A stretch of 43,676 bases of DNA, from NCBI GenBank assembly GCA_016929195.1, contig JAFGJG010000051.1, positions 1 to 43,676 on the forward strand. Reading direction: 5' to 3'. The notes beneath the pieces are model-generated. The model did not search any database, had not been told where the DNA came from, and worked only from the letters and a program-made list of their open reading frames with translations. Shown piece after piece: positions 1 through 43,676 of this stretch. Position numbers and translations under genes: made by a program. Each line of letters begins with the position of its first letter. Position 1 is the stretch's first letter. The DNA is from Thermoleophilaceae bacterium. Its GTDB lineage: Bacteria > Actinomycetota > Thermoleophilia > Solirubrobacterales > Thermoleophilaceae.

Positions 1-24
1 CTGCCGCGAGGGGCACGAGCGGGA

Positions 25-909
25 TCACGTGGCCGCCGCGGGCGAGCGCGGCCTGCTCGACGCCACGGCCACGCCCGCGATCACGACGACCACGCCGAGC
101 AGCTGCACGGCGGAGGGCGACTCCGAGAGGAGCAGCGCGGCCAGGAACACTGCGCTCACGGGCTGGAGCATGAGGAGGATGGAGGTCAGCAGCGCCGGTA
201 GCCGGGGGAGCGACACCGAGATCAGCAGCCAGCCGAGCACCTGCGACGAGAGCGCCAGCAGCACGAGCCACGCCTGCGCCTCGAGGTCCGGCACCCATTC
301 GATGTCCCCGACCGCGATGCCGCCGATCGCCGAGAAGACCGCGCCGCTTGCCGTCGCGTCGAACAGCGGGCCGGCGGGGCGGCGGATGTCCGAGTTGCCC
401 TGCCGGAGGACCAGCAGGAAAAGCGCGTAGGTGATCCCGGTGAGCACCCCGTAGACCACGCCCAGCAGGGGGTCGTCGCCATAGGCGCCCGCGCCGATCG
501 CGCCCGAGATGAGTACGACGCCGAGGAAGACGATCGGGATCGCCGCGAGCGAGCGCGACTCGGGGCGCTCGCCGAGCCAGGCCCAGGCGATCAGCGCGAC
601 GAGCACCACCTGCACGTTGGCCAGCACGGTGGCGAGCCCGGCGCCGACCGCCTCGATCGAGTGGTGCCAGAACGTCAGGTCGGCGGCGAAGAACAGCCCC
701 GCGAAGAGGGCGAGCCGGCGGTCGCGGCTCGCGCGCGGCCCGTAGCGGCGGCGCTCCACGACGGCGAGCGCCCCGAGCACCGGGAGCGCGTAGAGGCAGC
801 GGAAGAACGCGGCCGTGGACGGCGAGACCTCGGCCAGCTTGACGAGGATCGCCGAGAAGGCGATCACGAAGGCACCCAGGGCGCCCGCCAGGACCGGCCG
901 CTCCCACAT
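25..909 (-). CDS. EamA/DMT-family permease
   Basis: A 294-residue, almost wholly hydrophobic protein with about ten predicted membrane helices arranged as two EamA repeats (roughly residues 5-140 and 150-285). This is the standard size and layout of drug/metabolite-transporter superfamily exporters. Short arginine-rich loops (for example VERRRYGPRASRDRR near residue 52) fit cytoplasmic positive-inside loops. The substrate cannot be read from the sequence; the family includes amino-acid, nucleotide-sugar and metabolite exporters. It starts at an ATG and is divergent from the small membrane protein gene to its right, with only 24 bases between the two starts, so their promoters must overlap the coding ends. 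The left neighbour lies outside the window. Confidence 0.9.
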   Translation of the reverse strand: MWERPVLAGALGAFVIAFSAILVKLAEVSPSTAAFFRCLYALPVLGALAVVERRRYGPRASRDRRLALFAGLFFAADLTFWHHSIEAVGAGLATVLANVQVVLVALIAWAWLGERPESRSLAAIPIVFLGVVLISGAIGAGAYGDDPLLGVVYGVLTGITYALFLLVLRQGNSDIRRPAGPLFDATASGAVFSAIGGIAVGDIEWVPDLEAQAWLVLLALSSQVLGWLLISVSLPRLPALLTSILLMLQPVSAVFLAALLLSESPSAVQLLGVVVVIAGVAVASSRPRSPAAAT

Positions 910-933
910 AGCGGGCCCAGGCTAGCCGTGGGT

Positions 934-1122
934 ATGGTCAGCGCCGTGGACCGCAACACGGCACTGTGGGCGCTCGTCCTCTTCTTCGGCGCGTCCATCA
1001 TGTTCGCGGCGATCAAGAACGCCACCGAGGACGAGGGTGCGGGGGTGGCGCTCGCCGCCCAGGCCGGGGCCGGGCTGCTCCTCGTCGGCGCGATCGTGCT
1101 GTTCGTCCGTCGCAGGCAGTGA
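934..1122 (+). CDS. small two-helix membrane protein, unknown function
   Basis: A 62-residue protein with two hydrophobic segments (about residues 8-22 and 38-57) separated by a short acidic loop (KNATEDEG) and ending in RRRQ, so a hairpin in the membrane with a basic cytoplasmic tail is likely. The ATG at 934 is chosen; an in-frame GTG at 946 is the alternative. Its TGA overlaps the GTG start of the next gene (GTGA), which indicates translational coupling with the dehydrogenase. No family is recognised. Reality is supported by the coupled junction, the codon usage and the divergent position after the permease start. Confidence 0.6.
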   Translation: MVSAVDRNTALWALVLFFGASIMFAAIKNATEDEGAGVALAAQAGAGLLLVGAIVLFVRRRQ

Positions 1123-1892
1123 GGCCCGTCGCCGAGCAGACGATCCTCGTGACAGGGTCGACCGACGGCCTCGGCCGGGGGGTGGCCGAGGAGCTCGCGA
1201 CGAGGGGCGCGAAGGTGATCGTCCACGGCCGCGATCCCGAGAAGACGCGGGCGGTGGCCGAGGAGATCGGCGCCGAGCGTGCGCTGGTGGCTGACTTCGC
1301 GTCGCTCGACGAGGTTCGCCGTCTGGCCGGCCGCGTGGGCCGCCTCGACACGCTCGTGAACAACGCCGGGATCATCGCCGGCGAGCGGCGGACGAGCACG
1401 GACGGGCACGAGCTCACGCTCGCCGTGAACTACCTGTCCCACTTCGTGCTCACGGCCCTGCTCCTCGACAGGCTGGAGGAGCCCGGCCGGATCGTGAACG
1501 TCGCGTCGATCGGCCAGGCGCCGTTCGACTTCGATGACCCCGGGTTCGAGCACGGCTACGACGGCTACGGCGCCTACGCGCGCAGCAAGCTCGCGCAGAT
1601 CACCTGGTCGTTCGAGCTGGCGGACCGCCTCCGCGACAGCGGGATCACGGTCAACGCCCTCCACCCGGCCACGCTCATGGACACGAAGATGGTCCGCGAG
1701 GGGCTCGGGCGCCCGCACACCTCGGTGGAGGAGGGCGTGCGCGCGACGCTCAGGCTGATCACCGACCCGGAGCTCGACGGGGTGACCGGCCGCTTCTTCA
1801 ACGGCCTGCGCGAGGCGCGGGCGAACGGGCAGGCCTACGACCCGGAGGCGCGCCGGCGGCTCTGGGAGCTGAGCGAGCGCCTCGCCGCGTGA
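1119..1892 (+). CDS. SDR-family oxidoreductase
   Basis: A 257-residue classical short-chain dehydrogenase/reductase. The Rossmann glycine motif TGSTDGLGRG lies near residues 12-21, NNAG at 81-84, and the catalytic Ser130, Tyr153 and Lys157 (YARSK) are all in place, so NAD(P)-dependent activity on an alcohol or carbonyl is expected. The arrangement resembles the retinol-dehydrogenase/WW-domain-oxidoreductase-like branch (LAVNYLSHFVLT and an ALHPAT segment after the active site), but the substrate is unknown. The GTG at 1119 is chosen because the glycine motif begins soon after it and because it interlocks with the preceding stop; the open frame continues further upstream but would overlap the small membrane gene. 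Its own stop interlocks with the next GTG. Confidence 0.9.
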   Translation: MRPVAEQTILVTGSTDGLGRGVAEELATRGAKVIVHGRDPEKTRAVAEEIGAERALVADFASLDEVRRLAGRVGRLDTLVNNAGIIAGERRTSTDGHELTLAVNYLSHFVLTALLLDRLEEPGRIVNVASIGQAPFDFDDPGFEHGYDGYGAYARSKLAQITWSFELADRLRDSGITVNALHPATLMDTKMVREGLGRPHTSVEEGVRATLRLITDPELDGVTGRFFNGLREARANGQAYDPEARRRLWELSERLAA

Positions 1893-2257
1893 CGCGCTGG
1901 GTCGTGGACGGCATGAACGTGATCGGGTCGCGCCCCGACGGCTGGTGGCGCGACCGGCGCGCGGCGATGCGGCGCCTCGTCGAGGACCTCGGCGGGCTCG
2001 GCGAGCCGGTGATTGTGGTCCTCGACGGGACGCCGTTCGACATCGACGCCGGCCCGGTCGACGTGCGCTTCGCCTCGCGCCGCGGCCCCGACGCGGCCGA
2101 CGACGACATCGCGGCGCTCGTCGCGGCCGACCCGGACACGGGCGACCTGCGCGTCGTCACCTCGGACGCGGGCCTCGAGCGGCGGGTGCGCGAGCACGGC
2201 GCCTCCGTCGAGGGGGCGGGCGCCTTCCGCAGGCGCCTGGACGAGCTCGGTGCCTGA
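1889..2257 (+). CDS. NYN-domain (YacP-like) putative RNase
   Basis: A 122-residue single-domain protein of the NYN/PIN-like nuclease fold. The acidic metal-binding positions expected for the family are visible: VDGMNVIG near residues 6-13, VVLDGTP near 41-47, AADDDIAAL near 69-77 and VVTSDAGLERRV near 89-100. YacP/Rae1-type relatives cleave mRNA, some on the ribosome; which RNA this one acts on cannot be read here. The basic tract RRAAMRR follows the first acidic motif. It is coupled at both ends: its GTG overlaps the dehydrogenase stop, and the following gene starts eight bases before its own stop. It has no obvious functional link to its neighbours. Confidence 0.8.
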   Translation: MTRWVVDGMNVIGSRPDGWWRDRRAAMRRLVEDLGGLGEPVIVVLDGTPFDIDAGPVDVRFASRRGPDAADDDIAALVAADPDTGDLRVVTSDAGLERRVREHGASVEGAGAFRRRLDELGA

Positions 2258-3377
2258 CGCCGCCTACCGGACGGCGTTCCTCGACTGGCTCGCCTGCGCC
2301 GCGCGCGGGCGGGAGGAGCCGGCCGCCCGTGCCGCCGCCGAGCACGGCGACCCGGTCGCGGCCGCCGCTACGGCCGGTCACGTGCTCGACTTCGACGACA
2401 CCTACCTGCCCGGCATCGCGCACCTGAGCGCCCCGACGGCGCCCGTCGCGCTCCTGCTCGCGGAGACCGTGGGCCAGGCGCTCGAGGCGTATGCGGCCGG
2501 CTTCGAGGCGATGGGCGCGCTGGCGCGGGCGAGCCACCCGGCGCTGTACGACCGCGGCCTCCACCCGACAGCCGTGTGCGGCGGCCTGGGCGCGGCCGTG
2601 ACCGCCGCGCGGGTGCTCGGCCTCGACCGCGAGGCGGAGCGCTCGGCCGTCGCGCTCGCCCTGCTCGGCGCCGGCGGGCTCCGCGCCGCGTTCGGCTCGG
2701 ACGGCAAGTCGCTCCAGGTCGGCTGGGCGGCGTCGTCCGGCGAGCGCGCCGCGCGGCTCGCGGCAAGCGGGGCCCGCGCGCCGCTCGAGGCGGCCGCCGC
2801 GGGCTTCGCGGAGGCGACCGGCGGCAGCTACGCCGAGGCCGGCCTCGGCGAGCCGGCGATCGAGCGCAACTGGATCAAGGCCTGGCCCTGCTGCCTCCAG
2901 ACGCACGGCTCGATCGAGGCTGCCGAGCGAGCCCGTGCCGGCCACGCGAAGCCGGCCACGGTGCTCGTGCATCCGGTCTCGCTTCAGGCGGCGGCGGTCG
3001 GTCCCGAGCCCGCCGACGGGCTCCAGGCCAAGTTCTCGATTCCCTACCTGACCGCGTACACGCTGCTGCACGGGCCGCCCGGCATCGACAGCTTCGGCAC
3101 CGTCGACGCGGACGCCGTGCGGCGCGCCGAGGCGATCGAGGTGCGCACCGACCCGGCGCTGCTCGAATCCGAGGCCGTGCTGCTCGACGCCGGCGGCGCC
3201 GAGCTCGAGCGCGTGGAGGCCGCGAGCGGGTCGCCCGAGCATCCGCTCGACGCGCCGGCGCTCGAGCGCAAGCTGGCCGGCCTCGGCGCCGCGGACCTCG
3301 CCGGAGCGCTCGACGACCCCGGCCGGCCCACATCGGGTCTGGCCGCCCGGTTACGATCGCCTCGCCGGACTCGCTAG
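2250..3377 (+). CDS. MmgE/PrpD-family protein (compact)
   Basis: A 375-residue member of the MmgE/PrpD family, which contains 2-methylcitrate dehydratase (PrpD), cis-aconitate decarboxylase and many uncharacterised dehydratases. Family landmarks are HVLDFDDT followed by a His-Ser-Ala-Pro-like segment (HLSAPTAPVALLLA), GSDGKSLQVGWAA in the middle, and KAWPCCLQTHGSIEAA in the second half. The family is usually about 450 residues; here the N-terminal helical part is abbreviated, so the coupled GTG start gives a compact form. It overlaps the NYN gene by eight bases. No PrpB or PrpC partner lies nearby, so a role in the methylcitrate cycle is not supported by context. Confidence 0.8.
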   Translation: MPDAAYRTAFLDWLACAARGREEPAARAAAEHGDPVAAAATAGHVLDFDDTYLPGIAHLSAPTAPVALLLAETVGQALEAYAAGFEAMGALARASHPALYDRGLHPTAVCGGLGAAVTAARVLGLDREAERSAVALALLGAGGLRAAFGSDGKSLQVGWAASSGERAARLAASGARAPLEAAAAGFAEATGGSYAEAGLGEPAIERNWIKAWPCCLQTHGSIEAAERARAGHAKPATVLVHPVSLQAAAVGPEPADGLQAKFSIPYLTAYTLLHGPPGIDSFGTVDADAVRRAEAIEVRTDPALLESEAVLLDAGGAELERVEAASGSPEHPLDAPALERKLAGLGAADLAGALDDPGRPTSGLAARLRSPRRTR

Positions 3378-3409
3378 ACGGACTCGCTAAGCAACGGGAA
3401 GGAGCCCCA

Positions 3410-3895
3410 GTGGCCGAGGAGATTCAGATACCAGGGGCGGGCTCGACCGCCAAGATCCGCAATCCGCTCGGGGTGATCGGCCTGACGCTGATCACGCTCG
3501 GGATCTACTTCTTCTTCTGGTGGTACTACATCAACCGGGAGATGAAGGACCTCGGCCAGGCGCGCGGGGTCGACCTCGGCGAGAAGCCCGGCATGTCGGT
3601 GCTGGCCGTATCGCTGGGCGCGCTGATCATCGTCCCGGCGATCGTCTCCGAGTGGACCACGAGCGGCCGGATCCAGCGGACCCAGGAGACGGCGGGCGTG
3701 GAGCGCTCCGCCAGCGGCCCGGTCATCTTCGTCCTGCTGCTGCTGATCTCTCCGGTCGGCCTGTGGTACGCCCAGAGCGAGCTGAACAAGGCCTGGCGGA
3801 CGCTTCAGGAGGGCGGCGGCACGGCGAGCCTCACGCCGCCGGCGTCGCAGCCGGCTCCGCCGGTGGCGGAGCGGCCCGAGGCGCCGAGCCAGTAG
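3410..3895 (+). CDS. DUF4234-like membrane protein
   Basis: A 161-residue membrane protein. After a short polar N-terminus it has the pattern RNPLGVIGLTLITLGIYFFF-WW-YYINREM typical of DUF4234, a family of small multi-helix proteins of unknown role. Two or three further hydrophobic segments follow (about residues 63-82 and 103-123), then a Pro/Ala-rich C-terminal tail. The GTG start is supported by the ribosome-binding sequence GGGAAGGAG seven bases upstream. The last 65 bases overlap the convergent P450 gene. Promoter and function are unclear. Confidence 0.75.
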   Translation: MAEEIQIPGAGSTAKIRNPLGVIGLTLITLGIYFFFWWYYINREMKDLGQARGVDLGEKPGMSVLAVSLGALIIVPAIVSEWTTSGRIQRTQETAGVERSASGPVIFVLLLLISPVGLWYAQSELNKAWRTLQEGGGTASLTPPASQPAPPVAERPEAPSQ

Positions 3896-5189
3896 CGGCG
3901 GCCACCCGCTCGGTCACGACGGCGCGCGCGCCGCGCGCCGGCACGACCGTCACATGCCTGATCGAGGGGCGCTCCGGGCGCTCGGACGGCGCGCGCAGGC
4001 GAACGCGGCGGAGCACCTCCCGCAGCACGATGCGCATCTCGGTCTGGGCGAACGAGGCGCCGATGCAGCGCCGCACCCCGCCGCCGAACGGGATCCAGGC
4101 GTACGCCTCGGGCTGCCCGTCGACGAAGCGCTCGGGACGGAACTCCTCCGGCTCGGGGTAGAGGTCCGGCCGCGCGTGCACCGCCGCGATCGCGGGCAGC
4201 ACGAGCGTCCCCGCCGGCAGCTCGTACCCGCCCACCTCGACCGGTCGCGTGAGCTTGCGCGCCACGTCCACGACCACCGGCCGGATCCGCAGCGTCTCCT
4301 TGACGACCGCGTCGAGGTAGTCGTCGTCGCCGGCCTCGGCCGCATCGACCGCGCGCGCCATCACCCGCGGCGTGCGCATCAGCCGCTCGAACGCCCAGGA
4401 GAGGCCGGTCGCGCTCGTCTCGTGCCCCGCGGTGAGGAGCGTCATCAGCTCGTCGCGCAGCTCGACGTCGGACATCGGGCTGCCGTCCTCGTGCCGCGCC
4501 GCGAGCAGGAGCGACAGCACGTCCTCGCCCGGCTCGGAGTCGCGCCGGTCCGCGATCTCGGTGTAGATCAGCCCGTCCACCGCGGCCAGCGCCCGCCGGA
4601 AGCGCGCCGCGGGCGAGAGCCCGCCGAGGTCGCGGTCCATGAACGGCAGCCAGGTCAGGACGCTCGTCGTCTCGGCCAGGCGCGGGATGCGCTCCCGGAA
4701 GAGGTCCATGCGCGCGTCGTCGCGGACCCCGAAGACCGCGCGCAGGATCACCTCGAGCGTGATCGCCTGCATCCGCGGGCGCAGCTCGAACTCCGGCCCG
4801 ACCGGCCAGCGGTCGACTTCGCGCGCGGTCTCCTCGGCCATGACCTCCGCGTAGCGCCGAACGCGCTCGCCGTGGAAGGGCGGGAGCAGCAGCTTGCGCT
4901 GGCTCATGTGGCGGTCCTCGTCGAGCGTGAGCAGCGAGTGCTCGCCGAGCGCGTCGCCGAGAGCGAGCGCGTTCGCCTCGCCGGCGTGGAACGTGGCGGC
5001 GTCGCCCGCGAACACGCGCTTGATCTCGGCCGGGTCGGCCACGTAGACCACGCGGCCGAAGATCGGGAAGTGAGTGCTGAAGACGTCGCCGTAGCGGCGC
5101 CGGCGCTTGACCATGAAGCCGTAGGGCTGCGCCGTCACGCGCAGGGCCTGGATCAGCCGCGGGGACCGCGGTCCGGGCACGCGAGTCAC
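3831..5189 (-). CDS. cytochrome P450
   Basis: A 452-residue soluble cytochrome P450. Diagnostic elements are the I-helix oxygen-activation motif AGHETSATG, the K-helix E-x-x-R in KETLRIRP, the PERF segment in FRPERFVDG, and the heme loop FGGGVRRCIGASFA with the thiolate Cys near residue 375. The N-terminus (PGPRSPRLIQALR, then a proline/tyrosine hinge and RRRYGDVF) resembles actinobacterial class I P450s acting on lipids or terpenoids rather than membrane-anchored ones. A Pro/Ala-rich C-terminal tail of about 25 residues is extra. The GTG at 5189 is the first sensible start after the upstream gene's stop. It lies 32 bases downstream of the SCP2/hydrolase gene on the same strand, so they are probably one transcript. 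No ferredoxin or reductase gene is adjacent. Confidence 0.93.
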   Translation of the reverse strand: MTRVPGPRSPRLIQALRVTAQPYGFMVKRRRRYGDVFSTHFPIFGRVVYVADPAEIKRVFAGDAATFHAGEANALALGDALGEHSLLTLDEDRHMSQRKLLLPPFHGERVRRYAEVMAEETAREVDRWPVGPEFELRPRMQAITLEVILRAVFGVRDDARMDLFRERIPRLAETTSVLTWLPFMDRDLGGLSPAARFRRALAAVDGLIYTEIADRRDSEPGEDVLSLLLAARHEDGSPMSDVELRDELMTLLTAGHETSATGLSWAFERLMRTPRVMARAVDAAEAGDDDYLDAVVKETLRIRPVVVDVARKLTRPVEVGGYELPAGTLVLPAIAAVHARPDLYPEPEEFRPERFVDGQPEAYAWIPFGGGVRRCIGASFAQTEMRIVLREVLRRVRLRAPSERPERPSIRHVTVVPARGARAVVTERVAAATGSAPRAAPPPAEPAATPAA

Positions 5190-5221
5190 GGAGAGGTTGT
5201 ACCGCGTGGGGGAGCGGCGCG

Positions 5222-6409
5222 CTAGCCCACGAACGCGCGGATCGCCGCGTGCGTCTCGCGCGGGGCCTCGAGCTGCGGCACGTGACCGCAGTTCAGCTCG
5301 AGGTGCGTGGCCGCCGGGAGCACGTCCTCGACGTGCCGCATGAAGGCGATCGGCACCAGCGTGTCGTGGGTGCCCCACACGAACAGCGAGCGCGGTGCCA
5401 GCCCGGCCATGCGCGTCCAGAACCCGTCCTCGCCATGGGGCTCGTCGAGGTAGATGCTGCGGGCCGCCGCGTAGAAGGCGGCGCGGCCGCGCGCCGTCAG
5501 GTAGGCGCGCAGGAACTCGTCGATGCCGGCGTCGGCCCACCCGCCCTGGACGCCGACGAGCCGGCGGACGATTCCCTCGACGATCGGGCGCGGCGCGATC
5601 TGGAGCAGCCCGAGCTCGGGGCGCAGGGCCTTGACGATCGGCGCCCAGCGCCGGTCGCGCAGCCAGGCGAGTGCGGGGCTCAGCAGCACGAGGTTTGGCA
5701 CGCGGTCGGGGTCCATCAGGCCGGCCTCGATCGCCACGCGGCCGCCCATGCTGTTGCCGACGAGGTCGGCCTCCTCGAGGTCGAGCGCGTCCATGAGGTC
5801 GAAGACGGCCCGCGCGAAGTAGGGGGCGTTGTACGGGGCGCCGATCGGCTTGTCGGACTCGCCGAAGCCGGGCAGGTCGAGCGCCACCACGCGGTAGCCG
5901 TCGGCCAGCGCCGCGACGGTGGGGAGGAAGGAGGCCTTGGTGCCGCCGAGGCCGTGGGCGCAGATCAGCGTCCTGCGGCCGCTGCCCGCCGAGAGGATCG
6001 ACAGCCGTCCCGAGCGCTTCGTCCGCACCGACTCGAAGGTGAGGCGGGACTCCTCGGTGGCGCCGCTGGTGGCCGCGAGGAAGCCCACGCCCACGTGGAG
6101 GCTGCCGCGGATGCGGAGGCGCCCCCGCCGGAAGGCGCCCATCCCGCCGCGAACGTCGGCGGCGATCTGGCGCCACGCCGCGGTGTCGGCGGTCAGCGTG
6201 GCGTCGGGCTCGCCATGCGAGCCGGCCTCCCCGAGCTGGAGGGTCCGCCGCGTGAGGCGCGCGTCCCAGGCGCGGCCGCCGTCGATCGCGAGCCGCACCA
6301 CGGCCCTGCCGCCCGCCAGGTCGATCACGTCCGGGTCGTAGCGCTCGACGAGGGCGCCGATGCCTGCCGCGGGCGCTTCCGGCGGGGCTGGTGTGGCGGT
6401 GGCGGTCAC
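5222..6409 (-). CDS. SCP2-like domain fused to alpha/beta hydrolase
   Basis: A 395-residue protein in two parts. Residues ~15-112 look like a sterol-carrier-protein-2/SCP2-like domain (VVRLAIDGGRAWDARL, then PDATLTADTAAWRQI and a G-F-RRGRLRIRG ending), a fold that binds lipids or acyl chains. Residues ~125-395 are an alpha/beta hydrolase with oxyanion HG (AHGLGG), nucleophile Ser220 in GNSMGG, acid Asp349 in WGTHDT and His376 in NCGHVPQLE, so the triad is complete. Lip1-like or meta-cleavage-type hydrolases are the closest general group. The expected role is hydrolysis of an ester or thioester presented by the N-terminal domain. It is the first gene of a likely operon with the P450. Confidence 0.85.
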   Translation of the reverse strand: MTATATPAPPEAPAAGIGALVERYDPDVIDLAGGRAVVRLAIDGGRAWDARLTRRTLQLGEAGSHGEPDATLTADTAAWRQIAADVRGGMGAFRRGRLRIRGSLHVGVGFLAATSGATEESRLTFESVRTKRSGRLSILSAGSGRRTLICAHGLGGTKASFLPTVAALADGYRVVALDLPGFGESDKPIGAPYNAPYFARAVFDLMDALDLEEADLVGNSMGGRVAIEAGLMDPDRVPNLVLLSPALAWLRDRRWAPIVKALRPELGLLQIAPRPIVEGIVRRLVGVQGGWADAGIDEFLRAYLTARGRAAFYAAARSIYLDEPHGEDGFWTRMAGLAPRSLFVWGTHDTLVPIAFMRHVEDVLPAATHLELNCGHVPQLEAPRETHAAIRAFVG

Positions 6410-6503
6410 GGGGTCGAGCGGTTACCTCGCGAGAGGGCCGCGCAAACGTCTCATACGCCGACCCTCGTCCAAGGTTGCATACGGACCGGAGGGCCGGCGC
6501 AGG

Positions 6504-7031
6504 TCAAACGCCGGCCGGCGGCGACCACTGGCGCTGCTCGACCTTGAACACCTCGAGTCCGCGCGCCCTGTAGTTCGGCAGCGCCGTCGGGGCGTCGAGC
6601 GAGCAGGTGGTCAGCCAGACGCGCGGCTTCAGCTCGAGCGCGCGCTTGAGCGCCAGCGTGAGCGAATGACCGCCCAGCCCGCGGCCGTGGAAGGCGCCGA
6701 GCAGGCCGAAGATCGCGATCTTGGTCGCGGTGCGCTCGGGCTCCAGCTCGAAGTAGCCGATCGGGCGGCCGCCCAGCTCGAGCACGTGGGTCTCCACGCG
6801 CGCGGCCCAGGCGGCCCACTGGCTGTCCGTCCAGACCAGCCGGTCGAACCAGCTGTACTCCGCGCCGACGCGCGAGTAGAGGTCGCGGTTGCGGGCCGGG
6901 TCGTGCACCACCTGGCTTCCGAGGCCGGGCGGCGGCGGGCCGGCGGGCGGCCGCACCTTCACCGGGTCGTCCAGCTCGAGATAGGTGACGGTGATCGAGG
7001 CGGGTTGTGCTGCGTTGCTCGCCGCGTGCAC
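6504..7031 (-). CDS. GNAT-family N-acetyltransferase
   Basis: A 175-residue GCN5-related acetyltransferase. The core strand pattern (THVLELGGRPIGYFELE) leads into the acetyl-CoA pyrophosphate loop FHGRGLGGHSL near residues 116-126, followed by a helix and WLTTCSLDAPTALPNYRARG, the usual Asn/Tyr-containing segment of the acceptor side. Family members acetylate small amines, peptides or proteins; the substrate is not evident. It is separated from the downstream hydrolase/P450 pair by 94 bases, so it may be transcribed alone or lead that operon. It is divergent from the secreted-protein gene, with 84 bases between the starts. Confidence 0.85.
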   Translation of the reverse strand: MHAASNAAQPASITVTYLELDDPVKVRPPAGPPPPGLGSQVVHDPARNRDLYSRVGAEYSWFDRLVWTDSQWAAWAARVETHVLELGGRPIGYFELEPERTATKIAIFGLLGAFHGRGLGGHSLTLALKRALELKPRVWLTTCSLDAPTALPNYRARGLEVFKVEQRQWSPPAGV

Positions 7032-7115
7032 TGCGGGCGATTATGGCGACGGCTCTGTGGCTGGGTCTTCACACACGCAACCCACGCGTGACGCAGGCGC
7101 CCGTACGGTCGCCTG

Positions 7116-7967
7116 GTGGGCTCCGAGCGAGGACAGGCGACGGTCGAGTGGGTGGGGGTGGTGCTGCTCGTCTGCCTCCTGGCGGGCGCGGTCCTCGCCG
7201 CAGCGCGGGGCGTCGACGGGCGCGGGTTCGGCGGCGCGCTGGCGCACCGGATCGCCTGCGCGGCGCGCGGCGGCTGCGACGACGGCGACGCCGAGCTGGC
7301 GCGGGCCTACGGCCCGGCGGACGCCGCGCTCGTACGCGAGCACGCGCCGGGGATCGTGTACGAGCCGGGCGAGCGCCAGCTTCCCGTCGACTACGCGGGC
7401 TGCCGCGTCCCCGACTGCGCGGTCGCCCCGGACGACGGCGACCTGGACGCCCACCGCACGGACGCCGGCCGGCGGGCGACGGTCTTCACGCACGTGGTCC
7501 GGCGGCGCGGGTCGACCCACCTCCAGTACTGGCTCTACTACCCCGACTCGAACACGGCCTGGGCCGGCTCGGACGGCATCTGGCGGCGCAGCCCGCTGCT
7601 TCGCCTGGCGGGCCGGGTGCTGCGCGGCACGCCCGAGTACCCGGGCTTCCACCGCGACGACTGGGAGGCCTACGCGGTGCGGATCGACCGGCGCGGGCGG
7701 GTGCGGGCGCGGGCGAGCTCGCACGGGGCGTGGCAGCGGTGGCTGCCCTCGACCGGGTGGACCCGCGTCTCGCGCGGGAGTCACGCGGGGCACCCTCCGG
7801 CCGGGCTGCCGGGCCTCGGCCTGCGCGAGCGCACCTCCACCGCCGAGGGCCTGCGGCTCGTCCCGCTCGAGACCCGCGACCGGCGGGGCTACCGGCCGAA
7901 CGACGACGGCGTGACTCCGCCGTGGCGAAAGGAGGCGTACCGCAACCCCGAAAGCGACAGGTCGTGA
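7116..7967 (+). CDS. exported protein with TadE/pilin-like N-terminus
   Basis: A 283-residue protein. Its N-terminus, ERGQATVEWVGVVLLVCLLA, has the form of TadE/Flp-pilin-like type III signal segments: a short basic start, a Glu at about +5 of the hydrophobic helix, then a membrane helix. The rest is soluble, with four cysteines in two clusters (CAARGGC and CRVPDC), an aromatic strand HLQYWLYYPDSNT and a motif FHRDDWEAYAV. The latter resembles the GHRHDWE signature of Nep1-like proteins and the H-x-G-D-W-E of Vps62-related families, but overall homology is not established. The GTG at 7116 gives the shortest leader before the hydrophobic helix. No pilus assembly genes are adjacent. Function unknown; surface or secreted location is likely. 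Confidence 0.7.
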   Translation: MGSERGQATVEWVGVVLLVCLLAGAVLAAARGVDGRGFGGALAHRIACAARGGCDDGDAELARAYGPADAALVREHAPGIVYEPGERQLPVDYAGCRVPDCAVAPDDGDLDAHRTDAGRRATVFTHVVRRRGSTHLQYWLYYPDSNTAWAGSDGIWRRSPLLRLAGRVLRGTPEYPGFHRDDWEAYAVRIDRRGRVRARASSHGAWQRWLPSTGWTRVSRGSHAGHPPAGLPGLGLRERTSTAEGLRLVPLETRDRRGYRPNDDGVTPPWRKEAYRNPESDRS

Positions 7968-8042
7968 CGCCCGCCCCCGCGCGCGGGTCGGCCCGAATAG
8001 GCTTGTGTGCAGGATGAGTCCCGCATCCGCCTCGTTTGGTTG

Positions 8043-8057
8043 GCCCGGCCACCGGGC
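8043..8057. terminator. short GC hairpin before the patatin gene
   Basis: Arms GCCCGG and CCGGGC with the loop CCA lie between the secreted-protein gene and the patatin gene. There is no T-run, and it is only 13 bases before the start codon, so it could equally be a leader structure. Low confidence. Confidence 0.25.
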
Positions 8058-8069
8058 ACCTGAGCGGTC

Positions 8070-9134
8070 ATGAAGGTCGGGCTGGTCCTCGGCGCCGGCG
8101 GGGTGCTCGGAGGCGCCTGGCTCACGGGCGGGCTCCACGCGCTCGCGCACGAGACCGACTGGGACCCGGGCAGCGCCGACTTCATCGTCGGGACGTCGGC
8201 GGGCTCCATGGTCGGCACCCTGATCGCGGCCGGCGTGCCGCCCTGGTTCATGGTCGCCCACTCGAAGGGCGAGAGCTTCGACGGCCTCGTCGGAAGGGAC
8301 GGGCGGCCGGCATCGGAGGCCGACCGCGCGGCGGGCGCGGTGTTCCGGCTCCATCGCGGGCTTCCCGGCATCGGGCCGGGGTCGCTGCGGATGGCGCTCA
8401 CCGCGCTCTCGAACCCGCTGCGGCACACGCCGCTCCAGCACATGGCCGGCTGGCTGCCGGCGGGCCTTGTCTCGACCGACTCGCTCAAGGAGATCGTGCA
8501 CCGGGTGGCGCCGGACCGCTGGATCGAGCATCCGAACCTGTGGACGGTGGCGTGCGACTACGGCACCGGCAGGCGCGTGCCCTTCGGGCGCGCCGACGCC
8601 CCGATCGCGCACATCGCCGATGCGGTTGCGGCATCCTGCGCGATCCCGGGCTTCTACCGGCCCGTGAGGATCGGCTCCCGCCGCTACGTGGACGGCGGCA
8701 TCTGCTCGGCATCGAACCTCGACCTGCTCGCCGGGCGCGGGCTCGACCTCGTGATCTGCCTCAACCCGCTCTCCTCGCGTGAGAGCCGGCTGTCGCCGAA
8801 CCCGCTCGACCTCGCCGGGAAGGTCAGCCGGGACGCCAACGGGCGCCGGCTCGGGCACGAGGCGCGCAAGGTCCGCGCCTACGGCACCGAGGTGGTGCTG
8901 ATCCAGCCGCAGGCGGACGACCTCGCGGCGATGGGCCGCAACCTGATGAGCCCGGACCGCCGCGACCTGGTGATCCGGACCGCGGAGCGCACGGTCGCCG
9001 AGCAGCTCCGTGCGGCGGGCGTCCGCGAGCGGCTCGAGGGCCTCCCCGAGGGCGAGGCCCACAGGGTGCGCCGGCCGGCCGGGCCGCCGTCGGAGTGGCC
9101 GGCGATCACGCCGGTGGCGAGGAGAGCGGCATGA
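8070..9134 (+). CDS. patatin-like phospholipase
   Basis: A 354-residue patatin-family lipid acyl hydrolase. The oxyanion loop GAGGVLGGAW is at residues ~8-17, the nucleophile elbow is GTSAGS (Ser near residue 48), and the dyad Asp is in VDGGICSASN near residues 209-218. Patatins of this length in actinobacteria act on phospholipid or other acyl esters; no signal peptide is seen, so it is cytoplasmic or peripheral. It is the first gene of a tightly coupled run with the acyltransferase (ATGA overlap) and the SRPBCC/acyl-CoA ligase. A deacylation/reacylation or lipid-remodelling role is inferred from that company. Confidence 0.9.
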   Translation: MKVGLVLGAGGVLGGAWLTGGLHALAHETDWDPGSADFIVGTSAGSMVGTLIAAGVPPWFMVAHSKGESFDGLVGRDGRPASEADRAAGAVFRLHRGLPGIGPGSLRMALTALSNPLRHTPLQHMAGWLPAGLVSTDSLKEIVHRVAPDRWIEHPNLWTVACDYGTGRRVPFGRADAPIAHIADAVAASCAIPGFYRPVRIGSRRYVDGGICSASNLDLLAGRGLDLVICLNPLSSRESRLSPNPLDLAGKVSRDANGRRLGHEARKVRAYGTEVVLIQPQADDLAAMGRNLMSPDRRDLVIRTAERTVAEQLRAAGVRERLEGLPEGEAHRVRRPAGPPSEWPAITPVARRAA

Positions 9135-10084
9135 GCGAGACGGGCAGCGCCCGCCGGTCACGGCGCCGGCCGTCGGCCAACGGCGGCGCTCCCGAGAAGG
9201 CGCCCGCGGCCGGCGGCCTCCTGGGCACGCTCGCGGGCGCCGCCGGGCGCGTGATCGGCACGGTGGCGGCCTCGGCGCAGCAGCGCGTGCCGAAGGCCGA
9301 CCTCGACGAGCGCGACCCCGACTACATCCGCGACACGCTCCCGTCGCTCTGGCTGCTCGCGAGCCTCTACTTCCGCGCCGACGTGCGCGGGCTCGAGCGC
9401 ATCCCGGAGGAGGGCCCCGTGCTGCTCGTGGGCAACCACTCGGGCGGCAACATGACGGTCGACACCGGCGTGTTCACGCTCGCGTTCAGCACGTACTTCG
9501 GCGTCGAGCGGCGCTTCTACCAGCTCGCCCACAACCTCGTGCTGTCCATGCCCGGGCTCGGCTTCCTGCGGAAGTACGGCACCGTGGCGGCGAACCCGGC
9601 GAACGCCGCGAAGGCGCTCGAGTCGGGCGCCGCGCTGCTGGTCTACCCCGGCGGCGACTACGAGGTCCACCGGCCGAGCTGGGAGGCCGGGAAGGTCGAC
9701 TTCGACGGGCGCAAGGGCTTCCTCCGGCTCGCGCTGAAGCACGACGTGCCGATCGTGCCGGTGGTGTCGGCGGGGGGCCAGGAGACGGCCCTCTTCCTGA
9801 CCCGCGGCGAGGGGCTCTCGCGGCTGCTGCGGCTCGACAGCATGTTCCGGCTGAAGGTGCTGCCCGTCTCGCTGGCGCTCCCCTGGGGCCTGAACGTCGG
9901 GGACATGCTCGGCCACATACCGCTGCCGGCGAAGATCACGATCGACGTGCTGGATCCGATCCACCTGCGCGAGGAGTTCGGCGAGGACCCGGACCTGAAC
10001 GAGGTCTACGACGAGGTGCTCGGCCGGATGCAGGCCGCGCTCACGGCGCTGCAGGCCGAGCGCCGCCTGCCGGTGCTCGGCTGA
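9131..10084 (+). CDS. PlsC-like lysophospholipid acyltransferase
   Basis: A 317-residue member of the 1-acyl-glycerol-3-phosphate acyltransferase superfamily. The N-terminal ~60 residues are basic and Ala/Gly-rich; the catalytic region begins at VLLVGNHSGGNMTVD. The second block (YPGGDYEVHRPSW) and the third (VPIVPVVSAGG) are also recognisable. The catalytic His is separated from the next Asp by seven residues instead of the classical four, as in the NHSGG subgroup rather than PlsC itself. The ATG at 9131 is preferred over the upstream in-frame start because it interlocks with the patatin stop (ATGA). The stop overlaps the next ATG by one base. Confidence 0.88.
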   Translation: MSETGSARRSRRRPSANGGAPEKAPAAGGLLGTLAGAAGRVIGTVAASAQQRVPKADLDERDPDYIRDTLPSLWLLASLYFRADVRGLERIPEEGPVLLVGNHSGGNMTVDTGVFTLAFSTYFGVERRFYQLAHNLVLSMPGLGFLRKYGTVAANPANAAKALESGAALLVYPGGDYEVHRPSWEAGKVDFDGRKGFLRLALKHDVPIVPVVSAGGQETALFLTRGEGLSRLLRLDSMFRLKVLPVSLALPWGLNVGDMLGHIPLPAKITIDVLDPIHLREEFGEDPDLNEVYDEVLGRMQAALTALQAERRLPVLG

Positions 10085-12165
10085 TGCGCATCGAGCGGAC
10101 GCGCACCATCGCGGCGCCGCGCGAGCAGATCTGGGAGCGGGTGCGCGATCCCGCCGGCTACCCGACCTTCATCGAGGGCATGACCCGCTGTGAGGTCAAG
10201 AGCGAGGGGGAGGCCGGGCTCGGGTCGCGCTACTCCATGCGGATGCACGTGGGCTCGGCCGACGTGGGCGGCATCGTCGAGCTGGTCGAGTTCGACGAGC
10301 CGGGCGACCTCAGCTGGACGAACCTGACCGGCATCGACCAGCGCGGGCGCTGGCGCCTGCGCGAAGCCGGCGACGGGCGCACGCGCGTGACGCTGCGGCT
10401 CAACTACGACTCTCCCGGCGGGATTCTCGGCATGATCACCGACCGCGTGTCCGCCCCGATCGTGGGCCGCAACCTCGAGCGGACGCTCGACAACCTGCAA
10501 CATCAAGCCGAAGGGGGAGGAGTGGCTCAACCAGGGACGGGCGTGACCGGCAGGATCGGTCACGCGCTCGGAAGCGCGAAGGTGCTGGTGGACGCGGGCG
10601 TGGTCCGGCCGATCCGGCCGGACAAGCTGCTGAAGGTCCTGACCACGCTGGCCCGCTTCGGCCGCAGCCCCGCCGCCGGGACGATCTCGCTCGCGCACCG
10701 CTTCGCGGACGAGCCGATGATCCTCGACGAGCTCGGCACGCTCACCTTCGGCGAGGTCAACCGGCGCACGAACGCGCTTGCGCACGCGCTCTCCGACGCC
10801 GGCATCAAGGAGGGCGACGGCGTCGGGATCATGTGCCGCAACCACCGCGGCTTCATCGAGGCCACCGTCGCCGTGTCGAAGCTGGGCGCGGACGCGCTCT
10901 ACCTGAACACGGCCTTCGCCGGCCCCCAGCTGACCGAGGTGGCCAAGCGCGAGAAGCCGGTGGCGATCATCTACGACGAGGAGTTCGCCGGGCTACTGGC
11001 CGACGCCGGCAAGCGCCGCAAGCGCTTCATCGCCTGGCACGACTCCGAGAAGACCGCCGACCCCACGCTCGAGGAGCTGATCGCGAGCGGCGACCCGACC
11101 GACGTGGTCGCGCCGGGGCGCGAGGGCCGCGTCGTGATCCTCACGTCGGGCACGACCGGCACCCCGAAGGGCGCGTCGCGGGGCAACCCGCAGTCGCTCG
11201 ACCCGGCCGTGTCGCTGCTGTCGCGGATCCCGCTGCGCACGCGCCAGACCGTGCACATCGCCGCGCCGCTGTTCCACTCGTGGGGCTTCGCGCACTACAC
11301 GATCGGGCTGATCCTCGGCAGCAGCTACGTGCTGCGGCACAAGTTCGATCCTGAGGCGTGCCTCGCCGAGGTGGCGCGCACGCGCGCCGAGGTCCTGGTG
11401 GTCGTGCCGGTGATGATGCAGCGCATCCTCGAGCTCCCGCCCGACGTGCGCCGCAAGTACGACGTCTCCTCGCTCAAGGTCGTCGCGGCCAGCGGCTCGG
11501 CGCTGCCCGGCGACCTCGCCACCGACTGGATGGACGAGTTCGGGGACAACCTCTACAACCTCTACGGCTCGACGGAGGTGGCGTGGGCGTCGATCGCGAC
11601 GCCGGAGCAGATGCGCGCCGCACCGGGCACGGCCGGATCGCCGCCGCGCGGGACGATCGTGAAGCTCTTCGACGAGCGCGGCCGGCCGACGCCCTCAGGC
11701 GAGACCGGCCGGATCTTCGTCGGCAACGAGATGCTGTTCGAGGGCTACACGGGCGGCGGCTCGAAGGACGTGATCGACGGGCTGATGGCCACCGGGGACG
11801 TCGGCCGCTTCGACTCCGAGGGCCGGCTGTTCGTGGAGGGCCGTGACGACGAGATGATCGTGTCGGGCGGCGAGAACGTCTTCCCTGCGGAGGTGGAGGA
11901 CACGCTCGCGCGCCACCCGGCCGTCTGCGAGGCCGCCGCCGTGGGCGTGCCGGACAAGGACTTCGGGCAGCGCCTGCGCGCGTTCGTCGTGCTCGAGGCC
12001 GATGCCGAGGTGAGCGAGGACGACCTCAAGGACCACGTCAAGCGCAACCTCGCGCGCTTCAAGGTCCCGCGCGAGATCGTGTTCCTCGACGAGCTTCCTC
12101 GCAACGCCACGGGCAAGATCCTCAAGCGCGATCTCAAGGGTCATACCGTCGGTAGTTCCGGGTAA
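10084..12165 (+). CDS. SRPBCC domain fused to acyl-CoA synthetase
   Basis: A 693-residue protein. Residues 1-~145 form an SRPBCC/polyketide-cyclase-like lipid-binding domain (opening with RTIAAPREQIWERVRDPAGY and ending with a long amphipathic helix). Residues ~155-693 are an AMP-forming acyl-CoA ligase: P-loop TSGTTGTPKG, acceptor motif YGSTEVAW, hinge GRDDEMIVSGGENVFPAEVE and the catalytic lysine in PRNATGKILKR. The ligase most resembles the fatty-acid FadD group. No stop codon separates the parts; an internal GTG at 10522 follows GGGGGAGGA by only one base, too close for a normal ribosome site, so a true fusion is favoured but internal initiation is not excluded. The gene is coupled to the acyltransferase (TGATG). 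Confidence 0.88.
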   Translation: MRIERTRTIAAPREQIWERVRDPAGYPTFIEGMTRCEVKSEGEAGLGSRYSMRMHVGSADVGGIVELVEFDEPGDLSWTNLTGIDQRGRWRLREAGDGRTRVTLRLNYDSPGGILGMITDRVSAPIVGRNLERTLDNLQHQAEGGGVAQPGTGVTGRIGHALGSAKVLVDAGVVRPIRPDKLLKVLTTLARFGRSPAAGTISLAHRFADEPMILDELGTLTFGEVNRRTNALAHALSDAGIKEGDGVGIMCRNHRGFIEATVAVSKLGADALYLNTAFAGPQLTEVAKREKPVAIIYDEEFAGLLADAGKRRKRFIAWHDSEKTADPTLEELIASGDPTDVVAPGREGRVVILTSGTTGTPKGASRGNPQSLDPAVSLLSRIPLRTRQTVHIAAPLFHSWGFAHYTIGLILGSSYVLRHKFDPEACLAEVARTRAEVLVVVPVMMQRILELPPDVRRKYDVSSLKVVAASGSALPGDLATDWMDEFGDNLYNLYGSTEVAWASIATPEQMRAAPGTAGSPPRGTIVKLFDERGRPTPSGETGRIFVGNEMLFEGYTGGGSKDVIDGLMATGDVGRFDSEGRLFVEGRDDEMIVSGGENVFPAEVEDTLARHPAVCEAAAVGVPDKDFGQRLRAFVVLEADAEVSEDDLKDHVKRNLARFKVPREIVFLDELPRNATGKILKRDLKGHTVGSSG

Positions 12166-12237
12166 TAATTCCCTCGCCGCCATACCCATGAGAGTGTCAG
12201 GGCGCTCTCGCTCGTCGAGTGAGGTAAGGGAGAGATT

Positions 12238-12519
12238 TTGGACGTCCTGCTGATCGTGGTGATTGTCCTGGCGGTGCTGATGGGGTTGATCGGGCTCGGC
12301 GTCGTGGCCGGCAGCGGGCGTGCCCGCCGGATGGACGACCACCGGTACCACGCCGACGAGCTCAGGCGCGAGGCGGAGTTCCACGACGCCCGCGCCGAGC
12401 GCGGCCGCATGGAGGCCGAGGAGCGAGCCGAGCGCGGCGGCCGGTTCGAGCGCCGGCCCCGGGAGACGGGCGAGTCGCCCGAGGAGTCGTCCGAGCACCT
12501 CCCGGGCCCGCGCGACTAG
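12238..12519 (+). CDS. small membrane-anchored charged protein
   Basis: A 93-residue protein with one N-terminal hydrophobic helix (about residues 2-24) followed by a highly charged Arg/Glu-rich region (DELRREAEFHDARAERGRME) that should form a long helix or coiled coil, and a disordered acidic end. It starts at a TTG supported by AAGGGAGAG five bases upstream. No enzyme motif is present and the family is not recognised. It lies 73 bases after the ligase and 10 bases before the GH3 gene. Confidence 0.65.
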   Translation: MDVLLIVVIVLAVLMGLIGLGVVAGSGRARRMDDHRYHADELRREAEFHDARAERGRMEAEERAERGGRFERRPRETGESPEESSEHLPGPRD

Positions 12520-12529
12520 TCTGCCTGCG

Positions 12530-14698
12530 ATGAGGAGGAGAGGGGCCCTCGCGGCCCTCGCGGCGGTCGCCGCCGCTGTCGCCATGGCCGCGCCGGCCCA
12601 GGCCGCCGGGCGCTGCGGCGACCATCCGTGGTGCGACCGCTCGAAGCCGGCGGACGTCCGCGCCGGCCTCCTGCTCGCCCAGATGACGCTCGACGAGAAG
12701 ATCGGGCTGATGGGCGGGGACGACAACGGGCTCGGGGACGCGAGCAAGAGCTCCGGCGCCGTGGACGGCATCCCGCGGCTGGGCGTGCCGCCGCTCTACG
12801 TGAACGACGGCCCGAGCGGCATCCGCCAGGGGATCGGGGAGACCGCGAGGCCGGCCACCGCGCTCCCGTCCGGGCTCGCCCTGGGAGCGAGCTTCGATCC
12901 GCAGCTCGCCGCCCGCTACGCACGGGTGATCGCCGCCGAGGCACGGCGCCGCGGCCACGACGTGGTGCTCGGGCCGATGGTCAACCTCATCCGCGACCCG
13001 CGGGCGGGCCGCAACTTCGAGAGCTTCGGAGAGGACCCGCAGCTCCTCGGCGACATGGGCGTCGCGTGGATCCGCGCGCTGCAGAAGGCCGGCGTGATCG
13101 CGGACGTGAAGCACTACCTCGCGAACAGCCAGGAGACGGACCGCTTCACGGTCGACGAGATCATCGACGAGCGCACGCTGCGCGAGATCTACCTGCCGCA
13201 CTTCGAGGCCGCCGTGCGGCGCGGCCGCGTGGGCACGGTGATGACCGCCTACAACAAGGTCAACGGCGACTACATGGGAGCCAGCCGGCCGCTGGTGCGC
13301 GACACGCTCATGGACGCCTTCGGATTCGACGGCTTCGTGCTGTCGGACTTCTTCGCGAACGGCGACACCGTGGGATCGGCGCTCGCGGGCCAGAGCCTCG
13401 CGCTGCCGGTGCCGGCCTACTTCGCGCCGAACCTCGTGCGCGACGCCGTCGACTCGGGACGCGTCCCGGCCGCGACGATCGACGACCTCGTGCGGCGCTA
13501 CCTGCGCGTGCTGTTCCGCTTCGGCGTGTTCGACCGGGCGGCGTTTCCCCGGAACGCGCGGATCCCCGTCAAGCGCCACGGGCGCGTGGCGCGCGAGGTC
13601 GAGGCGCGCTCGATCGTCCTGCTGCGCAACAGGCGCGCGCTGTTGCCGCTCAGGCCGCGGCGGCTCGGCTCGGTGGCGGTGATCGGCAAGCCGGCGGCCG
13701 AGTACCAGCGGGCCAACATGATGTCGAGCGGCGGCGTCAGGCCGTTCTACTCGGTCACCGTCCTGCGCGGGATCCGGCGCGCGGCGCGCGGCCGCTTCGC
13801 GGTCCGCTACGACGACGGCTCCGACCTCGAGCGCGCCGCCCGCGTGGCCAGGCGGGCGGACGTGGCGATCGTGGCGGGCGCGCCTAGCGTGTCGTCGGGC
13901 GAGTTCGAGGACCGCCCCTGTCTCGGGCTCGACTGCCCGGCGGCGGCCCCGCACCAGGACCGGCTGATACGGGCGATCGCCGGCGCCAACTCCCGGACGG
14001 TCGTGGTGCTCCAGTCGCCCGGGCCGGTGACCATGCCGTGGCTGCGGCGCGTCCCGGCGGTGGTCGAGGCCTGGTGGCCCGGCGAGGAGGGCGGCAACGC
14101 CGTCGCCGACGTGCTCTTCGGGCGGGTCAACCCGTCCGGGAGGCTGCCCGTGACCTATCCGCGCTCGCTCGCCGACGTGCCGGCGCGCACCCCGCAGCAG
14201 TTCCCGGGCGTGAACGGCCGCGCGCTCTACTCGGAGGGCGTGCTGGTGGGCTACCGCTGGTACGACCGCCGCGGCATCCGGCCGCTGTTCCCGTTCGGCT
14301 TCGGGCTCTCCTACACGAGCTTCCACTACCGCGACCTGGCCGTGCGGGCACGGCCGGCGGGCGGGGGCCGCGTCCGGGTGAGCCTGCGCGTGGCGAACGT
14401 CGGCCCGCGGAAGGGGGCCGAGGTCGTGCAGGTCTACCTCGGCCTGCCGCGGCCGGCGCCGGGGGTCGTCCAGCCGCCGAAGGCGCTAAAGCGCTTCAAG
14501 CGGGTGGTGATCCCGAGCGGGCGCAGCCGCGACCTGAGCTTCGTGCTGAACGACCGCGACTTCTCCTACTGGGACTCCGACACGCACCACTGGCGGGTGG
14601 CCCCGGGCTGCTACCGGCTGATGGTCGGCAGCTCCTCGCGCGACATCCGGCTGCGCACGATGCTGGCCCGCCGCGGCGCCGGCTGCGCGCGGCCCTAG
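12530..14698 (+). CDS. secreted glycoside hydrolase family 3 (beta-glucosidase-like)
   Basis: A 722-residue GH3 enzyme. A signal peptide (MRRRGALAAL... ending APAQA) covers residues 1-~26. The N-terminal barrel has the sugar-binding KHYLANSQETDR segment and the catalytic nucleophile Asp273 in VLSDFFAN. The C-terminal alpha/beta sandwich begins near RSIVLLRN, and a fibronectin-III-like domain closes the protein (after FPFGFGLSYTSF, a hallmark of GH3 beta-glucosidases). It hydrolyses beta-linked glucosides, xylosides or aryl glycosides outside the membrane; the exact sugar is not evident. The ATG at 12530 is chosen because it begins the signal peptide. An imperfect hairpin follows the stop. Confidence 0.92.
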   Translation: MRRRGALAALAAVAAAVAMAAPAQAAGRCGDHPWCDRSKPADVRAGLLLAQMTLDEKIGLMGGDDNGLGDASKSSGAVDGIPRLGVPPLYVNDGPSGIRQGIGETARPATALPSGLALGASFDPQLAARYARVIAAEARRRGHDVVLGPMVNLIRDPRAGRNFESFGEDPQLLGDMGVAWIRALQKAGVIADVKHYLANSQETDRFTVDEIIDERTLREIYLPHFEAAVRRGRVGTVMTAYNKVNGDYMGASRPLVRDTLMDAFGFDGFVLSDFFANGDTVGSALAGQSLALPVPAYFAPNLVRDAVDSGRVPAATIDDLVRRYLRVLFRFGVFDRAAFPRNARIPVKRHGRVAREVEARSIVLLRNRRALLPLRPRRLGSVAVIGKPAAEYQRANMMSSGGVRPFYSVTVLRGIRRAARGRFAVRYDDGSDLERAARVARRADVAIVAGAPSVSSGEFEDRPCLGLDCPAAAPHQDRLIRAIAGANSRTVVVLQSPGPVTMPWLRRVPAVVEAWWPGEEGGNAVADVLFGRVNPSGRLPVTYPRSLADVPARTPQQFPGVNGRALYSEGVLVGYRWYDRRGIRPLFPFGFGLSYTSFHYRDLAVRARPAGGGRVRVSLRVANVGPRKGAEVVQVYLGLPRPAPGVVQPPKALKRFKRVVIPSGRSRDLSFVLNDRDFSYWDSDTHHWRVAPGCYRLMVGSSSRDIRLRTMLARRGAGCARP

Positions 14699-14722
14699 GC
14701 CGCGCCGCCGCCCGAGGCAACC

Positions 14723-14761
14723 GTCCTGACTACTGGTTGCAGAGCAACCACAGGGCAGGAC
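14723..14761. terminator. imperfect hairpin between convergent genes
   Basis: A 39-base symmetric structure: outer arms GTCCTG/CAGGAC and inner arms GGTTGC/GCAACC with loop AGA, separated by a 6x6 internal loop. It sits between the convergent GH3 and pepA genes and could serve both strands. No T-run follows on either side, so terminator function is inferred from position and symmetry. Confidence 0.55.
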
Positions 14762-14795
14762 ACTTCCGGCGAAAGACGCACCGAAGAGGGGTGAG

Positions 14796-16250
14796 CTAGG
14801 CGCGAGCCGCGCGCGCGGCCAGCTCGATGAGCAGGCGGGTGCCGAAGCCGGACGCGCCCTTGCCCACGTACGGGCGGGACATGCCCCAGGCCGTGCCGGC
14901 GATGTCCATGTGCGCCCAGGGCACGTCGTTCACGAACTGGCGCAGGAACTCGGCGGCGTAGTTGGAGCTCGCGACGCGGGCGTCCGAGGCGTTCGTGAGG
15001 TCCGCGAACTTGCCCTTCGTCAGGTCGAGGTACTCCGGGTGGAGCGGCATGCGCCAGCAGATCTCGCCGGTCGTGTCGCCGGCGCCGGCCACCTCGTCGT
15101 ACCAGGCGTCGTCGTTCGCGTAGAGCCCGGCGTGCGTGTGCCCGAGGGCGACGAGGATCGCCCCGGTGAGCGTGGCGAGGTCCACGATCCGCTCGGCGCC
15201 CTGCTCGACGGCGTAGCAGAGGGCGTCGGCGAGGATCAGGCGCCCCTCGGCGTCCGTGTTGTTGATCTCGATCGTCTTGCCGTTCATCGCGGTGACGATG
15301 TCGCCCGGCTTCACCGCGTGGCCGCTCGGCATGTTCTCGGTCGACGGCACCACGGCGGTCACCGTGGCGGGCAGCCCGAGCCGGGCGATCCCGGCCATCG
15401 ACTCGATGACCGCGGCGCCGCCCGACATGTCGAACTTCATCTCCTGCATCTTCGCCGAGGGCTTGATGGAGATCCCGCCGGTGTCGAAGGTCACGGCCTT
15501 GCCGACGTAGCCGAGGTGCGGCCCGCTTGCGCCCGGCGGGCGGTAGCGGAGGACGATCAGCCGCGGCTCCACGTGGGAGCCCTGCGCCACGGCGGCGAAC
15601 GCGCCCATGCCGCGGGCCACGATCGCGTCGCGGTCGAGCAGCTCGACCTCGAGCGCCTCGTGCTCGTCGGCGATCTCACCGGCGCGCTCGGCGAGGAAGC
15701 TCGGGGTCGCGACGTTGGCGGGCAGGTTCTGGAGGTCGCGCGCGTCGTTGGCGGACTCGGCCGCCACCTGCCCGCGCCGGAGATCGTCCTCGCCGGGCGC
15801 CGCGCCGCTGATCTCGAGCGACTCGAGGCCGCCGCCGCTCTCGTCGTCGCGCTCGGACTTGAAGCGGTCGAAGGTGTAGAGCGACAGCACGGTCCCCTCG
15901 ACGATCCCGGCGCCCACGCCCTCGCCCTCCGGCGCATCCCACGACAGGGACACCGCGCCGAGCTCCCGCGCGCGCGAGGCGACGGCGGCAGCGGCCACCC
16001 GGGCGCGCTCCGCGTCGAGCTCCGCGCGCTTGCCGAGGCCCGCGATCAGGACGCGCCGGCGGCCGCCGCCGGGAGCGTCCTCGTGGGTCACCGCGACCTT
16101 GCGCAGACCGGGCTTCGCCTCGCCCAGCTCGACCAGCGGCTGCAGCGCCGGGTCGTCGAGCGGCTCGTCCTCGAACAGCGGGACGACGCGAGTGTCGGCG
16201 GCGGTCTCCGCGGGCGATCCCGGGCGGGCTGAGAGGCGAACGGGGGGCAA
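14796..16250 (-). CDS. pepA: leucyl aminopeptidase (M17)
   Basis: A 484-residue M17 metallo-aminopeptidase of the usual size. The N-terminal macro-like domain is followed by the catalytic domain, with VGKAVTFDTGGISIKPS (the metal-binding Lys and Asp), MKFDMSGGAAVI and the family signature NTDAEGRLILADAL. It removes N-terminal residues from peptides in the cytoplasm, typically as a hexamer with two metal ions. The longest reading starts at a TTG; no ATG or GTG lies conveniently near, and no clear ribosome site is seen, so the start is less certain than the identity. It is divergent from the thiolase gene. Confidence 0.93.
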   Translation of the reverse strand: MPPVRLSARPGSPAETAADTRVVPLFEDEPLDDPALQPLVELGEAKPGLRKVAVTHEDAPGGGRRRVLIAGLGKRAELDAERARVAAAAVASRARELGAVSLSWDAPEGEGVGAGIVEGTVLSLYTFDRFKSERDDESGGGLESLEISGAAPGEDDLRRGQVAAESANDARDLQNLPANVATPSFLAERAGEIADEHEALEVELLDRDAIVARGMGAFAAVAQGSHVEPRLIVLRYRPPGASGPHLGYVGKAVTFDTGGISIKPSAKMQEMKFDMSGGAAVIESMAGIARLGLPATVTAVVPSTENMPSGHAVKPGDIVTAMNGKTIEINNTDAEGRLILADALCYAVEQGAERIVDLATLTGAILVALGHTHAGLYANDDAWYDEVAGAGDTTGEICWRMPLHPEYLDLTKGKFADLTNASDARVASSNYAAEFLRQFVNDVPWAHMDIAGTAWGMSRPYVGKGASGFGTRLLIELAARAARA

Positions 16251-16303
16251 GGCGGGCCGAGTGTAGAGCCCCGCCGGTATCGTTGCGGCCCCCGCCAGCC
16301 GTC

Positions 16304-16309
16304 AAGGAG
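16304..16309 (+). promoter_or_regulatory. ribosome-binding site of the thiolase gene
   Basis: AAGGAG lies ten bases before the ATG at 16320 and fixes that start. The divergent pepA gene begins 69 bases upstream. Confidence 0.6.
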
Positions 16310-16319
16310 ACCCACGCCG

Positions 16320-17504
16320 ATGCCAAAGACCGTCATCCTCGGAGCCGCCCGCACCCCCTTCGGGAAGCTCGGCGGCGGCCTGTCCTCGCTCGACGCCACC
16401 GACCTCGGCGGCACCGCCATCGCAGCCGCCCTCGAGCGCGCCGAGGTGGCGCCCGAGCAGGTCCAGCACGTGGTCTTCGGGCAGGTCCTCCAGGCCGGCC
16501 AGGGACAGATCCCGAGCCGCCAGGCGCAGATCAAGGGCGGGATCCCGAAGGAGGTCTCCTCCGAGACGGTCAACAAGGTCTGCGCCTCCGGGCTCCGCGC
16601 GGGCGGGATCGTGGACCAGGCCGTGCGCGCGGGCGACGTGGAGGTCGCGGTCGCCGGCGGCATGGAGTCGATGTCGAACGCGCCCTACCTGCTCCCGGGC
16701 GCCCGCTTCGGCCTCCGCATGGGCGACGCCAAGGCGCTCGACGCGATGATGCACGACGGTCTGACGAACCCGTTCACCGGCAAGGGGATGGGCGCCGAGG
16801 CGGACGAGGTCGGCGACGAGCTCGAGATCACCCGCGCCGACATGGACAAGTTCGCGCTGCGCAGCCACGAGCTGGCGATCCAGGCCACCGACGAGGGCCG
16901 CCTGCCCGAGGAGATCGTGCAGGTCACGGTCAAGTCGAGGAAGGGGGACACCACCGTCGAGGTCGACGAGGGGCCGCGGCGCGGCAGCACGCTCGAGGCG
17001 CTGGCGGGCCTCAAGGGCGCGTTCAACAAGGACGGCTCCCACACGGCGGGCAATGCCCCCGGAGTGAACGACGGCGCCGGCGCGATCGTGTACGCGAGCG
17101 ACGAGTGGGCGAAGGCGAACAACCGCCCGGCGCTGGCCACGATCGTCGGCCAGGCGGCGGTGGCGGACGACTTCCCCTACCTGGCCCGCACCCCCGCCAA
17201 CGCGGCGAAGAAGGCGCTCGACCAGGCCGGCATCGCCGTCGAGGACGTGGATCTGTTCGAGATCAACGAGGCGTTCGCCTCGGTGGCGCTCAACTCGATG
17301 CGCATGCTCGGCGTGGACGAGTCGAAGGTGAACGTCAACGGCGGCGCGATCGCGCTGGGCCACCCGATCGGCGCCAGCGGCGCGCGCATCCTGATGACGC
17401 TCGTGAACGAGCTGCGCCGCCGCGGCGGCGGGCTCGGCGTGGCGGCGATCTGCTCCGGCGGCGGCCAGGGCGACGCGGTCATCGTCGAGGTCAACGGCGG
17501 CTAG
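16320..17504 (+). CDS. acetyl-CoA C-acetyltransferase (thiolase)
   Basis: A 394-residue thiolase with all active-site elements: acylated Cys88 in KVCASG, the NEAFA motif, His348 in GHPIGASG and the deprotonating Cys378 in CSGGGQG. These positions match biosynthetic-type tetrameric thiolases, which condense two acetyl-CoA or run the reverse cleavage. It would supply or consume acetoacetyl-CoA. The adjacent genes give no operon partner, but the window is rich in acyl-CoA enzymes (ligase, mutase, ETF). A strong GC hairpin follows the stop. Confidence 0.93.
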   Translation: MPKTVILGAARTPFGKLGGGLSSLDATDLGGTAIAAALERAEVAPEQVQHVVFGQVLQAGQGQIPSRQAQIKGGIPKEVSSETVNKVCASGLRAGGIVDQAVRAGDVEVAVAGGMESMSNAPYLLPGARFGLRMGDAKALDAMMHDGLTNPFTGKGMGAEADEVGDELEITRADMDKFALRSHELAIQATDEGRLPEEIVQVTVKSRKGDTTVEVDEGPRRGSTLEALAGLKGAFNKDGSHTAGNAPGVNDGAGAIVYASDEWAKANNRPALATIVGQAAVADDFPYLARTPANAAKKALDQAGIAVEDVDLFEINEAFASVALNSMRMLGVDESKVNVNGGAIALGHPIGASGARILMTLVNELRRRGGGLGVAAICSGGGQGDAVIVEVNGG

Positions 17505-17515
17505 GCCGGGCCGAA

Positions 17516-17536
17516 GCACCCGGCTCGGCCGGGTGC
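17516..17536. terminator. perfect 9-bp hairpin after the thiolase gene
   Basis: GCACCCGGC and GCCGGGTGC form a perfect stem with the loop TCG, between the convergent thiolase and NTF2-like genes. There is no T-run. Probably a shared terminator for both strands. Confidence 0.6.
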
Positions 17537-17546
17537 GCACGGAGGC

Positions 17547-17939
17547 TCACAATCCGGCCGCGGCGCGCCCCTCGGCGATGCTGCGGAACCAGCGGTAGGT
17601 CACGACGAGGCCGTCGTTCAGCTCGAACACGTGCGTGAGCATCGCCTCGAGCGGTGCCCCGCTTCTCCGGCCCCGGCCCACCCAGTGGGAGACGACCACG
17701 ACTCCGCTCGGACCCTCGAACATCTCGAGGACGTCGAGCGACTCGAACTCGAACTCGTCGTGGAGCCGCCGGAACGTCGCGCGCAGCTCCTCCCTCCCGT
17801 GACGCGTGCCCGTCTCGATCGCGTCGGGCGGGTTGACGAGCTCGGCGTCGGGGTGGATGCCGGCGACCGCTGCGTCCACGTCACCCGCGACGAACGCGGC
17901 GTAGGCGCTGCGGAGGCGCTGCTCGACCGCGGGATCCAT
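17547..17939 (-). CDS. NTF2/SnoaL-like protein, paralogue C
   Basis: A 130-residue NTF2-fold protein of the SnoaL-like type: an N-terminal helix (RSAYAAFVAGDVDAAVAGIH), an acidic pocket region (DAELVNPPDAIETGTRHG), and a final curved sheet ending in TYRWFRSIAEGRAAAGL. Such proteins are small isomerases, hydrolases or ligand binders; no specific catalytic pair is evident. It is the last of three tandem relatives on this strand, starting two bases after the previous stop. All three share the ending R-W-F-x-x-x-A-E-G-R-x-A-A-G-L, showing origin by duplication. Confidence 0.85.
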   Translation of the reverse strand: MDPAVEQRLRSAYAAFVAGDVDAAVAGIHPDAELVNPPDAIETGTRHGREELRATFRRLHDEFEFESLDVLEMFEGPSGVVVVSHWVGRGRRSGAPLEAMLTHVFELNDGLVVTYRWFRSIAEGRAAAGL

Positions 17940-17941
17940 CG

Positions 17942-18337
17942 TCAGCCGAGCCCGGCGGCCGCGCGCCCCTCGGCGCGGGTGCTGAACCAGCGGTAGGCCA
18001 CGATCCGGCCGTCCCGGATGTCGAGGACGTGCGTGAACGTCTCGTCGATGGGCACCCCGCTGCCCCGGCCGGTGGCCCGCGCCCGGACCTCCGCCAGCAC
18101 CCCTCTCGGCGTCGCCTCGATGTGGACCACGTCCAGGGACTCGTACTCGAACTGCGCGTGCATGGCCTCGAAGCTCTCTCGCAGGGCGTCCCGGCCCGAG
18201 CTGTCGGCCTCCATGGAGTACTCCGGGTTGACCAGCTCGGCCTCGGGCGCGAAGCCCGCCATCGCGGCGTCCAGGTCGCCCCGCGCGAAGTCCGCGTAGG
18301 CGCGGCGGATCCGGCGCTCGAGCGCGGGGTCGATCAA
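17942..18337 (-). CDS. NTF2/SnoaL-like protein, paralogue B
   Basis: A 131-residue NTF2-fold protein, the middle copy of the tandem set. Key segments are RRIRRAYADFARGDLDAAMAG, the pocket stretch PEAELVNPEYSMEA and the final AYRWFSTRAEGRAAAGLG. The TTG at 18337 is chosen because it overlaps the stop of the upstream copy as TTGA and begins where paralogue homology begins; the longer open frame would run inside that gene. Function is unknown beyond a small-molecule-binding fold. Confidence 0.82.
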   Translation of the reverse strand: MIDPALERRIRRAYADFARGDLDAAMAGFAPEAELVNPEYSMEADSSGRDALRESFEAMHAQFEYESLDVVHIEATPRGVLAEVRARATGRGSGVPIDETFTHVLDIRDGRIVAYRWFSTRAEGRAAAGLG

Positions 18338-18726
18338 AGCCCCGCCGCCTCCCGGCCCTCTGCCTGCGAGCGGAACCAGCGCCACTTCACGACCCTGCCG
18401 CCCGTGCAGTCGAACACGTGCGTCAGCATCTGGTCGATCGGCGCCCCGCTCACGCGGCCCTCGCCACGCCAGCGCGAGGTGACGACCACGGCACCGGGGG
18501 CCTCCAGGATCTCGCCGATCTCGATCGACAGTTCGAGGAAGTTCTCGTGGAGCCGGTCGAGCGCCCCGCGCAGCGCGGGCAGGCCGGTGGCCGTCCCGCC
18601 GTCGACGGCGTACTCCGGGTTGATGAAGACGATCTCGGGCGAGATGTGGGCCAGCGTGGCGTCCAGGTCGCCGGCCACGAACGCGGCGTAGGCGGCTCGG
18701 ATCCGCTCCTCGAAGGTCGCGTCCAC
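18334..18726 (-). CDS. NTF2/SnoaL-like protein, paralogue A
   Basis: A 130-residue NTF2-fold protein, the first transcribed copy. Segments RIRAAYAAFVAGDLDATLAH, PEIVFINPEYAVDGG and KWRWFRSQAEGREAAGL align with the other two copies without gaps of note. The GTG at 18726 matches the start of homology and leaves 24 bases before the divergent HAD gene, so the promoters overlap. An upstream in-frame start exists but would overlap the HAD gene. The stop is interlocked with paralogue B. Confidence 0.82.
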   Translation of the reverse strand: MDATFEERIRAAYAAFVAGDLDATLAHISPEIVFINPEYAVDGGTATGLPALRGALDRLHENFLELSIEIGEILEAPGAVVVTSRWRGEGRVSGAPIDQMLTHVFDCTGGRVVKWRWFRSQAEGREAAGL

Positions 18727-18750
18727 GGGGTGCAGCGTACCCTCGGGGCC

Positions 18751-19536
18751 ATGGCCGATCCGCGGGGCGCAGCCTTCTTCGACCTGGACAAGACCCTCAT
18801 CGAGGGCTCGAGCGCGATCCACTTCGGGCGCGCGGCATACCGCGCGGGGATGCTGTCGCGCCGGCAGATCCTGAGCGACGCCTGGGCGAACATCCGCTTC
18901 CGACTGAACGGCTCGACGGACGAGGGGACCGAGGAGCTGAAGCAGCGCATCCTCGACGCGATCGCCGGCTGGCGGGTGCTCGACCTGGCGCGTCTGGCGC
19001 CCGACGTACTCGCCGGGGTCCTGCCGCTCATCTACAAGGACATGCTCGACGAGGCCTACTCACACCAGGACGCCGGAAGGCCGGTGTTCATCGTGACCGC
19101 GGCGTCTCAGGAGCTTGCCGACATGCTCGCCCACGTGCTGGTGCTCGACGGCGGGATCGGGATGCGCTCCGAGGTGAGGGACGGCGTGTACACCGGCCGC
19201 TCGGCCGGGCCCTTCACCTACCGCGACGGCAAGGCCGCCGCGATCCGCGAGCTCGCAGCCGAGCGCGGGATCGACCTCACCGAGTCGTACGCCTACTCGG
19301 ACTCGGAGTCCGACCTGCCGATGCTGCGGGCGGTCGGCCATCCGGTGGCGGTCAACCCCGACTCGGAGCTCCACCGCGTGGCGCGCGCCGAGGGCTGGCG
19401 GATCATGCGCTTCGACAAGCTGGGCCGGCGCATCAAGCTGGGCGCCGCCGTCGGCGCCCTCGGCCTCATCGGCGGGACCGGGGGCTATCTGGCTGCTCGC
19501 GCGCGGCCGCGGCGGCGCTTTCCCAAGCCATGGTGA
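18751..19536 (+). CDS. HAD-IB family phosphatase-like protein
   Basis: A 261-residue HAD superfamily hydrolase of subfamily IB (SerB/CicA-like). The nucleophile and acid Asp11 and Asp13 are in FFDLDKTL, motif II is in VTAASQE, and the last acidic motif is YSDSESDLPML. HAD-IB proteins remove phosphate from serine, lysophosphatidic acid or similar small molecules. The cap region after motif I is helical. A hydrophobic stretch near residues 233-252 followed by RARPRRRFPKPW could be a C-terminal membrane anchor, as in some actinobacterial lipid-phosphatase relatives. The last 71 bases overlap the convergent NTF2-like gene. Confidence 0.88.
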   Translation: MADPRGAAFFDLDKTLIEGSSAIHFGRAAYRAGMLSRRQILSDAWANIRFRLNGSTDEGTEELKQRILDAIAGWRVLDLARLAPDVLAGVLPLIYKDMLDEAYSHQDAGRPVFIVTAASQELADMLAHVLVLDGGIGMRSEVRDGVYTGRSAGPFTYRDGKAAAIRELAAERGIDLTESYAYSDSESDLPMLRAVGHPVAVNPDSELHRVARAEGWRIMRFDKLGRRIKLGAAVGALGLIGGTGGYLAARARPRRRFPKPW

Positions 19537-19912
19537 GCGCCTCGCGGGCCTCCTCCTCGGTCCGGTAGAGCCGCCAGCCGATGACCTTGCCGTCGCGCTC
19601 CCACGCGACGTGCCAGGCGGTCTGCTCGATCGCCATACCGCTCCCGGCGCCGGTGCCCTGGAAATGCACCTTCGAGAGAGCCACCGGGCCGTGCGACTCG
19701 CTCCATTCCACCTCGGGCGTGAAGTCGGGGAAGACGCTCAGCATCTGATCGAGGAACTGACGGACGCCCGCGTGGCCGCAGAAGAGCTTCGCCTCCGGCT
19801 CCGCGATCAGCGAGGTGAACTCGACGTTGGGATGCATCAGCTCGACGAACCCGTCGAAATCGCGACGGGACAGCGCGGCGAAGGCCTCGCGCGCAAGCTC
19901 GGCGCTGTCCAT
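19466..19912 (-). CDS. NTF2/SnoaL-like protein, fourth copy
   Basis: A 148-residue NTF2-fold protein that is clearly a more distant member than the three nearby copies. It opens SAELAREAFAALSRRDFDGF, has a pocket segment HPNVEFTSLIAEPEAKLFCG, and ends in IGWRLYRTEEEAREALTMA. It lacks the AEGRAAAGL tail. It is divergent from the acyl-CoA mutase gene, with only 26 bases between starts, and overlaps the end of the HAD gene. Confidence 0.82.
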   Translation of the reverse strand: MDSAELAREAFAALSRRDFDGFVELMHPNVEFTSLIAEPEAKLFCGHAGVRQFLDQMLSVFPDFTPEVEWSESHGPVALSKVHFQGTGAGSGMAIEQTAWHVAWERDGKVIGWRLYRTEEEAREALTMAWESAAAAAREQPDSPRSRR

Positions 19913-19938
19913 GGACCGAGCCTAGACTCTCCCGAGCG

Positions 19939-21588
19939 ATGGCAGTCGAGCCGAGGCCGATGACCGACGCGGAGCGCTGGTACCGGGAGCGCTACGCCGC
20001 GACCCCCGAGCGCGACGCGCTCTTCACGACGCTGTCCGGCGAGGAGGTGCGGCCGCTCTACACGGAGGAGGACCTCCCCGAGCCCGCGCGGATCGGGCTG
20101 CCGGGCGAGTTCCCCTTCACGCGCGGCGTCTATCCGTCGATGTACCGCGGCCGGCTCTGGACGATGCGGCAGTTCGCCGGCTTCGGGACGGCCGAGGAGA
20201 CGAACGAGCGCTTCCGCTACCTGCTCGACCACGGCCAGACCGGGCTCTCCACGGCGTTCGACATGCCGTCGCTGATGGGCCACGACTCGGACCACCCGCG
20301 CTCGCTCGGCGAGGTGGGCCGCGAGGGCGTGGCGGTGGACACGCTCGACGACATGGAGACGCTGTTCGGCGGTATCCCGCTGGGCGACGTCTCCACGTCG
20401 ATGACGATCAACGCCCCGGCCGCCGTGATGCTGGCCTTCTACGTGGTAGCCGCGGAGCGCCAGGGCGTGCCACCCGAGCAGCTCGCCGGCACGATCCAGA
20501 CGGACATCCTCAAGGAGTACATCGCCCAGAAGGAGTGGTGCTTCCCGATCGACCCGGCGATGCGCCTGGTCACCGACATGGTCGAGTTCTGCGCGGAGCG
20601 GATGCCGCGCTGGCACCCGATCTCAATCTCCGGGTACCACATCCGCGAGGCCGGCTCGACGGCCCAGCAGGAGCTCGCCTTCACGCTCAAGGACGGCTTC
20701 ACCTACGTGGAGCACGCGGTCGAGCGGGGGCTCGACGTGGACGCCTTCGCGCCGCGGCTCTCGTTCTTCTTCAACGCCCACATCGACTTCTTCGAGGAGA
20801 TCGCGAAGTACCGCGCGGCGCGGCGGATCTGGGCGCGCGAGCTGCGCGACACCTACGGAGCCCGCGACGAGCGCTCGCTGCTGATGCGCTTCCACAGCCA
20901 GACGGCGGGCGTGTCGCTGACGGCCCAGCAGCCGCTGAACAACATCGTGAGGACCGCGACCGAGGCGCTCTCGGCGGTGCTCGGCGGCACGCAGTCGCTG
21001 CACACGAACAGCTACGACGAGGCGATGGCGCTGCCGACGGAGGAGGCGGTGCGGGTGGCGCTGAGGACGCAGCAGGTGATCGCCCACGAGACCGGCGTGA
21101 CGAACACGATCGATCCGCTCGGCGGCTCGTACTTCGTGGAGGCGCTGACCGATCGGATGGAGGAAGCCGCATACGCCTACTTCGCGAAGATCGACGAGCT
21201 CGGCGGGATGGTGGACGCGATCAAGCAGAACTTCCCGCAGCGCGAGATCGCGGATGCCTCCTTCCAGCTCCAGGAGGAGATCGAGCGCGGCCAGCGGATC
21301 GTGGTCGGGGTCAACCGCTACCAGTCGGTCGACGACGCCCACACGGACATCCTCCGCATCCCGCCGGAGCTCGAGCGCAAGCAGATCGGCCGGGTCCAGG
21401 CAGTGCGCGCGCGGCGCGACTCGGCCGAGGTCGAGGAGGCGCTCTCGGAGCTCCGCGACGCGGCGGCGAGCGGGCGCAACCTGATGGAGCCGCTGCTCGT
21501 CGCAGCGCGCGCGCACGCGAGCGAGGGCGAGATCGTCGAGTCGCTCCAGCGCGTGTTCGGCACGTACACCGAGACGCCGGTCTTCTAG
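19939..21588 (+). CDS. icmA: acyl-CoA mutase large subunit, isobutyryl-CoA type
   Basis: A 549-residue TIM-barrel subunit of a coenzyme-B12-dependent acyl-CoA mutase, without the C-terminal cobalamin domain. The substrate-discriminating positions are Phe79 in RQFAGFG and Gln197 in KEYIAQKEW. Isobutyryl-CoA mutases carry Phe and Gln here, while methylmalonyl-CoA mutases carry Tyr and Arg. Other family blocks are DMPSLMGHDSD, SISGYHIREAG, FHSQTAGVSLTAQQP and LGGTQSLHTNSYDEA. The predicted reaction is isobutyryl-CoA to n-butyryl-CoA, linking valine/branched-chain and straight-chain acyl-CoA. The ATG at 19939 is used; ATG at codon 8 is possible. The cobalamin-binding subunit lies 2.3 kb downstream on the same strand. 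Databases would probably call this methylmalonyl-CoA mutase. Confidence 0.9.
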   Translation: MAVEPRPMTDAERWYRERYAATPERDALFTTLSGEEVRPLYTEEDLPEPARIGLPGEFPFTRGVYPSMYRGRLWTMRQFAGFGTAEETNERFRYLLDHGQTGLSTAFDMPSLMGHDSDHPRSLGEVGREGVAVDTLDDMETLFGGIPLGDVSTSMTINAPAAVMLAFYVVAAERQGVPPEQLAGTIQTDILKEYIAQKEWCFPIDPAMRLVTDMVEFCAERMPRWHPISISGYHIREAGSTAQQELAFTLKDGFTYVEHAVERGLDVDAFAPRLSFFFNAHIDFFEEIAKYRAARRIWARELRDTYGARDERSLLMRFHSQTAGVSLTAQQPLNNIVRTATEALSAVLGGTQSLHTNSYDEAMALPTEEAVRVALRTQQVIAHETGVTNTIDPLGGSYFVEALTDRMEEAAYAYFAKIDELGGMVDAIKQNFPQREIADASFQLQEEIERGQRIVVGVNRYQSVDDAHTDILRIPPELERKQIGRVQAVRARRDSAEVEEALSELRDAAASGRNLMEPLLVAARAHASEGEIVESLQRVFGTYTETPVF

Positions 21589-21669
21589 CTCAGGCGTCCA
21601 AGCCGTTCCGCTCGGGCTAAGCCGCGCGATCCCGCATGCCGAAGCTGTTTTCGTGGGGGCTCCCGTAGC

Positions 21670-23064
21670 GTGGCACGGGGGCCTCACCTATTCGTGAAGC
21701 TCCTCACCGCACTCACAGCGATCCTCATGACCGGGCTCGTGCTCGCCGTCCCCGCCATGGCGGCGACCGAGACGGGGGACGCGGGCGACCTCCCGGCGAC
21801 GGCGCAGGACCTGTCCGGCACGCCGGTGGACGCGATCGACGGCTCGATCGGGGCCGGCGACGACCAGGACCTCTACCGAGTCTGCGTCGAGGGCGGAGGG
21901 ACTTTCTCCGCCACCACCGTCGGGGGCACCCAGCTCGACACGCAGCTCTACCTGTTCGACGCCTCCGGCCTGGGCGTCTACGGAAACGACGACTCGCAGG
22001 CCACCCGCCAGTCGACGCTCCCCGCGTTCGACGCGCTCACGCCCACCGCGCCGGGCGTCTACCTGCTCGCCGTCACCCCCTACGACCGCGACCCGGAGAG
22101 CGGCTCCGGAGCGATCTTCTCGGGCGGCGGCGTGCTTGCCCCGAGCGGCCCCGGCGGAGGCGAGCCGCTCGCGGGCTGGGGCGGCCGCGAGGGCCTGCCC
22201 GGCGACTACCGGATCACGCTCACCGGGACGGCCGGCTGCGCGCCGCCCGACGAGACGCCGCCGGTCGTGGACCTGGAGCCGGCCGACGGCGCCGAGTTCG
22301 CGCTCGGCGCGGCCGTGACCGTGGCCTACGAGTGCACGGACGAGGGCGGGTCCGGCCTCGCGGCCTGCGAGGGCAGCGTCCCGAACGGGTCGGCGCTCGA
22401 CACCACGACGCCCGGGCCGCGCGCGATCACCGTGACGGCGACCGACAACGCCGGCAACGAGACCGTCGTGACGCACACCGTGCAGGTGGTGGACGAGACG
22501 CCCCCGGCGATCGACCTGCGCGCGCCCCTCGACGGCGCCGTGTACCTGCTCGGCGAGAGCGTGCTCGCCGACTACGGCTGCTCGGACGACGCGCTCGCGA
22601 CCTGCGCAGGCGACGTGCCGGACGGCGATCCGCTCGACACCTCCTCGGTGGGCGAGCACACCTTCACCGTCGGCGCCTCGGACGAGTCCGGAAACGCCGC
22701 CTCGGCGAGCGCCTCATATCGCGTGATCTACGACTTCGGCTTCCTCTGGCCGGTGAAGGACCGGCCCGAGGTGAACAGGGTGCGTGCCGGCCGCGTGACG
22801 CTCGTGCGCTTCTCGCTCGGCGATTTCCACGGGCGTCACGTGCTCGCCTCCGGATACCCGCAGGTCGCGGAGGTCGAGTGCGGGTCCGGCGCGGAGCCGG
22901 CCACGGGCCGGCGGGCGCGGGTCCGCCGCACCCGCTGGGGGCACGGCTACGTCCTGCTCTGGAAGACGAGCCGCTCGTGGGCGGGCTCCTGCCGTCAGCT
23001 GCTTCTCGGGCTGGCCGACGGCACGGTGCACCGCGCCGACTACCGCTTCACTCACTGGCGCTAA
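21670..23064 (+). CDS. secreted protein with PPC-like and Ig-like repeats
   Basis: A 464-residue exported protein. The N-terminus has a clear signal peptide (VKLLTALTAILMTG... ending AVPAMA). Residues ~35-190 resemble a bacterial pre-peptidase C-terminal/jelly-roll domain (GSIGAGDDQDLYRVCVEGGG, a typical D-x-D-x-Y-x-V pattern). Two Ig-like repeats follow (around 200-275 and 278-352), each beginning DETPP and ending with a DNAGN or DESGN turn as in HYR/cadherin-like modules. A C-terminal basic domain with one cysteine pair closes the protein. No protease or anchor motif is seen. The GTG at 21670 or at 21694 may be the start; both retain the signal. It sits between the two mutase subunit genes. 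Confidence 0.78.
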   Translation: MARGPHLFVKLLTALTAILMTGLVLAVPAMAATETGDAGDLPATAQDLSGTPVDAIDGSIGAGDDQDLYRVCVEGGGTFSATTVGGTQLDTQLYLFDASGLGVYGNDDSQATRQSTLPAFDALTPTAPGVYLLAVTPYDRDPESGSGAIFSGGGVLAPSGPGGGEPLAGWGGREGLPGDYRITLTGTAGCAPPDETPPVVDLEPADGAEFALGAAVTVAYECTDEGGSGLAACEGSVPNGSALDTTTPGPRAITVTATDNAGNETVVTHTVQVVDETPPAIDLRAPLDGAVYLLGESVLADYGCSDDALATCAGDVPDGDPLDTSSVGEHTFTVGASDESGNAASASASYRVIYDFGFLWPVKDRPEVNRVRAGRVTLVRFSLGDFHGRHVLASGYPQVAEVECGSGAEPATGRRARVRRTRWGHGYVLLWKTSRSWAGSCRQLLLGLADGTVHRADYRFTHWR

Positions 23065-23083
23065 CCGCTAGATTGCCGAGCCG

Positions 23084-23848
23084 ATGAGGCGCCTCGTCTT
23101 CCTTGGGATGGTCTACGTGCTCGTGGCCGCGGCCATCCTGCCCGCGTCGCTCGCGGCCCAGGACGAGGCGACGCCGGATCCGGCGGCCACCACCGCGGCT
23201 CCGGCCCCCGCGACCATGGTTCCCGCGCCGGCGCCTGCGCCGGCCCCCGCGCCCGCTCCCGCGCCGGCGACGACCGCCCCGGCCCCGGCCCCGGCGCCTA
23301 AGCCGGCCGCGCCCGAGGTTCAGACGCTGGACGAGACGCCGGCGAAGAAGCAGCAGCCGGCCGAGGCCATCGCGTCCGCCTCCCAGAGCGTGACCATCCA
23401 GGACTTCGCCTTCGGCCCGGCGAGCGTGACGGTCAACGTCGGCGACACGGTTACCTGGACCAACCAGGACGACGTGGGCCACACGGCGACGGCGGACGGC
23501 GGGGAGTTCGACACCGGCATCCTGAGCCAGGGCGAGTCGGGCTCGGCCACGTTCGACACGGCGGGCACCTTCACCTACTACTGCCAGCCGCACCCGAACA
23601 TGAAGGGCACGGTCGTGGTTGAGGGTGCCAGCACCGGCGGCACGGACGACGGCGCGTCCGGCGACACCGGCGACACCGCGGCGGGCACCGGCGCGGGCAC
23701 GACGGACGATGGCCCGTCGCTCCCCTCGACGGGGATGGATGCACTCGCCCTCGGACTGCTCGGGCTCCTCATGATGGGGCTCGGCGTGGGCGTCCGGCGG
23801 CGTGCGGCTGCCGAAGGCGCGCAGCCCGCCGGTCGCATCGGCTGGTGA
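23084..23848 (+). CDS. cell-wall-anchored cupredoxin (LPSTG)
   Basis: A 254-residue surface protein. A signal peptide covers ~1-25, then a Pro/Ala repeat linker (about 40-75). A plastocyanin/azurin-type copper domain spans ~100-180 with His133, Cys167, His170 and Met173 ([19 protein letters not shown]), the complete type-1 copper ligand set. A Gly/Thr/Asp-rich stalk follows, then LPSTG at 213-217, a hydrophobic helix and RRR, which is a textbook sortase sorting signal. It should be a one-electron carrier or copper protein fixed to peptidoglycan. Its stop overlaps the GTG of the mutase small subunit. No sortase gene is in the window. Confidence 0.88.
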
Positions 23849-24246
23849 GCACCGGCCGGAAGATCCGCGTGGTCGTGGCGAAGCCCGGCCTGGACGGCCA
23901 TGACCGCGGCGCCAAGATCATCGCCCGCGCCCTGCGCGACGCGGGCATGGAGGTCATCTACACGGGCCTCCACCAGACGCCGGAGCAGATCGTGGAGACC
24001 GTGATCCAGGAGGACGCGGACGCGGTCGGGCTGTCGATCCTCTCGGGCGCGCACATGACGCTCGTGCCGCGGATCGCCGAGGGGCTGAAGGCCGCCGGCG
24101 CCGACGAGGTCGTGCTCGTGGTCGGCGGCACCATCCCCGGGGAGGACATCCCCGAGCTCAAGGAGCTGGGCGTGGCCGAGGTGTTCACGCCGGGCTCGCC
24201 GGTCCAGGGGATCGTCGACTACATCCGCTCGGCCGTTCCGGCCTAG
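23845..24246 (+). CDS. icmB: cobalamin-binding acyl-CoA mutase small subunit
   Basis: A 133-residue stand-alone B12-binding domain. It carries D-x-H-x-x-G (Asp17, His19, Gly22 in [10 protein letters not shown]), which supplies the lower axial histidine, with the later GLSILSGAH and [10 protein letters not shown] motifs of the Rossmann-like fold. Segments such as [12 protein letters not shown] match the isobutyryl-CoA mutase small subunit closely. It must pair with the large subunit gene upstream. The GTG overlaps the cupredoxin stop, so its translation is coupled to that gene. An MeaB/IcmF-type G-protein chaperone is not in the window. Confidence 0.9.
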
Positions 24247-24248
24247 CC

Positions 24249-25331
24249 TTGCCGCGCCGCCCGCCTCCCGCCGCCGCGGTTCGGGCCGTGCTCGCGCTGA
24301 GGGGGCGGCTGCTGGCGCTCGCAGACCGCCTGGTCCCGCCCCAGGCGGCCGTGTTCGACCAGTCGGTCGGGATCGCGCGGACGCAGATGCTCGCCACCGT
24401 CGCGGAGCTCGGCGTGGCCGACGAGCTGGCCGAGGGCCCGGCCACCGCGGAGGAGCTGGCGTCCCGGCTGGGCGTGAACGCCGACGCGCTCCACCGCCTG
24501 ATGCGCGCCATGTCGCTCAGCGGGATCTTCAAGCTGGACCGGAGCGGGCGCTTCACGCTGGGGCGCTCGGGCCAGGCGCTCCGCAGCGACCACCCGCTGA
24601 GCGTCCGCGACTGGGCGCGCTACTTCGCCAGCAGGTCGAACTCGGACGCGTGGGCCGACCTGACCGAGACGGTGCGAACGGGCCGGTCGGCCTTCCCGCG
24701 CGTGCACGGGCGCTCCGTCTGGCAGTGGTTTGCGGAGCATCCCGACGAGGAGCGCATGTTCGCGGGCGGGATGCGCGCCGGGACGCTCCAGGACGTGCCG
24801 TTCATCGTCGGCGGCTACTCCTGGCCGGACGCGGGCGTCGTCTGCGACGTGGCCGGCGGGGTGGGCACCCTGCTCGCCGCGGTGCTGGACGCGCGCCCGG
24901 GGCTGCGCGGAGTGCTCGTGGACGCGCCCGGCGTCCTGGCCGAGGCGGACGGCTGGCTCGCGGGCCGGGGGCTCCGCGAGCGGGTCGAGCTGACCGAGGG
25001 CGACATCTTCCGCTCCATCGAGGCGAAGGCCGACGTCTACCTGATGAAGAACATCCTCCACGACTGGGACGACGAGGCCTGCGCCACGATCCTGCGCACC
25101 CTGCGAGCGGCGATGCCGGAGGGCTCGCGGCTCGTGGTCGTGGAGTACCTCCAGGAGCGCAACGAGGCAAACCTCATCGCGTCGCTGTCGGACATCCAGA
25201 TGATGAACGTGTGCGACGACGGCCGTGAGCGCTCGGCCGAGGAGATCCAGGCGCTGTTCCGCGCCGCGGGGCTGAGGCCGGGCCGCGTGGTCCGGACCGG
25301 AGGCCCGGGCCTCGTCGAGGGACTCGCCTAG
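24249..25331 (+). CDS. SAM-dependent O-methyltransferase
   Basis: A 360-residue class I methyltransferase of the plant-type/acetylserotonin O-methyltransferase family. The N-terminal winged-helix dimerisation domain (LGVADELAEGPATAEELASR, LHRLMRAMSLSGIF) is followed by the SAM fold: CDVAGGVGTLLAAVL, the later GDIFRSIEAKADVYLMK and the catalytic-base motif KNILHDWDDE. Such enzymes methylate phenolic or polyketide hydroxyls. It begins at a TTG two bases after the small mutase subunit stop. Its TAG is interlocked with that of the convergent MarR gene in a CTAG palindrome. The partner pathway is not visible. Confidence 0.87.
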   Translation: MPRRPPPAAAVRAVLALRGRLLALADRLVPPQAAVFDQSVGIARTQMLATVAELGVADELAEGPATAEELASRLGVNADALHRLMRAMSLSGIFKLDRSGRFTLGRSGQALRSDHPLSVRDWARYFASRSNSDAWADLTETVRTGRSAFPRVHGRSVWQWFAEHPDEERMFAGGMRAGTLQDVPFIVGGYSWPDAGVVCDVAGGVGTLLAAVLDARPGLRGVLVDAPGVLAEADGWLAGRGLRERVELTEGDIFRSIEAKADVYLMKNILHDWDDEACATILRTLRAAMPEGSRLVVVEYLQERNEANLIASLSDIQMMNVCDDGRERSAEEIQALFRAAGLRPGRVVRTGGPGLVEGLA

Positions 25332-25774
25332 CGGCCCGAACCCTCGAGCTCGGCGATTCGCTCGGCGGCGGCGCGCATGGCGGCGACCGCCTCCGCGCCC
25401 ACCTCCTCGGCCCACTCCGCCTCGATCTCGGCGAAGATCCGGCGCCCGGTGAGCGCCGCCTCGCGGCCGCGGTCGGTGAGGTGGATGATCTTCGCGCGGC
25501 CGTCGTCGGGGCAGGCTCTCCGCTCGAGGTAGCCGAGCCGCTCGAGCTCCGCCACGGCCTCGCCGACGGACTGCTTCGTGAACCCGGACGCCTCGGCCAG
25601 GTCCGTCAGGCGCGAGCCGTGCTCCATGTCGATGAAGCCGAAGACGCAGCCGTGCCCCTCGCGGACGTCGCCGAAGCCGGCGTCGCCCATGCGCGCGAAC
25701 AGCCTGCCGACGGCGGCGTTCTTCACGTCGGTGAGCAGGGCGGGGATCGGGCGCTGGTACGTGAGGTCGGTCAC
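25328..25774 (-). CDS. MarR-family transcriptional regulator
   Basis: A 148-residue winged-helix regulator. Residues ~18-38 form the dimer helix; the DNA-recognition part is RLTDLAEASGFTKQSVGEAVAELERLGYLERR, followed by the wing DDGRAKIIHLTDRG. The GTG at 25774 is used because homology starts there; an upstream extension reads through the operator. It is divergent from the efflux transporter and most likely represses it until a ligand binds, the usual MarR/EmrR arrangement. Its stop interlocks with that of the methyltransferase. Confidence 0.9.
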   Translation of the reverse strand: MTDLTYQRPIPALLTDVKNAAVGRLFARMGDAGFGDVREGHGCVFGFIDMEHGSRLTDLAEASGFTKQSVGEAVAELERLGYLERRACPDDGRAKIIHLTDRGREAALTGRRIFAEIEAEWAEEVGAEAVAAMRAAAERIAELEGSGR

Positions 25775-25780
25775 AGTTTG

Positions 25781-25844
25781 GTCAGGTAGCTTGACTTCTT
25801 GGTAAGGTCGCTTGATAATCCAGCCTGATCGTAAAGCAGCCTGA
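25781..25844. promoter_or_regulatory. candidate MarR operator region
   Basis: In the 90 bases between marR and the transporter, the TCAGG core occurs three times. One forward copy is inside the near-palindrome GTCAGGTAGCTTGAC (25781-25795). Two reverse copies are in the direct repeats CAGCCTGA at 25821-25828 and 25837-25844, 16 bases apart. They flank the -35 and lie just downstream of the -10 of the transporter promoter, the right places for repression. Binding by this regulator is inferred. Confidence 0.55.
25791..25819 (+). promoter_or_regulatory. sigma-70-type promoter of the efflux gene
   Basis: TTGACT (25791-25796), 17 bases, then GATAAT (25814-25819): a near-consensus housekeeping promoter, expected to start transcription near 25826. 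The -35 is embedded in the palindrome GTCAGGTAGCTTGAC. Confidence 0.7.
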
Positions 25845-25847
25845 CTG

Positions 25848-25875
25848 ATTATAGGAGGCCTCAGATGCATCGCAA
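25848..25875 (-). promoter_or_regulatory. possible marR promoter
   Basis: On the minus strand TTGCGA (25870-25875), 16 bases, then TATAAT (25848-25853). A transcript from here would cross both CAGCCTGA repeats before reaching marR, giving autoregulation. Its -35 lies inside the transporter coding start, so it is only a candidate. Confidence 0.4.
25853..25858 (+). promoter_or_regulatory. consensus ribosome-binding site of the efflux gene
   Basis: AGGAGG six bases before the ATG at 25865 is the clearest Shine-Dalgarno in the window and fixes that start. Confidence 0.75.
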
Positions 25876-27436
25876 GTGGTGGACCCTGATCGTCGTAAGC
25901 GTCGCGACGTTCATGCTTCTGCTCGACATCACCGTCGTCAACACCGCGCTACCCGCGATTCACGACGACCTCGGTGCCAGCTTCACCGAGCTCCAGTGGG
26001 TGATCGATGCGTACACGCTGTCGCTCGCCGCTCTGGTGCTGACGGCCGGCGTGCTCGCCGACCGGCTCGGCCGCAGGCGGGTGTTCGCGGTCGGCCTCGG
26101 GATCTTCACCGTCGCGTCGGCCCTCGCGGGATTCGCGCCGGACCCGACGTTCCTGAACGTCGCCCGGGCGATCCAGGGCGTCGGCGGCGCCGTGATGTTC
26201 GCGGTCTCGCTCGCGCTCGTCGCGCAGGAGTTCAAGCCGGGGCGTGAGCGTGGCGTGGCCATGGGCGTCTACGGCGCGACCATCGGCGTGGCCGTGGCCT
26301 TCGGGCCGCTCGTGGGCGGTGCGCTCGTCGAGGGGATCGGCTGGGAGTCGATCTTCTTCCTGAACGTCCCGATCGGCCTGGCGGCGCTCGTCGTCACCTA
26401 CTCGCACGTGCAGGAGTCGCGTGACCCGAACGCGTCGCGGATCGACTGGGCCGGTCTCGTCACCTTCTCGACCGCCCTGTTCCTGCTCGTGCTCGGTCTC
26501 ATCCGCGGCAACGACGAGGGCTGGGGCTCGACCCTGATCGTGTCGCTGCTCGCGTCCTCGGGCGCGCTGATGGCGGCCTTCCTGGTCATCCAGACGCGCG
26601 TGAGGGAGCCCATGCTGCCGCTGCACTTCTTCAAGAAGCCCGCCTTCACCGGCGTGCAGCTGGCGGCGCTGGCCGTCTCCTCGTCGATGTTCTCCCTGTT
26701 CCTGTACATCACGTTCTACCTGCAGGGATACCTCGGGCACGAGCCGCTCGAGGCCGGGCTGATCTACCTCCCGCTGACCGTGACGAACTTCTTCGTCGCC
26801 GCGGGCACGGGGGCGCTGCTCGCGAAGGTGCAGGCCCGCTACCTGATGAGCGCCGGACTCGTGATCACCGGCGTCGGCCTCCTGCTCATGGGCGGCCTCG
26901 ACCCGACCTCGGACTGGACCGCGCTGCTGGCCGGCTTCATCCTGTCCGGCGCGGGCGTGGGGATCATCAACCCCGTGATCGCCGACGTGGCGGTCTCGGT
27001 CGTGCCCAAGGAGCAGAGCGGCATGGCCTCCGGGATCAACGACACGTTCCGGCAGGTGGGCATCGCCATCGGCATCGCCGCCTGGGGCGCGATCTTCCTG
27101 GGCCGCGGCGCGGCCAAGGTCGAGGAGCTCGCGGCGGGCACGCAGGCCGCCACGGGCGAGCGTCCGCGGCAGCTGGTCGAGGCGGTCTCGTCCGGCAACC
27201 TCGACGGCGCGCTCGGAGCAGTGCCGCCCGGGAGCCGCGAGACCGTGGGCAACGCCGCGCGCGAGGGCTTCCTCTCGGGGATGAACGACATCCTGATGCT
27301 CGGCGGGATCCTGGCCATCGCCGGGGCGATCGCGGCCCTCTGGCTGGTCCGCGAGCAGGACATCGAGCGCGGCGAGGTCGTCGTGGAGCCGGAGCGCGTC
27401 GAGATCGGCGCGGTGCCGGAGCCCGTGGCCGCGTAG
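25865..27436 (+). CDS. DHA2-family MFS drug efflux transporter
   Basis: A 523-residue major-facilitator protein with about 14 membrane helices, the EmrB/QacA (DHA2) size. Family motifs are LDITVVNTALPAI in helix 1, VLADRLGRRRVF between helices 2 and 3, and the antiporter-type motif C-like region GPLVGGALVEGIGWESIFFLN around helix 5. It exports hydrophobic or amphipathic compounds using the proton gradient. It is divergent from marR, with a near-consensus promoter and repeats between them, so induction by a toxic compound through MarR is likely. A strong hairpin terminator follows the stop. Confidence 0.93.
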   Translation: MHRKWWTLIVVSVATFMLLLDITVVNTALPAIHDDLGASFTELQWVIDAYTLSLAALVLTAGVLADRLGRRRVFAVGLGIFTVASALAGFAPDPTFLNVARAIQGVGGAVMFAVSLALVAQEFKPGRERGVAMGVYGATIGVAVAFGPLVGGALVEGIGWESIFFLNVPIGLAALVVTYSHVQESRDPNASRIDWAGLVTFSTALFLLVLGLIRGNDEGWGSTLIVSLLASSGALMAAFLVIQTRVREPMLPLHFFKKPAFTGVQLAALAVSSSMFSLFLYITFYLQGYLGHEPLEAGLIYLPLTVTNFFVAAGTGALLAKVQARYLMSAGLVITGVGLLLMGGLDPTSDWTALLAGFILSGAGVGIINPVIADVAVSVVPKEQSGMASGINDTFRQVGIAIGIAAWGAIFLGRGAAKVEELAAGTQAATGERPRQLVEAVSSGNLDGALGAVPPGSRETVGNAAREGFLSGMNDILMLGGILAIAGAIAALWLVREQDIERGEVVVEPERVEIGAVPEPVAA

Positions 27437-27455
27437 CCGTCCGGACAGCCGTTTC

Positions 27456-27483
27456 GAGGGGCCGGCCGCAGCGCCGGCCCCTC
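27456..27483 (+). terminator. 11-bp GC hairpin after the efflux gene
   Basis: GAGGGGCCGGC and GCCGGCCCCTC pair perfectly around the loop CGCAGC, 20 bases after the stop. It is followed by only scattered T (GTCGTT), which is common for terminators in high-GC actinobacteria. Confidence 0.75.
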
Positions 27484-27566
27484 GTCGTTCCGGAGTCGTG
27501 GACATTTCTGGCCCATATGGCGAGTTTTGTCGACGACTTGGCCGGGGAGGGGGTCTGGGCAGGCGA

Positions 27567-27597
27567 TTGACTCGTCAGTCAACAGCTTGGGTACAAT
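27567..27597 (+). promoter_or_regulatory. etf operon promoter with overlapping palindromic operator
   Basis: TTGACT at 27567-27572 and TACAAT at 27592-27597 form a promoter with a long 19-base spacer. The -35 hexamer is also the left arm of a perfect palindrome, TTGACT-CGTC-AGTCAA (27567-27582), of the size and symmetry bound by TetR-family dimers. A repressor here would block the -35. The remaining leader (27598-27661) holds the ribosome site and no other structure was recognised. Confidence 0.6.
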
Positions 27598-27645
27598 GCC
27601 CTCCGCCTGCGGGCGACCCGCCTTTCAGCCCGCTCCGTAACAACG

Positions 27646-27652
27646 AAGGAGA
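27646..27652 (+). promoter_or_regulatory. ribosome-binding site of etfB
   Basis: GAAGGAG lies nine bases before the GTG start and supports that non-ATG start. Confidence 0.6.
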
Positions 27653-27661
27653 ACCTTTCCC

Positions 27662-28456
27662 GTGAAGATCTGCGTCCTCGTCAAAGAGGTTCCAGACGCA
27701 GCAGTCGAGAAGCGCATGGACCAGGGTTCCAAGCGCCTCGACCGCTCCGGCGAGAAGAACCTGAATCCGTTCGACACCCACGCGATCGAGGCCGCCATGC
27801 AGATTCGCGAGGGCGGCGCCGTGGACGTCGACGAGATCGTCGCCGTGACCATGGGCCCGGAGTCCGCCTTTCGCGCGCTGCACAAGGCGGTCTCGCTGGG
27901 CGCCGACCGCTCGGTGCACCTGACCGACGAGGCGCTCGCCGGCTCGGACGTGTGCGCCACCGGCTACGCGCTCGCCAAGGTGCTCGAGTCCGAGTCCCCC
28001 GACCTGGTGCTGCTGGGCCAGCAGTCGGATGACGGCGAGTGCTACACCATCGGCGCCGTCGTGGCGGACCACCTCAAGATGCCCTCGCTCACGCAGGTCA
28101 TCAAGATCGACGTCCAGGACGGCTCGCTCCGCTGCGAGCGCCAGGCCGAGTACGGCTACGACACCGTGGACGTGCAGCTGCCCGCGGTGATCTCGGTGGG
28201 CGACGCGATCAACGAGCCGCGCTACCCGTCGCTCAAGGCGATCATGGGCGCCAAGAAGAAGCCGCTCGACACCCGCTCCACCGCGGACGTCGGCATCGAG
28301 GCTGACAGGGTCGGCGAGGCCGGCTCCCACACCGCTGTCCTCGGCATCAACCCGCCGCCGCAGAAGCAGGCCGGCGAGATCATCGAGGACGAGGACACGA
28401 ACGAGACGGTCGAGAAGATCGTCTCCTGGCTGGAGGAAAGGAAGCTGCTGGCATGA
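27662..28456 (+). CDS. etfB: electron transfer flavoprotein beta subunit
   Basis: A 264-residue ETF beta subunit (FixA family). It opens KICVLVKEVPDA, contains the usual NPFDTHAIEAAMQIRE segment, the AMP/nucleotide-site stretch LLGQQSDDGECYTIGAVVADH, and ends with the long helix that wraps the alpha subunit (ETVEKIVSWLEERKLL). With EtfA it carries electrons from acyl-CoA dehydrogenases to ETF-quinone oxidoreductase. It starts with GTG behind a good ribosome site and overlaps etfA by four bases (ATGA). Confidence 0.95.
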   Translation: MKICVLVKEVPDAAVEKRMDQGSKRLDRSGEKNLNPFDTHAIEAAMQIREGGAVDVDEIVAVTMGPESAFRALHKAVSLGADRSVHLTDEALAGSDVCATGYALAKVLESESPDLVLLGQQSDDGECYTIGAVVADHLKMPSLTQVIKIDVQDGSLRCERQAEYGYDTVDVQLPAVISVGDAINEPRYPSLKAIMGAKKKPLDTRSTADVGIEADRVGEAGSHTAVLGINPPPQKQAGEIIEDEDTNETVEKIVSWLEERKLLA

Positions 28457-29424
28457 GCGTCCTCACTTACGCACTTCACTACGAGGGCGAGTTCAACAAG
28501 AACTCGCTCGGGGCCGTCAGCGAGGGCGCCCGGCTGGCCGGCGAGCTCGGCGGCGAGGCCGGCGTCGTGGTCGTCGGAGGCGACGACCTGACCGACGAGC
28601 TGTGCGCCACGCTGGGCAACTACGGCGCCCAGAAGGTCTACCGCGCCAAGGCGCCCGAGGGCCTGGCGCAGCCGGTCGTCGACGCGATGGCCAAGGTCAT
28701 TCAGGACGAGGGCTACAAGTACGCCCTGTTCGGAGGCGGGCTGCTGGGCTTCGAGATCGGCGCGGGCCTGACCGCGCGGCTCGGCGCCGGAGTGACCATG
28801 GAGGTCACGGCGGTGAAGGTCCAGGACGGCGGCCTCGTGGCCGAGCGGCCGATCCTCCAGGACTCGGCGATCGTCGATGTGGGCTACGTGGGCGAGCCGG
28901 GGATCATCATCGGCCGCCTCAACGCGTTCGACATCAAGGAGACGGGCGGCGGCGCGGCCGAGGTCGTGGACGTGGACGTCCAGCTCGAGGAGCACTCGAC
29001 CAGGGCGACGATGGTCCAGCGCGGCGAGCAGCGCGGCGCCGACGTGAACATCGAGGACGCCGACATCCTCGTGGCCGGCGGCCGCGGGCTCGGCAAGGCC
29101 GAGGGCTTCGAGATGTGCGAGCAGCTCGCCGAGGCGCTCGGCGGCGCGGTGGCCGCCACCCGCGCGGTGGTGGACGCCGGCTGGTACCCCTACGCCGCGC
29201 AGATCGGCCAGACGGGCAAGACCGTCGCGCCGAAGCTCTACCTCGCGGCCGGGATCTCCGGGGCCATCCAGCACAAGGTCGGGATGCAGAGCTCGGAGAA
29301 CATCGTCGCGATCAACAAGGACCCGAACGCGCCGATCTTCGAGTTCTCGGACCTCGGCGTGGTCGGCGACCTGAACAAGATCGTCCCCAAGCTCACCGAG
29401 GCCGTTAAGGCCAAGAAGGGCTAG
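28453..29424 (+). CDS. etfA: electron transfer flavoprotein alpha subunit
   Basis: A 323-residue ETF alpha subunit (FixB family). The N-terminal domain carries the partner-binding fold; the C-terminal FAD domain shows GGRGLGKAEGFEMCEQLA, then AAQIGQTGKTVAPKLYLA and GISGAIQHKVGMQSSENIVA, the classical FAD signature of ETF alpha. It is translationally coupled to etfB. Three bases separate it from the quinone oxidoreductase gene. Together they deliver electrons from beta-oxidation and branched-chain acyl-CoA dehydrogenation to the respiratory quinone. Confidence 0.95.
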   Translation: MSVLTYALHYEGEFNKNSLGAVSEGARLAGELGGEAGVVVVGGDDLTDELCATLGNYGAQKVYRAKAPEGLAQPVVDAMAKVIQDEGYKYALFGGGLLGFEIGAGLTARLGAGVTMEVTAVKVQDGGLVAERPILQDSAIVDVGYVGEPGIIIGRLNAFDIKETGGGAAEVVDVDVQLEEHSTRATMVQRGEQRGADVNIEDADILVAGGRGLGKAEGFEMCEQLAEALGGAVAATRAVVDAGWYPYAAQIGQTGKTVAPKLYLAAGISGAIQHKVGMQSSENIVAINKDPNAPIFEFSDLGVVGDLNKIVPKLTEAVKAKKG

Positions 29425-29427
29425 CCG

Positions 29428-31158
29428 GTGCCGACCGCCCCCATCGAGTTCCCGCCGCCCGTCGACTCCGAGAAGGAGTTCGTCGGTGCGCCGACCGATC
29501 CGGAGGACGAGCGGATCGAGGTCGGCGTGGCGATCGTCGGGGGCGGCCCGGCGGGCCTGGCCTGCGCGATCCGGCTGACGCAGCTGCTCGCCGAGGACGA
29601 GGCTCTGCTCGAGTCGCTCGGCGAGGTGCCGGTGGCGCTCGTGGAGAAGGGCAAGGGGCCGGGCTCGCACCTGCTGTCGGGGGCGATGATGAACCCGTCG
29701 GCGATGAAGAAGCTCTTCCCGGACCTGCCCGAGGAGGAGTGGCCGACCTACGGGACGGTCCCGAAGGACGCGGTCTACCTGCTGCCGAACTCGAAGCGGG
29801 CCATCCCGCTCAAGCCGACCCCGCCGCCGTTCCGCAACCACGGCAACCACGTCACGTCGGTCGCTCAGCTCGGCCGCTGGCTCGCCCAGCAGGCCGAGGA
29901 CGCCGGCGTGTACATCCTCGGCGAGACCGCCGCCGCCAAGCTGCTCGTGGACGACGGCCGCGTGGTGGGCGTGCGCAGCGGGGACAAGGGCCGCGGGCGC
30001 GAGGGCCAGGAGCTCTCGAACTTCGAGCCCGGCGCCGACCTGATGGCCAAGGCCACCGTGCTCGCCGAGGGGACCCAGGGCCATCTCACCGGCGCCGCGA
30101 TCCGCCACTTCGGCCTCGGCTCCGAGGACCCGCAGCAGTGGGAGCTCGGCGTCAAGGAGATCTGGGAGGTCGAGCAGCCGCTCGACCGCGTGATCCACAC
30201 GATGGGCTGGCCGCTCAGGTTCGCGGCCAAGTACCGCGAGTTCGGCGGCTCGTTCCTCTACCCGATGGGCGAGGACAAGGTGTCGATGGGGTTCGTGGTC
30301 GGCCTCGACTACCGCGACGCCCGCTTCTCGGTGCACGACGCGCTCCAGGAGCTGAAGTCGCATCCGCTTGTCGCGAAGATCATCGAGGGCGGCAAGCGCG
30401 TGGGCTGGGGGGCCAAGACGATCCCCTCCGGCGGCTACTGGGCGATGCCGGACAAGCTCTGGGCCCCGGGCATGGTCATCGCCGGCGACGGCGCCGGCAT
30501 GGTCAACATCCCGAAGCTGAAGGGCGTGCACCTCGCGATGCACGCGGGCATGTTCGCGGCCGAGTCGATCTTCGAGCGGTTGAAGGCCGGGTCCATCGAC
30601 GACCTCTCCAACTACACGGAGAAGGTCAAGGGCTCGGAGATCGAGACGGACATCCGCCGCTCCCGGAACATGCGCCAGCCGTTCGCGAAGGGCTTCTTCG
30701 TCGGCGGCGCGGTGGTCAACGCGATGGAGGTCTCCGGCGGGCGCTTCCCCGGCGGCCGCTGGGCCACGCACGACGACGCCACGGTGGACGTGTTCATCGG
30801 CAAGGAGCGCGACTACCCGAAGCCGGACGGCAAGAAGACCTTCGACAAGCTGTCCTCGGTCTTCACCACGGGCAACGCGACGCGCGACGACGCGCCCAAC
30901 CACATCCGCGTGCAGGACAAGGTCCCGCTCGAGGTGGCGCTCATGTGGCAGAACATGTGCCCAGCGCAGGTCTACGAGGTGCCCGAGGAGGAGCTCGAGG
31001 CCGCGCAGCAGAACGGCAACGGGAAGCTCGACGGCAAGCACGAGGTCAAGCTGCACATCACCCCGTCGAACTGCGTGCAGTGCGGGGCGATCACCGCCAA
31101 GGGCGGCCGGCTGACGCCGCCCGAGGGCGGCGACGGGCCGAACTACCAGCAGACCTGA
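29428..31158 (+). CDS. ETF-quinone oxidoreductase
   Basis: A 576-residue ETF-QO (FixC plus FixX fused), which passes electrons from reduced ETF to membrane quinone, here probably menaquinone. The FAD motif is VAIVGGGPAGLACAIRL at ~33-49; the second FAD/quinone region includes GDGAGMVNIPKLKGVH. At the C-terminus the cluster region has Cys511 (NMCPAQ), Cys549 and Cys552 (NCVQCGA), but the position of the usual fourth ligand is Ile555 (C-x-x-C-x-x-I). The 4Fe-4S centre therefore has one cysteine fewer than mitochondrial and FixX-type proteins. The GTG start directly follows etfA. A repeat-type hairpin follows the stop. Confidence 0.92.
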   Translation: MPTAPIEFPPPVDSEKEFVGAPTDPEDERIEVGVAIVGGGPAGLACAIRLTQLLAEDEALLESLGEVPVALVEKGKGPGSHLLSGAMMNPSAMKKLFPDLPEEEWPTYGTVPKDAVYLLPNSKRAIPLKPTPPPFRNHGNHVTSVAQLGRWLAQQAEDAGVYILGETAAAKLLVDDGRVVGVRSGDKGRGREGQELSNFEPGADLMAKATVLAEGTQGHLTGAAIRHFGLGSEDPQQWELGVKEIWEVEQPLDRVIHTMGWPLRFAAKYREFGGSFLYPMGEDKVSMGFVVGLDYRDARFSVHDALQELKSHPLVAKIIEGGKRVGWGAKTIPSGGYWAMPDKLWAPGMVIAGDGAGMVNIPKLKGVHLAMHAGMFAAESIFERLKAGSIDDLSNYTEKVKGSEIETDIRRSRNMRQPFAKGFFVGGAVVNAMEVSGGRFPGGRWATHDDATVDVFIGKERDYPKPDGKKTFDKLSSVFTTGNATRDDAPNHIRVQDKVPLEVALMWQNMCPAQVYEVPEEELEAAQQNGNGKLDGKHEVKLHITPSNCVQCGAITAKGGRLTPPEGGDGPNYQQT

Positions 31159-31160
31159 TG

Positions 31161-31206
31161 GCAGCCGGGGGCTCGCGCCCCCGGACCCCAGCGTGCGCTG
31201 GCCGGT
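31161..31206 (-). repeat. single inverted copy of a hairpin repeat
   Basis: Read on the minus strand, this segment matches the units at 38767-38904: ACCGGCCAG, a variable stretch, then GGGGTCCGGGGGC, the loop GCGA, GCCCCCGG and TGCCATC. The stem arms CCGGGGGC (31165-31172) and GCCCCCGG (31177-31184) are perfect, and the minus-strand loop GCGA is a GNRA tetraloop. It sits directly after the ETF operon and between convergent genes, so it may also act as the terminator. Confidence 0.8.
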
Positions 31207-31212
31207 CGCTGG

Positions 31213-31488
31213 TTATTCGCCGATCGAGAACATCGACTCGAGGTCGTGCTTCGAGTAGACCTCGAAGGCGACCATCGTGTGCGTGCGCTCGATGCCCGGA
31301 AGCTTCGCGAGCCCCGCCGCCACGACGTCCGCCAGGCGCTCGGTCTCGCTCACGCGCACCATCGCGACGAAGTCCCACTCGCCGGTGACCGAGTAGGCCT
31401 CGGCCACGCCGTCCACGTCGGCGAGCACTTCGCCCAGGCCGTCGAGGGAGTCGTGGGCCGCCTTGATGAGCACGATCGCGTGGGTCAC
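31213..31488 (-). CDS. stand-alone Lrp/AsnC ligand-binding (RAM) domain
   Basis: A 91-residue protein consisting only of the effector domain of Lrp/AsnC regulators: AIVLIKAAHDSLDGLGEVLA, then VAEAYSVTGEWDFVAMVRV and GIERTHTMVAFEVYSK, the beta-alpha-beta-beta-alpha-beta pattern of the RAM fold. There is no DNA-binding helix-turn-helix. Such single-domain forms assemble as dimers to decamers and bind amino acids. The GTG at 31488 begins the domain exactly; the longer open frame upstream runs across the divergent hydrolase. Its role may be metabolite sensing, and the partner is unknown. Confidence 0.85.
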   Translation of the reverse strand: MTHAIVLIKAAHDSLDGLGEVLADVDGVAEAYSVTGEWDFVAMVRVSETERLADVVAAGLAKLPGIERTHTMVAFEVYSKHDLESMFSIGE

Positions 31489-31519
31489 GGCCGACACCGT
31501 ACTGCGAGAAGATGCGAGC

Positions 31520-32254
31520 GTGGAGCTGGCCGTGCGCACCGAGGGCAGCGGGCCGCGCCTGGTGCTCGTGCACGGAGGCGTCGGGCCCGAGCTCTCCTGG
31601 GAGCGGCAGCTGCCGCTGGCCGAGCGCTGGACGCTCGTGATCCCGTGGCGGCGCGGGTACGGGGAGAGCCCGCCGGCCGAGCGCCAGGACTTCGAGGCCG
31701 ACGCCGAGGACCTGGACGCCCTCGTCGAGCCGGGGGACAGGCTGGTCGCGTTCTCGTACGGCGGGCTGTCGGCCGCGATCGTCGCTGGACGGCGCGCGGA
31801 GGAGCTCGACTCGCTCGTGCTGATCGAGCCGCCGCTGTTCGCGCTCGGACCGGACGACCCGCTGATCAGCCCGATGATGGAGCTGTCCGCGCGCTTCACC
31901 TCAGGTGAGACCGAGGACGACCCCGAGGCGCACTGGCGCTTCCTGACGATGGCCGGCGTCAAGCGCCCGCGCGACGCCGCCGACGCCCGCCGGATCGAGC
32001 GGCTCACGCGGCTGGCCCTTCACCTGCGCGCGCCCGTCGAGGCGCGCCCGGACCTGGCCGCGGTGCGCACGGCCGGCGTTCCCGTCCTCTCGGTGTCCGG
32101 CGAGCACAACCCGGCGATCGAGCGGATCTGCGACCTGATCACGGAGCGGGCGGGCGGCGAGCGGCTGCGCCTGCCCGGGGCCGGCCACCCGGTGCAGCGC
32201 GTGCCCGGCTTCAACGAGCGGCTCGAGGAGTTCCTGGTCCGCCCGCGCCGATAG
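31520..32254 (+). CDS. alpha/beta hydrolase-fold protein
   Basis: A 244-residue alpha/beta hydrolase. The oxyanion segment is LVHGGVGPELSW, the nucleophile elbow is VAFSYGGLSA and the histidine is in GAGHPVQRV. Two positions are atypical: the elbow reads A-F-S-Y-G-G rather than G-x-S-x-G, and the usual acid site reads SGEHNPAIERI, with Asn where G-E-x-D would have Asp. It may still work with another acid, or have become a binding protein. The GTG at 31520 is the only in-frame start outside the divergent RAM-domain gene. Its frame continues past the stop into the gpsA region. Confidence 0.82.
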   Translation: MELAVRTEGSGPRLVLVHGGVGPELSWERQLPLAERWTLVIPWRRGYGESPPAERQDFEADAEDLDALVEPGDRLVAFSYGGLSAAIVAGRRAEELDSLVLIEPPLFALGPDDPLISPMMELSARFTSGETEDDPEAHWRFLTMAGVKRPRDAADARRIERLTRLALHLRAPVEARPDLAAVRTAGVPVLSVSGEHNPAIERICDLITERAGGERLRLPGAGHPVQRVPGFNERLEEFLVRPRR

Positions 32255-32329
32255 CGTGCCCACATCCGCTACCCGGGCCAGCATGCACGCCGCGTCGCCG
32301 TAGTCGGCGCGGGCTCCTTCGGCACCGCG

Positions 32330-33364
32330 GTGGCGCTCCTCCTCGAGCGCGCCGGTCTGAGGACCACGCTGCTCACGCGCGGCCCGGAGCAGGCCGCGGA
32401 GCTGGCCCAGTCGCGGCAGAACGCCCGCTACCTGCCCGGGGTGGACATCCCGCGCGACCTCCGCGTCCACGCGCTCGGGGCGGAGGCCGACGACCTCGGC
32501 CGCGCCGACCTCGTGTTCGTGGCCGTGCCGTCCAAGGCGATCGCGCACGCGGTCGGGGAGATCATCCACCTGGGCGTGTCCGACCGCGCCGGCGTCGTCT
32601 CGCTCGCGAAGGGCCTCGTGCCGCCGGACGGCACGCCGCCGACCATCGCGCTCGAGGAGGCGTTCGGGGGCGACCGAGTGGCATGCGTGGGCGGGCCCGC
32701 CCACGCGCGCGAGATGGTCGAGTCGGGCGCCGGACTCGTGGCCGCCTCCCATTCCGAGGTGCTCGCGCACGGCGTGGCCGAGGCGTTCCAGGCCGGGGGC
32801 GTCGTCTGCGAGGTCTCCGACGACCCGGTCGGCGTGGAGCTCGCCGGCGTGGCGAAGAACGCGGCCGCGGTGGCGGTCGGCGCGACCCAGGCCCAGGGGC
32901 TCAACGCCGCCGGGATGGCGGCGGCCGACATCTTCCTCGAGGTGCTGGCGCTCGCCGTCACCACGGGCGGACAGGCGCGGACGTTCGTCGGCCGCGCCGG
33001 CACCGGCGACCTGGTGGCCACGGCGCTCGCCCCCAGCTCGCGCAACCGAACCGCGGGCGAGCTGCTCGCCCAGGGCATCCCCGCCGCCGAGATCCCGGAC
33101 CGCGTGGGCCAGGCGGTGGAGGCGCTCGAGACGGTGCGGCTGCTCTCCGGGGCGATCGAGCGGGCTGGGCTCGAGGCGCCGGTGGTGTCGGCGCTGGCGC
33201 GGCTGATCGAGGGCACGCTGCCGCTCGACGACTGGATCGCGCTGGTCAGGGCGAAGCAGCCGGAGCCCGCCCGCTTCGGCCGCCGGCTGCGCGGCCGGCC
33301 CGGCTGGTGGGCGCGGCTCACCGCCTGGTTCCGCGAGCACTTCGGAAGGCGCGGCCGTGAGTAG
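32330..33364 (+). CDS. gpsA: glycerol-3-phosphate dehydrogenase [NAD(P)+], 5' end disturbed
   Basis: The 344-residue reading from the first usable start (GTG) contains most of GpsA: the substrate domain with the catalytic lysine in [32 protein letters not shown], and a C-terminal basic extension. It would make sn-glycerol-3-phosphate for phospholipid synthesis. The NAD(P)-binding glycine strand, [20 protein letters not shown], is encoded in the same frame from 32288, upstream of that GTG. Between the stop at 32252-32254 and 32330 this frame has no ATG, GTG or TTG. An ATG at 32283 is one base out of frame. Either an unusual start (ATC at 32264), a one-base deletion, or a sequence error is involved. 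Confidence 0.8.
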
Positions 33365-33368
33365 AATC

Positions 33369-33374
33369 GGAGAG
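33369..33374 (+). promoter_or_regulatory. ribosome-binding site of rpmE
   Basis: GGAGAG three bases before the ATG at 33378 favours this start over the upstream in-frame GTG inside gpsA. Confidence 0.4.
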
Positions 33375-33377
33375 ACC

Positions 33378-33584
33378 ATGAAGCAGGAGACCCACCCCGA
33401 GTACGTCCCGGCACACGTGCGCTGCACGTGCGGGAACGAGTTCTGGACCCGTTCCACCAAGGGCGAGCTCCACGTGGAGATCTGCTCGAACTGCCACCCG
33501 TTCTACACGGGCAAGCAGAAGCTGGTCGATACCGGCGGGCGCGTGGAGCGCTTCCGCCGGCGCGCCGCTCGTTCGCGCGGCTAG
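33378..33584 (+). CDS. rpmE: 50S ribosomal protein bL31
   Basis: A 68-residue bL31 of the zinc-binding (C+) form: Cys16 and Cys18 in VRCTCGN and Cys36 and Cys39 in [15 protein letters not shown]. It sits on the large subunit at the intersubunit bridge. The ATG at 33378 reproduces the usual N-terminus MKQETHPEY; an upstream in-frame GTG lies inside gpsA. Its placement near DUF1385 and prfA is the common arrangement in Gram-positive bacteria. Confidence 0.96.
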
Positions 33585-33624
33585 ACAGCGCAACTAGCGG
33601 CCTTTCGAGCTGTTCTCTCGGAGC

Positions 33625-34359
33625 ATGGCCAAACGCGTCGTCATAACCGCGGTGCTCGCGCTCCTCGTGGGGGCCGCGCCGAGCTCGGCCGCGTCCGCCT
33701 GGCCGGCGGGGGTGAAGGTGGACCGCTGCTCGCGCCTGCTCGACGAGGCCGTCTTCCACGGGAAGATGCGCGGCGTCAAGGACAGCGAGCGCATGGCCAT
33801 GCGCTTCACGCTGCTCGAGCGCACCGGCACCGAGGGCTTCCTTCCGGTCTCCGCGCCGAAGCTCGGCCGGTGGCACCGGTCGCGGCCCGGCGTGGCGCGC
33901 TTCGGCTACAGGCAGATCGTGCGCAACCTCGCGCAGGGGAGCGTCTACGCCATGAAGGTCGACTTCCGATGGTTCGACGAGGACGGAAGGATCGTCAAGC
34001 GGGCCCGCAGGCGCTCCGCGAGCTGCCCCGATCCGAAGGCGCTCCCGAACCTGCGCGTGCGGATCACGGGCGTGAAGAGGACCGCGGACCCAGACACCGA
34101 CCGCTACTTCGTGAAGGTCATGAACTGGGGGCAGGCGCCGGCGGAGAGCGTGCCCGTCAGCCTCTCGGTGGACGGGGTGCTGGGAGGCAGCGTGACCGTT
34201 CCGCTGCTGTATTCGAAGAGCTCCAAGGTGGTGACGATCCGGGCGCCAGAGTGCGGCGGCTACGCGTCGGCCGAGGCCGATCCTGACGGCCTGATCGCGG
34301 AGACCTCCGAGCTCGACAACGGCCACCAGCTGGCCTGCCAGGACCTGACGAAGCGCTGA
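33625..34359 (+). CDS. secreted CARDB-like protein
   Basis: A 244-residue exported protein with a signal peptide (about residues 1-24, ending SSAASA). The first half is basic, with a conserved-looking RFTLLERTGTEGF segment and a paired cysteine; the second half (PNLRVRITGVKR to DNGHQLACQ) has the pattern of a CARDB/adhesion-type beta domain: N-W-G-x-A-x-x-V-P-V-S-L-x-V-D-G, a Val-Val-T-I strand and a final LDNG. No enzyme motif is present. It lies between rpmE and DUF1385, interrupting the usual neighbours. Confidence 0.72.
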   Translation: MAKRVVITAVLALLVGAAPSSAASAWPAGVKVDRCSRLLDEAVFHGKMRGVKDSERMAMRFTLLERTGTEGFLPVSAPKLGRWHRSRPGVARFGYRQIVRNLAQGSVYAMKVDFRWFDEDGRIVKRARRRSASCPDPKALPNLRVRITGVKRTADPDTDRYFVKVMNWGQAPAESVPVSLSVDGVLGGSVTVPLLYSKSSKVVTIRAPECGGYASAEADPDGLIAETSELDNGHQLACQDLTKR

Positions 34360-34394
34360 GAAGGCTCGCGGACAGGCGCCGCCGCGCCGATACG

Positions 34395-35432
34395 ATGGGC
34401 GAGGTGAGCGCTCTCCCGTCCAGCAACGGCGCGTCCCCGCGCCCGGCGCGGGAGGCCACGAAGGACGCCCCGATCGGCGGCCAGGCCGTGCTCGAGGGCG
34501 TGATGATGCGCGGCATCTCCACGTGGGCCGTGGCGGTGCGGAAGCCCTCGCCGGAGCAGCTCGAGGCCGGCGGCCCGGACGCGAAGGAGGGCGCCAAGGG
34601 CGACATCGAGGTCTTCTCCGAGCCGCTCGTCTCCTGGACCAAGAAGCACCGGCTGCTGCGGCTCCCGGTGATCCGCGGGACCGTCGCGCTCGCCGAGTCG
34701 CTCAAGATCGGCTTCGCGGCGCTCGGAATCTCCGCCAACGCGCAGATGCCGCCCGACGAGGAGGGCGAGCACAAGGAGCTGAGCGGCGGCGCCTGGGCGG
34801 GGACGATCGCGTTCGCGCTGCTGTTCGCCGTCGGCCTGTTCTTCCTGCTGCCGGCGGGGCTCACGAACATCTTCCGCGACGACATCCCGAACGGGTTCGT
34901 CTTCGTGGTCATCGAGAAGCTGGTCCGGATCACGATCTTCCTCGCCTACCTGTGGCTGATCTCGCGGATGCCGGACCTCCAGCGCGTCTTCCAGTACCAC
35001 GGCGCGGAGCACAAGACGATCTCCTGCTACGAGGCCGGCCAGCCGCTGACGCCGGAGAACGCCCAGCAGTTCTCGCGCTTCCACCCGCGCTGCGGCACCA
35101 GCTTCCTGCTGCTCGTGATGATCGTGGCCATCGTCGTCTTCGCCCCGCTCGGGAAGCTCGACTGGCAGTGGCTGTTCATCTCGCGCGTGCTCGGGATCCC
35201 GATCGTCGCCGGGCTCGCCTTCGAGCTGATCAAGTGGTTCGGGCGCAACCGCACCAAGGCGTGGGCGCGGGCCCTGATGTGGCCGGGCATCCAGCTGCAG
35301 CGGCTGACCACGCGCGAGCCCGACCTCTCCCAGCTCGCCGTGGCGATCGCCGCCCTTGACGCCGTGCTCGCGGTCGAGAACCCGCGCGAGGCGACGGCCG
35401 AGGACAAGGTCGGGATGGAAGTGGTCGCCTAG
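34395..35432 (+). CDS. DUF1385-family membrane protein
   Basis: A 345-residue DUF1385 protein. The N-terminal motif PIGGQAVLEGVMMRG and the later LPVIRGTVALAESL are diagnostic, and the segment YHGAEHKTISCYEAG followed by FHPRCGTSFLLLV (Cys and His residues suited to metal binding) is complete. At least four membrane helices follow. Function is unknown, but in many Gram-positive genomes it lies between rpmE and prfA, as it does here apart from the inserted envelope genes. The TAG is interlocked with the stop of the convergent small gene (CTAG). Confidence 0.88.
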   Translation: MGEVSALPSSNGASPRPAREATKDAPIGGQAVLEGVMMRGISTWAVAVRKPSPEQLEAGGPDAKEGAKGDIEVFSEPLVSWTKKHRLLRLPVIRGTVALAESLKIGFAALGISANAQMPPDEEGEHKELSGGAWAGTIAFALLFAVGLFFLLPAGLTNIFRDDIPNGFVFVVIEKLVRITIFLAYLWLISRMPDLQRVFQYHGAEHKTISCYEAGQPLTPENAQQFSRFHPRCGTSFLLLVMIVAIVVFAPLGKLDWQWLFISRVLGIPIVAGLAFELIKWFGRNRTKAWARALMWPGIQLQRLTTREPDLSQLAVAIAALDAVLAVENPREATAEDKVGMEVVA

Positions 35433-35581
35433 GCGATCTCTTCGGAGCGCAGCACGGCGCGCTCCAGCTCCTCCGCGAGGAGCAGTGCCTGGGCGGGGTC
35501 GAGCCGGACGGTCGCGATGCGCCCGAACCAGTCGTGCGTGACGGCCACCGCGACGTCGGCGCCGTGGCCGGCGACCAGCAC
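35429..35581 (-). CDS. small protein of unknown function
   Basis: A 50-residue protein from the GTG at 35581, which has GGAGAGG five bases upstream. An in-frame GTG at 35614 would add 11 residues but directly abuts the double palindrome and has no ribosome site. The C-terminal helix LDPAQALLLAEELERAV resembles the short amphipathic helix found in many small actinobacterial proteins. The stop forms CTAG with that of DUF1385. Codon usage fits a real gene; no family is assigned. Confidence 0.5.
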   Translation of the reverse strand: MLVAGHGADVAVAVTHDWFGRIATVRLDPAQALLLAEELERAVLRSEEIA

Positions 35582-35614
35582 GCTTTCCTCTCCGAGTGTC
35601 TCGATCTCGCTCAC

Positions 35615-35650
35615 GTTAGGGTGCCTAAGCAGAACTTAGGGAACCCTAAC
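35615..35650. promoter_or_regulatory. double TTAGG/CCTAA palindrome (operator or hairpin)
   Basis: Two adjacent inverted repeats, TTAGG-3-CCTAA and TTAGG-4-CCTAA, have left halves 20 bases apart (35616 and 35636), two helical turns. They nest in one larger palindrome with outer arms GTTAGGGT/ACCCTAAC and inner arms CCTAAG/CTTAGG. The element is AT-rich for this genome. It could be an operator of the DtxR/IdeR kind, whose half-sites are also TTAGG/CCTAA although the centre does not match consensus, or the terminator hairpin of tatA. Confidence 0.55.
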
Positions 35651-35662
35651 AAGAGAAGCGAG

Positions 35663-35824
35663 TCAGGACTTCCCAGAGTCCTCCCCGCCGCTGATCGAGC
35701 TCTTGAACTCGCGCATGCCGCCGCCGAGCGAGCGCCCGAGGTCGGGCAGCCGCTTCGGCCCGAAGATGACCAGCGCGATCACCAGGACGACGATCAGTTC
35801 CATGGGTCCGACTCCGGGGAGCAT
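35663..35824 (-). CDS. tatA: Sec-independent translocase protein TatA
   Basis: A 53-residue TatA/TatE protein. It opens MLPGVGPMELIVVLVIALVI, then FGPKRLPDLGRSLG, the invariant hinge and start of the amphipathic helix, and continues GGMREFKSSISG, a short version of the family (usually 60-90 residues). TatA lines the pore that exports folded proteins carrying twin-arginine signals. The ATG at 35824 has GAGAGGA seven bases upstream. It is transcribed away from two exported ferritin-like proteins, one with a twin-arginine signal. Confidence 0.93.
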   Translation of the reverse strand: MLPGVGPMELIVVLVIALVIFGPKRLPDLGRSLGGGMREFKSSISGGEDSGKS

Positions 35825-35837
35825 GTGATTCCTCTCG

Positions 35838-35999
35838 TTAGGACTTGACGAACGGCTCGACGGCCTTCAGCACCTGCGGCATCTCCAGGCTCTTGTCGAA
35901 CCCGCCGTCGGTGATCGGCACGTCGTTCAGCTGCCGAGAGTGGCTCGGGCCGGTTCCCTCCGGCCTGGGCGCTTCCTTCGTGACCCCGGCGGGATCGGA
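35838..35999 (-). pseudogene. C-terminal remnant of a ferritin-like protein
   Basis: An open stretch of 53 codons, closed upstream by an in-frame TGA and lacking any suitable start (only a GTG giving 27 residues). It encodes strongly biased, gene-like codons ending DGGFDKSLEMPQVLKAVEP-FVKS. The pattern V-P-x-x-D-x-F-D-x-x-L-x-x-x-x-V-L-x-x-V-x-x-F-V matches the C-terminal tail of the ferritin-like protein at 36720-37388 (VVPAPDAFDEPLPRRRVL). It lies directly upstream of tatA on the same strand. It is best read as the tail of a third, decayed family member. Confidence 0.5.
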
Positions 36000-36054
36000 T
36001 CAGTCGCCGTCCTCCGCTGATCCGAACCCGCGCCGGCCTCGCAGGAACCTGGGA

Positions 36055-36723
36055 ATGCGTCGTTTCCATGCCCTGAGCCAGCGCAATGCCGAGCCGGCGC
36101 GCGTGACGGTGGAGCTTGTGGCGGAGGTCGGGCCCGGCACGTCCCGGACAGGCTTCCTCGAGCGTGCCGTGGTCGCCGGGGGCGCCCTGGTCAGCGGCGG
36201 CGTCCTCCTGGCGGGATTGCCACGCCTGGCGGCGTCGGCGCCGTCCCCGGAGCAGGACGTGAAGACGCTGAACTTCGTCCTCCTGATCGAGGGCCTGCAG
36301 GCGCGCTTCTACGCGGAGGCCCTGCGGCGGGCGCAGCTGAGCGGCGAGACGCGCGAGTTCGCCGGGCGCGTCGGCGAGCACGAGCGCGTCCATCTCGGCG
36401 CCCTGCGCGACCTGCTCGGGAGGGACGCGCGCTCGCTGCCCGAGTTCGACCTGGGCGACACCGTGAGCGATCCCCGGCGCTTCCGGGCGTCCGCGGCGGC
36501 AATCGAGGAGATCGGGCTGGCCGCGTACAACGGGCAGGCCACCAATCTCACGCCTGACGCGCTGGCAGAGGCGGCCAAGATCGCGTCCGTCGAGGCGCGT
36601 CACGCTTCCTGGGCGCGCGGGCTCGCGGGCAGCACCCCCGCGCCGCGCGCCTCCGATCTGGCGGCGAGCGAGGACCGGTCGCGCGAGTCGCTCGCGCGGC
36701 GCGGCCTGCTGGAGCGGCCGTGA
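36055..36723 (+). CDS. exported ferritin-like protein 1
   Basis: A 222-residue protein with a four-helix ferritin-like domain. A membrane/export segment lies at ~39-57, preceded by SRTGFLERAVVAGG, which looks like a Tat signal with a single arginine. Candidate metal ligands are Glu79 (LLIEGLQARFY), Glu110 and His113 (EHERVH), Glu151 and Glu180/His183 (VEARH). Related proteins belong to the DUF4439/ferritin-like exported family of unknown role; iron or oxidative-stress functions are suspected by fold only. AGGA upstream supports the ATG at 36055. The stop overlaps the GTG of the next paralogue. Confidence 0.8.
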   Translation: MRRFHALSQRNAEPARVTVELVAEVGPGTSRTGFLERAVVAGGALVSGGVLLAGLPRLAASAPSPEQDVKTLNFVLLIEGLQARFYAEALRRAQLSGETREFAGRVGEHERVHLGALRDLLGRDARSLPEFDLGDTVSDPRRFRASAAAIEEIGLAAYNGQATNLTPDALAEAAKIASVEARHASWARGLAGSTPAPRASDLAASEDRSRESLARRGLLERP

Positions 36724-37388
36724 GGATCGGCGCGCTGCGCCTGTCCGAGCTCGACCGGGGCGGCGCCGTCGAGGAGACGGCGAGCCGTGCCGGCGCGCTG
36801 ACCCGCCGCGGCCTCCTGGGCGGAGGCGCGGTCCTGGCCGCCGGGCTCGCGGCGCCGGCCGCGGAGGCCCAGGGGTCGGACGAGGACATCCTCAACTACG
36901 CGCTCGCGCTCGAGTACCTCCAGGCCGCCTTCTACACCGAGGCCGAGCGGCTCGGCGCGCTGCGGGGCGCCTTCGCCGAGCAGGCCCGGGTGGTGGGCGC
37001 GCACGAGCGTGCGCACGTGACGGCGCTGCGCGACGCGCTCGGCGGCGCGGCGATCAGGCGCCCGCGCTTCGACTTCGGCGGAGTCACCGAGGACCAGCCG
37101 GCGTTCCGCCGGACGGCCGTGGCCTTCGAGGACCTGGGCACGGCCGCGTACAAGGACCAGGCGCCGCGCATCCGCTCGCGCGCCTACCTGGCGGCGGCGC
37201 TGCGGATCCACTCGGTCGAGGCGCGCCATGCCGCCTGGATCCGGAGGCTCGCGGGAGTGGTGCCGGCCCCGGACGCGTTCGACGAGCCGCTCCCGCGGCG
37301 CAGGGTGCTCCGCGTGGTCGCGGACACCGGCTTCGTCACCTCCGCGCCCCGCACGAGCGCTTTCGGTAGCCCCCGATTCACCGGCTGA
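36720..37388 (+). CDS. exported ferritin-like protein 2 with Tat signal
   Basis: A 222-residue paralogue of the preceding gene. The twin arginine (TRRGLLGGGAVLAAG, Arg29-Arg30) followed by an Ala-rich hydrophobic stretch ending AAEAQ is a regular Tat signal. The domain carries Glu65, Glu96 and His99 (HERAH), Glu137 and Glu167/His170 (VEARH), the same carboxylate and histidine layout. The two genes are coupled (GTGA). The pair is followed by an L,D-transpeptidase whose ATG overlaps this stop by one base (TGATG). Confidence 0.82.
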   Translation: MRIGALRLSELDRGGAVEETASRAGALTRRGLLGGGAVLAAGLAAPAAEAQGSDEDILNYALALEYLQAAFYTEAERLGALRGAFAEQARVVGAHERAHVTALRDALGGAAIRRPRFDFGGVTEDQPAFRRTAVAFEDLGTAAYKDQAPRIRSRAYLAAALRIHSVEARHAAWIRRLAGVVPAPDAFDEPLPRRRVLRVVADTGFVTSAPRTSAFGSPRFTG

Positions 37389-38164
37389 TGAGCCGGCGCG
37401 CGTACGCGTCGCTCGGAGCGGTGCTGTGCGCTCTCGGCGTCGTGGTCGTCGCCTCGTCGTCGGCCCACCGCGAGCCGCCGTCTCCGCTCGGTCTGCCCGA
37501 GCCGCCGCCGCCGGCCTTCCGGATACCGGTGCCGCGACCGCTCGCGCCGGATCGCGACCTCGCCCGCTGGGCCCCGGTCCGGCGAGCGACCACGGCCCGC
37601 CGCGCGCCCGGCGCGGACCAGGCCGCGGTCGCGCGCGTGGACGCGCGCACCCCCGAGGGCACGACAAACATCGTCCAGGTCGCCGGCCGCGCCCGGCGCG
37701 CGGGCGGCCGCCTCTGGGTGAGGGCCCGGCTGGCGGTGCTCCCGAACGGCACGTCGGGGTGGGTGCCGCGCCGCTCGCTGGGCGGGTACACACAGGTCCG
37801 CACCAGGCTCCTCGTGGAGCGGCGGGCGCTGCGGGCGCGGCTGTTCCGAGGCGGGCACGTGGTCCTCACGGCCCCGATCGGCATCGGCACCGACGAGCAC
37901 CCCACGCCCGTCGGCCGCTTCTACGTGCGCAACCGGCTGACGAGCTACCGCAGCCCGGCCTACGGGCCGCTCGCCTTCGGCACGAGCGCCCGCTCGCCCG
38001 TCCTGACGGACTGGCCGGCGGGCGGCTACGTCGGCATCCATGGCACGGACAGGCCGGAACGGCTGCCGGGCCGCGTGTCGCACGGGTGCGTCCGGATGCG
38101 GAATGCCGACATCCGCCGGCTCGGCCGCCTGATGCCCGTGGGCACCCCGGTGATCGTGCGGTGA
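37388..38164 (+). CDS. L,D-transpeptidase (YkuD)
   Basis: A 258-residue exported L,D-transpeptidase. After a signal or anchor helix (~8-26) and a Pro/Arg-rich linker comes an SH3-like stretch (GRLWVRARLAVLPNGTSGWV), then the YkuD domain: HPTPVGRFYV, IHGTD (His218) and the catalytic SHGCVRMRN (His232, Cys234). It forms 3-3 cross-links in peptidoglycan or attaches proteins to it. It is coupled to both neighbours, suggesting co-expression with the exported ferritin-like pair. Confidence 0.93.
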   Translation: MSRRAYASLGAVLCALGVVVVASSSAHREPPSPLGLPEPPPPAFRIPVPRPLAPDRDLARWAPVRRATTARRAPGADQAAVARVDARTPEGTTNIVQVAGRARRAGGRLWVRARLAVLPNGTSGWVPRRSLGGYTQVRTRLLVERRALRARLFRGGHVVLTAPIGIGTDEHPTPVGRFYVRNRLTSYRSPAYGPLAFGTSARSPVLTDWPAGGYVGIHGTDRPERLPGRVSHGCVRMRNADIRRLGRLMPVGTPVIVR

Positions 38165-38712
38165 GAGGGCTCGCGCTGCTGGCCGCGCTCGTCGCCCTCG
38201 CCGCGACTCCGTGCGCCGCCGGTGCTCAGGAGCCGGGCGCGGGCGCGCCGGACAAGCTGACCGAGCGGTACCCGCTCGGCGAGCGGCTGAGGGAGCCGAC
38301 CGACCACGCCGATCGCGGGACGGCGCGCCCGGGGGAGCCGCGGGAGCAGGGGCCGCCGCTCTGGCCGTTCGTCGCGATCCCGCTTGCGATCGCGGTGGGC
38401 CTCCTGGCGCTCGCCGTATACGCGCGCGGGGGCCCGCCGGCGGCCTACGGCTACGCGATCGACGAGCGGCCGCGGCCGCGCCGCGAGGTGTCGCCCGAGG
38501 TCCTGCACGCGCTGAGGGGGCTGCTCCGGTACGACCGCCGCCGCGACGCGCACGTCCTGAGGGTGGTCGGGCACCGGGTCGGGCCCGTCCTATGGGCCGA
38601 GCCGCCGCGCCGGACGGGGCGCTTCGATCGCGAGGACCCGCGCCCGGCCGAGCGGGAGCACGCGTCGCACTCGCCACCGCGCGGCGACACCCGTCGACAT
38701 CACCCGTCCTGA
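38161..38712 (+). CDS. exported or membrane protein of unknown function
   Basis: A 183-residue protein with an N-terminal signal segment (VRGLALLAALVALAATPCAA), a short conserved-looking stretch KLTERYPLGERLREPT, one membrane helix (LWPFVAIPLAIAVGLLALAV, about 61-80) and a basic, disordered C-terminus. The N-terminal cysteine of ATPCAAG is not in a clear lipobox. It overlaps the transpeptidase by four bases (GTGA). The function is unknown. Confidence 0.65.
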   Translation: MRGLALLAALVALAATPCAAGAQEPGAGAPDKLTERYPLGERLREPTDHADRGTARPGEPREQGPPLWPFVAIPLAIAVGLLALAVYARGGPPAAYGYAIDERPRPRREVSPEVLHALRGLLRYDRRRDAHVLRVVGHRVGPVLWAEPPRRTGRFDREDPRPAEREHASHSPPRGDTRRHHPS

Positions 38713-38766
38713 CTTTGCCGCCCTTATGGCGGTCAACTCCGGAATGGACGGGCCGAGGCGGGCCGG

Positions 38767-38904
38767 GTGCCGCGGGGGTTCGGGGGCGTGAGCCCCCGGA
38801 TGCCGGAAACCGGCCAGGTGCCGCGGGGGGCCGGGGGCGTGCCCCCGGATGCCGGAAACCGGCCAGGTGCCGCGGGGGTCCGGGGGCGTGAGCCCCCGGA
38901 TGCC
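38767..38904 (+). repeat. three tandem ~50-bp GNRA-hairpin repeats
   Basis: Units of 51, 49 and 38 bases (38767-38817, 38818-38866, 38867-38904) share GTGCCGCGGGGG, a hairpin and GATGCC, and the first two continue GGAAACCGGCCAG. The stems are CGGGGGC/GCCCCCG with loop GTGA (38781-38798), CCGGGGGC/GCCCCCGG with loop GT (38831-38848), and TCCGGGGGC/GCCCCCGGA with loop GTGA (38879-38900). GTGA is a GNRA tetraloop. A copy in the opposite orientation follows the ETF operon. The array separates the envelope genes from prfA and nothing else was seen in this 200-base gap. Confidence 0.88.
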
Positions 38905-38915
38905 ATCCTTATCCC

Positions 38916-39971
38916 GTGATCGAGAGGCTCGTTGAGCAGATCGAGGGGCGTTTCACCGAGCTGTCGGGCCAGATGTCCGACCCGGAGGTGATCGGGGACC
39001 ATCGGCGCTATGCGGACGTGGGGCGCGCCTATCGCGCGCTCGAGCACGCGAACGAGCTGGCCCAGGAGTGGCGGCGAGCCACCGACGACGCGGCCGGCGC
39101 GCGCGAGCTTCTCTCCGAGGGCGACGAGGACGCTGAGGTGCGCGAGATGCTGGAGGCCGCCGAGTCACGCCTCGGCGAGCTCGAGGAGGAGATCCGCCTC
39201 GCCATGGTCGAGCCGGACCCGAACGACGAGAAGAACGTGATCGTCGAGGTGCGCGGGGGCGCGGGCGGGGAGGAGGCGGGGCTGTTCGCCGGCGACCTGT
39301 TCCGGATGCTCACCCGCTACGCGGAGCGGCGCGGCTTCAAGACCGAGGTCCTGTCGACGGCCGAGGGCGACCACACCTTCGCCATCAAGGGGAACGGCGC
39401 CTACAGCGTCTTCAAGCACGAGGGCGGCACACATCGGGTTCAGCGCGTGCCCGAGACCGAGTCGCAGGGGCGGATCCACACGTCCACCGCCACGGTGGCG
39501 GTCCTGCCTGAGGCCGAGGAGGTGGACGTCCAGGTGGACCCGAACGACCTCCAGATCGACGTGTACCGCTCGTCGGGGCCGGGCGGCCAGTCCGTGAACA
39601 CCACCGACTCGGCCGTACGCATCACCCACAAGCCGACGGGCCTGGTGGTGTCGATGCAGGACGAGAAGTCGCAGCTTCAGAACCGCGAGAAGGCGATGCG
39701 CGTCCTGCGCGCGCGCCTGCTCGAGCGCGAGGTGGCCGCGCAGCAGGCCGACCTGGCGGCCGACAGGAAGGCCCAGGTGGGCACGGGCGAGCGCTCCGAG
39801 AAGATCCGGACGTACAACTTCCCCCAGGACCGGGTCACCGACCACCGCGTGAAGCTCACGAAGGGGGACGTCGCGCGGGTGCTCGCGGGCGACCTGGACG
39901 ACTTCAGCGCCGCGCTCGAGGCGGACGAGAAGCGGCGCAAGCTCGAGTCGGGCGCCCTCGTCACGGGGTGA
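38916..39971 (+). CDS. prfA: peptide chain release factor 1
   Basis: A 351-residue class I release factor. The GGQ loop [20 protein letters not shown] is intact. The stop-codon recognition element follows [18 protein letters not shown], with P-E-T filling the P-x-T position that identifies RF1 (UAA/UAG) rather than SPF of RF2. The GTG at 38916 gives a normal N-terminus, just 11 bases after the repeat array. It overlaps prmC by four bases, so the factor and its methylating enzyme are made together. Confidence 0.97.
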
Positions 39972-40762
39972 CCGCTCGCGAGGTGCTGGACGCGGCCGTG
40001 CCGGCGCTCGCCGCCGCGGGCTGCGACACGCCGCGCCTCGACGCGGAGCTGCTCGTGGCGTCCGCGCTCGGCGTGGATCGAGCCGCGCTGGTCACCGAGC
40101 CAGGGACGCCGGTCCCGCCGGCGGCGTCGCGGCTGCTGTCGGAATGGGTGCGCCGCCGCGGGGCGCGGGAGCCCGTGGCCTACATCCTCGGCCGCAAGGG
40201 CTTCCGCCGGATCGAGCTGGACGTGGACGCGCGCGTGCTGATCCCGCGCCCGGAGACGGAGCTGCTCGTCGAGCTCGCGCTGGATCTGCCGGAGGGCGCG
40301 CGCGTGCACGACGTGGGGACCGGCTCGGGCGCGGTCGCGCTCGCGCTGCTCGACGAGCGGCCGGATCTGGCGGTGAGCGCGTCGGACCGCTCGCCGGCGG
40401 CGGTGGCCGTGGCGCGCGCGAATGCGCAGCGCCTTCACCTCTCGCTGAGCGTCGAGGTGGCCGACGGGCTGCCGGACGGCGACTACGAGCTGGTGCTCGC
40501 CAACCTTCCCTACGTGCGCGAGGACGAGTGGGCCGGGCTGGCCCCCGAGATCACCCGGCACGAGCCGCGCGAGGCGCTGGTGGCGGGGGAGGACGGGCTC
40601 GACGCGATCCGCGCGCTGGTGGCGGGCGCGCCCGCCGGAACGCACCTCGCGCTCGAGCACGCCCCGGACCAGGGGGAGGCGGTGCGGGCGCTCCTGCACG
40701 CCCCGTCGACCTACGAGGATCTGGCCGGGCGCGAGCGCGTTACGGCCGGGAGCGTGCCGTGA
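39968..40762 (+). CDS. prmC: release factor glutamine methyltransferase
   Basis: A 264-residue PrmC/HemK. The N-terminal helical domain is followed by the SAM fold ([14 protein letters not shown]) and the substrate motif [10 protein letters not shown] (N-x-P-Y), which methylates the Gln of GGQ in release factors. The GTG overlaps the prfA stop. It is coupled to the Sua5/YrdC gene downstream. Confidence 0.95.
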
Positions 40763-41370
40763 ACGCGGACGACGTCGCGACCTTCGAGCGCTGCATCTCC
40801 GTGGGCGGCGTGGCGCTCTTCCCGGCCGACACGGTCTATGGGCTTGCGACGGACCCGGAGTCGCCCGAGGGCGTGGAGCGGCTCTATCGCCTGAAGGGCC
40901 GGTCGCCGCGGCGCTCGGCCGCGGTGATGTTCTTCGCGCTCGGCCGGGCCCTCGACGCCCTGCCCGAGCTCGGCGAGCGCACGCGCACGGCGCTCGGGCG
41001 GCTGATGCCGGGCCCGGTGACGGCGGTGCTGCCGAACCCGGCGCGCCGGTACGCGCTCGCGTGCGCCGACGACCCGGACCTGCTCGGGCTCCGCGTGCCT
41101 CTGCTCGAAGGTCCGCTGGCGCCGCTCGCCGCCGCGGGCCGGCCGGTCCTCCAGTCGAGCGCGAACCCGAGCGGCGGGTCGGACGCGTCGCGCCTGGACC
41201 TCGTGGCCCCGGCGATTCGCGCGGGCGTGGACCTCGTGCTCGACGCGGGCGAGCTGCCGGGGACGCCGTCCACCGTCGTCTCGCTCGCCGCCTACGAGCA
41301 GGATGGAAGCTACGAGGTGCTGCGAGCCGGAGCGCTCCCGCCGAGCGCTCTGGACGCGGTGCTACGGTGA
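40759..41370 (+). CDS. tsaC: L-threonylcarbamoyladenylate synthase (Sua5/YrdC)
   Basis: A 203-residue Sua5/YrdC/YwlC domain, which makes threonylcarbamoyl-AMP for the universal t6A37 tRNA modification. Landmarks are [18 protein letters not shown], the basic segment [15 protein letters not shown], the G-P-V-T motif [12 protein letters not shown], and [11 protein letters not shown]. It lacks the C-terminal Sua5 extension, so it is the short YrdC-type. The GTG overlaps the prmC stop, and its own stop overlaps the glyA start. Confidence 0.92.
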
Positions 41371-42662
41371 CCGCGATGAGCGAGCTGAGCCCCGACTTCT
41401 TCACCAAGCCGGTCTCCGAGGTCGATCCCGAGATCGCCGAGGTCCTCGCCAACGAGGCCGCCCGTCAGGAGTCCACGCTCGAGATGATCGCCTCCGAGAA
41501 CTTCGTGCCGCAGGCGGTCCTCGACTGCCAGGGCTCGGTCCTCACGAACAAGTACGCCGAGGGCTACCCGGGGCGCCGCTACTACGGCGGCTGCGAGTAC
41601 GTGGACGTGGCCGAGGAGCTCGCGATCGAGCGCGCGAAGAAGCTGTTCGGCTCGGAGCACGTGAACGTTCAGCCGCACTCCGGGGCGCAGGCCAACGCTG
41701 CCGTCTACCACGCGCTGCTCGAGCCCGGCGACCGGATTCTCGGGATGAAGCTGGACCACGGCGGCCACCTCTCGCACGGCATGAAGATCAACTTCTCCGG
41801 GCGGCTCTACGACATCGTGGCCTACGGCGTGCGCGAGGAGGACTCGCGCCTCGACATGGACGAGCTTGCCGAGATCGTGGCGGACTCGCGGCCGAAGCTG
41901 ATCCTGGCCGGCTGGTCGGCATACCCCCGCCAGCTCGACTTCGCCCGCTTCCGGGAGCTCGCCGACTCGGTCGGGGCGTACCTCGTCGTGGACATGGCGC
42001 ACTTCGCCGGCCTCGTGGCCGCCGAGGAGCACCCGAGCCCCGTCCCCTTCGCGGACGTGGTCTCGACCACCGTGCACAAGACGATCGGCGGCGCGCGCGG
42101 CGGGATGATCCTCTGCCGCGAGGAGTACGCGAAGAAGATCGACTCCGCGGTCTTCCCCGGCCAGCAGGGCGGCCCGCTCATGCACGTGGTGGCCGGCAAG
42201 GCCGTCGCCCTGCGCGTGGCTCAGACGGAGCTCTTCCGCGAGCGCCAGCGGCGCACGCGCGAGGGCGCCGCGGTCGTGGCCGAGGAGATGCTCTCCGCCG
42301 GCGTGAACGTGCTCACCGGCGGGACCGACGTCCACCTCGTGCTCGCCGACCTGCGCGACTCGGAGCTCGACGGCCAGCAGGCCGAGGACCGGCTGCACTC
42401 GGTCGGGATCACGGTCAACCGCAACGCGGTCCCGTTCGACCCGCGCCCGCCGTCCGTGTCCTCGGGGCTCCGGATCGGGACCCCTGCGCTCGCCACGCGC
42501 GGGTTCCAGGCGGACGACTTCCGCGAGGTCGGCAGGGTGATCGCCGAGACGCTCACCGGGGACTTCCCCGACGCCAAGCGGGCCGAGCTGGCGGACCGCA
42601 CCAGGGCGCTCGCCGAGCGCTATCCGCTGTACCCGCAGCTCGCCGCCGCGGCCGCGGTCTAG
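41367..42662 (+). CDS. glyA: serine hydroxymethyltransferase
   Basis: A 431-residue PLP enzyme that interconverts serine and glycine with tetrahydrofolate. The cofactor lysine is in [14 protein letters not shown], the folate/PLP segments include [28 protein letters not shown] and DHGGHLSHG, and the protein ends at the usual length. The GTG at 41367 interlocks with the previous stop; an ATG three codons later (41376) is an equal candidate. No ribosome site is obvious for either, consistent with coupling. Confidence 0.96.
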
Positions 42663-42695
42663 CGCCCGCCTGCCTCACAAGTAGGCTGCGGACGG

Positions 42696-43676
42696 ATGGA
42701 CGAGCTCGATGCCCTCTGGGCGTTCCTCGTCGCCGCCGCCCTGGCGTTCGCTGTCACGCCGCCCGTCGCAGCCTTCGCGCGCCGGGTCGGTGCCGTGCAC
42801 GAGCCCCGGGCGCGGGACCTCCACGACAAGCCCGTCCCGCGGCTGGGCGGGCTCGCGATCCTGCTGGCCGTGGTCGTGGCGGGCGTCCTGTTCCTGCCCG
42901 ACGAGCGCTCGACGCGGGCGATCCTGCTCGGGGCCGTCGCGATCGCCCTGATCGGCGCGCTCGACGACTACCTGCCGTCGGGCCTGCCGCCGCTCGTGAA
43001 GCTCGCGGGCCAGTTCGGCGCCGCCGCGATCCCCGTCTTCGCGGGGGACGTGCGCGTGGAGAACGTGACGGTGCCGTTCATCGACCCGTTCCAGCTCGGC
43101 GACCTCGGCAGCTACGCCCTCTCGCTGGTCGGGATGGTCGCGGTGATGAACGTCGTGAACTTCACGGACGGCGCCGACGGGCTGGCCGCGGGCGTCTGCA
43201 CCATCGCCGCGGCCACCTTCGCCGTGATCGCGCTGTCGCTCGATCGCGACCAGGCGGGCGTCCTGGCGGCGCTCACGGCCGGGGCCTCCGTGGGCTTCCT
43301 CTGGCACAACTTCCACCCGGCGTCGATCTTCATGGGCGACGCGGGCTCGAACCTGCTCGGCCTGCTGCTCGCCTGCGTGGCGATCCAGGGCCTGCTGAAG
43401 ACCACCGCGGTCGTGGCCCTGTTCTTCCCGCTCCTGATCCTCGCGGTGCCCGCGGCAGACGCCACCTACGTGGTGGCCAAGCGGATCAAGTACCGCCGGC
43501 CGGTCTATCGCGCGGACGCGGCGCACTTCCACCACCGCCTGGCGCGGATCGGCTTCTCGCAGCGGCGCACCGTGCTCTACCTGTACGGGTGGACGCTGTC
43601 GCTGGCGGCGCTGGCGCTGGCGATGCGCTTCGTTCCCTACTCCGAGGACGACGGAACGCTCAACGCGGGCTGGACC
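42696..43676 (+). CDS. WecA/TagO-type glycosyl-1-phosphate transferase (partial)
   Basis: The first 327 codons of a polytopic membrane enzyme of the MraY/WecA superfamily; the window ends before the stop. The acidic pair of the active site is in IGALDDYLPSG, the second in NFTDGADGLAAG, with FMGDAGSNLLGLL and the family histidines in HFHHRLARIGFSQRR. The HFHHR form is the WecA/TagO type, which puts GlcNAc-phosphate (or a related sugar) on undecaprenyl phosphate for wall polymers, not MraY. The ATG at 42696 is the first start after glyA. Confidence 0.93.
   Translation, partial: MDELDALWAFLVAAALAFAVTPPVAAFARRVGAVHEPRARDLHDKPVPRLGGLAILLAVVVAGVLFLPDERSTRAILLGAVAIALIGALDDYLPSGLPPLVKLAGQFGAAAIPVFAGDVRVENVTVPFIDPFQLGDLGSYALSLVGMVAVMNVVNFTDGADGLAAGVCTIAAATFAVIALSLDRDQAGVLAALTAGASVGFLWHNFHPASIFMGDAGSNLLGLLLACVAIQGLLKTTAVVALFFPLLILAVPAADATYVVAKRIKYRRPVYRADAAHFHHRLARIGFSQRRTVLYLYGWTLSLAALALAMRFVPYSEDDGTLNAGWT

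Follow-up and report, generated by a model that had tools for sequence, protein, structure and literature searches.

What is the palindrome that separates tatA from a small ORF in this Thermoleophilaceae genome, and what kind of regulator, if any, might it serve? Within the window, i.e. the whole 43,676-nt stretch analyzed here, a scan for TTAGG/CCTAA elements finds TTAGGGTGCCTAA at 35616-35628 and TTAGGGAACCCTAA at 35636-35649, with starts 20 bp apart, and an inverted-repeat search shows that the nesting of both boxes makes one imperfect 36-nt palindrome (35615-35650), as the original prediction had described. The motif TTAGG-N3/4-CCTAA occurs twice in the window compared with 0 times in 100 shuffles. 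From sequence comparisons, we consider it likely that the pair is a tandem operator of a DtxR/IdeR-type metalloregulator, and that the box family to which it belongs most likely represents an iron regulon.

The box pair and its immediate surroundings

Read on the minus strand, the tatA stop codon is followed by 13 nt, the distal box TTAGGGTTCCCTAA, 7 nt, the proximal box TTAGGCACCCTAA, a single C, and the GTG of a 61-aa ORF. The distal 14-bp box (35636-35649) is one of ten exact TTAGGGNNCCCTAA sites in the genome, and the proximal 13-bp box (35616-35628) is the sole N3 site found in it. The gene for TatA (TatA_B_E, PF02416, assigned by Pfam) occupies 35663-35824 and the 61-aa ORF 35429-35614, both on the minus strand. 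The codon-position G+C of the ORF (0.82/0.43/0.92) is coding-like for this genome, with values of 0.66/0.45/0.92 for tatA, and the ORF has no match in Pfam or NCBIfam. Two ferritin-like proteins (Ferritin_2 by Pfam) are encoded nearby on the plus strand at 36055-36723 and 36720-37388, in agreement with the ferritin-like neighbors originally noted. The start nearest to the box pair is that of the 61-aa ORF and not those of the ferritin-like genes, and we infer the ORF to be the likeliest target, over tatA and the ferritin-like genes.

A tatA terminator had been offered as the alternative to an operator. Folded as single-stranded RNA, the palindrome does form a strong hairpin on either strand (-23.5 kcal/mol, z -5.9 on the minus strand; -22.5 kcal/mol, z -5.1 on the plus strand) 13 nt past the tatA stop, so this part of the alternative stands; however, no T run follows it and there are 0 terminator-like sites in 35400-36100, and a terminator alone was therefore rejected. 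That the palindrome is nothing more than a tatA terminator or 3′ stabilizing hairpin is highly improbable, because identical halves with an identical gap are found again at gene starts throughout the genome and the order, many of them as single short palindromes with a 2-nt center that would make poor hairpins.

The locus itself is species specific. The 61-aa ORF was found in one of 41 genomes searched, its own, the other 40 being those of relatives. In 20 relatives' loci beside the orthologous neighbor gene, several of which are short, there is no box, tatA (best E 0.013), or ORF (best E 0.40); a conserved tatA/61-aa-ORF locus was thus rejected. The segment 35429-37388, which carries the 61-aa ORF, tatA, and the two ferritin-like genes, is an insert missing at the same place in the 20 loci.

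Distribution of the box and the genes beside it

The window pair is part of a genuine box family that extends across the order. The genome (3.46 Mb, 193 contigs) was scanned with TTAGG-N3/4-CCTAA, as the original prediction had suggested, and with a control comprising the pattern read backwards, which is also a palindrome and of equal composition. The motif occurs at 16 places in the whole genome compared with 1 for the reversed palindrome, and the element is not unique in the genome; uniqueness had been named among the circumstances that would refute the prediction. If any gap of 0 to 30 nt is accepted, the two halves pair at 18 places (9 for the control), and in 16 of these the gap is 3 or 4 nt (15 N4 sites and one N3 site, that of the window); 10 of the 15 N4 sites are TTAGGGNNCCCTAA. 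When two mismatches to TTAGGGNNCCCTAA are allowed, the counts in this genome become 21 versus 12 for the control, so degenerate sites carry no information. Exact TTAGGGNNCCCTAA is present at 74 sites in 37 of 61 relatives' genomes (1 control site), and order-wide, 208 of 232 genomes contain TTAGGNNNNCCTAA, at 750 sites in total, compared with 69 control sites spread over 57 genomes. The fetched loci contain 16 box pairs no more than 60 nt apart, spaced by 20 bp (four), 14 bp (four), 17 bp (two), or one of six other distances seen once each; the 20-bp pairs are in genomes G000 and G025 and, twice, in G024.

The 16 own-genome sites group into 11 regions, and iron/metal-uptake genes adjoin six of them: SBP_bac_6 with SufB divergent (contig C7), Peripla_BP_2 (C88 and C130:10168/10182), Peripla_BP_2 with FecCD (C179), FecCD, FhuB-like (C130:16035), and EfeO followed by a DyP peroxidase of the EfeB type (C111:9645/9662). 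A seventh region adjoins a generic ABC ATPase (C130:6445). The window itself is one region (C62), the sites at C130:32574/32588 lie between a GMC oxidoreductase gene and a uS4 gene, and that at C111:5372 is beside a phosphodiesterase/glycosyltransferase gene; the site at C49:1554 is between two gene ends, and some sites may thus be idle. The 16 sites against one control and the uptake genes at these six regions lend support to the iron-box idea as first put forward.

Of 69 sites examined in the relatives, 62 lie near a candidate gene start (within -20 to 150 nt), as judged by a rough G+C filter that may admit some false ORFs. Seventy-five distinct proteins near the relatives' sites match 68 Pfam families; among the 25 of these families that were listed, FTR1 and Peripla_BP_2 (six proteins each), GSDH and Zip (four each) are the most frequent, with Ferritin and ABC_tran (three each) and FecCD, SufB, HtaA, and SBP_bac_6 (two each) also represented. 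In the own genome and relatives together, iron-uptake/storage genes neighbor many boxes, though not every site. One phosphodiesterase/glycosyltransferase-type membrane protein has a box in front of it both in this genome (L015, 5372) and in G018 (L043, 1501), making it a conserved box target without an evident iron role. A fatty-acid-hydroxylase-like gene is preceded by a box, or a near-box with one mismatch, in this genome (L151, C17:10094, assigned by the likeness of its protein to L041) and in two relatives (L027 and L041).

The distance from site to start is -1 to +8 nt in 21 of 86 cases in the relatives, the same geometry as for the window pair. Such near-leaderless starts would also suit a reading in which the boxes are symmetric bidirectional core promoters, with TAGGGT serving as the -10 element on both strands and no repressor involved; TAGGGT fits an actinobacterial -10 element, TANNNT. 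This is nevertheless highly improbable: T is present at position 7 in just 47% of 101 sites (both strands counted), the gap is exactly 4, tandem copies occur, most of the neighbors are metal genes and not a cross-section of all genes, and the scan gave no sigma-70-type match near the window pair.

Box form and candidate regulators

According to published descriptions, iron sensors of the DtxR family bind as two dimers to a 19-bp palindrome (PMC8464063, PMC10317159). For Saccharopolyspora IdeR, a half site for one dimer has been shown, and the 14-bp TTAGGNNNNCCTAA was proposed as the minimal IdeR/DtxR consensus (PMC8464063); passages in both sources call the role of IdeR half sites open (PMC8464063, PMC10317159). 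The halves of the boxes here are identical to those of the 14-bp TTAGGNNNNCCTAA sites (PMC8464063), which agrees with the originally proposed equivalence to DtxR/IdeR iron boxes. Judged by its sequence, the box corresponds to the 14-bp half site that one IdeR dimer occupies and not to the full 19-bp box. The half required for a second dimer at the 5-bp offset is present at 0 of 101 sites, the best candidates having 5 of 10 mismatches; such candidates arose in 7 of 202 tries at this offset and in none of 202 when an offset of 7 bp was used as a control. The exact 19-bp consensus TTAGGTTAGSCTAACCTAA is found in 0 of 311 sequences examined. Because TTAGGGNNCCCTAA served to retrieve most of the loci, the inner G/C preference among the 101 sites is biased; free of this bias, the figure is 10 of 15 in this genome.

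The check for DtxR-family genes that had been recommended identified two proteins above the Pfam PF01325 cut-off, L020 (contig C169) and L019 (C124), both of which have acidic residues in place of Met10 and Cys102 of IdeR. The solved structure closest to L019 is 5zr4 (E 4e-54), titled "Metal-dependent transcriptional regulator" and of the MntR type, which we take to be the tuberculosis MntR. L019 scores 215 bits against the NCBIfam MntR model, below the cut-off of 350, and has Ser-Pro-Ala-Ser at positions 37-40; L019-type proteins have Ala/Gly-Ser where the IdeR contacts are Pro39-Thr40.

L020 shares with the DtxR/IdeR proteins their three domains, all over cut-off (PF01325, DNA-binding; PF02742, metal-binding/dimerization; PF04023, FeoA/SH3-like), and DtxR/IdeR are its nearest solved structures (E 2e-27); against the NCBIfam actinobacterial DtxR model it scores 125.7 bits (cut-off 290). 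At the base-contact positions of IdeR, Ser37, Pro39, and Thr40 are kept, and L020 differs in having Glu for Gln43, a position at which the IdeR variant Q43A still bound specifically (PMC8464063). The kept helix residues speak for L020 as the box binder. L020 also differs at the sulfur-ligand positions Met10 and Cys102, each of which is Glu in all 16 L020-like sequences. Sulfur ligands have been tied to Fe2+ selectivity, and Glu in place of Cys102 to MntR, in a review (PMC10317159); MntR has Glu at one of the two positions, whereas L020 has it at both, and the case for iron rather than manganese hence rests on the target genes.

An operator of the same kind, but with manganese as its effector or the MntR-like L019 as its regulator, is unlikely. 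The resemblance of L019 to 5zr4 and MntR, the Glu residues of L020, and the ZIP-family genes among the relatives' targets (4 of 75 proteins, among the families listed) are in its favor; the FTR1, EfeO, SBP_bac_6, FecCD, ferritin, and SufB neighbors point instead to iron, and the Ala/Gly-Ser of L019-type proteins argues against L019 as the reader of an IdeR-type box. We infer that L020, rather than L019, is the best candidate for the regulator. Identification of the regulator by co-occurrence was rejected: all 16 many-site genomes examined and 15 of the 16 zero-site genomes contain DtxR-family genes (51 of the listed DtxR-family matches were read), and L020-like proteins are present in five zero-site genomes among those fetched, so their presence does not single out a regulator. 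There is no box, as a sign of autoregulation, in the fetched loci of the genome's two DtxR genes. A box does lie ~100 nt before the likely ATG of a third DtxR-family gene (L309, G025:C55), which is divergent and has degenerate residues at the positions of the metal ligands.

In the mechanism proposed for an L020-type regulator, a single metal-loaded dimer would bind to each TTAGG-N3/4-CCTAA element, with one half site per monomer, and the 20-bp spacing would put the two dimers on the same helix face. When iron is plentiful, the bound dimers would repress the 61-aa ORF; a single nucleotide separates the near element from the GTG, so they would cover both the transcription and the translation start. 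At low iron the regulator would let go, and the 61-aa ORF would be made along with the box-bearing iron-uptake genes. If this is correct, a deep actinobacterial order gets its iron box, and the stated question of whether IdeR half sites serve other species is answered with yes.

uS4 paralogs and comparison with known systems

The link to uS4 is the part worth following. This genome encodes a four-cysteine uS4 (CxxC...CxxxxC) on C49 and a cysteine-free (C-) uS4 on C130 (C130:32617-33246; 14617-15246 of L017), and two abutting boxes lie 16 nt before the GTG of the latter. Other box-bearing, cysteine-poor uS4 genes are those of G028, G047, L153-L155, L160, L161, L164, L167, and L170; those box-bearing paralogs whose complete protein was read contain 0-2 Cys. 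In a collection search with nine C- uS4 queries, from which the best 80 of 136 relatives were taken, a box is present no more than 400 nt upstream in 8 of the 80 loci, all clustering with Solirubrobacterales, and the reversed control is found 0 times in the whole of these 80 loci. Three more box-bearing C- uS4 loci are in G000, G028, and G047. L154, whose record bears the title Bifidobacterium breve, has a uS4 that clusters with those of Svornostia and Solirubrobacteraceae and has the box in common with them; the record is probably mislabeled. In G024, an 8-kb stretch around a C- uS4 gene (L115, contig C109) carries five further boxes, including two 20-bp pairs.

A box is present upstream of the C- uS4 gene in 10 of 16 genomes with a four-cysteine uS4 (read letter by letter in 14, assigned by score in G028 and G047) compared with 1 of 15 without it (Fisher p 0.002). 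These numbers come from a uS4 tree that took 46 of the 80 loci, the 34 left out being nearly all outside the order, and for 31 of its 49 proteins it was determined whether a second uS4 is present. The box would be expected to be gone where the four-cysteine uS4 was lost, because the remaining copy is then the housekeeping gene; the sole box case without a second uS4, L170, is from a genome that is apparently 77% complete. Among the six C- uS4 genes without a box, that of L165 has a one-mismatch box at -16, and L178, L192, L194, and L229 have nothing better than a two-mismatch box upstream; the gene in L152 (G024), with no box of its own, is downstream of another gene preceded by a 20-bp pair. 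Upstream of the four-cysteine uS4, a box is found in 0 of 40 loci, some of which include just a short upstream stretch. Mapped onto the uS4 tree, the box requires five changes compared with a shuffled mean of 10.1 (0 of 500 as low), implying that it was gained or lost several times. When corrected for kinship, two to three of five independent pairs agree and none opposes, which, with so few pairs, is not significant.

In Thermus thermophilus, the four cysteines of uS4 hold a [4Fe-4S] cluster (PMC11791143, PMC10450194), and an iron box on the C- paralog fits this Fe-S view of the four-cysteine protein. We tentatively propose that the Solirubrobacterales may possess an IdeR-type regulon based on single-dimer, often stacked 14-bp boxes, and that its conserved, clusterless uS4 target may provide an iron-sparing ribosome, a combination we regard as quite possible though short of probable. 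Under iron shortage, a paralog with no need for iron would take the place of the four-cysteine uS4, presumably of the [4Fe-4S] type. A study of zinc and non-zinc uS4 (Chen et al.) detected no Zur site in the vicinity of the paralogs and did not settle how they are regulated, and the word "iron" appears 0 times in its main text (PMC3087516). A limited literature search found no report of iron control of a uS4 paralog or of an iron box in Thermoleophilia. If the proposal holds, there is a testable reason for keeping a cysteine-free uS4 beside a metal-binding one, i.e. saving iron and not zinc, and a direct link of iron supply to ribosome composition.

The boxes described here have identical half sites and a gap of 4 in common with the IdeR/DtxR iron box (19 bp, TTAGGTTAGSCTAACCTAA; half site TTAGGNNNNCCTAA), as well as iron genes as neighbors and a position at the promoter/start. 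In contrast to the IdeR box, in which the halves overlap at 5 bp, they stack at 14, 17, or 20 bp, and the sites examined are solely of the 14-bp form. The uS4 arrangement resembles that of the Zur-controlled zinc-free (C-) ribosomal paralogs, in which a cysteine-poor copy likewise accompanies a four-cysteine copy and has a metal-regulator box upstream, but here the box is of the IdeR type, not Zur, and the protein is uS4. The iron-sparing ribosome, as proposed, would be the iron counterpart of the Zur-controlled zinc-free ribosomes.

What the first reader, a model, noticed from the sequence alone, without database searches (positions are those of the whole stretch)
38767..38904. Undescribed ~50-bp repeat built on GNRA-capped hairpins, tandem here and inverted 7.6 kb away
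Three tandem units of 51, 49 and 38 bases each hold a 7-9 bp GC stem; two of the three are capped by GTGA, a GNRA tetraloop. A fourth copy at 31161-31206 lies in the opposite orientation, with the same flanks (ACCGGCCAG ahead of the stem, TGCCATC after it) and a loop changed to GCGA, which is still GNRA. The loop substitution keeps the tetraloop class, and the stems stay paired, so the structure seems to matter as RNA rather than as plain DNA. The elements lie after operons. They may be a REP-like family that doubles as a terminator or mRNA 3'-end protector.
Basis: partly seen in the sequence, partly recalled or inferred. Interest (0 to 1): 0.65.

Follow-up and report, generated by a model that had tools for sequence, protein, structure and literature searches.

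The report
REP-like hairpin repeats at gene ends
This bacterium (order Solirubrobacterales) has scattered about sixty copies of a ~50-base, very GC-rich hairpin repeat, often butted against the stop codons of genes; it behaves like the REP repeats of other bacteria but has none of their usual tags or transposase, so it is a new, modestly interesting family rather than a new kind of thing.

Summary
The repeat is real: three direct units at 38758-38907 (+) and one inverted unit at 31157-31206 (-). They belong to a family of about 58 units in 29 clusters in this 3.46-Mb genome. Three of 231 other genomes of the order carry it: one of the same genus (34 units) and two of a sister genus (25 and 10). 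Consensus: ACCGGCCAGGTGYCGCGGGGGTCCGGGGGCGYGAGCCCCCGGCTGCCATCA. Only loop position 2 varies (GCGA, GTGA, GGGA; never GNAA), the stem is almost invariant within the genome, and the gene whose stop codon the element abuts transcribes the other strand, where the loop reads UCGC, UCAC or UCCC. The strongest signal is position: the stem starts 3-10 nt after an opposite-strand stop codon in 42 of 89 clusters (4.7% expected). In ETF-QO the element is fused to the stop (TGATGGCAGCC) with the protein unchanged. Convergent gene pairs outnumber divergent ones 24 to 4. No Y1/RAYT transposase, GTAG or CGTC tag, head-to-head dimer or U-tract was found. Best reading: a lineage-restricted REP-like repeat that spreads by an unknown route and acts as a U-tract-less gene-end hairpin. 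Function is inferred, not shown.

The parts
38758..38807 (+). repeat unit 1; stem-loop CGGGGGC-GTGA-GCCCCCG at 38781-38798
   Evidence: CM R1 match 44.2 bits; sequence
38809..38856 (+). repeat unit 2, 2 bases shorter; 7-bp stem with loop CGTG at 38831-38848
   Evidence: CM R1 match 46.4 bits; sequence
38858..38907 (+). repeat unit 3, canonical; CCGGGGGC-GTGA-GCCCCCGG at 38880-38899
   Evidence: CM R1 match 75.8 bits
31157..31206 (-). single inverted copy; CCGGGGGC-GCGA-GCCCCCGG at 31165-31184; its 3' end overlaps the ETF-QO stop codon by 2 nt (TGATGGCAGCC on +)
   Evidence: CM R1 match 71.6 bits
29428..31158 (+). ETF-ubiquinone oxidoreductase gene whose TGA stop (31156-31158) abuts the inverted copy
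   Evidence: Pfam PF21162 and PF05187; relatives end at the same residue without the repeat
31213..31479 (-). C-terminal part of an Lrp/AsnC-type gene converging on the copy (stop at 31213-31215; start not determined)
   Evidence: Pfam PF01037, E 4.5e-16
38916..39971 (+). prfA (peptide chain release factor 1), starts 8 nt after the array; no relative that could be read carries the array there
   Evidence: (annotated prfA homologues)

Best explanation
It is a lineage-restricted, REP-like repetitive palindrome. Each unit is a ~50-nt sequence with one 8-bp GC stem, and it disperses through the genome by a route I could not identify. Copies that persist sit mostly in 3' regions, with the TGCCATC(A) end butted against or overlapping the stop codon of the opposite-strand gene. 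From there they most likely act on the transcript as a very stable gene-end hairpin (about -29 to -34 kcal/mol per unit) that marks or protects the 3' end: RNA polymerase pausing or Rho-assisted 3'-end formation and a block to 3' exonucleases, working from both sides between convergent genes. Local slippage or unequal exchange then expands single units into head-to-tail arrays. Shown: family, copy number, structure potential, stop-codon register, 3' bias, turnover between relatives, absence of Y1/RAYT. Inferred: the transcript-level role and the mode of spread.
For: Own genome: 58 units in 29 clusters. Stem starts 3-10 nt after an opposite-strand stop codon in 42 of 89 clusters against 4.7% expected from random noncoding placements; mode 6 nt in both congeners. 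Convergent 24 versus divergent 4 (p = 1.8e-4) against 6 versus 7 gene pairs in the window. ETF-QO keeps its length (GPNYQ.T*) with or without the repeat, so the copy was added at the stop without truncation. Thiolase 3' ends carry the repeat in three genomes and an unrelated hairpin of 8 bp or more in 10 of 25 others (2.8% of shuffles), so the repeat occupies a slot often filled by other gene-end hairpins. REPs of other bacteria have the same 3' location (PMC3733652).
Against: No U-tract after the stem on either strand (sequence). Some copies are not in 3' regions, including the prfA-upstream array and a few divergent loci. The 3' bias can also arise because insertions elsewhere are lost. Clusters are not independent (arrays split over contig ends, shared ancestry), and gene calls come from my own codon model. 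At the ETF-QO stop only 2 of 18 relatives have another hairpin of 8 bp or more, so that slot is not generally a hairpin site. No expression data exist here.
Confidence: 0.5

Rival explanations
1. Purely selfish or neutral dispersed repeat: it inserts anywhere or near stop-like sites, and only copies outside coding and promoter DNA survive; the hairpin serves its own replication or transposition as DNA.
For: Patchy distribution: 4 of 232 genomes of the order, absent from one congener. Few positions shared between relatives. Array homogenisation within loci but not between loci. The DNA strand also folds, -19.2 kcal/mol.
Against: The exact 6-nt register to the stop and the dearth in divergent regions are stronger than simple tolerance predicts, unless the target site itself is stop-like. 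No mobilising enzyme was found.
Confidence: 0.32
2. Translation-coupled control: a hairpin starting 3-10 nt after the stop codon slows the terminating ribosome and leads to mRNA cleavage and trans-translation, as reported for E. coli REPs within 15 nt of the stop codon.
For: Distances of 3-10 nt lie inside the 15-nt limit reported for E. coli (PMC12306157, citing earlier work).
Against: Only one of the two sides of the element has this spacing; the other strand's stops lie mostly 19-65 nt away. Untested here.
Confidence: 0.1
3. MIRU-like element inserted at stop/start overlaps: TGATGG makes a stop-start overlap and 51-, 45- or 57-base units stay in frame, giving a small translated repeat.
For: TGATGGC junctions; unit spacings 45, 51 and 57.
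Against: Other arrays have spacings of 49, 52, 46, 40 and 47; the ATG is lost in many copies and absent in most copies of G018; many copies lie between convergent genes, where coupling is impossible.
Confidence: 0.03
4. DNA-level element, such as a gyrase or nucleoid-protein site that relieves supercoiling between convergent genes.
For: Location between convergent genes; palindromic in DNA.
Against: Low copy number (about 58 units) and no direct test.
Confidence: 0.05

Closest known systems
REP elements, GTAG and CGTC super-families (Di Nocera et al. 2013, PMC3733652)
   Same: Short, multi-copy extragenic palindromes; stem 8 bp, loop 4; mostly between convergent or codirectional genes and close to 3' ends; ends often supply or abut a stop codon; sporadic distribution.
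   Different: No GTAG (2 of about 64 terminal units; GCAG is commonest in the own genus) or CGTC tag next to the stem; head-to-tail arrays, not head-to-head dimers; no Y1/RAYT gene in 8 genomes.
E. coli REP/BIME as defined in PMC12306157
   Same: Meets the broad definition: extragenic, palindromic, short, alike, multi-copy; some within 15 nt of stop codons.
   Different: Different sequence and host; longer conserved unit (about 50 nt); no inverted BIME pairing.
MIRU/VNTR units of Mycobacterium tuberculosis (PMC2734929)
   Same: 40-100-bp interspersed units, locally tandem, in intergenic DNA of an actinobacterium.
   Different: From my own knowledge MIRUs lack dyad symmetry and lie within operons; here each unit is built on a hairpin and many copies lie between convergent genes.
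Intrinsic terminators
   Same: GC-rich hairpin just after the stop codon.
   Different: No U-tract, and a conserved 50-nt sequence shared between unrelated loci.

Membership tests
REP (broad definition of PMC12306157) | extragenic location | tested here: met
   Most clusters lie between predicted genes; 6 of 89 were called inside an open frame by my codon model
REP (broad definition of PMC12306157) | palindromic, short, highly similar, multiple copies | tested here: met
   58 units, mean column identity 89% in 23 loci
GTAG REP super-family | unpaired GTAG next to the stem in >90% of members | tested here: not met
   GTAG in 2 units only; GCAG in 16 of about 64
GTAG REP super-family | associated RAYT (Y1_Tnp, PF01797) | tested here: not met
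   0 of 8 genomes, 5 of them at least 90% complete; control rings in E. coli
CGTC REP super-family | terminal CGTC, AT pairs at stem base, CCA tail | tested here: not met
   No CGTC; all-GC stem
REP/BIME | predominantly head-to-head (inverted) dimers | tested here: not met
   Multi-unit arrays are direct repeats; apart from the window pair 7.6 kb apart, only two fetched loci hold an opposite neighbour, about 0.3 and 1.3 kb away
Intrinsic terminator | U-rich tract after the stem | tested here: not met
   Sequence; 0 sites in 30000-40000
Rfam RNA families | match to a curated covariance model | tested here: not met
   0 matches at E <= 1 in 30000-40000
MIRU | no dyad symmetry, in-frame small ORF overlapping neighbouring genes (features from my own knowledge) | tested here: not met
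   Hairpin in nearly all units; unit lengths not always multiples of 3; ATG not conserved
REP-type 3' mRNA protector or terminator | effect on 3' ends or mRNA decay | not testable with these tools
   No transcriptome data

The most novel reading that the evidence does not exclude
A mobile palindrome whose insertion target or retained end is the stop codon itself: its TGCCATC(A) terminus regenerates a stop (T|GA or TA|G) and delivers a ready-made gene-end hairpin, so the element spreads as a portable 3'-end module mobilised by a non-RAYT enzyme.
Probability: 0.15. Interest if true: 0.65.

Novelty: new variant of a known kind. Interest (0 to 1): 0.36.

Why it matters
REPs have been sorted into two tagged super-families, one linked to a known transposase. 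A repeat with the same gene-end habit but no tag and no RAYT, in an under-studied actinobacterial order, would help to separate what selection at gene ends does from what one transposase does. The exact register to the stop codon makes that testable. As a stand-alone find it is modest.

Tried and rejected
GNRA-selection as RNA: rejected as unsupported, since only one loop position varies, GNAA never occurs, and the abutting gene reads the other strand. RAYT link: no Y1_Tnp in 8 genomes. Known RNA family: none. Wide or viral spread: the full-element pattern was found only in one other MAG of genome contigs, Solirubrobacterales bacterium AS06rmzACSIP_262, and not in viral contigs. Intrinsic terminator with U-tract: none. 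Covariation within the genome: none; across relatives only slight, with C-G to T-A at the outer pair in 3 units and matched run lengths of 4/4 and 6/6. Target-site duplication: none seen by eye at 31157-31206; no near-identical empty site was available. MIRU-like ORF: not conserved. A tRNA gene suspected beside L016 was not called by ARAGORN. A first loop-parsing script had a faulty pattern and was replaced.

Full report
What is there. The tandem array (38758-38907, +) and the inverted copy (31157-31206, -) are present as described. Spacings are 51 and 49. Loops are GTGA, CGTG and GTGA in the array and GCGA in the single copy, so the middle unit is not GNRA-capped. Tandem Repeats Finder gives the array the top score in the window, 242.

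It is a family. The genome holding the window (G000, 3.46 Mb in 193 contigs, 97.6% complete) has about 58 units in 29 clusters by covariance model. BLAST found 28 places with the array and the core 16-mer occurs at 40 places against 0 for the reversed control. Several arrays lie at contig ends with matching unit types (C129/C162, C121/C19, C132/C183, C189/C36), so the number of distinct loci is nearer 25 and the arrays are probably longer than assembled. The consensus is ACCGGCCAGGTGYCGCGGGGGTCCGGGGGCGYGAGCCCCCGGCTGCCATCA (the last A).

Distribution. Among 232 genomes of the order only four carry it: G000, G002 of the same genus, and G018 and G024 of one sister genus. A third congener (84% complete) has none. 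An exact pattern scan of 84,980 species representatives found it only in MAG Solirubrobacterales bacterium AS06rmzACSIP_262, apparently G024, since contig lengths agree (9853 and 5685); records near the window's own genome may be left out of that scan. Viral contigs gave nothing. The loops of the four genomes are GCGA, GTGA and GGGA; four units of G024 have a changed loop region, CGCGAGA.

Loop and stem. Of 108 unique parsed units, 107 have a GNGA loop and none has GNAA. That is one variable position inside a conserved sequence, not evidence of a conserved tetraloop class. In the own genome 0 of 12 predicted pairs show a two-sided change. Across genomes there are three C-G to T-A changes at the outer pair and a few matched changes of run length (4/4, 6/6), which is weak support for pairing. 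The fold is stable as RNA on both strands (-28.8 to -34.2 kcal/mol for the two own units) and as DNA (-17 to -19 kcal/mol). GCGAAGC-type DNA hairpins are known to be extraordinarily stable (PMC6582339), so the loop does not discriminate RNA from DNA.

Position. I made gene calls with a codon-usage model trained on the fetched DNA. In the orientation where the loop reads GNGA, the right end of the element often abuts a stop codon of the opposite strand. The stem starts 3-10 nt after that stop in 42 of 89 clusters against 4.7% of random noncoding placements, with 6 nt the commonest distance in G000 and G002. On the other side the distances spread over 19-53 nt in G002 and mostly 21-65 in G000. 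Convergent contexts outnumber divergent ones 24 to 4 (p = 1.8e-4), while the window itself has 6 convergent and 7 divergent neighbour pairs. The single copy in the window was miscalled codirectional by the model; Pfam shows it lies between ETF-QO (+) and an Lrp/AsnC gene (-) that converge. The transcript of the abutting gene therefore carries UCGC, UCAC or UCCC loops, not GNRA.

Comparative sites. ETF-QO ends at the same residue (GPNYQ.T* or close variants) in the relatives compared, and only G000 has the element there, fused as TGATGGCAGCC. So it was most simply gained at the stop without shortening the protein. Upstream of prfA no other relative that could be read carries the array (about ten loci were not parsed). 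At the thiolase 3' end G000, G002 and G018 carry the repeat, while 10 of 25 other genomes carry unrelated hairpins of 8 bp or more within 77 nt of the stop (2.8% of shuffles); after ETF-QO only 2 of 18 do. The D-Ala-D-Ala ligase / protein-kinase convergent pair carries it in G000 and G018. Most other positions are not shared, so the family turns over.

Mechanism. The data fit a REP-like repeat kept mainly at gene ends. I infer a role as a strong gene-end hairpin without a U-tract that limits transcription or decay at the 3' end, confidence 0.5, with a neutral or selfish reading at 0.32. Nothing here measures transcripts. The route of spread is unknown: no Y1 transposase occurs in eight genomes.

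Relation to known kinds. Di Nocera et al. (PMC3733652) report that REPs lie mostly between convergent and codirectional genes, commonly within 20 bp of 3' ends, and that GTAG tags often supply the TAG stop. This element shares that habit and meets the broad REP definition of PMC12306157. It fails the defining features of both tagged super-families (GTAG in 2 of about 64 terminal units, CGTC in none), forms head-to-tail arrays, and has no RAYT. I therefore call it REP-like, an untagged variant, and not a member of the GTAG or CGTC families.

Limits. Gene calls and the null model come from fetched stretches and one window; clusters are not independent; the gene search used incomplete assemblies; weak covariance-model hits are included in the counts.

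Noticed in passing
window 38892-38918: Many relatives have TANNCT 7 nt before the prfA start codon, which looks like the -10 box of a leaderless mRNA. Here that slot reads CATCCT and overlaps the GCCATC end of the last repeat unit, so the array may have replaced part of the prfA promoter.
   Followed up: partly
L016:935-979 (G000 contig C163): Next to one copy lies GATCCCAGGTTCGAGTCCTGGTGGGTCC, which resembles a tRNA T-arm and 3' acceptor arm, but ARAGORN calls no tRNA; possibly a tRNA remnant.
   Followed up: partly
L199, L202, L203 (3' of thiolase in G017, G007, G020): Short tandem runs such as GCAGTCGGCAGT and GTTGACAGTT ahead of a terminator-like hairpin suggest a second, unrelated repeat family in this bacterial family.
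   Followed up: no
L066-L083 (G018): In G018 the conserved region extends further 5' (CCGCCACCGGAGCCGTAGGGCGAGAGCGGCGGGGG), so the unit there may be 70-100 nt; two arrays have spacings of 74-75 and 99.
   Followed up: partly
G000 contig ends C132, C121, C19, C183, C129, C162, C189, C36: Repeat arrays coincide with assembly breaks, so true array lengths are unknown.
   Followed up: no
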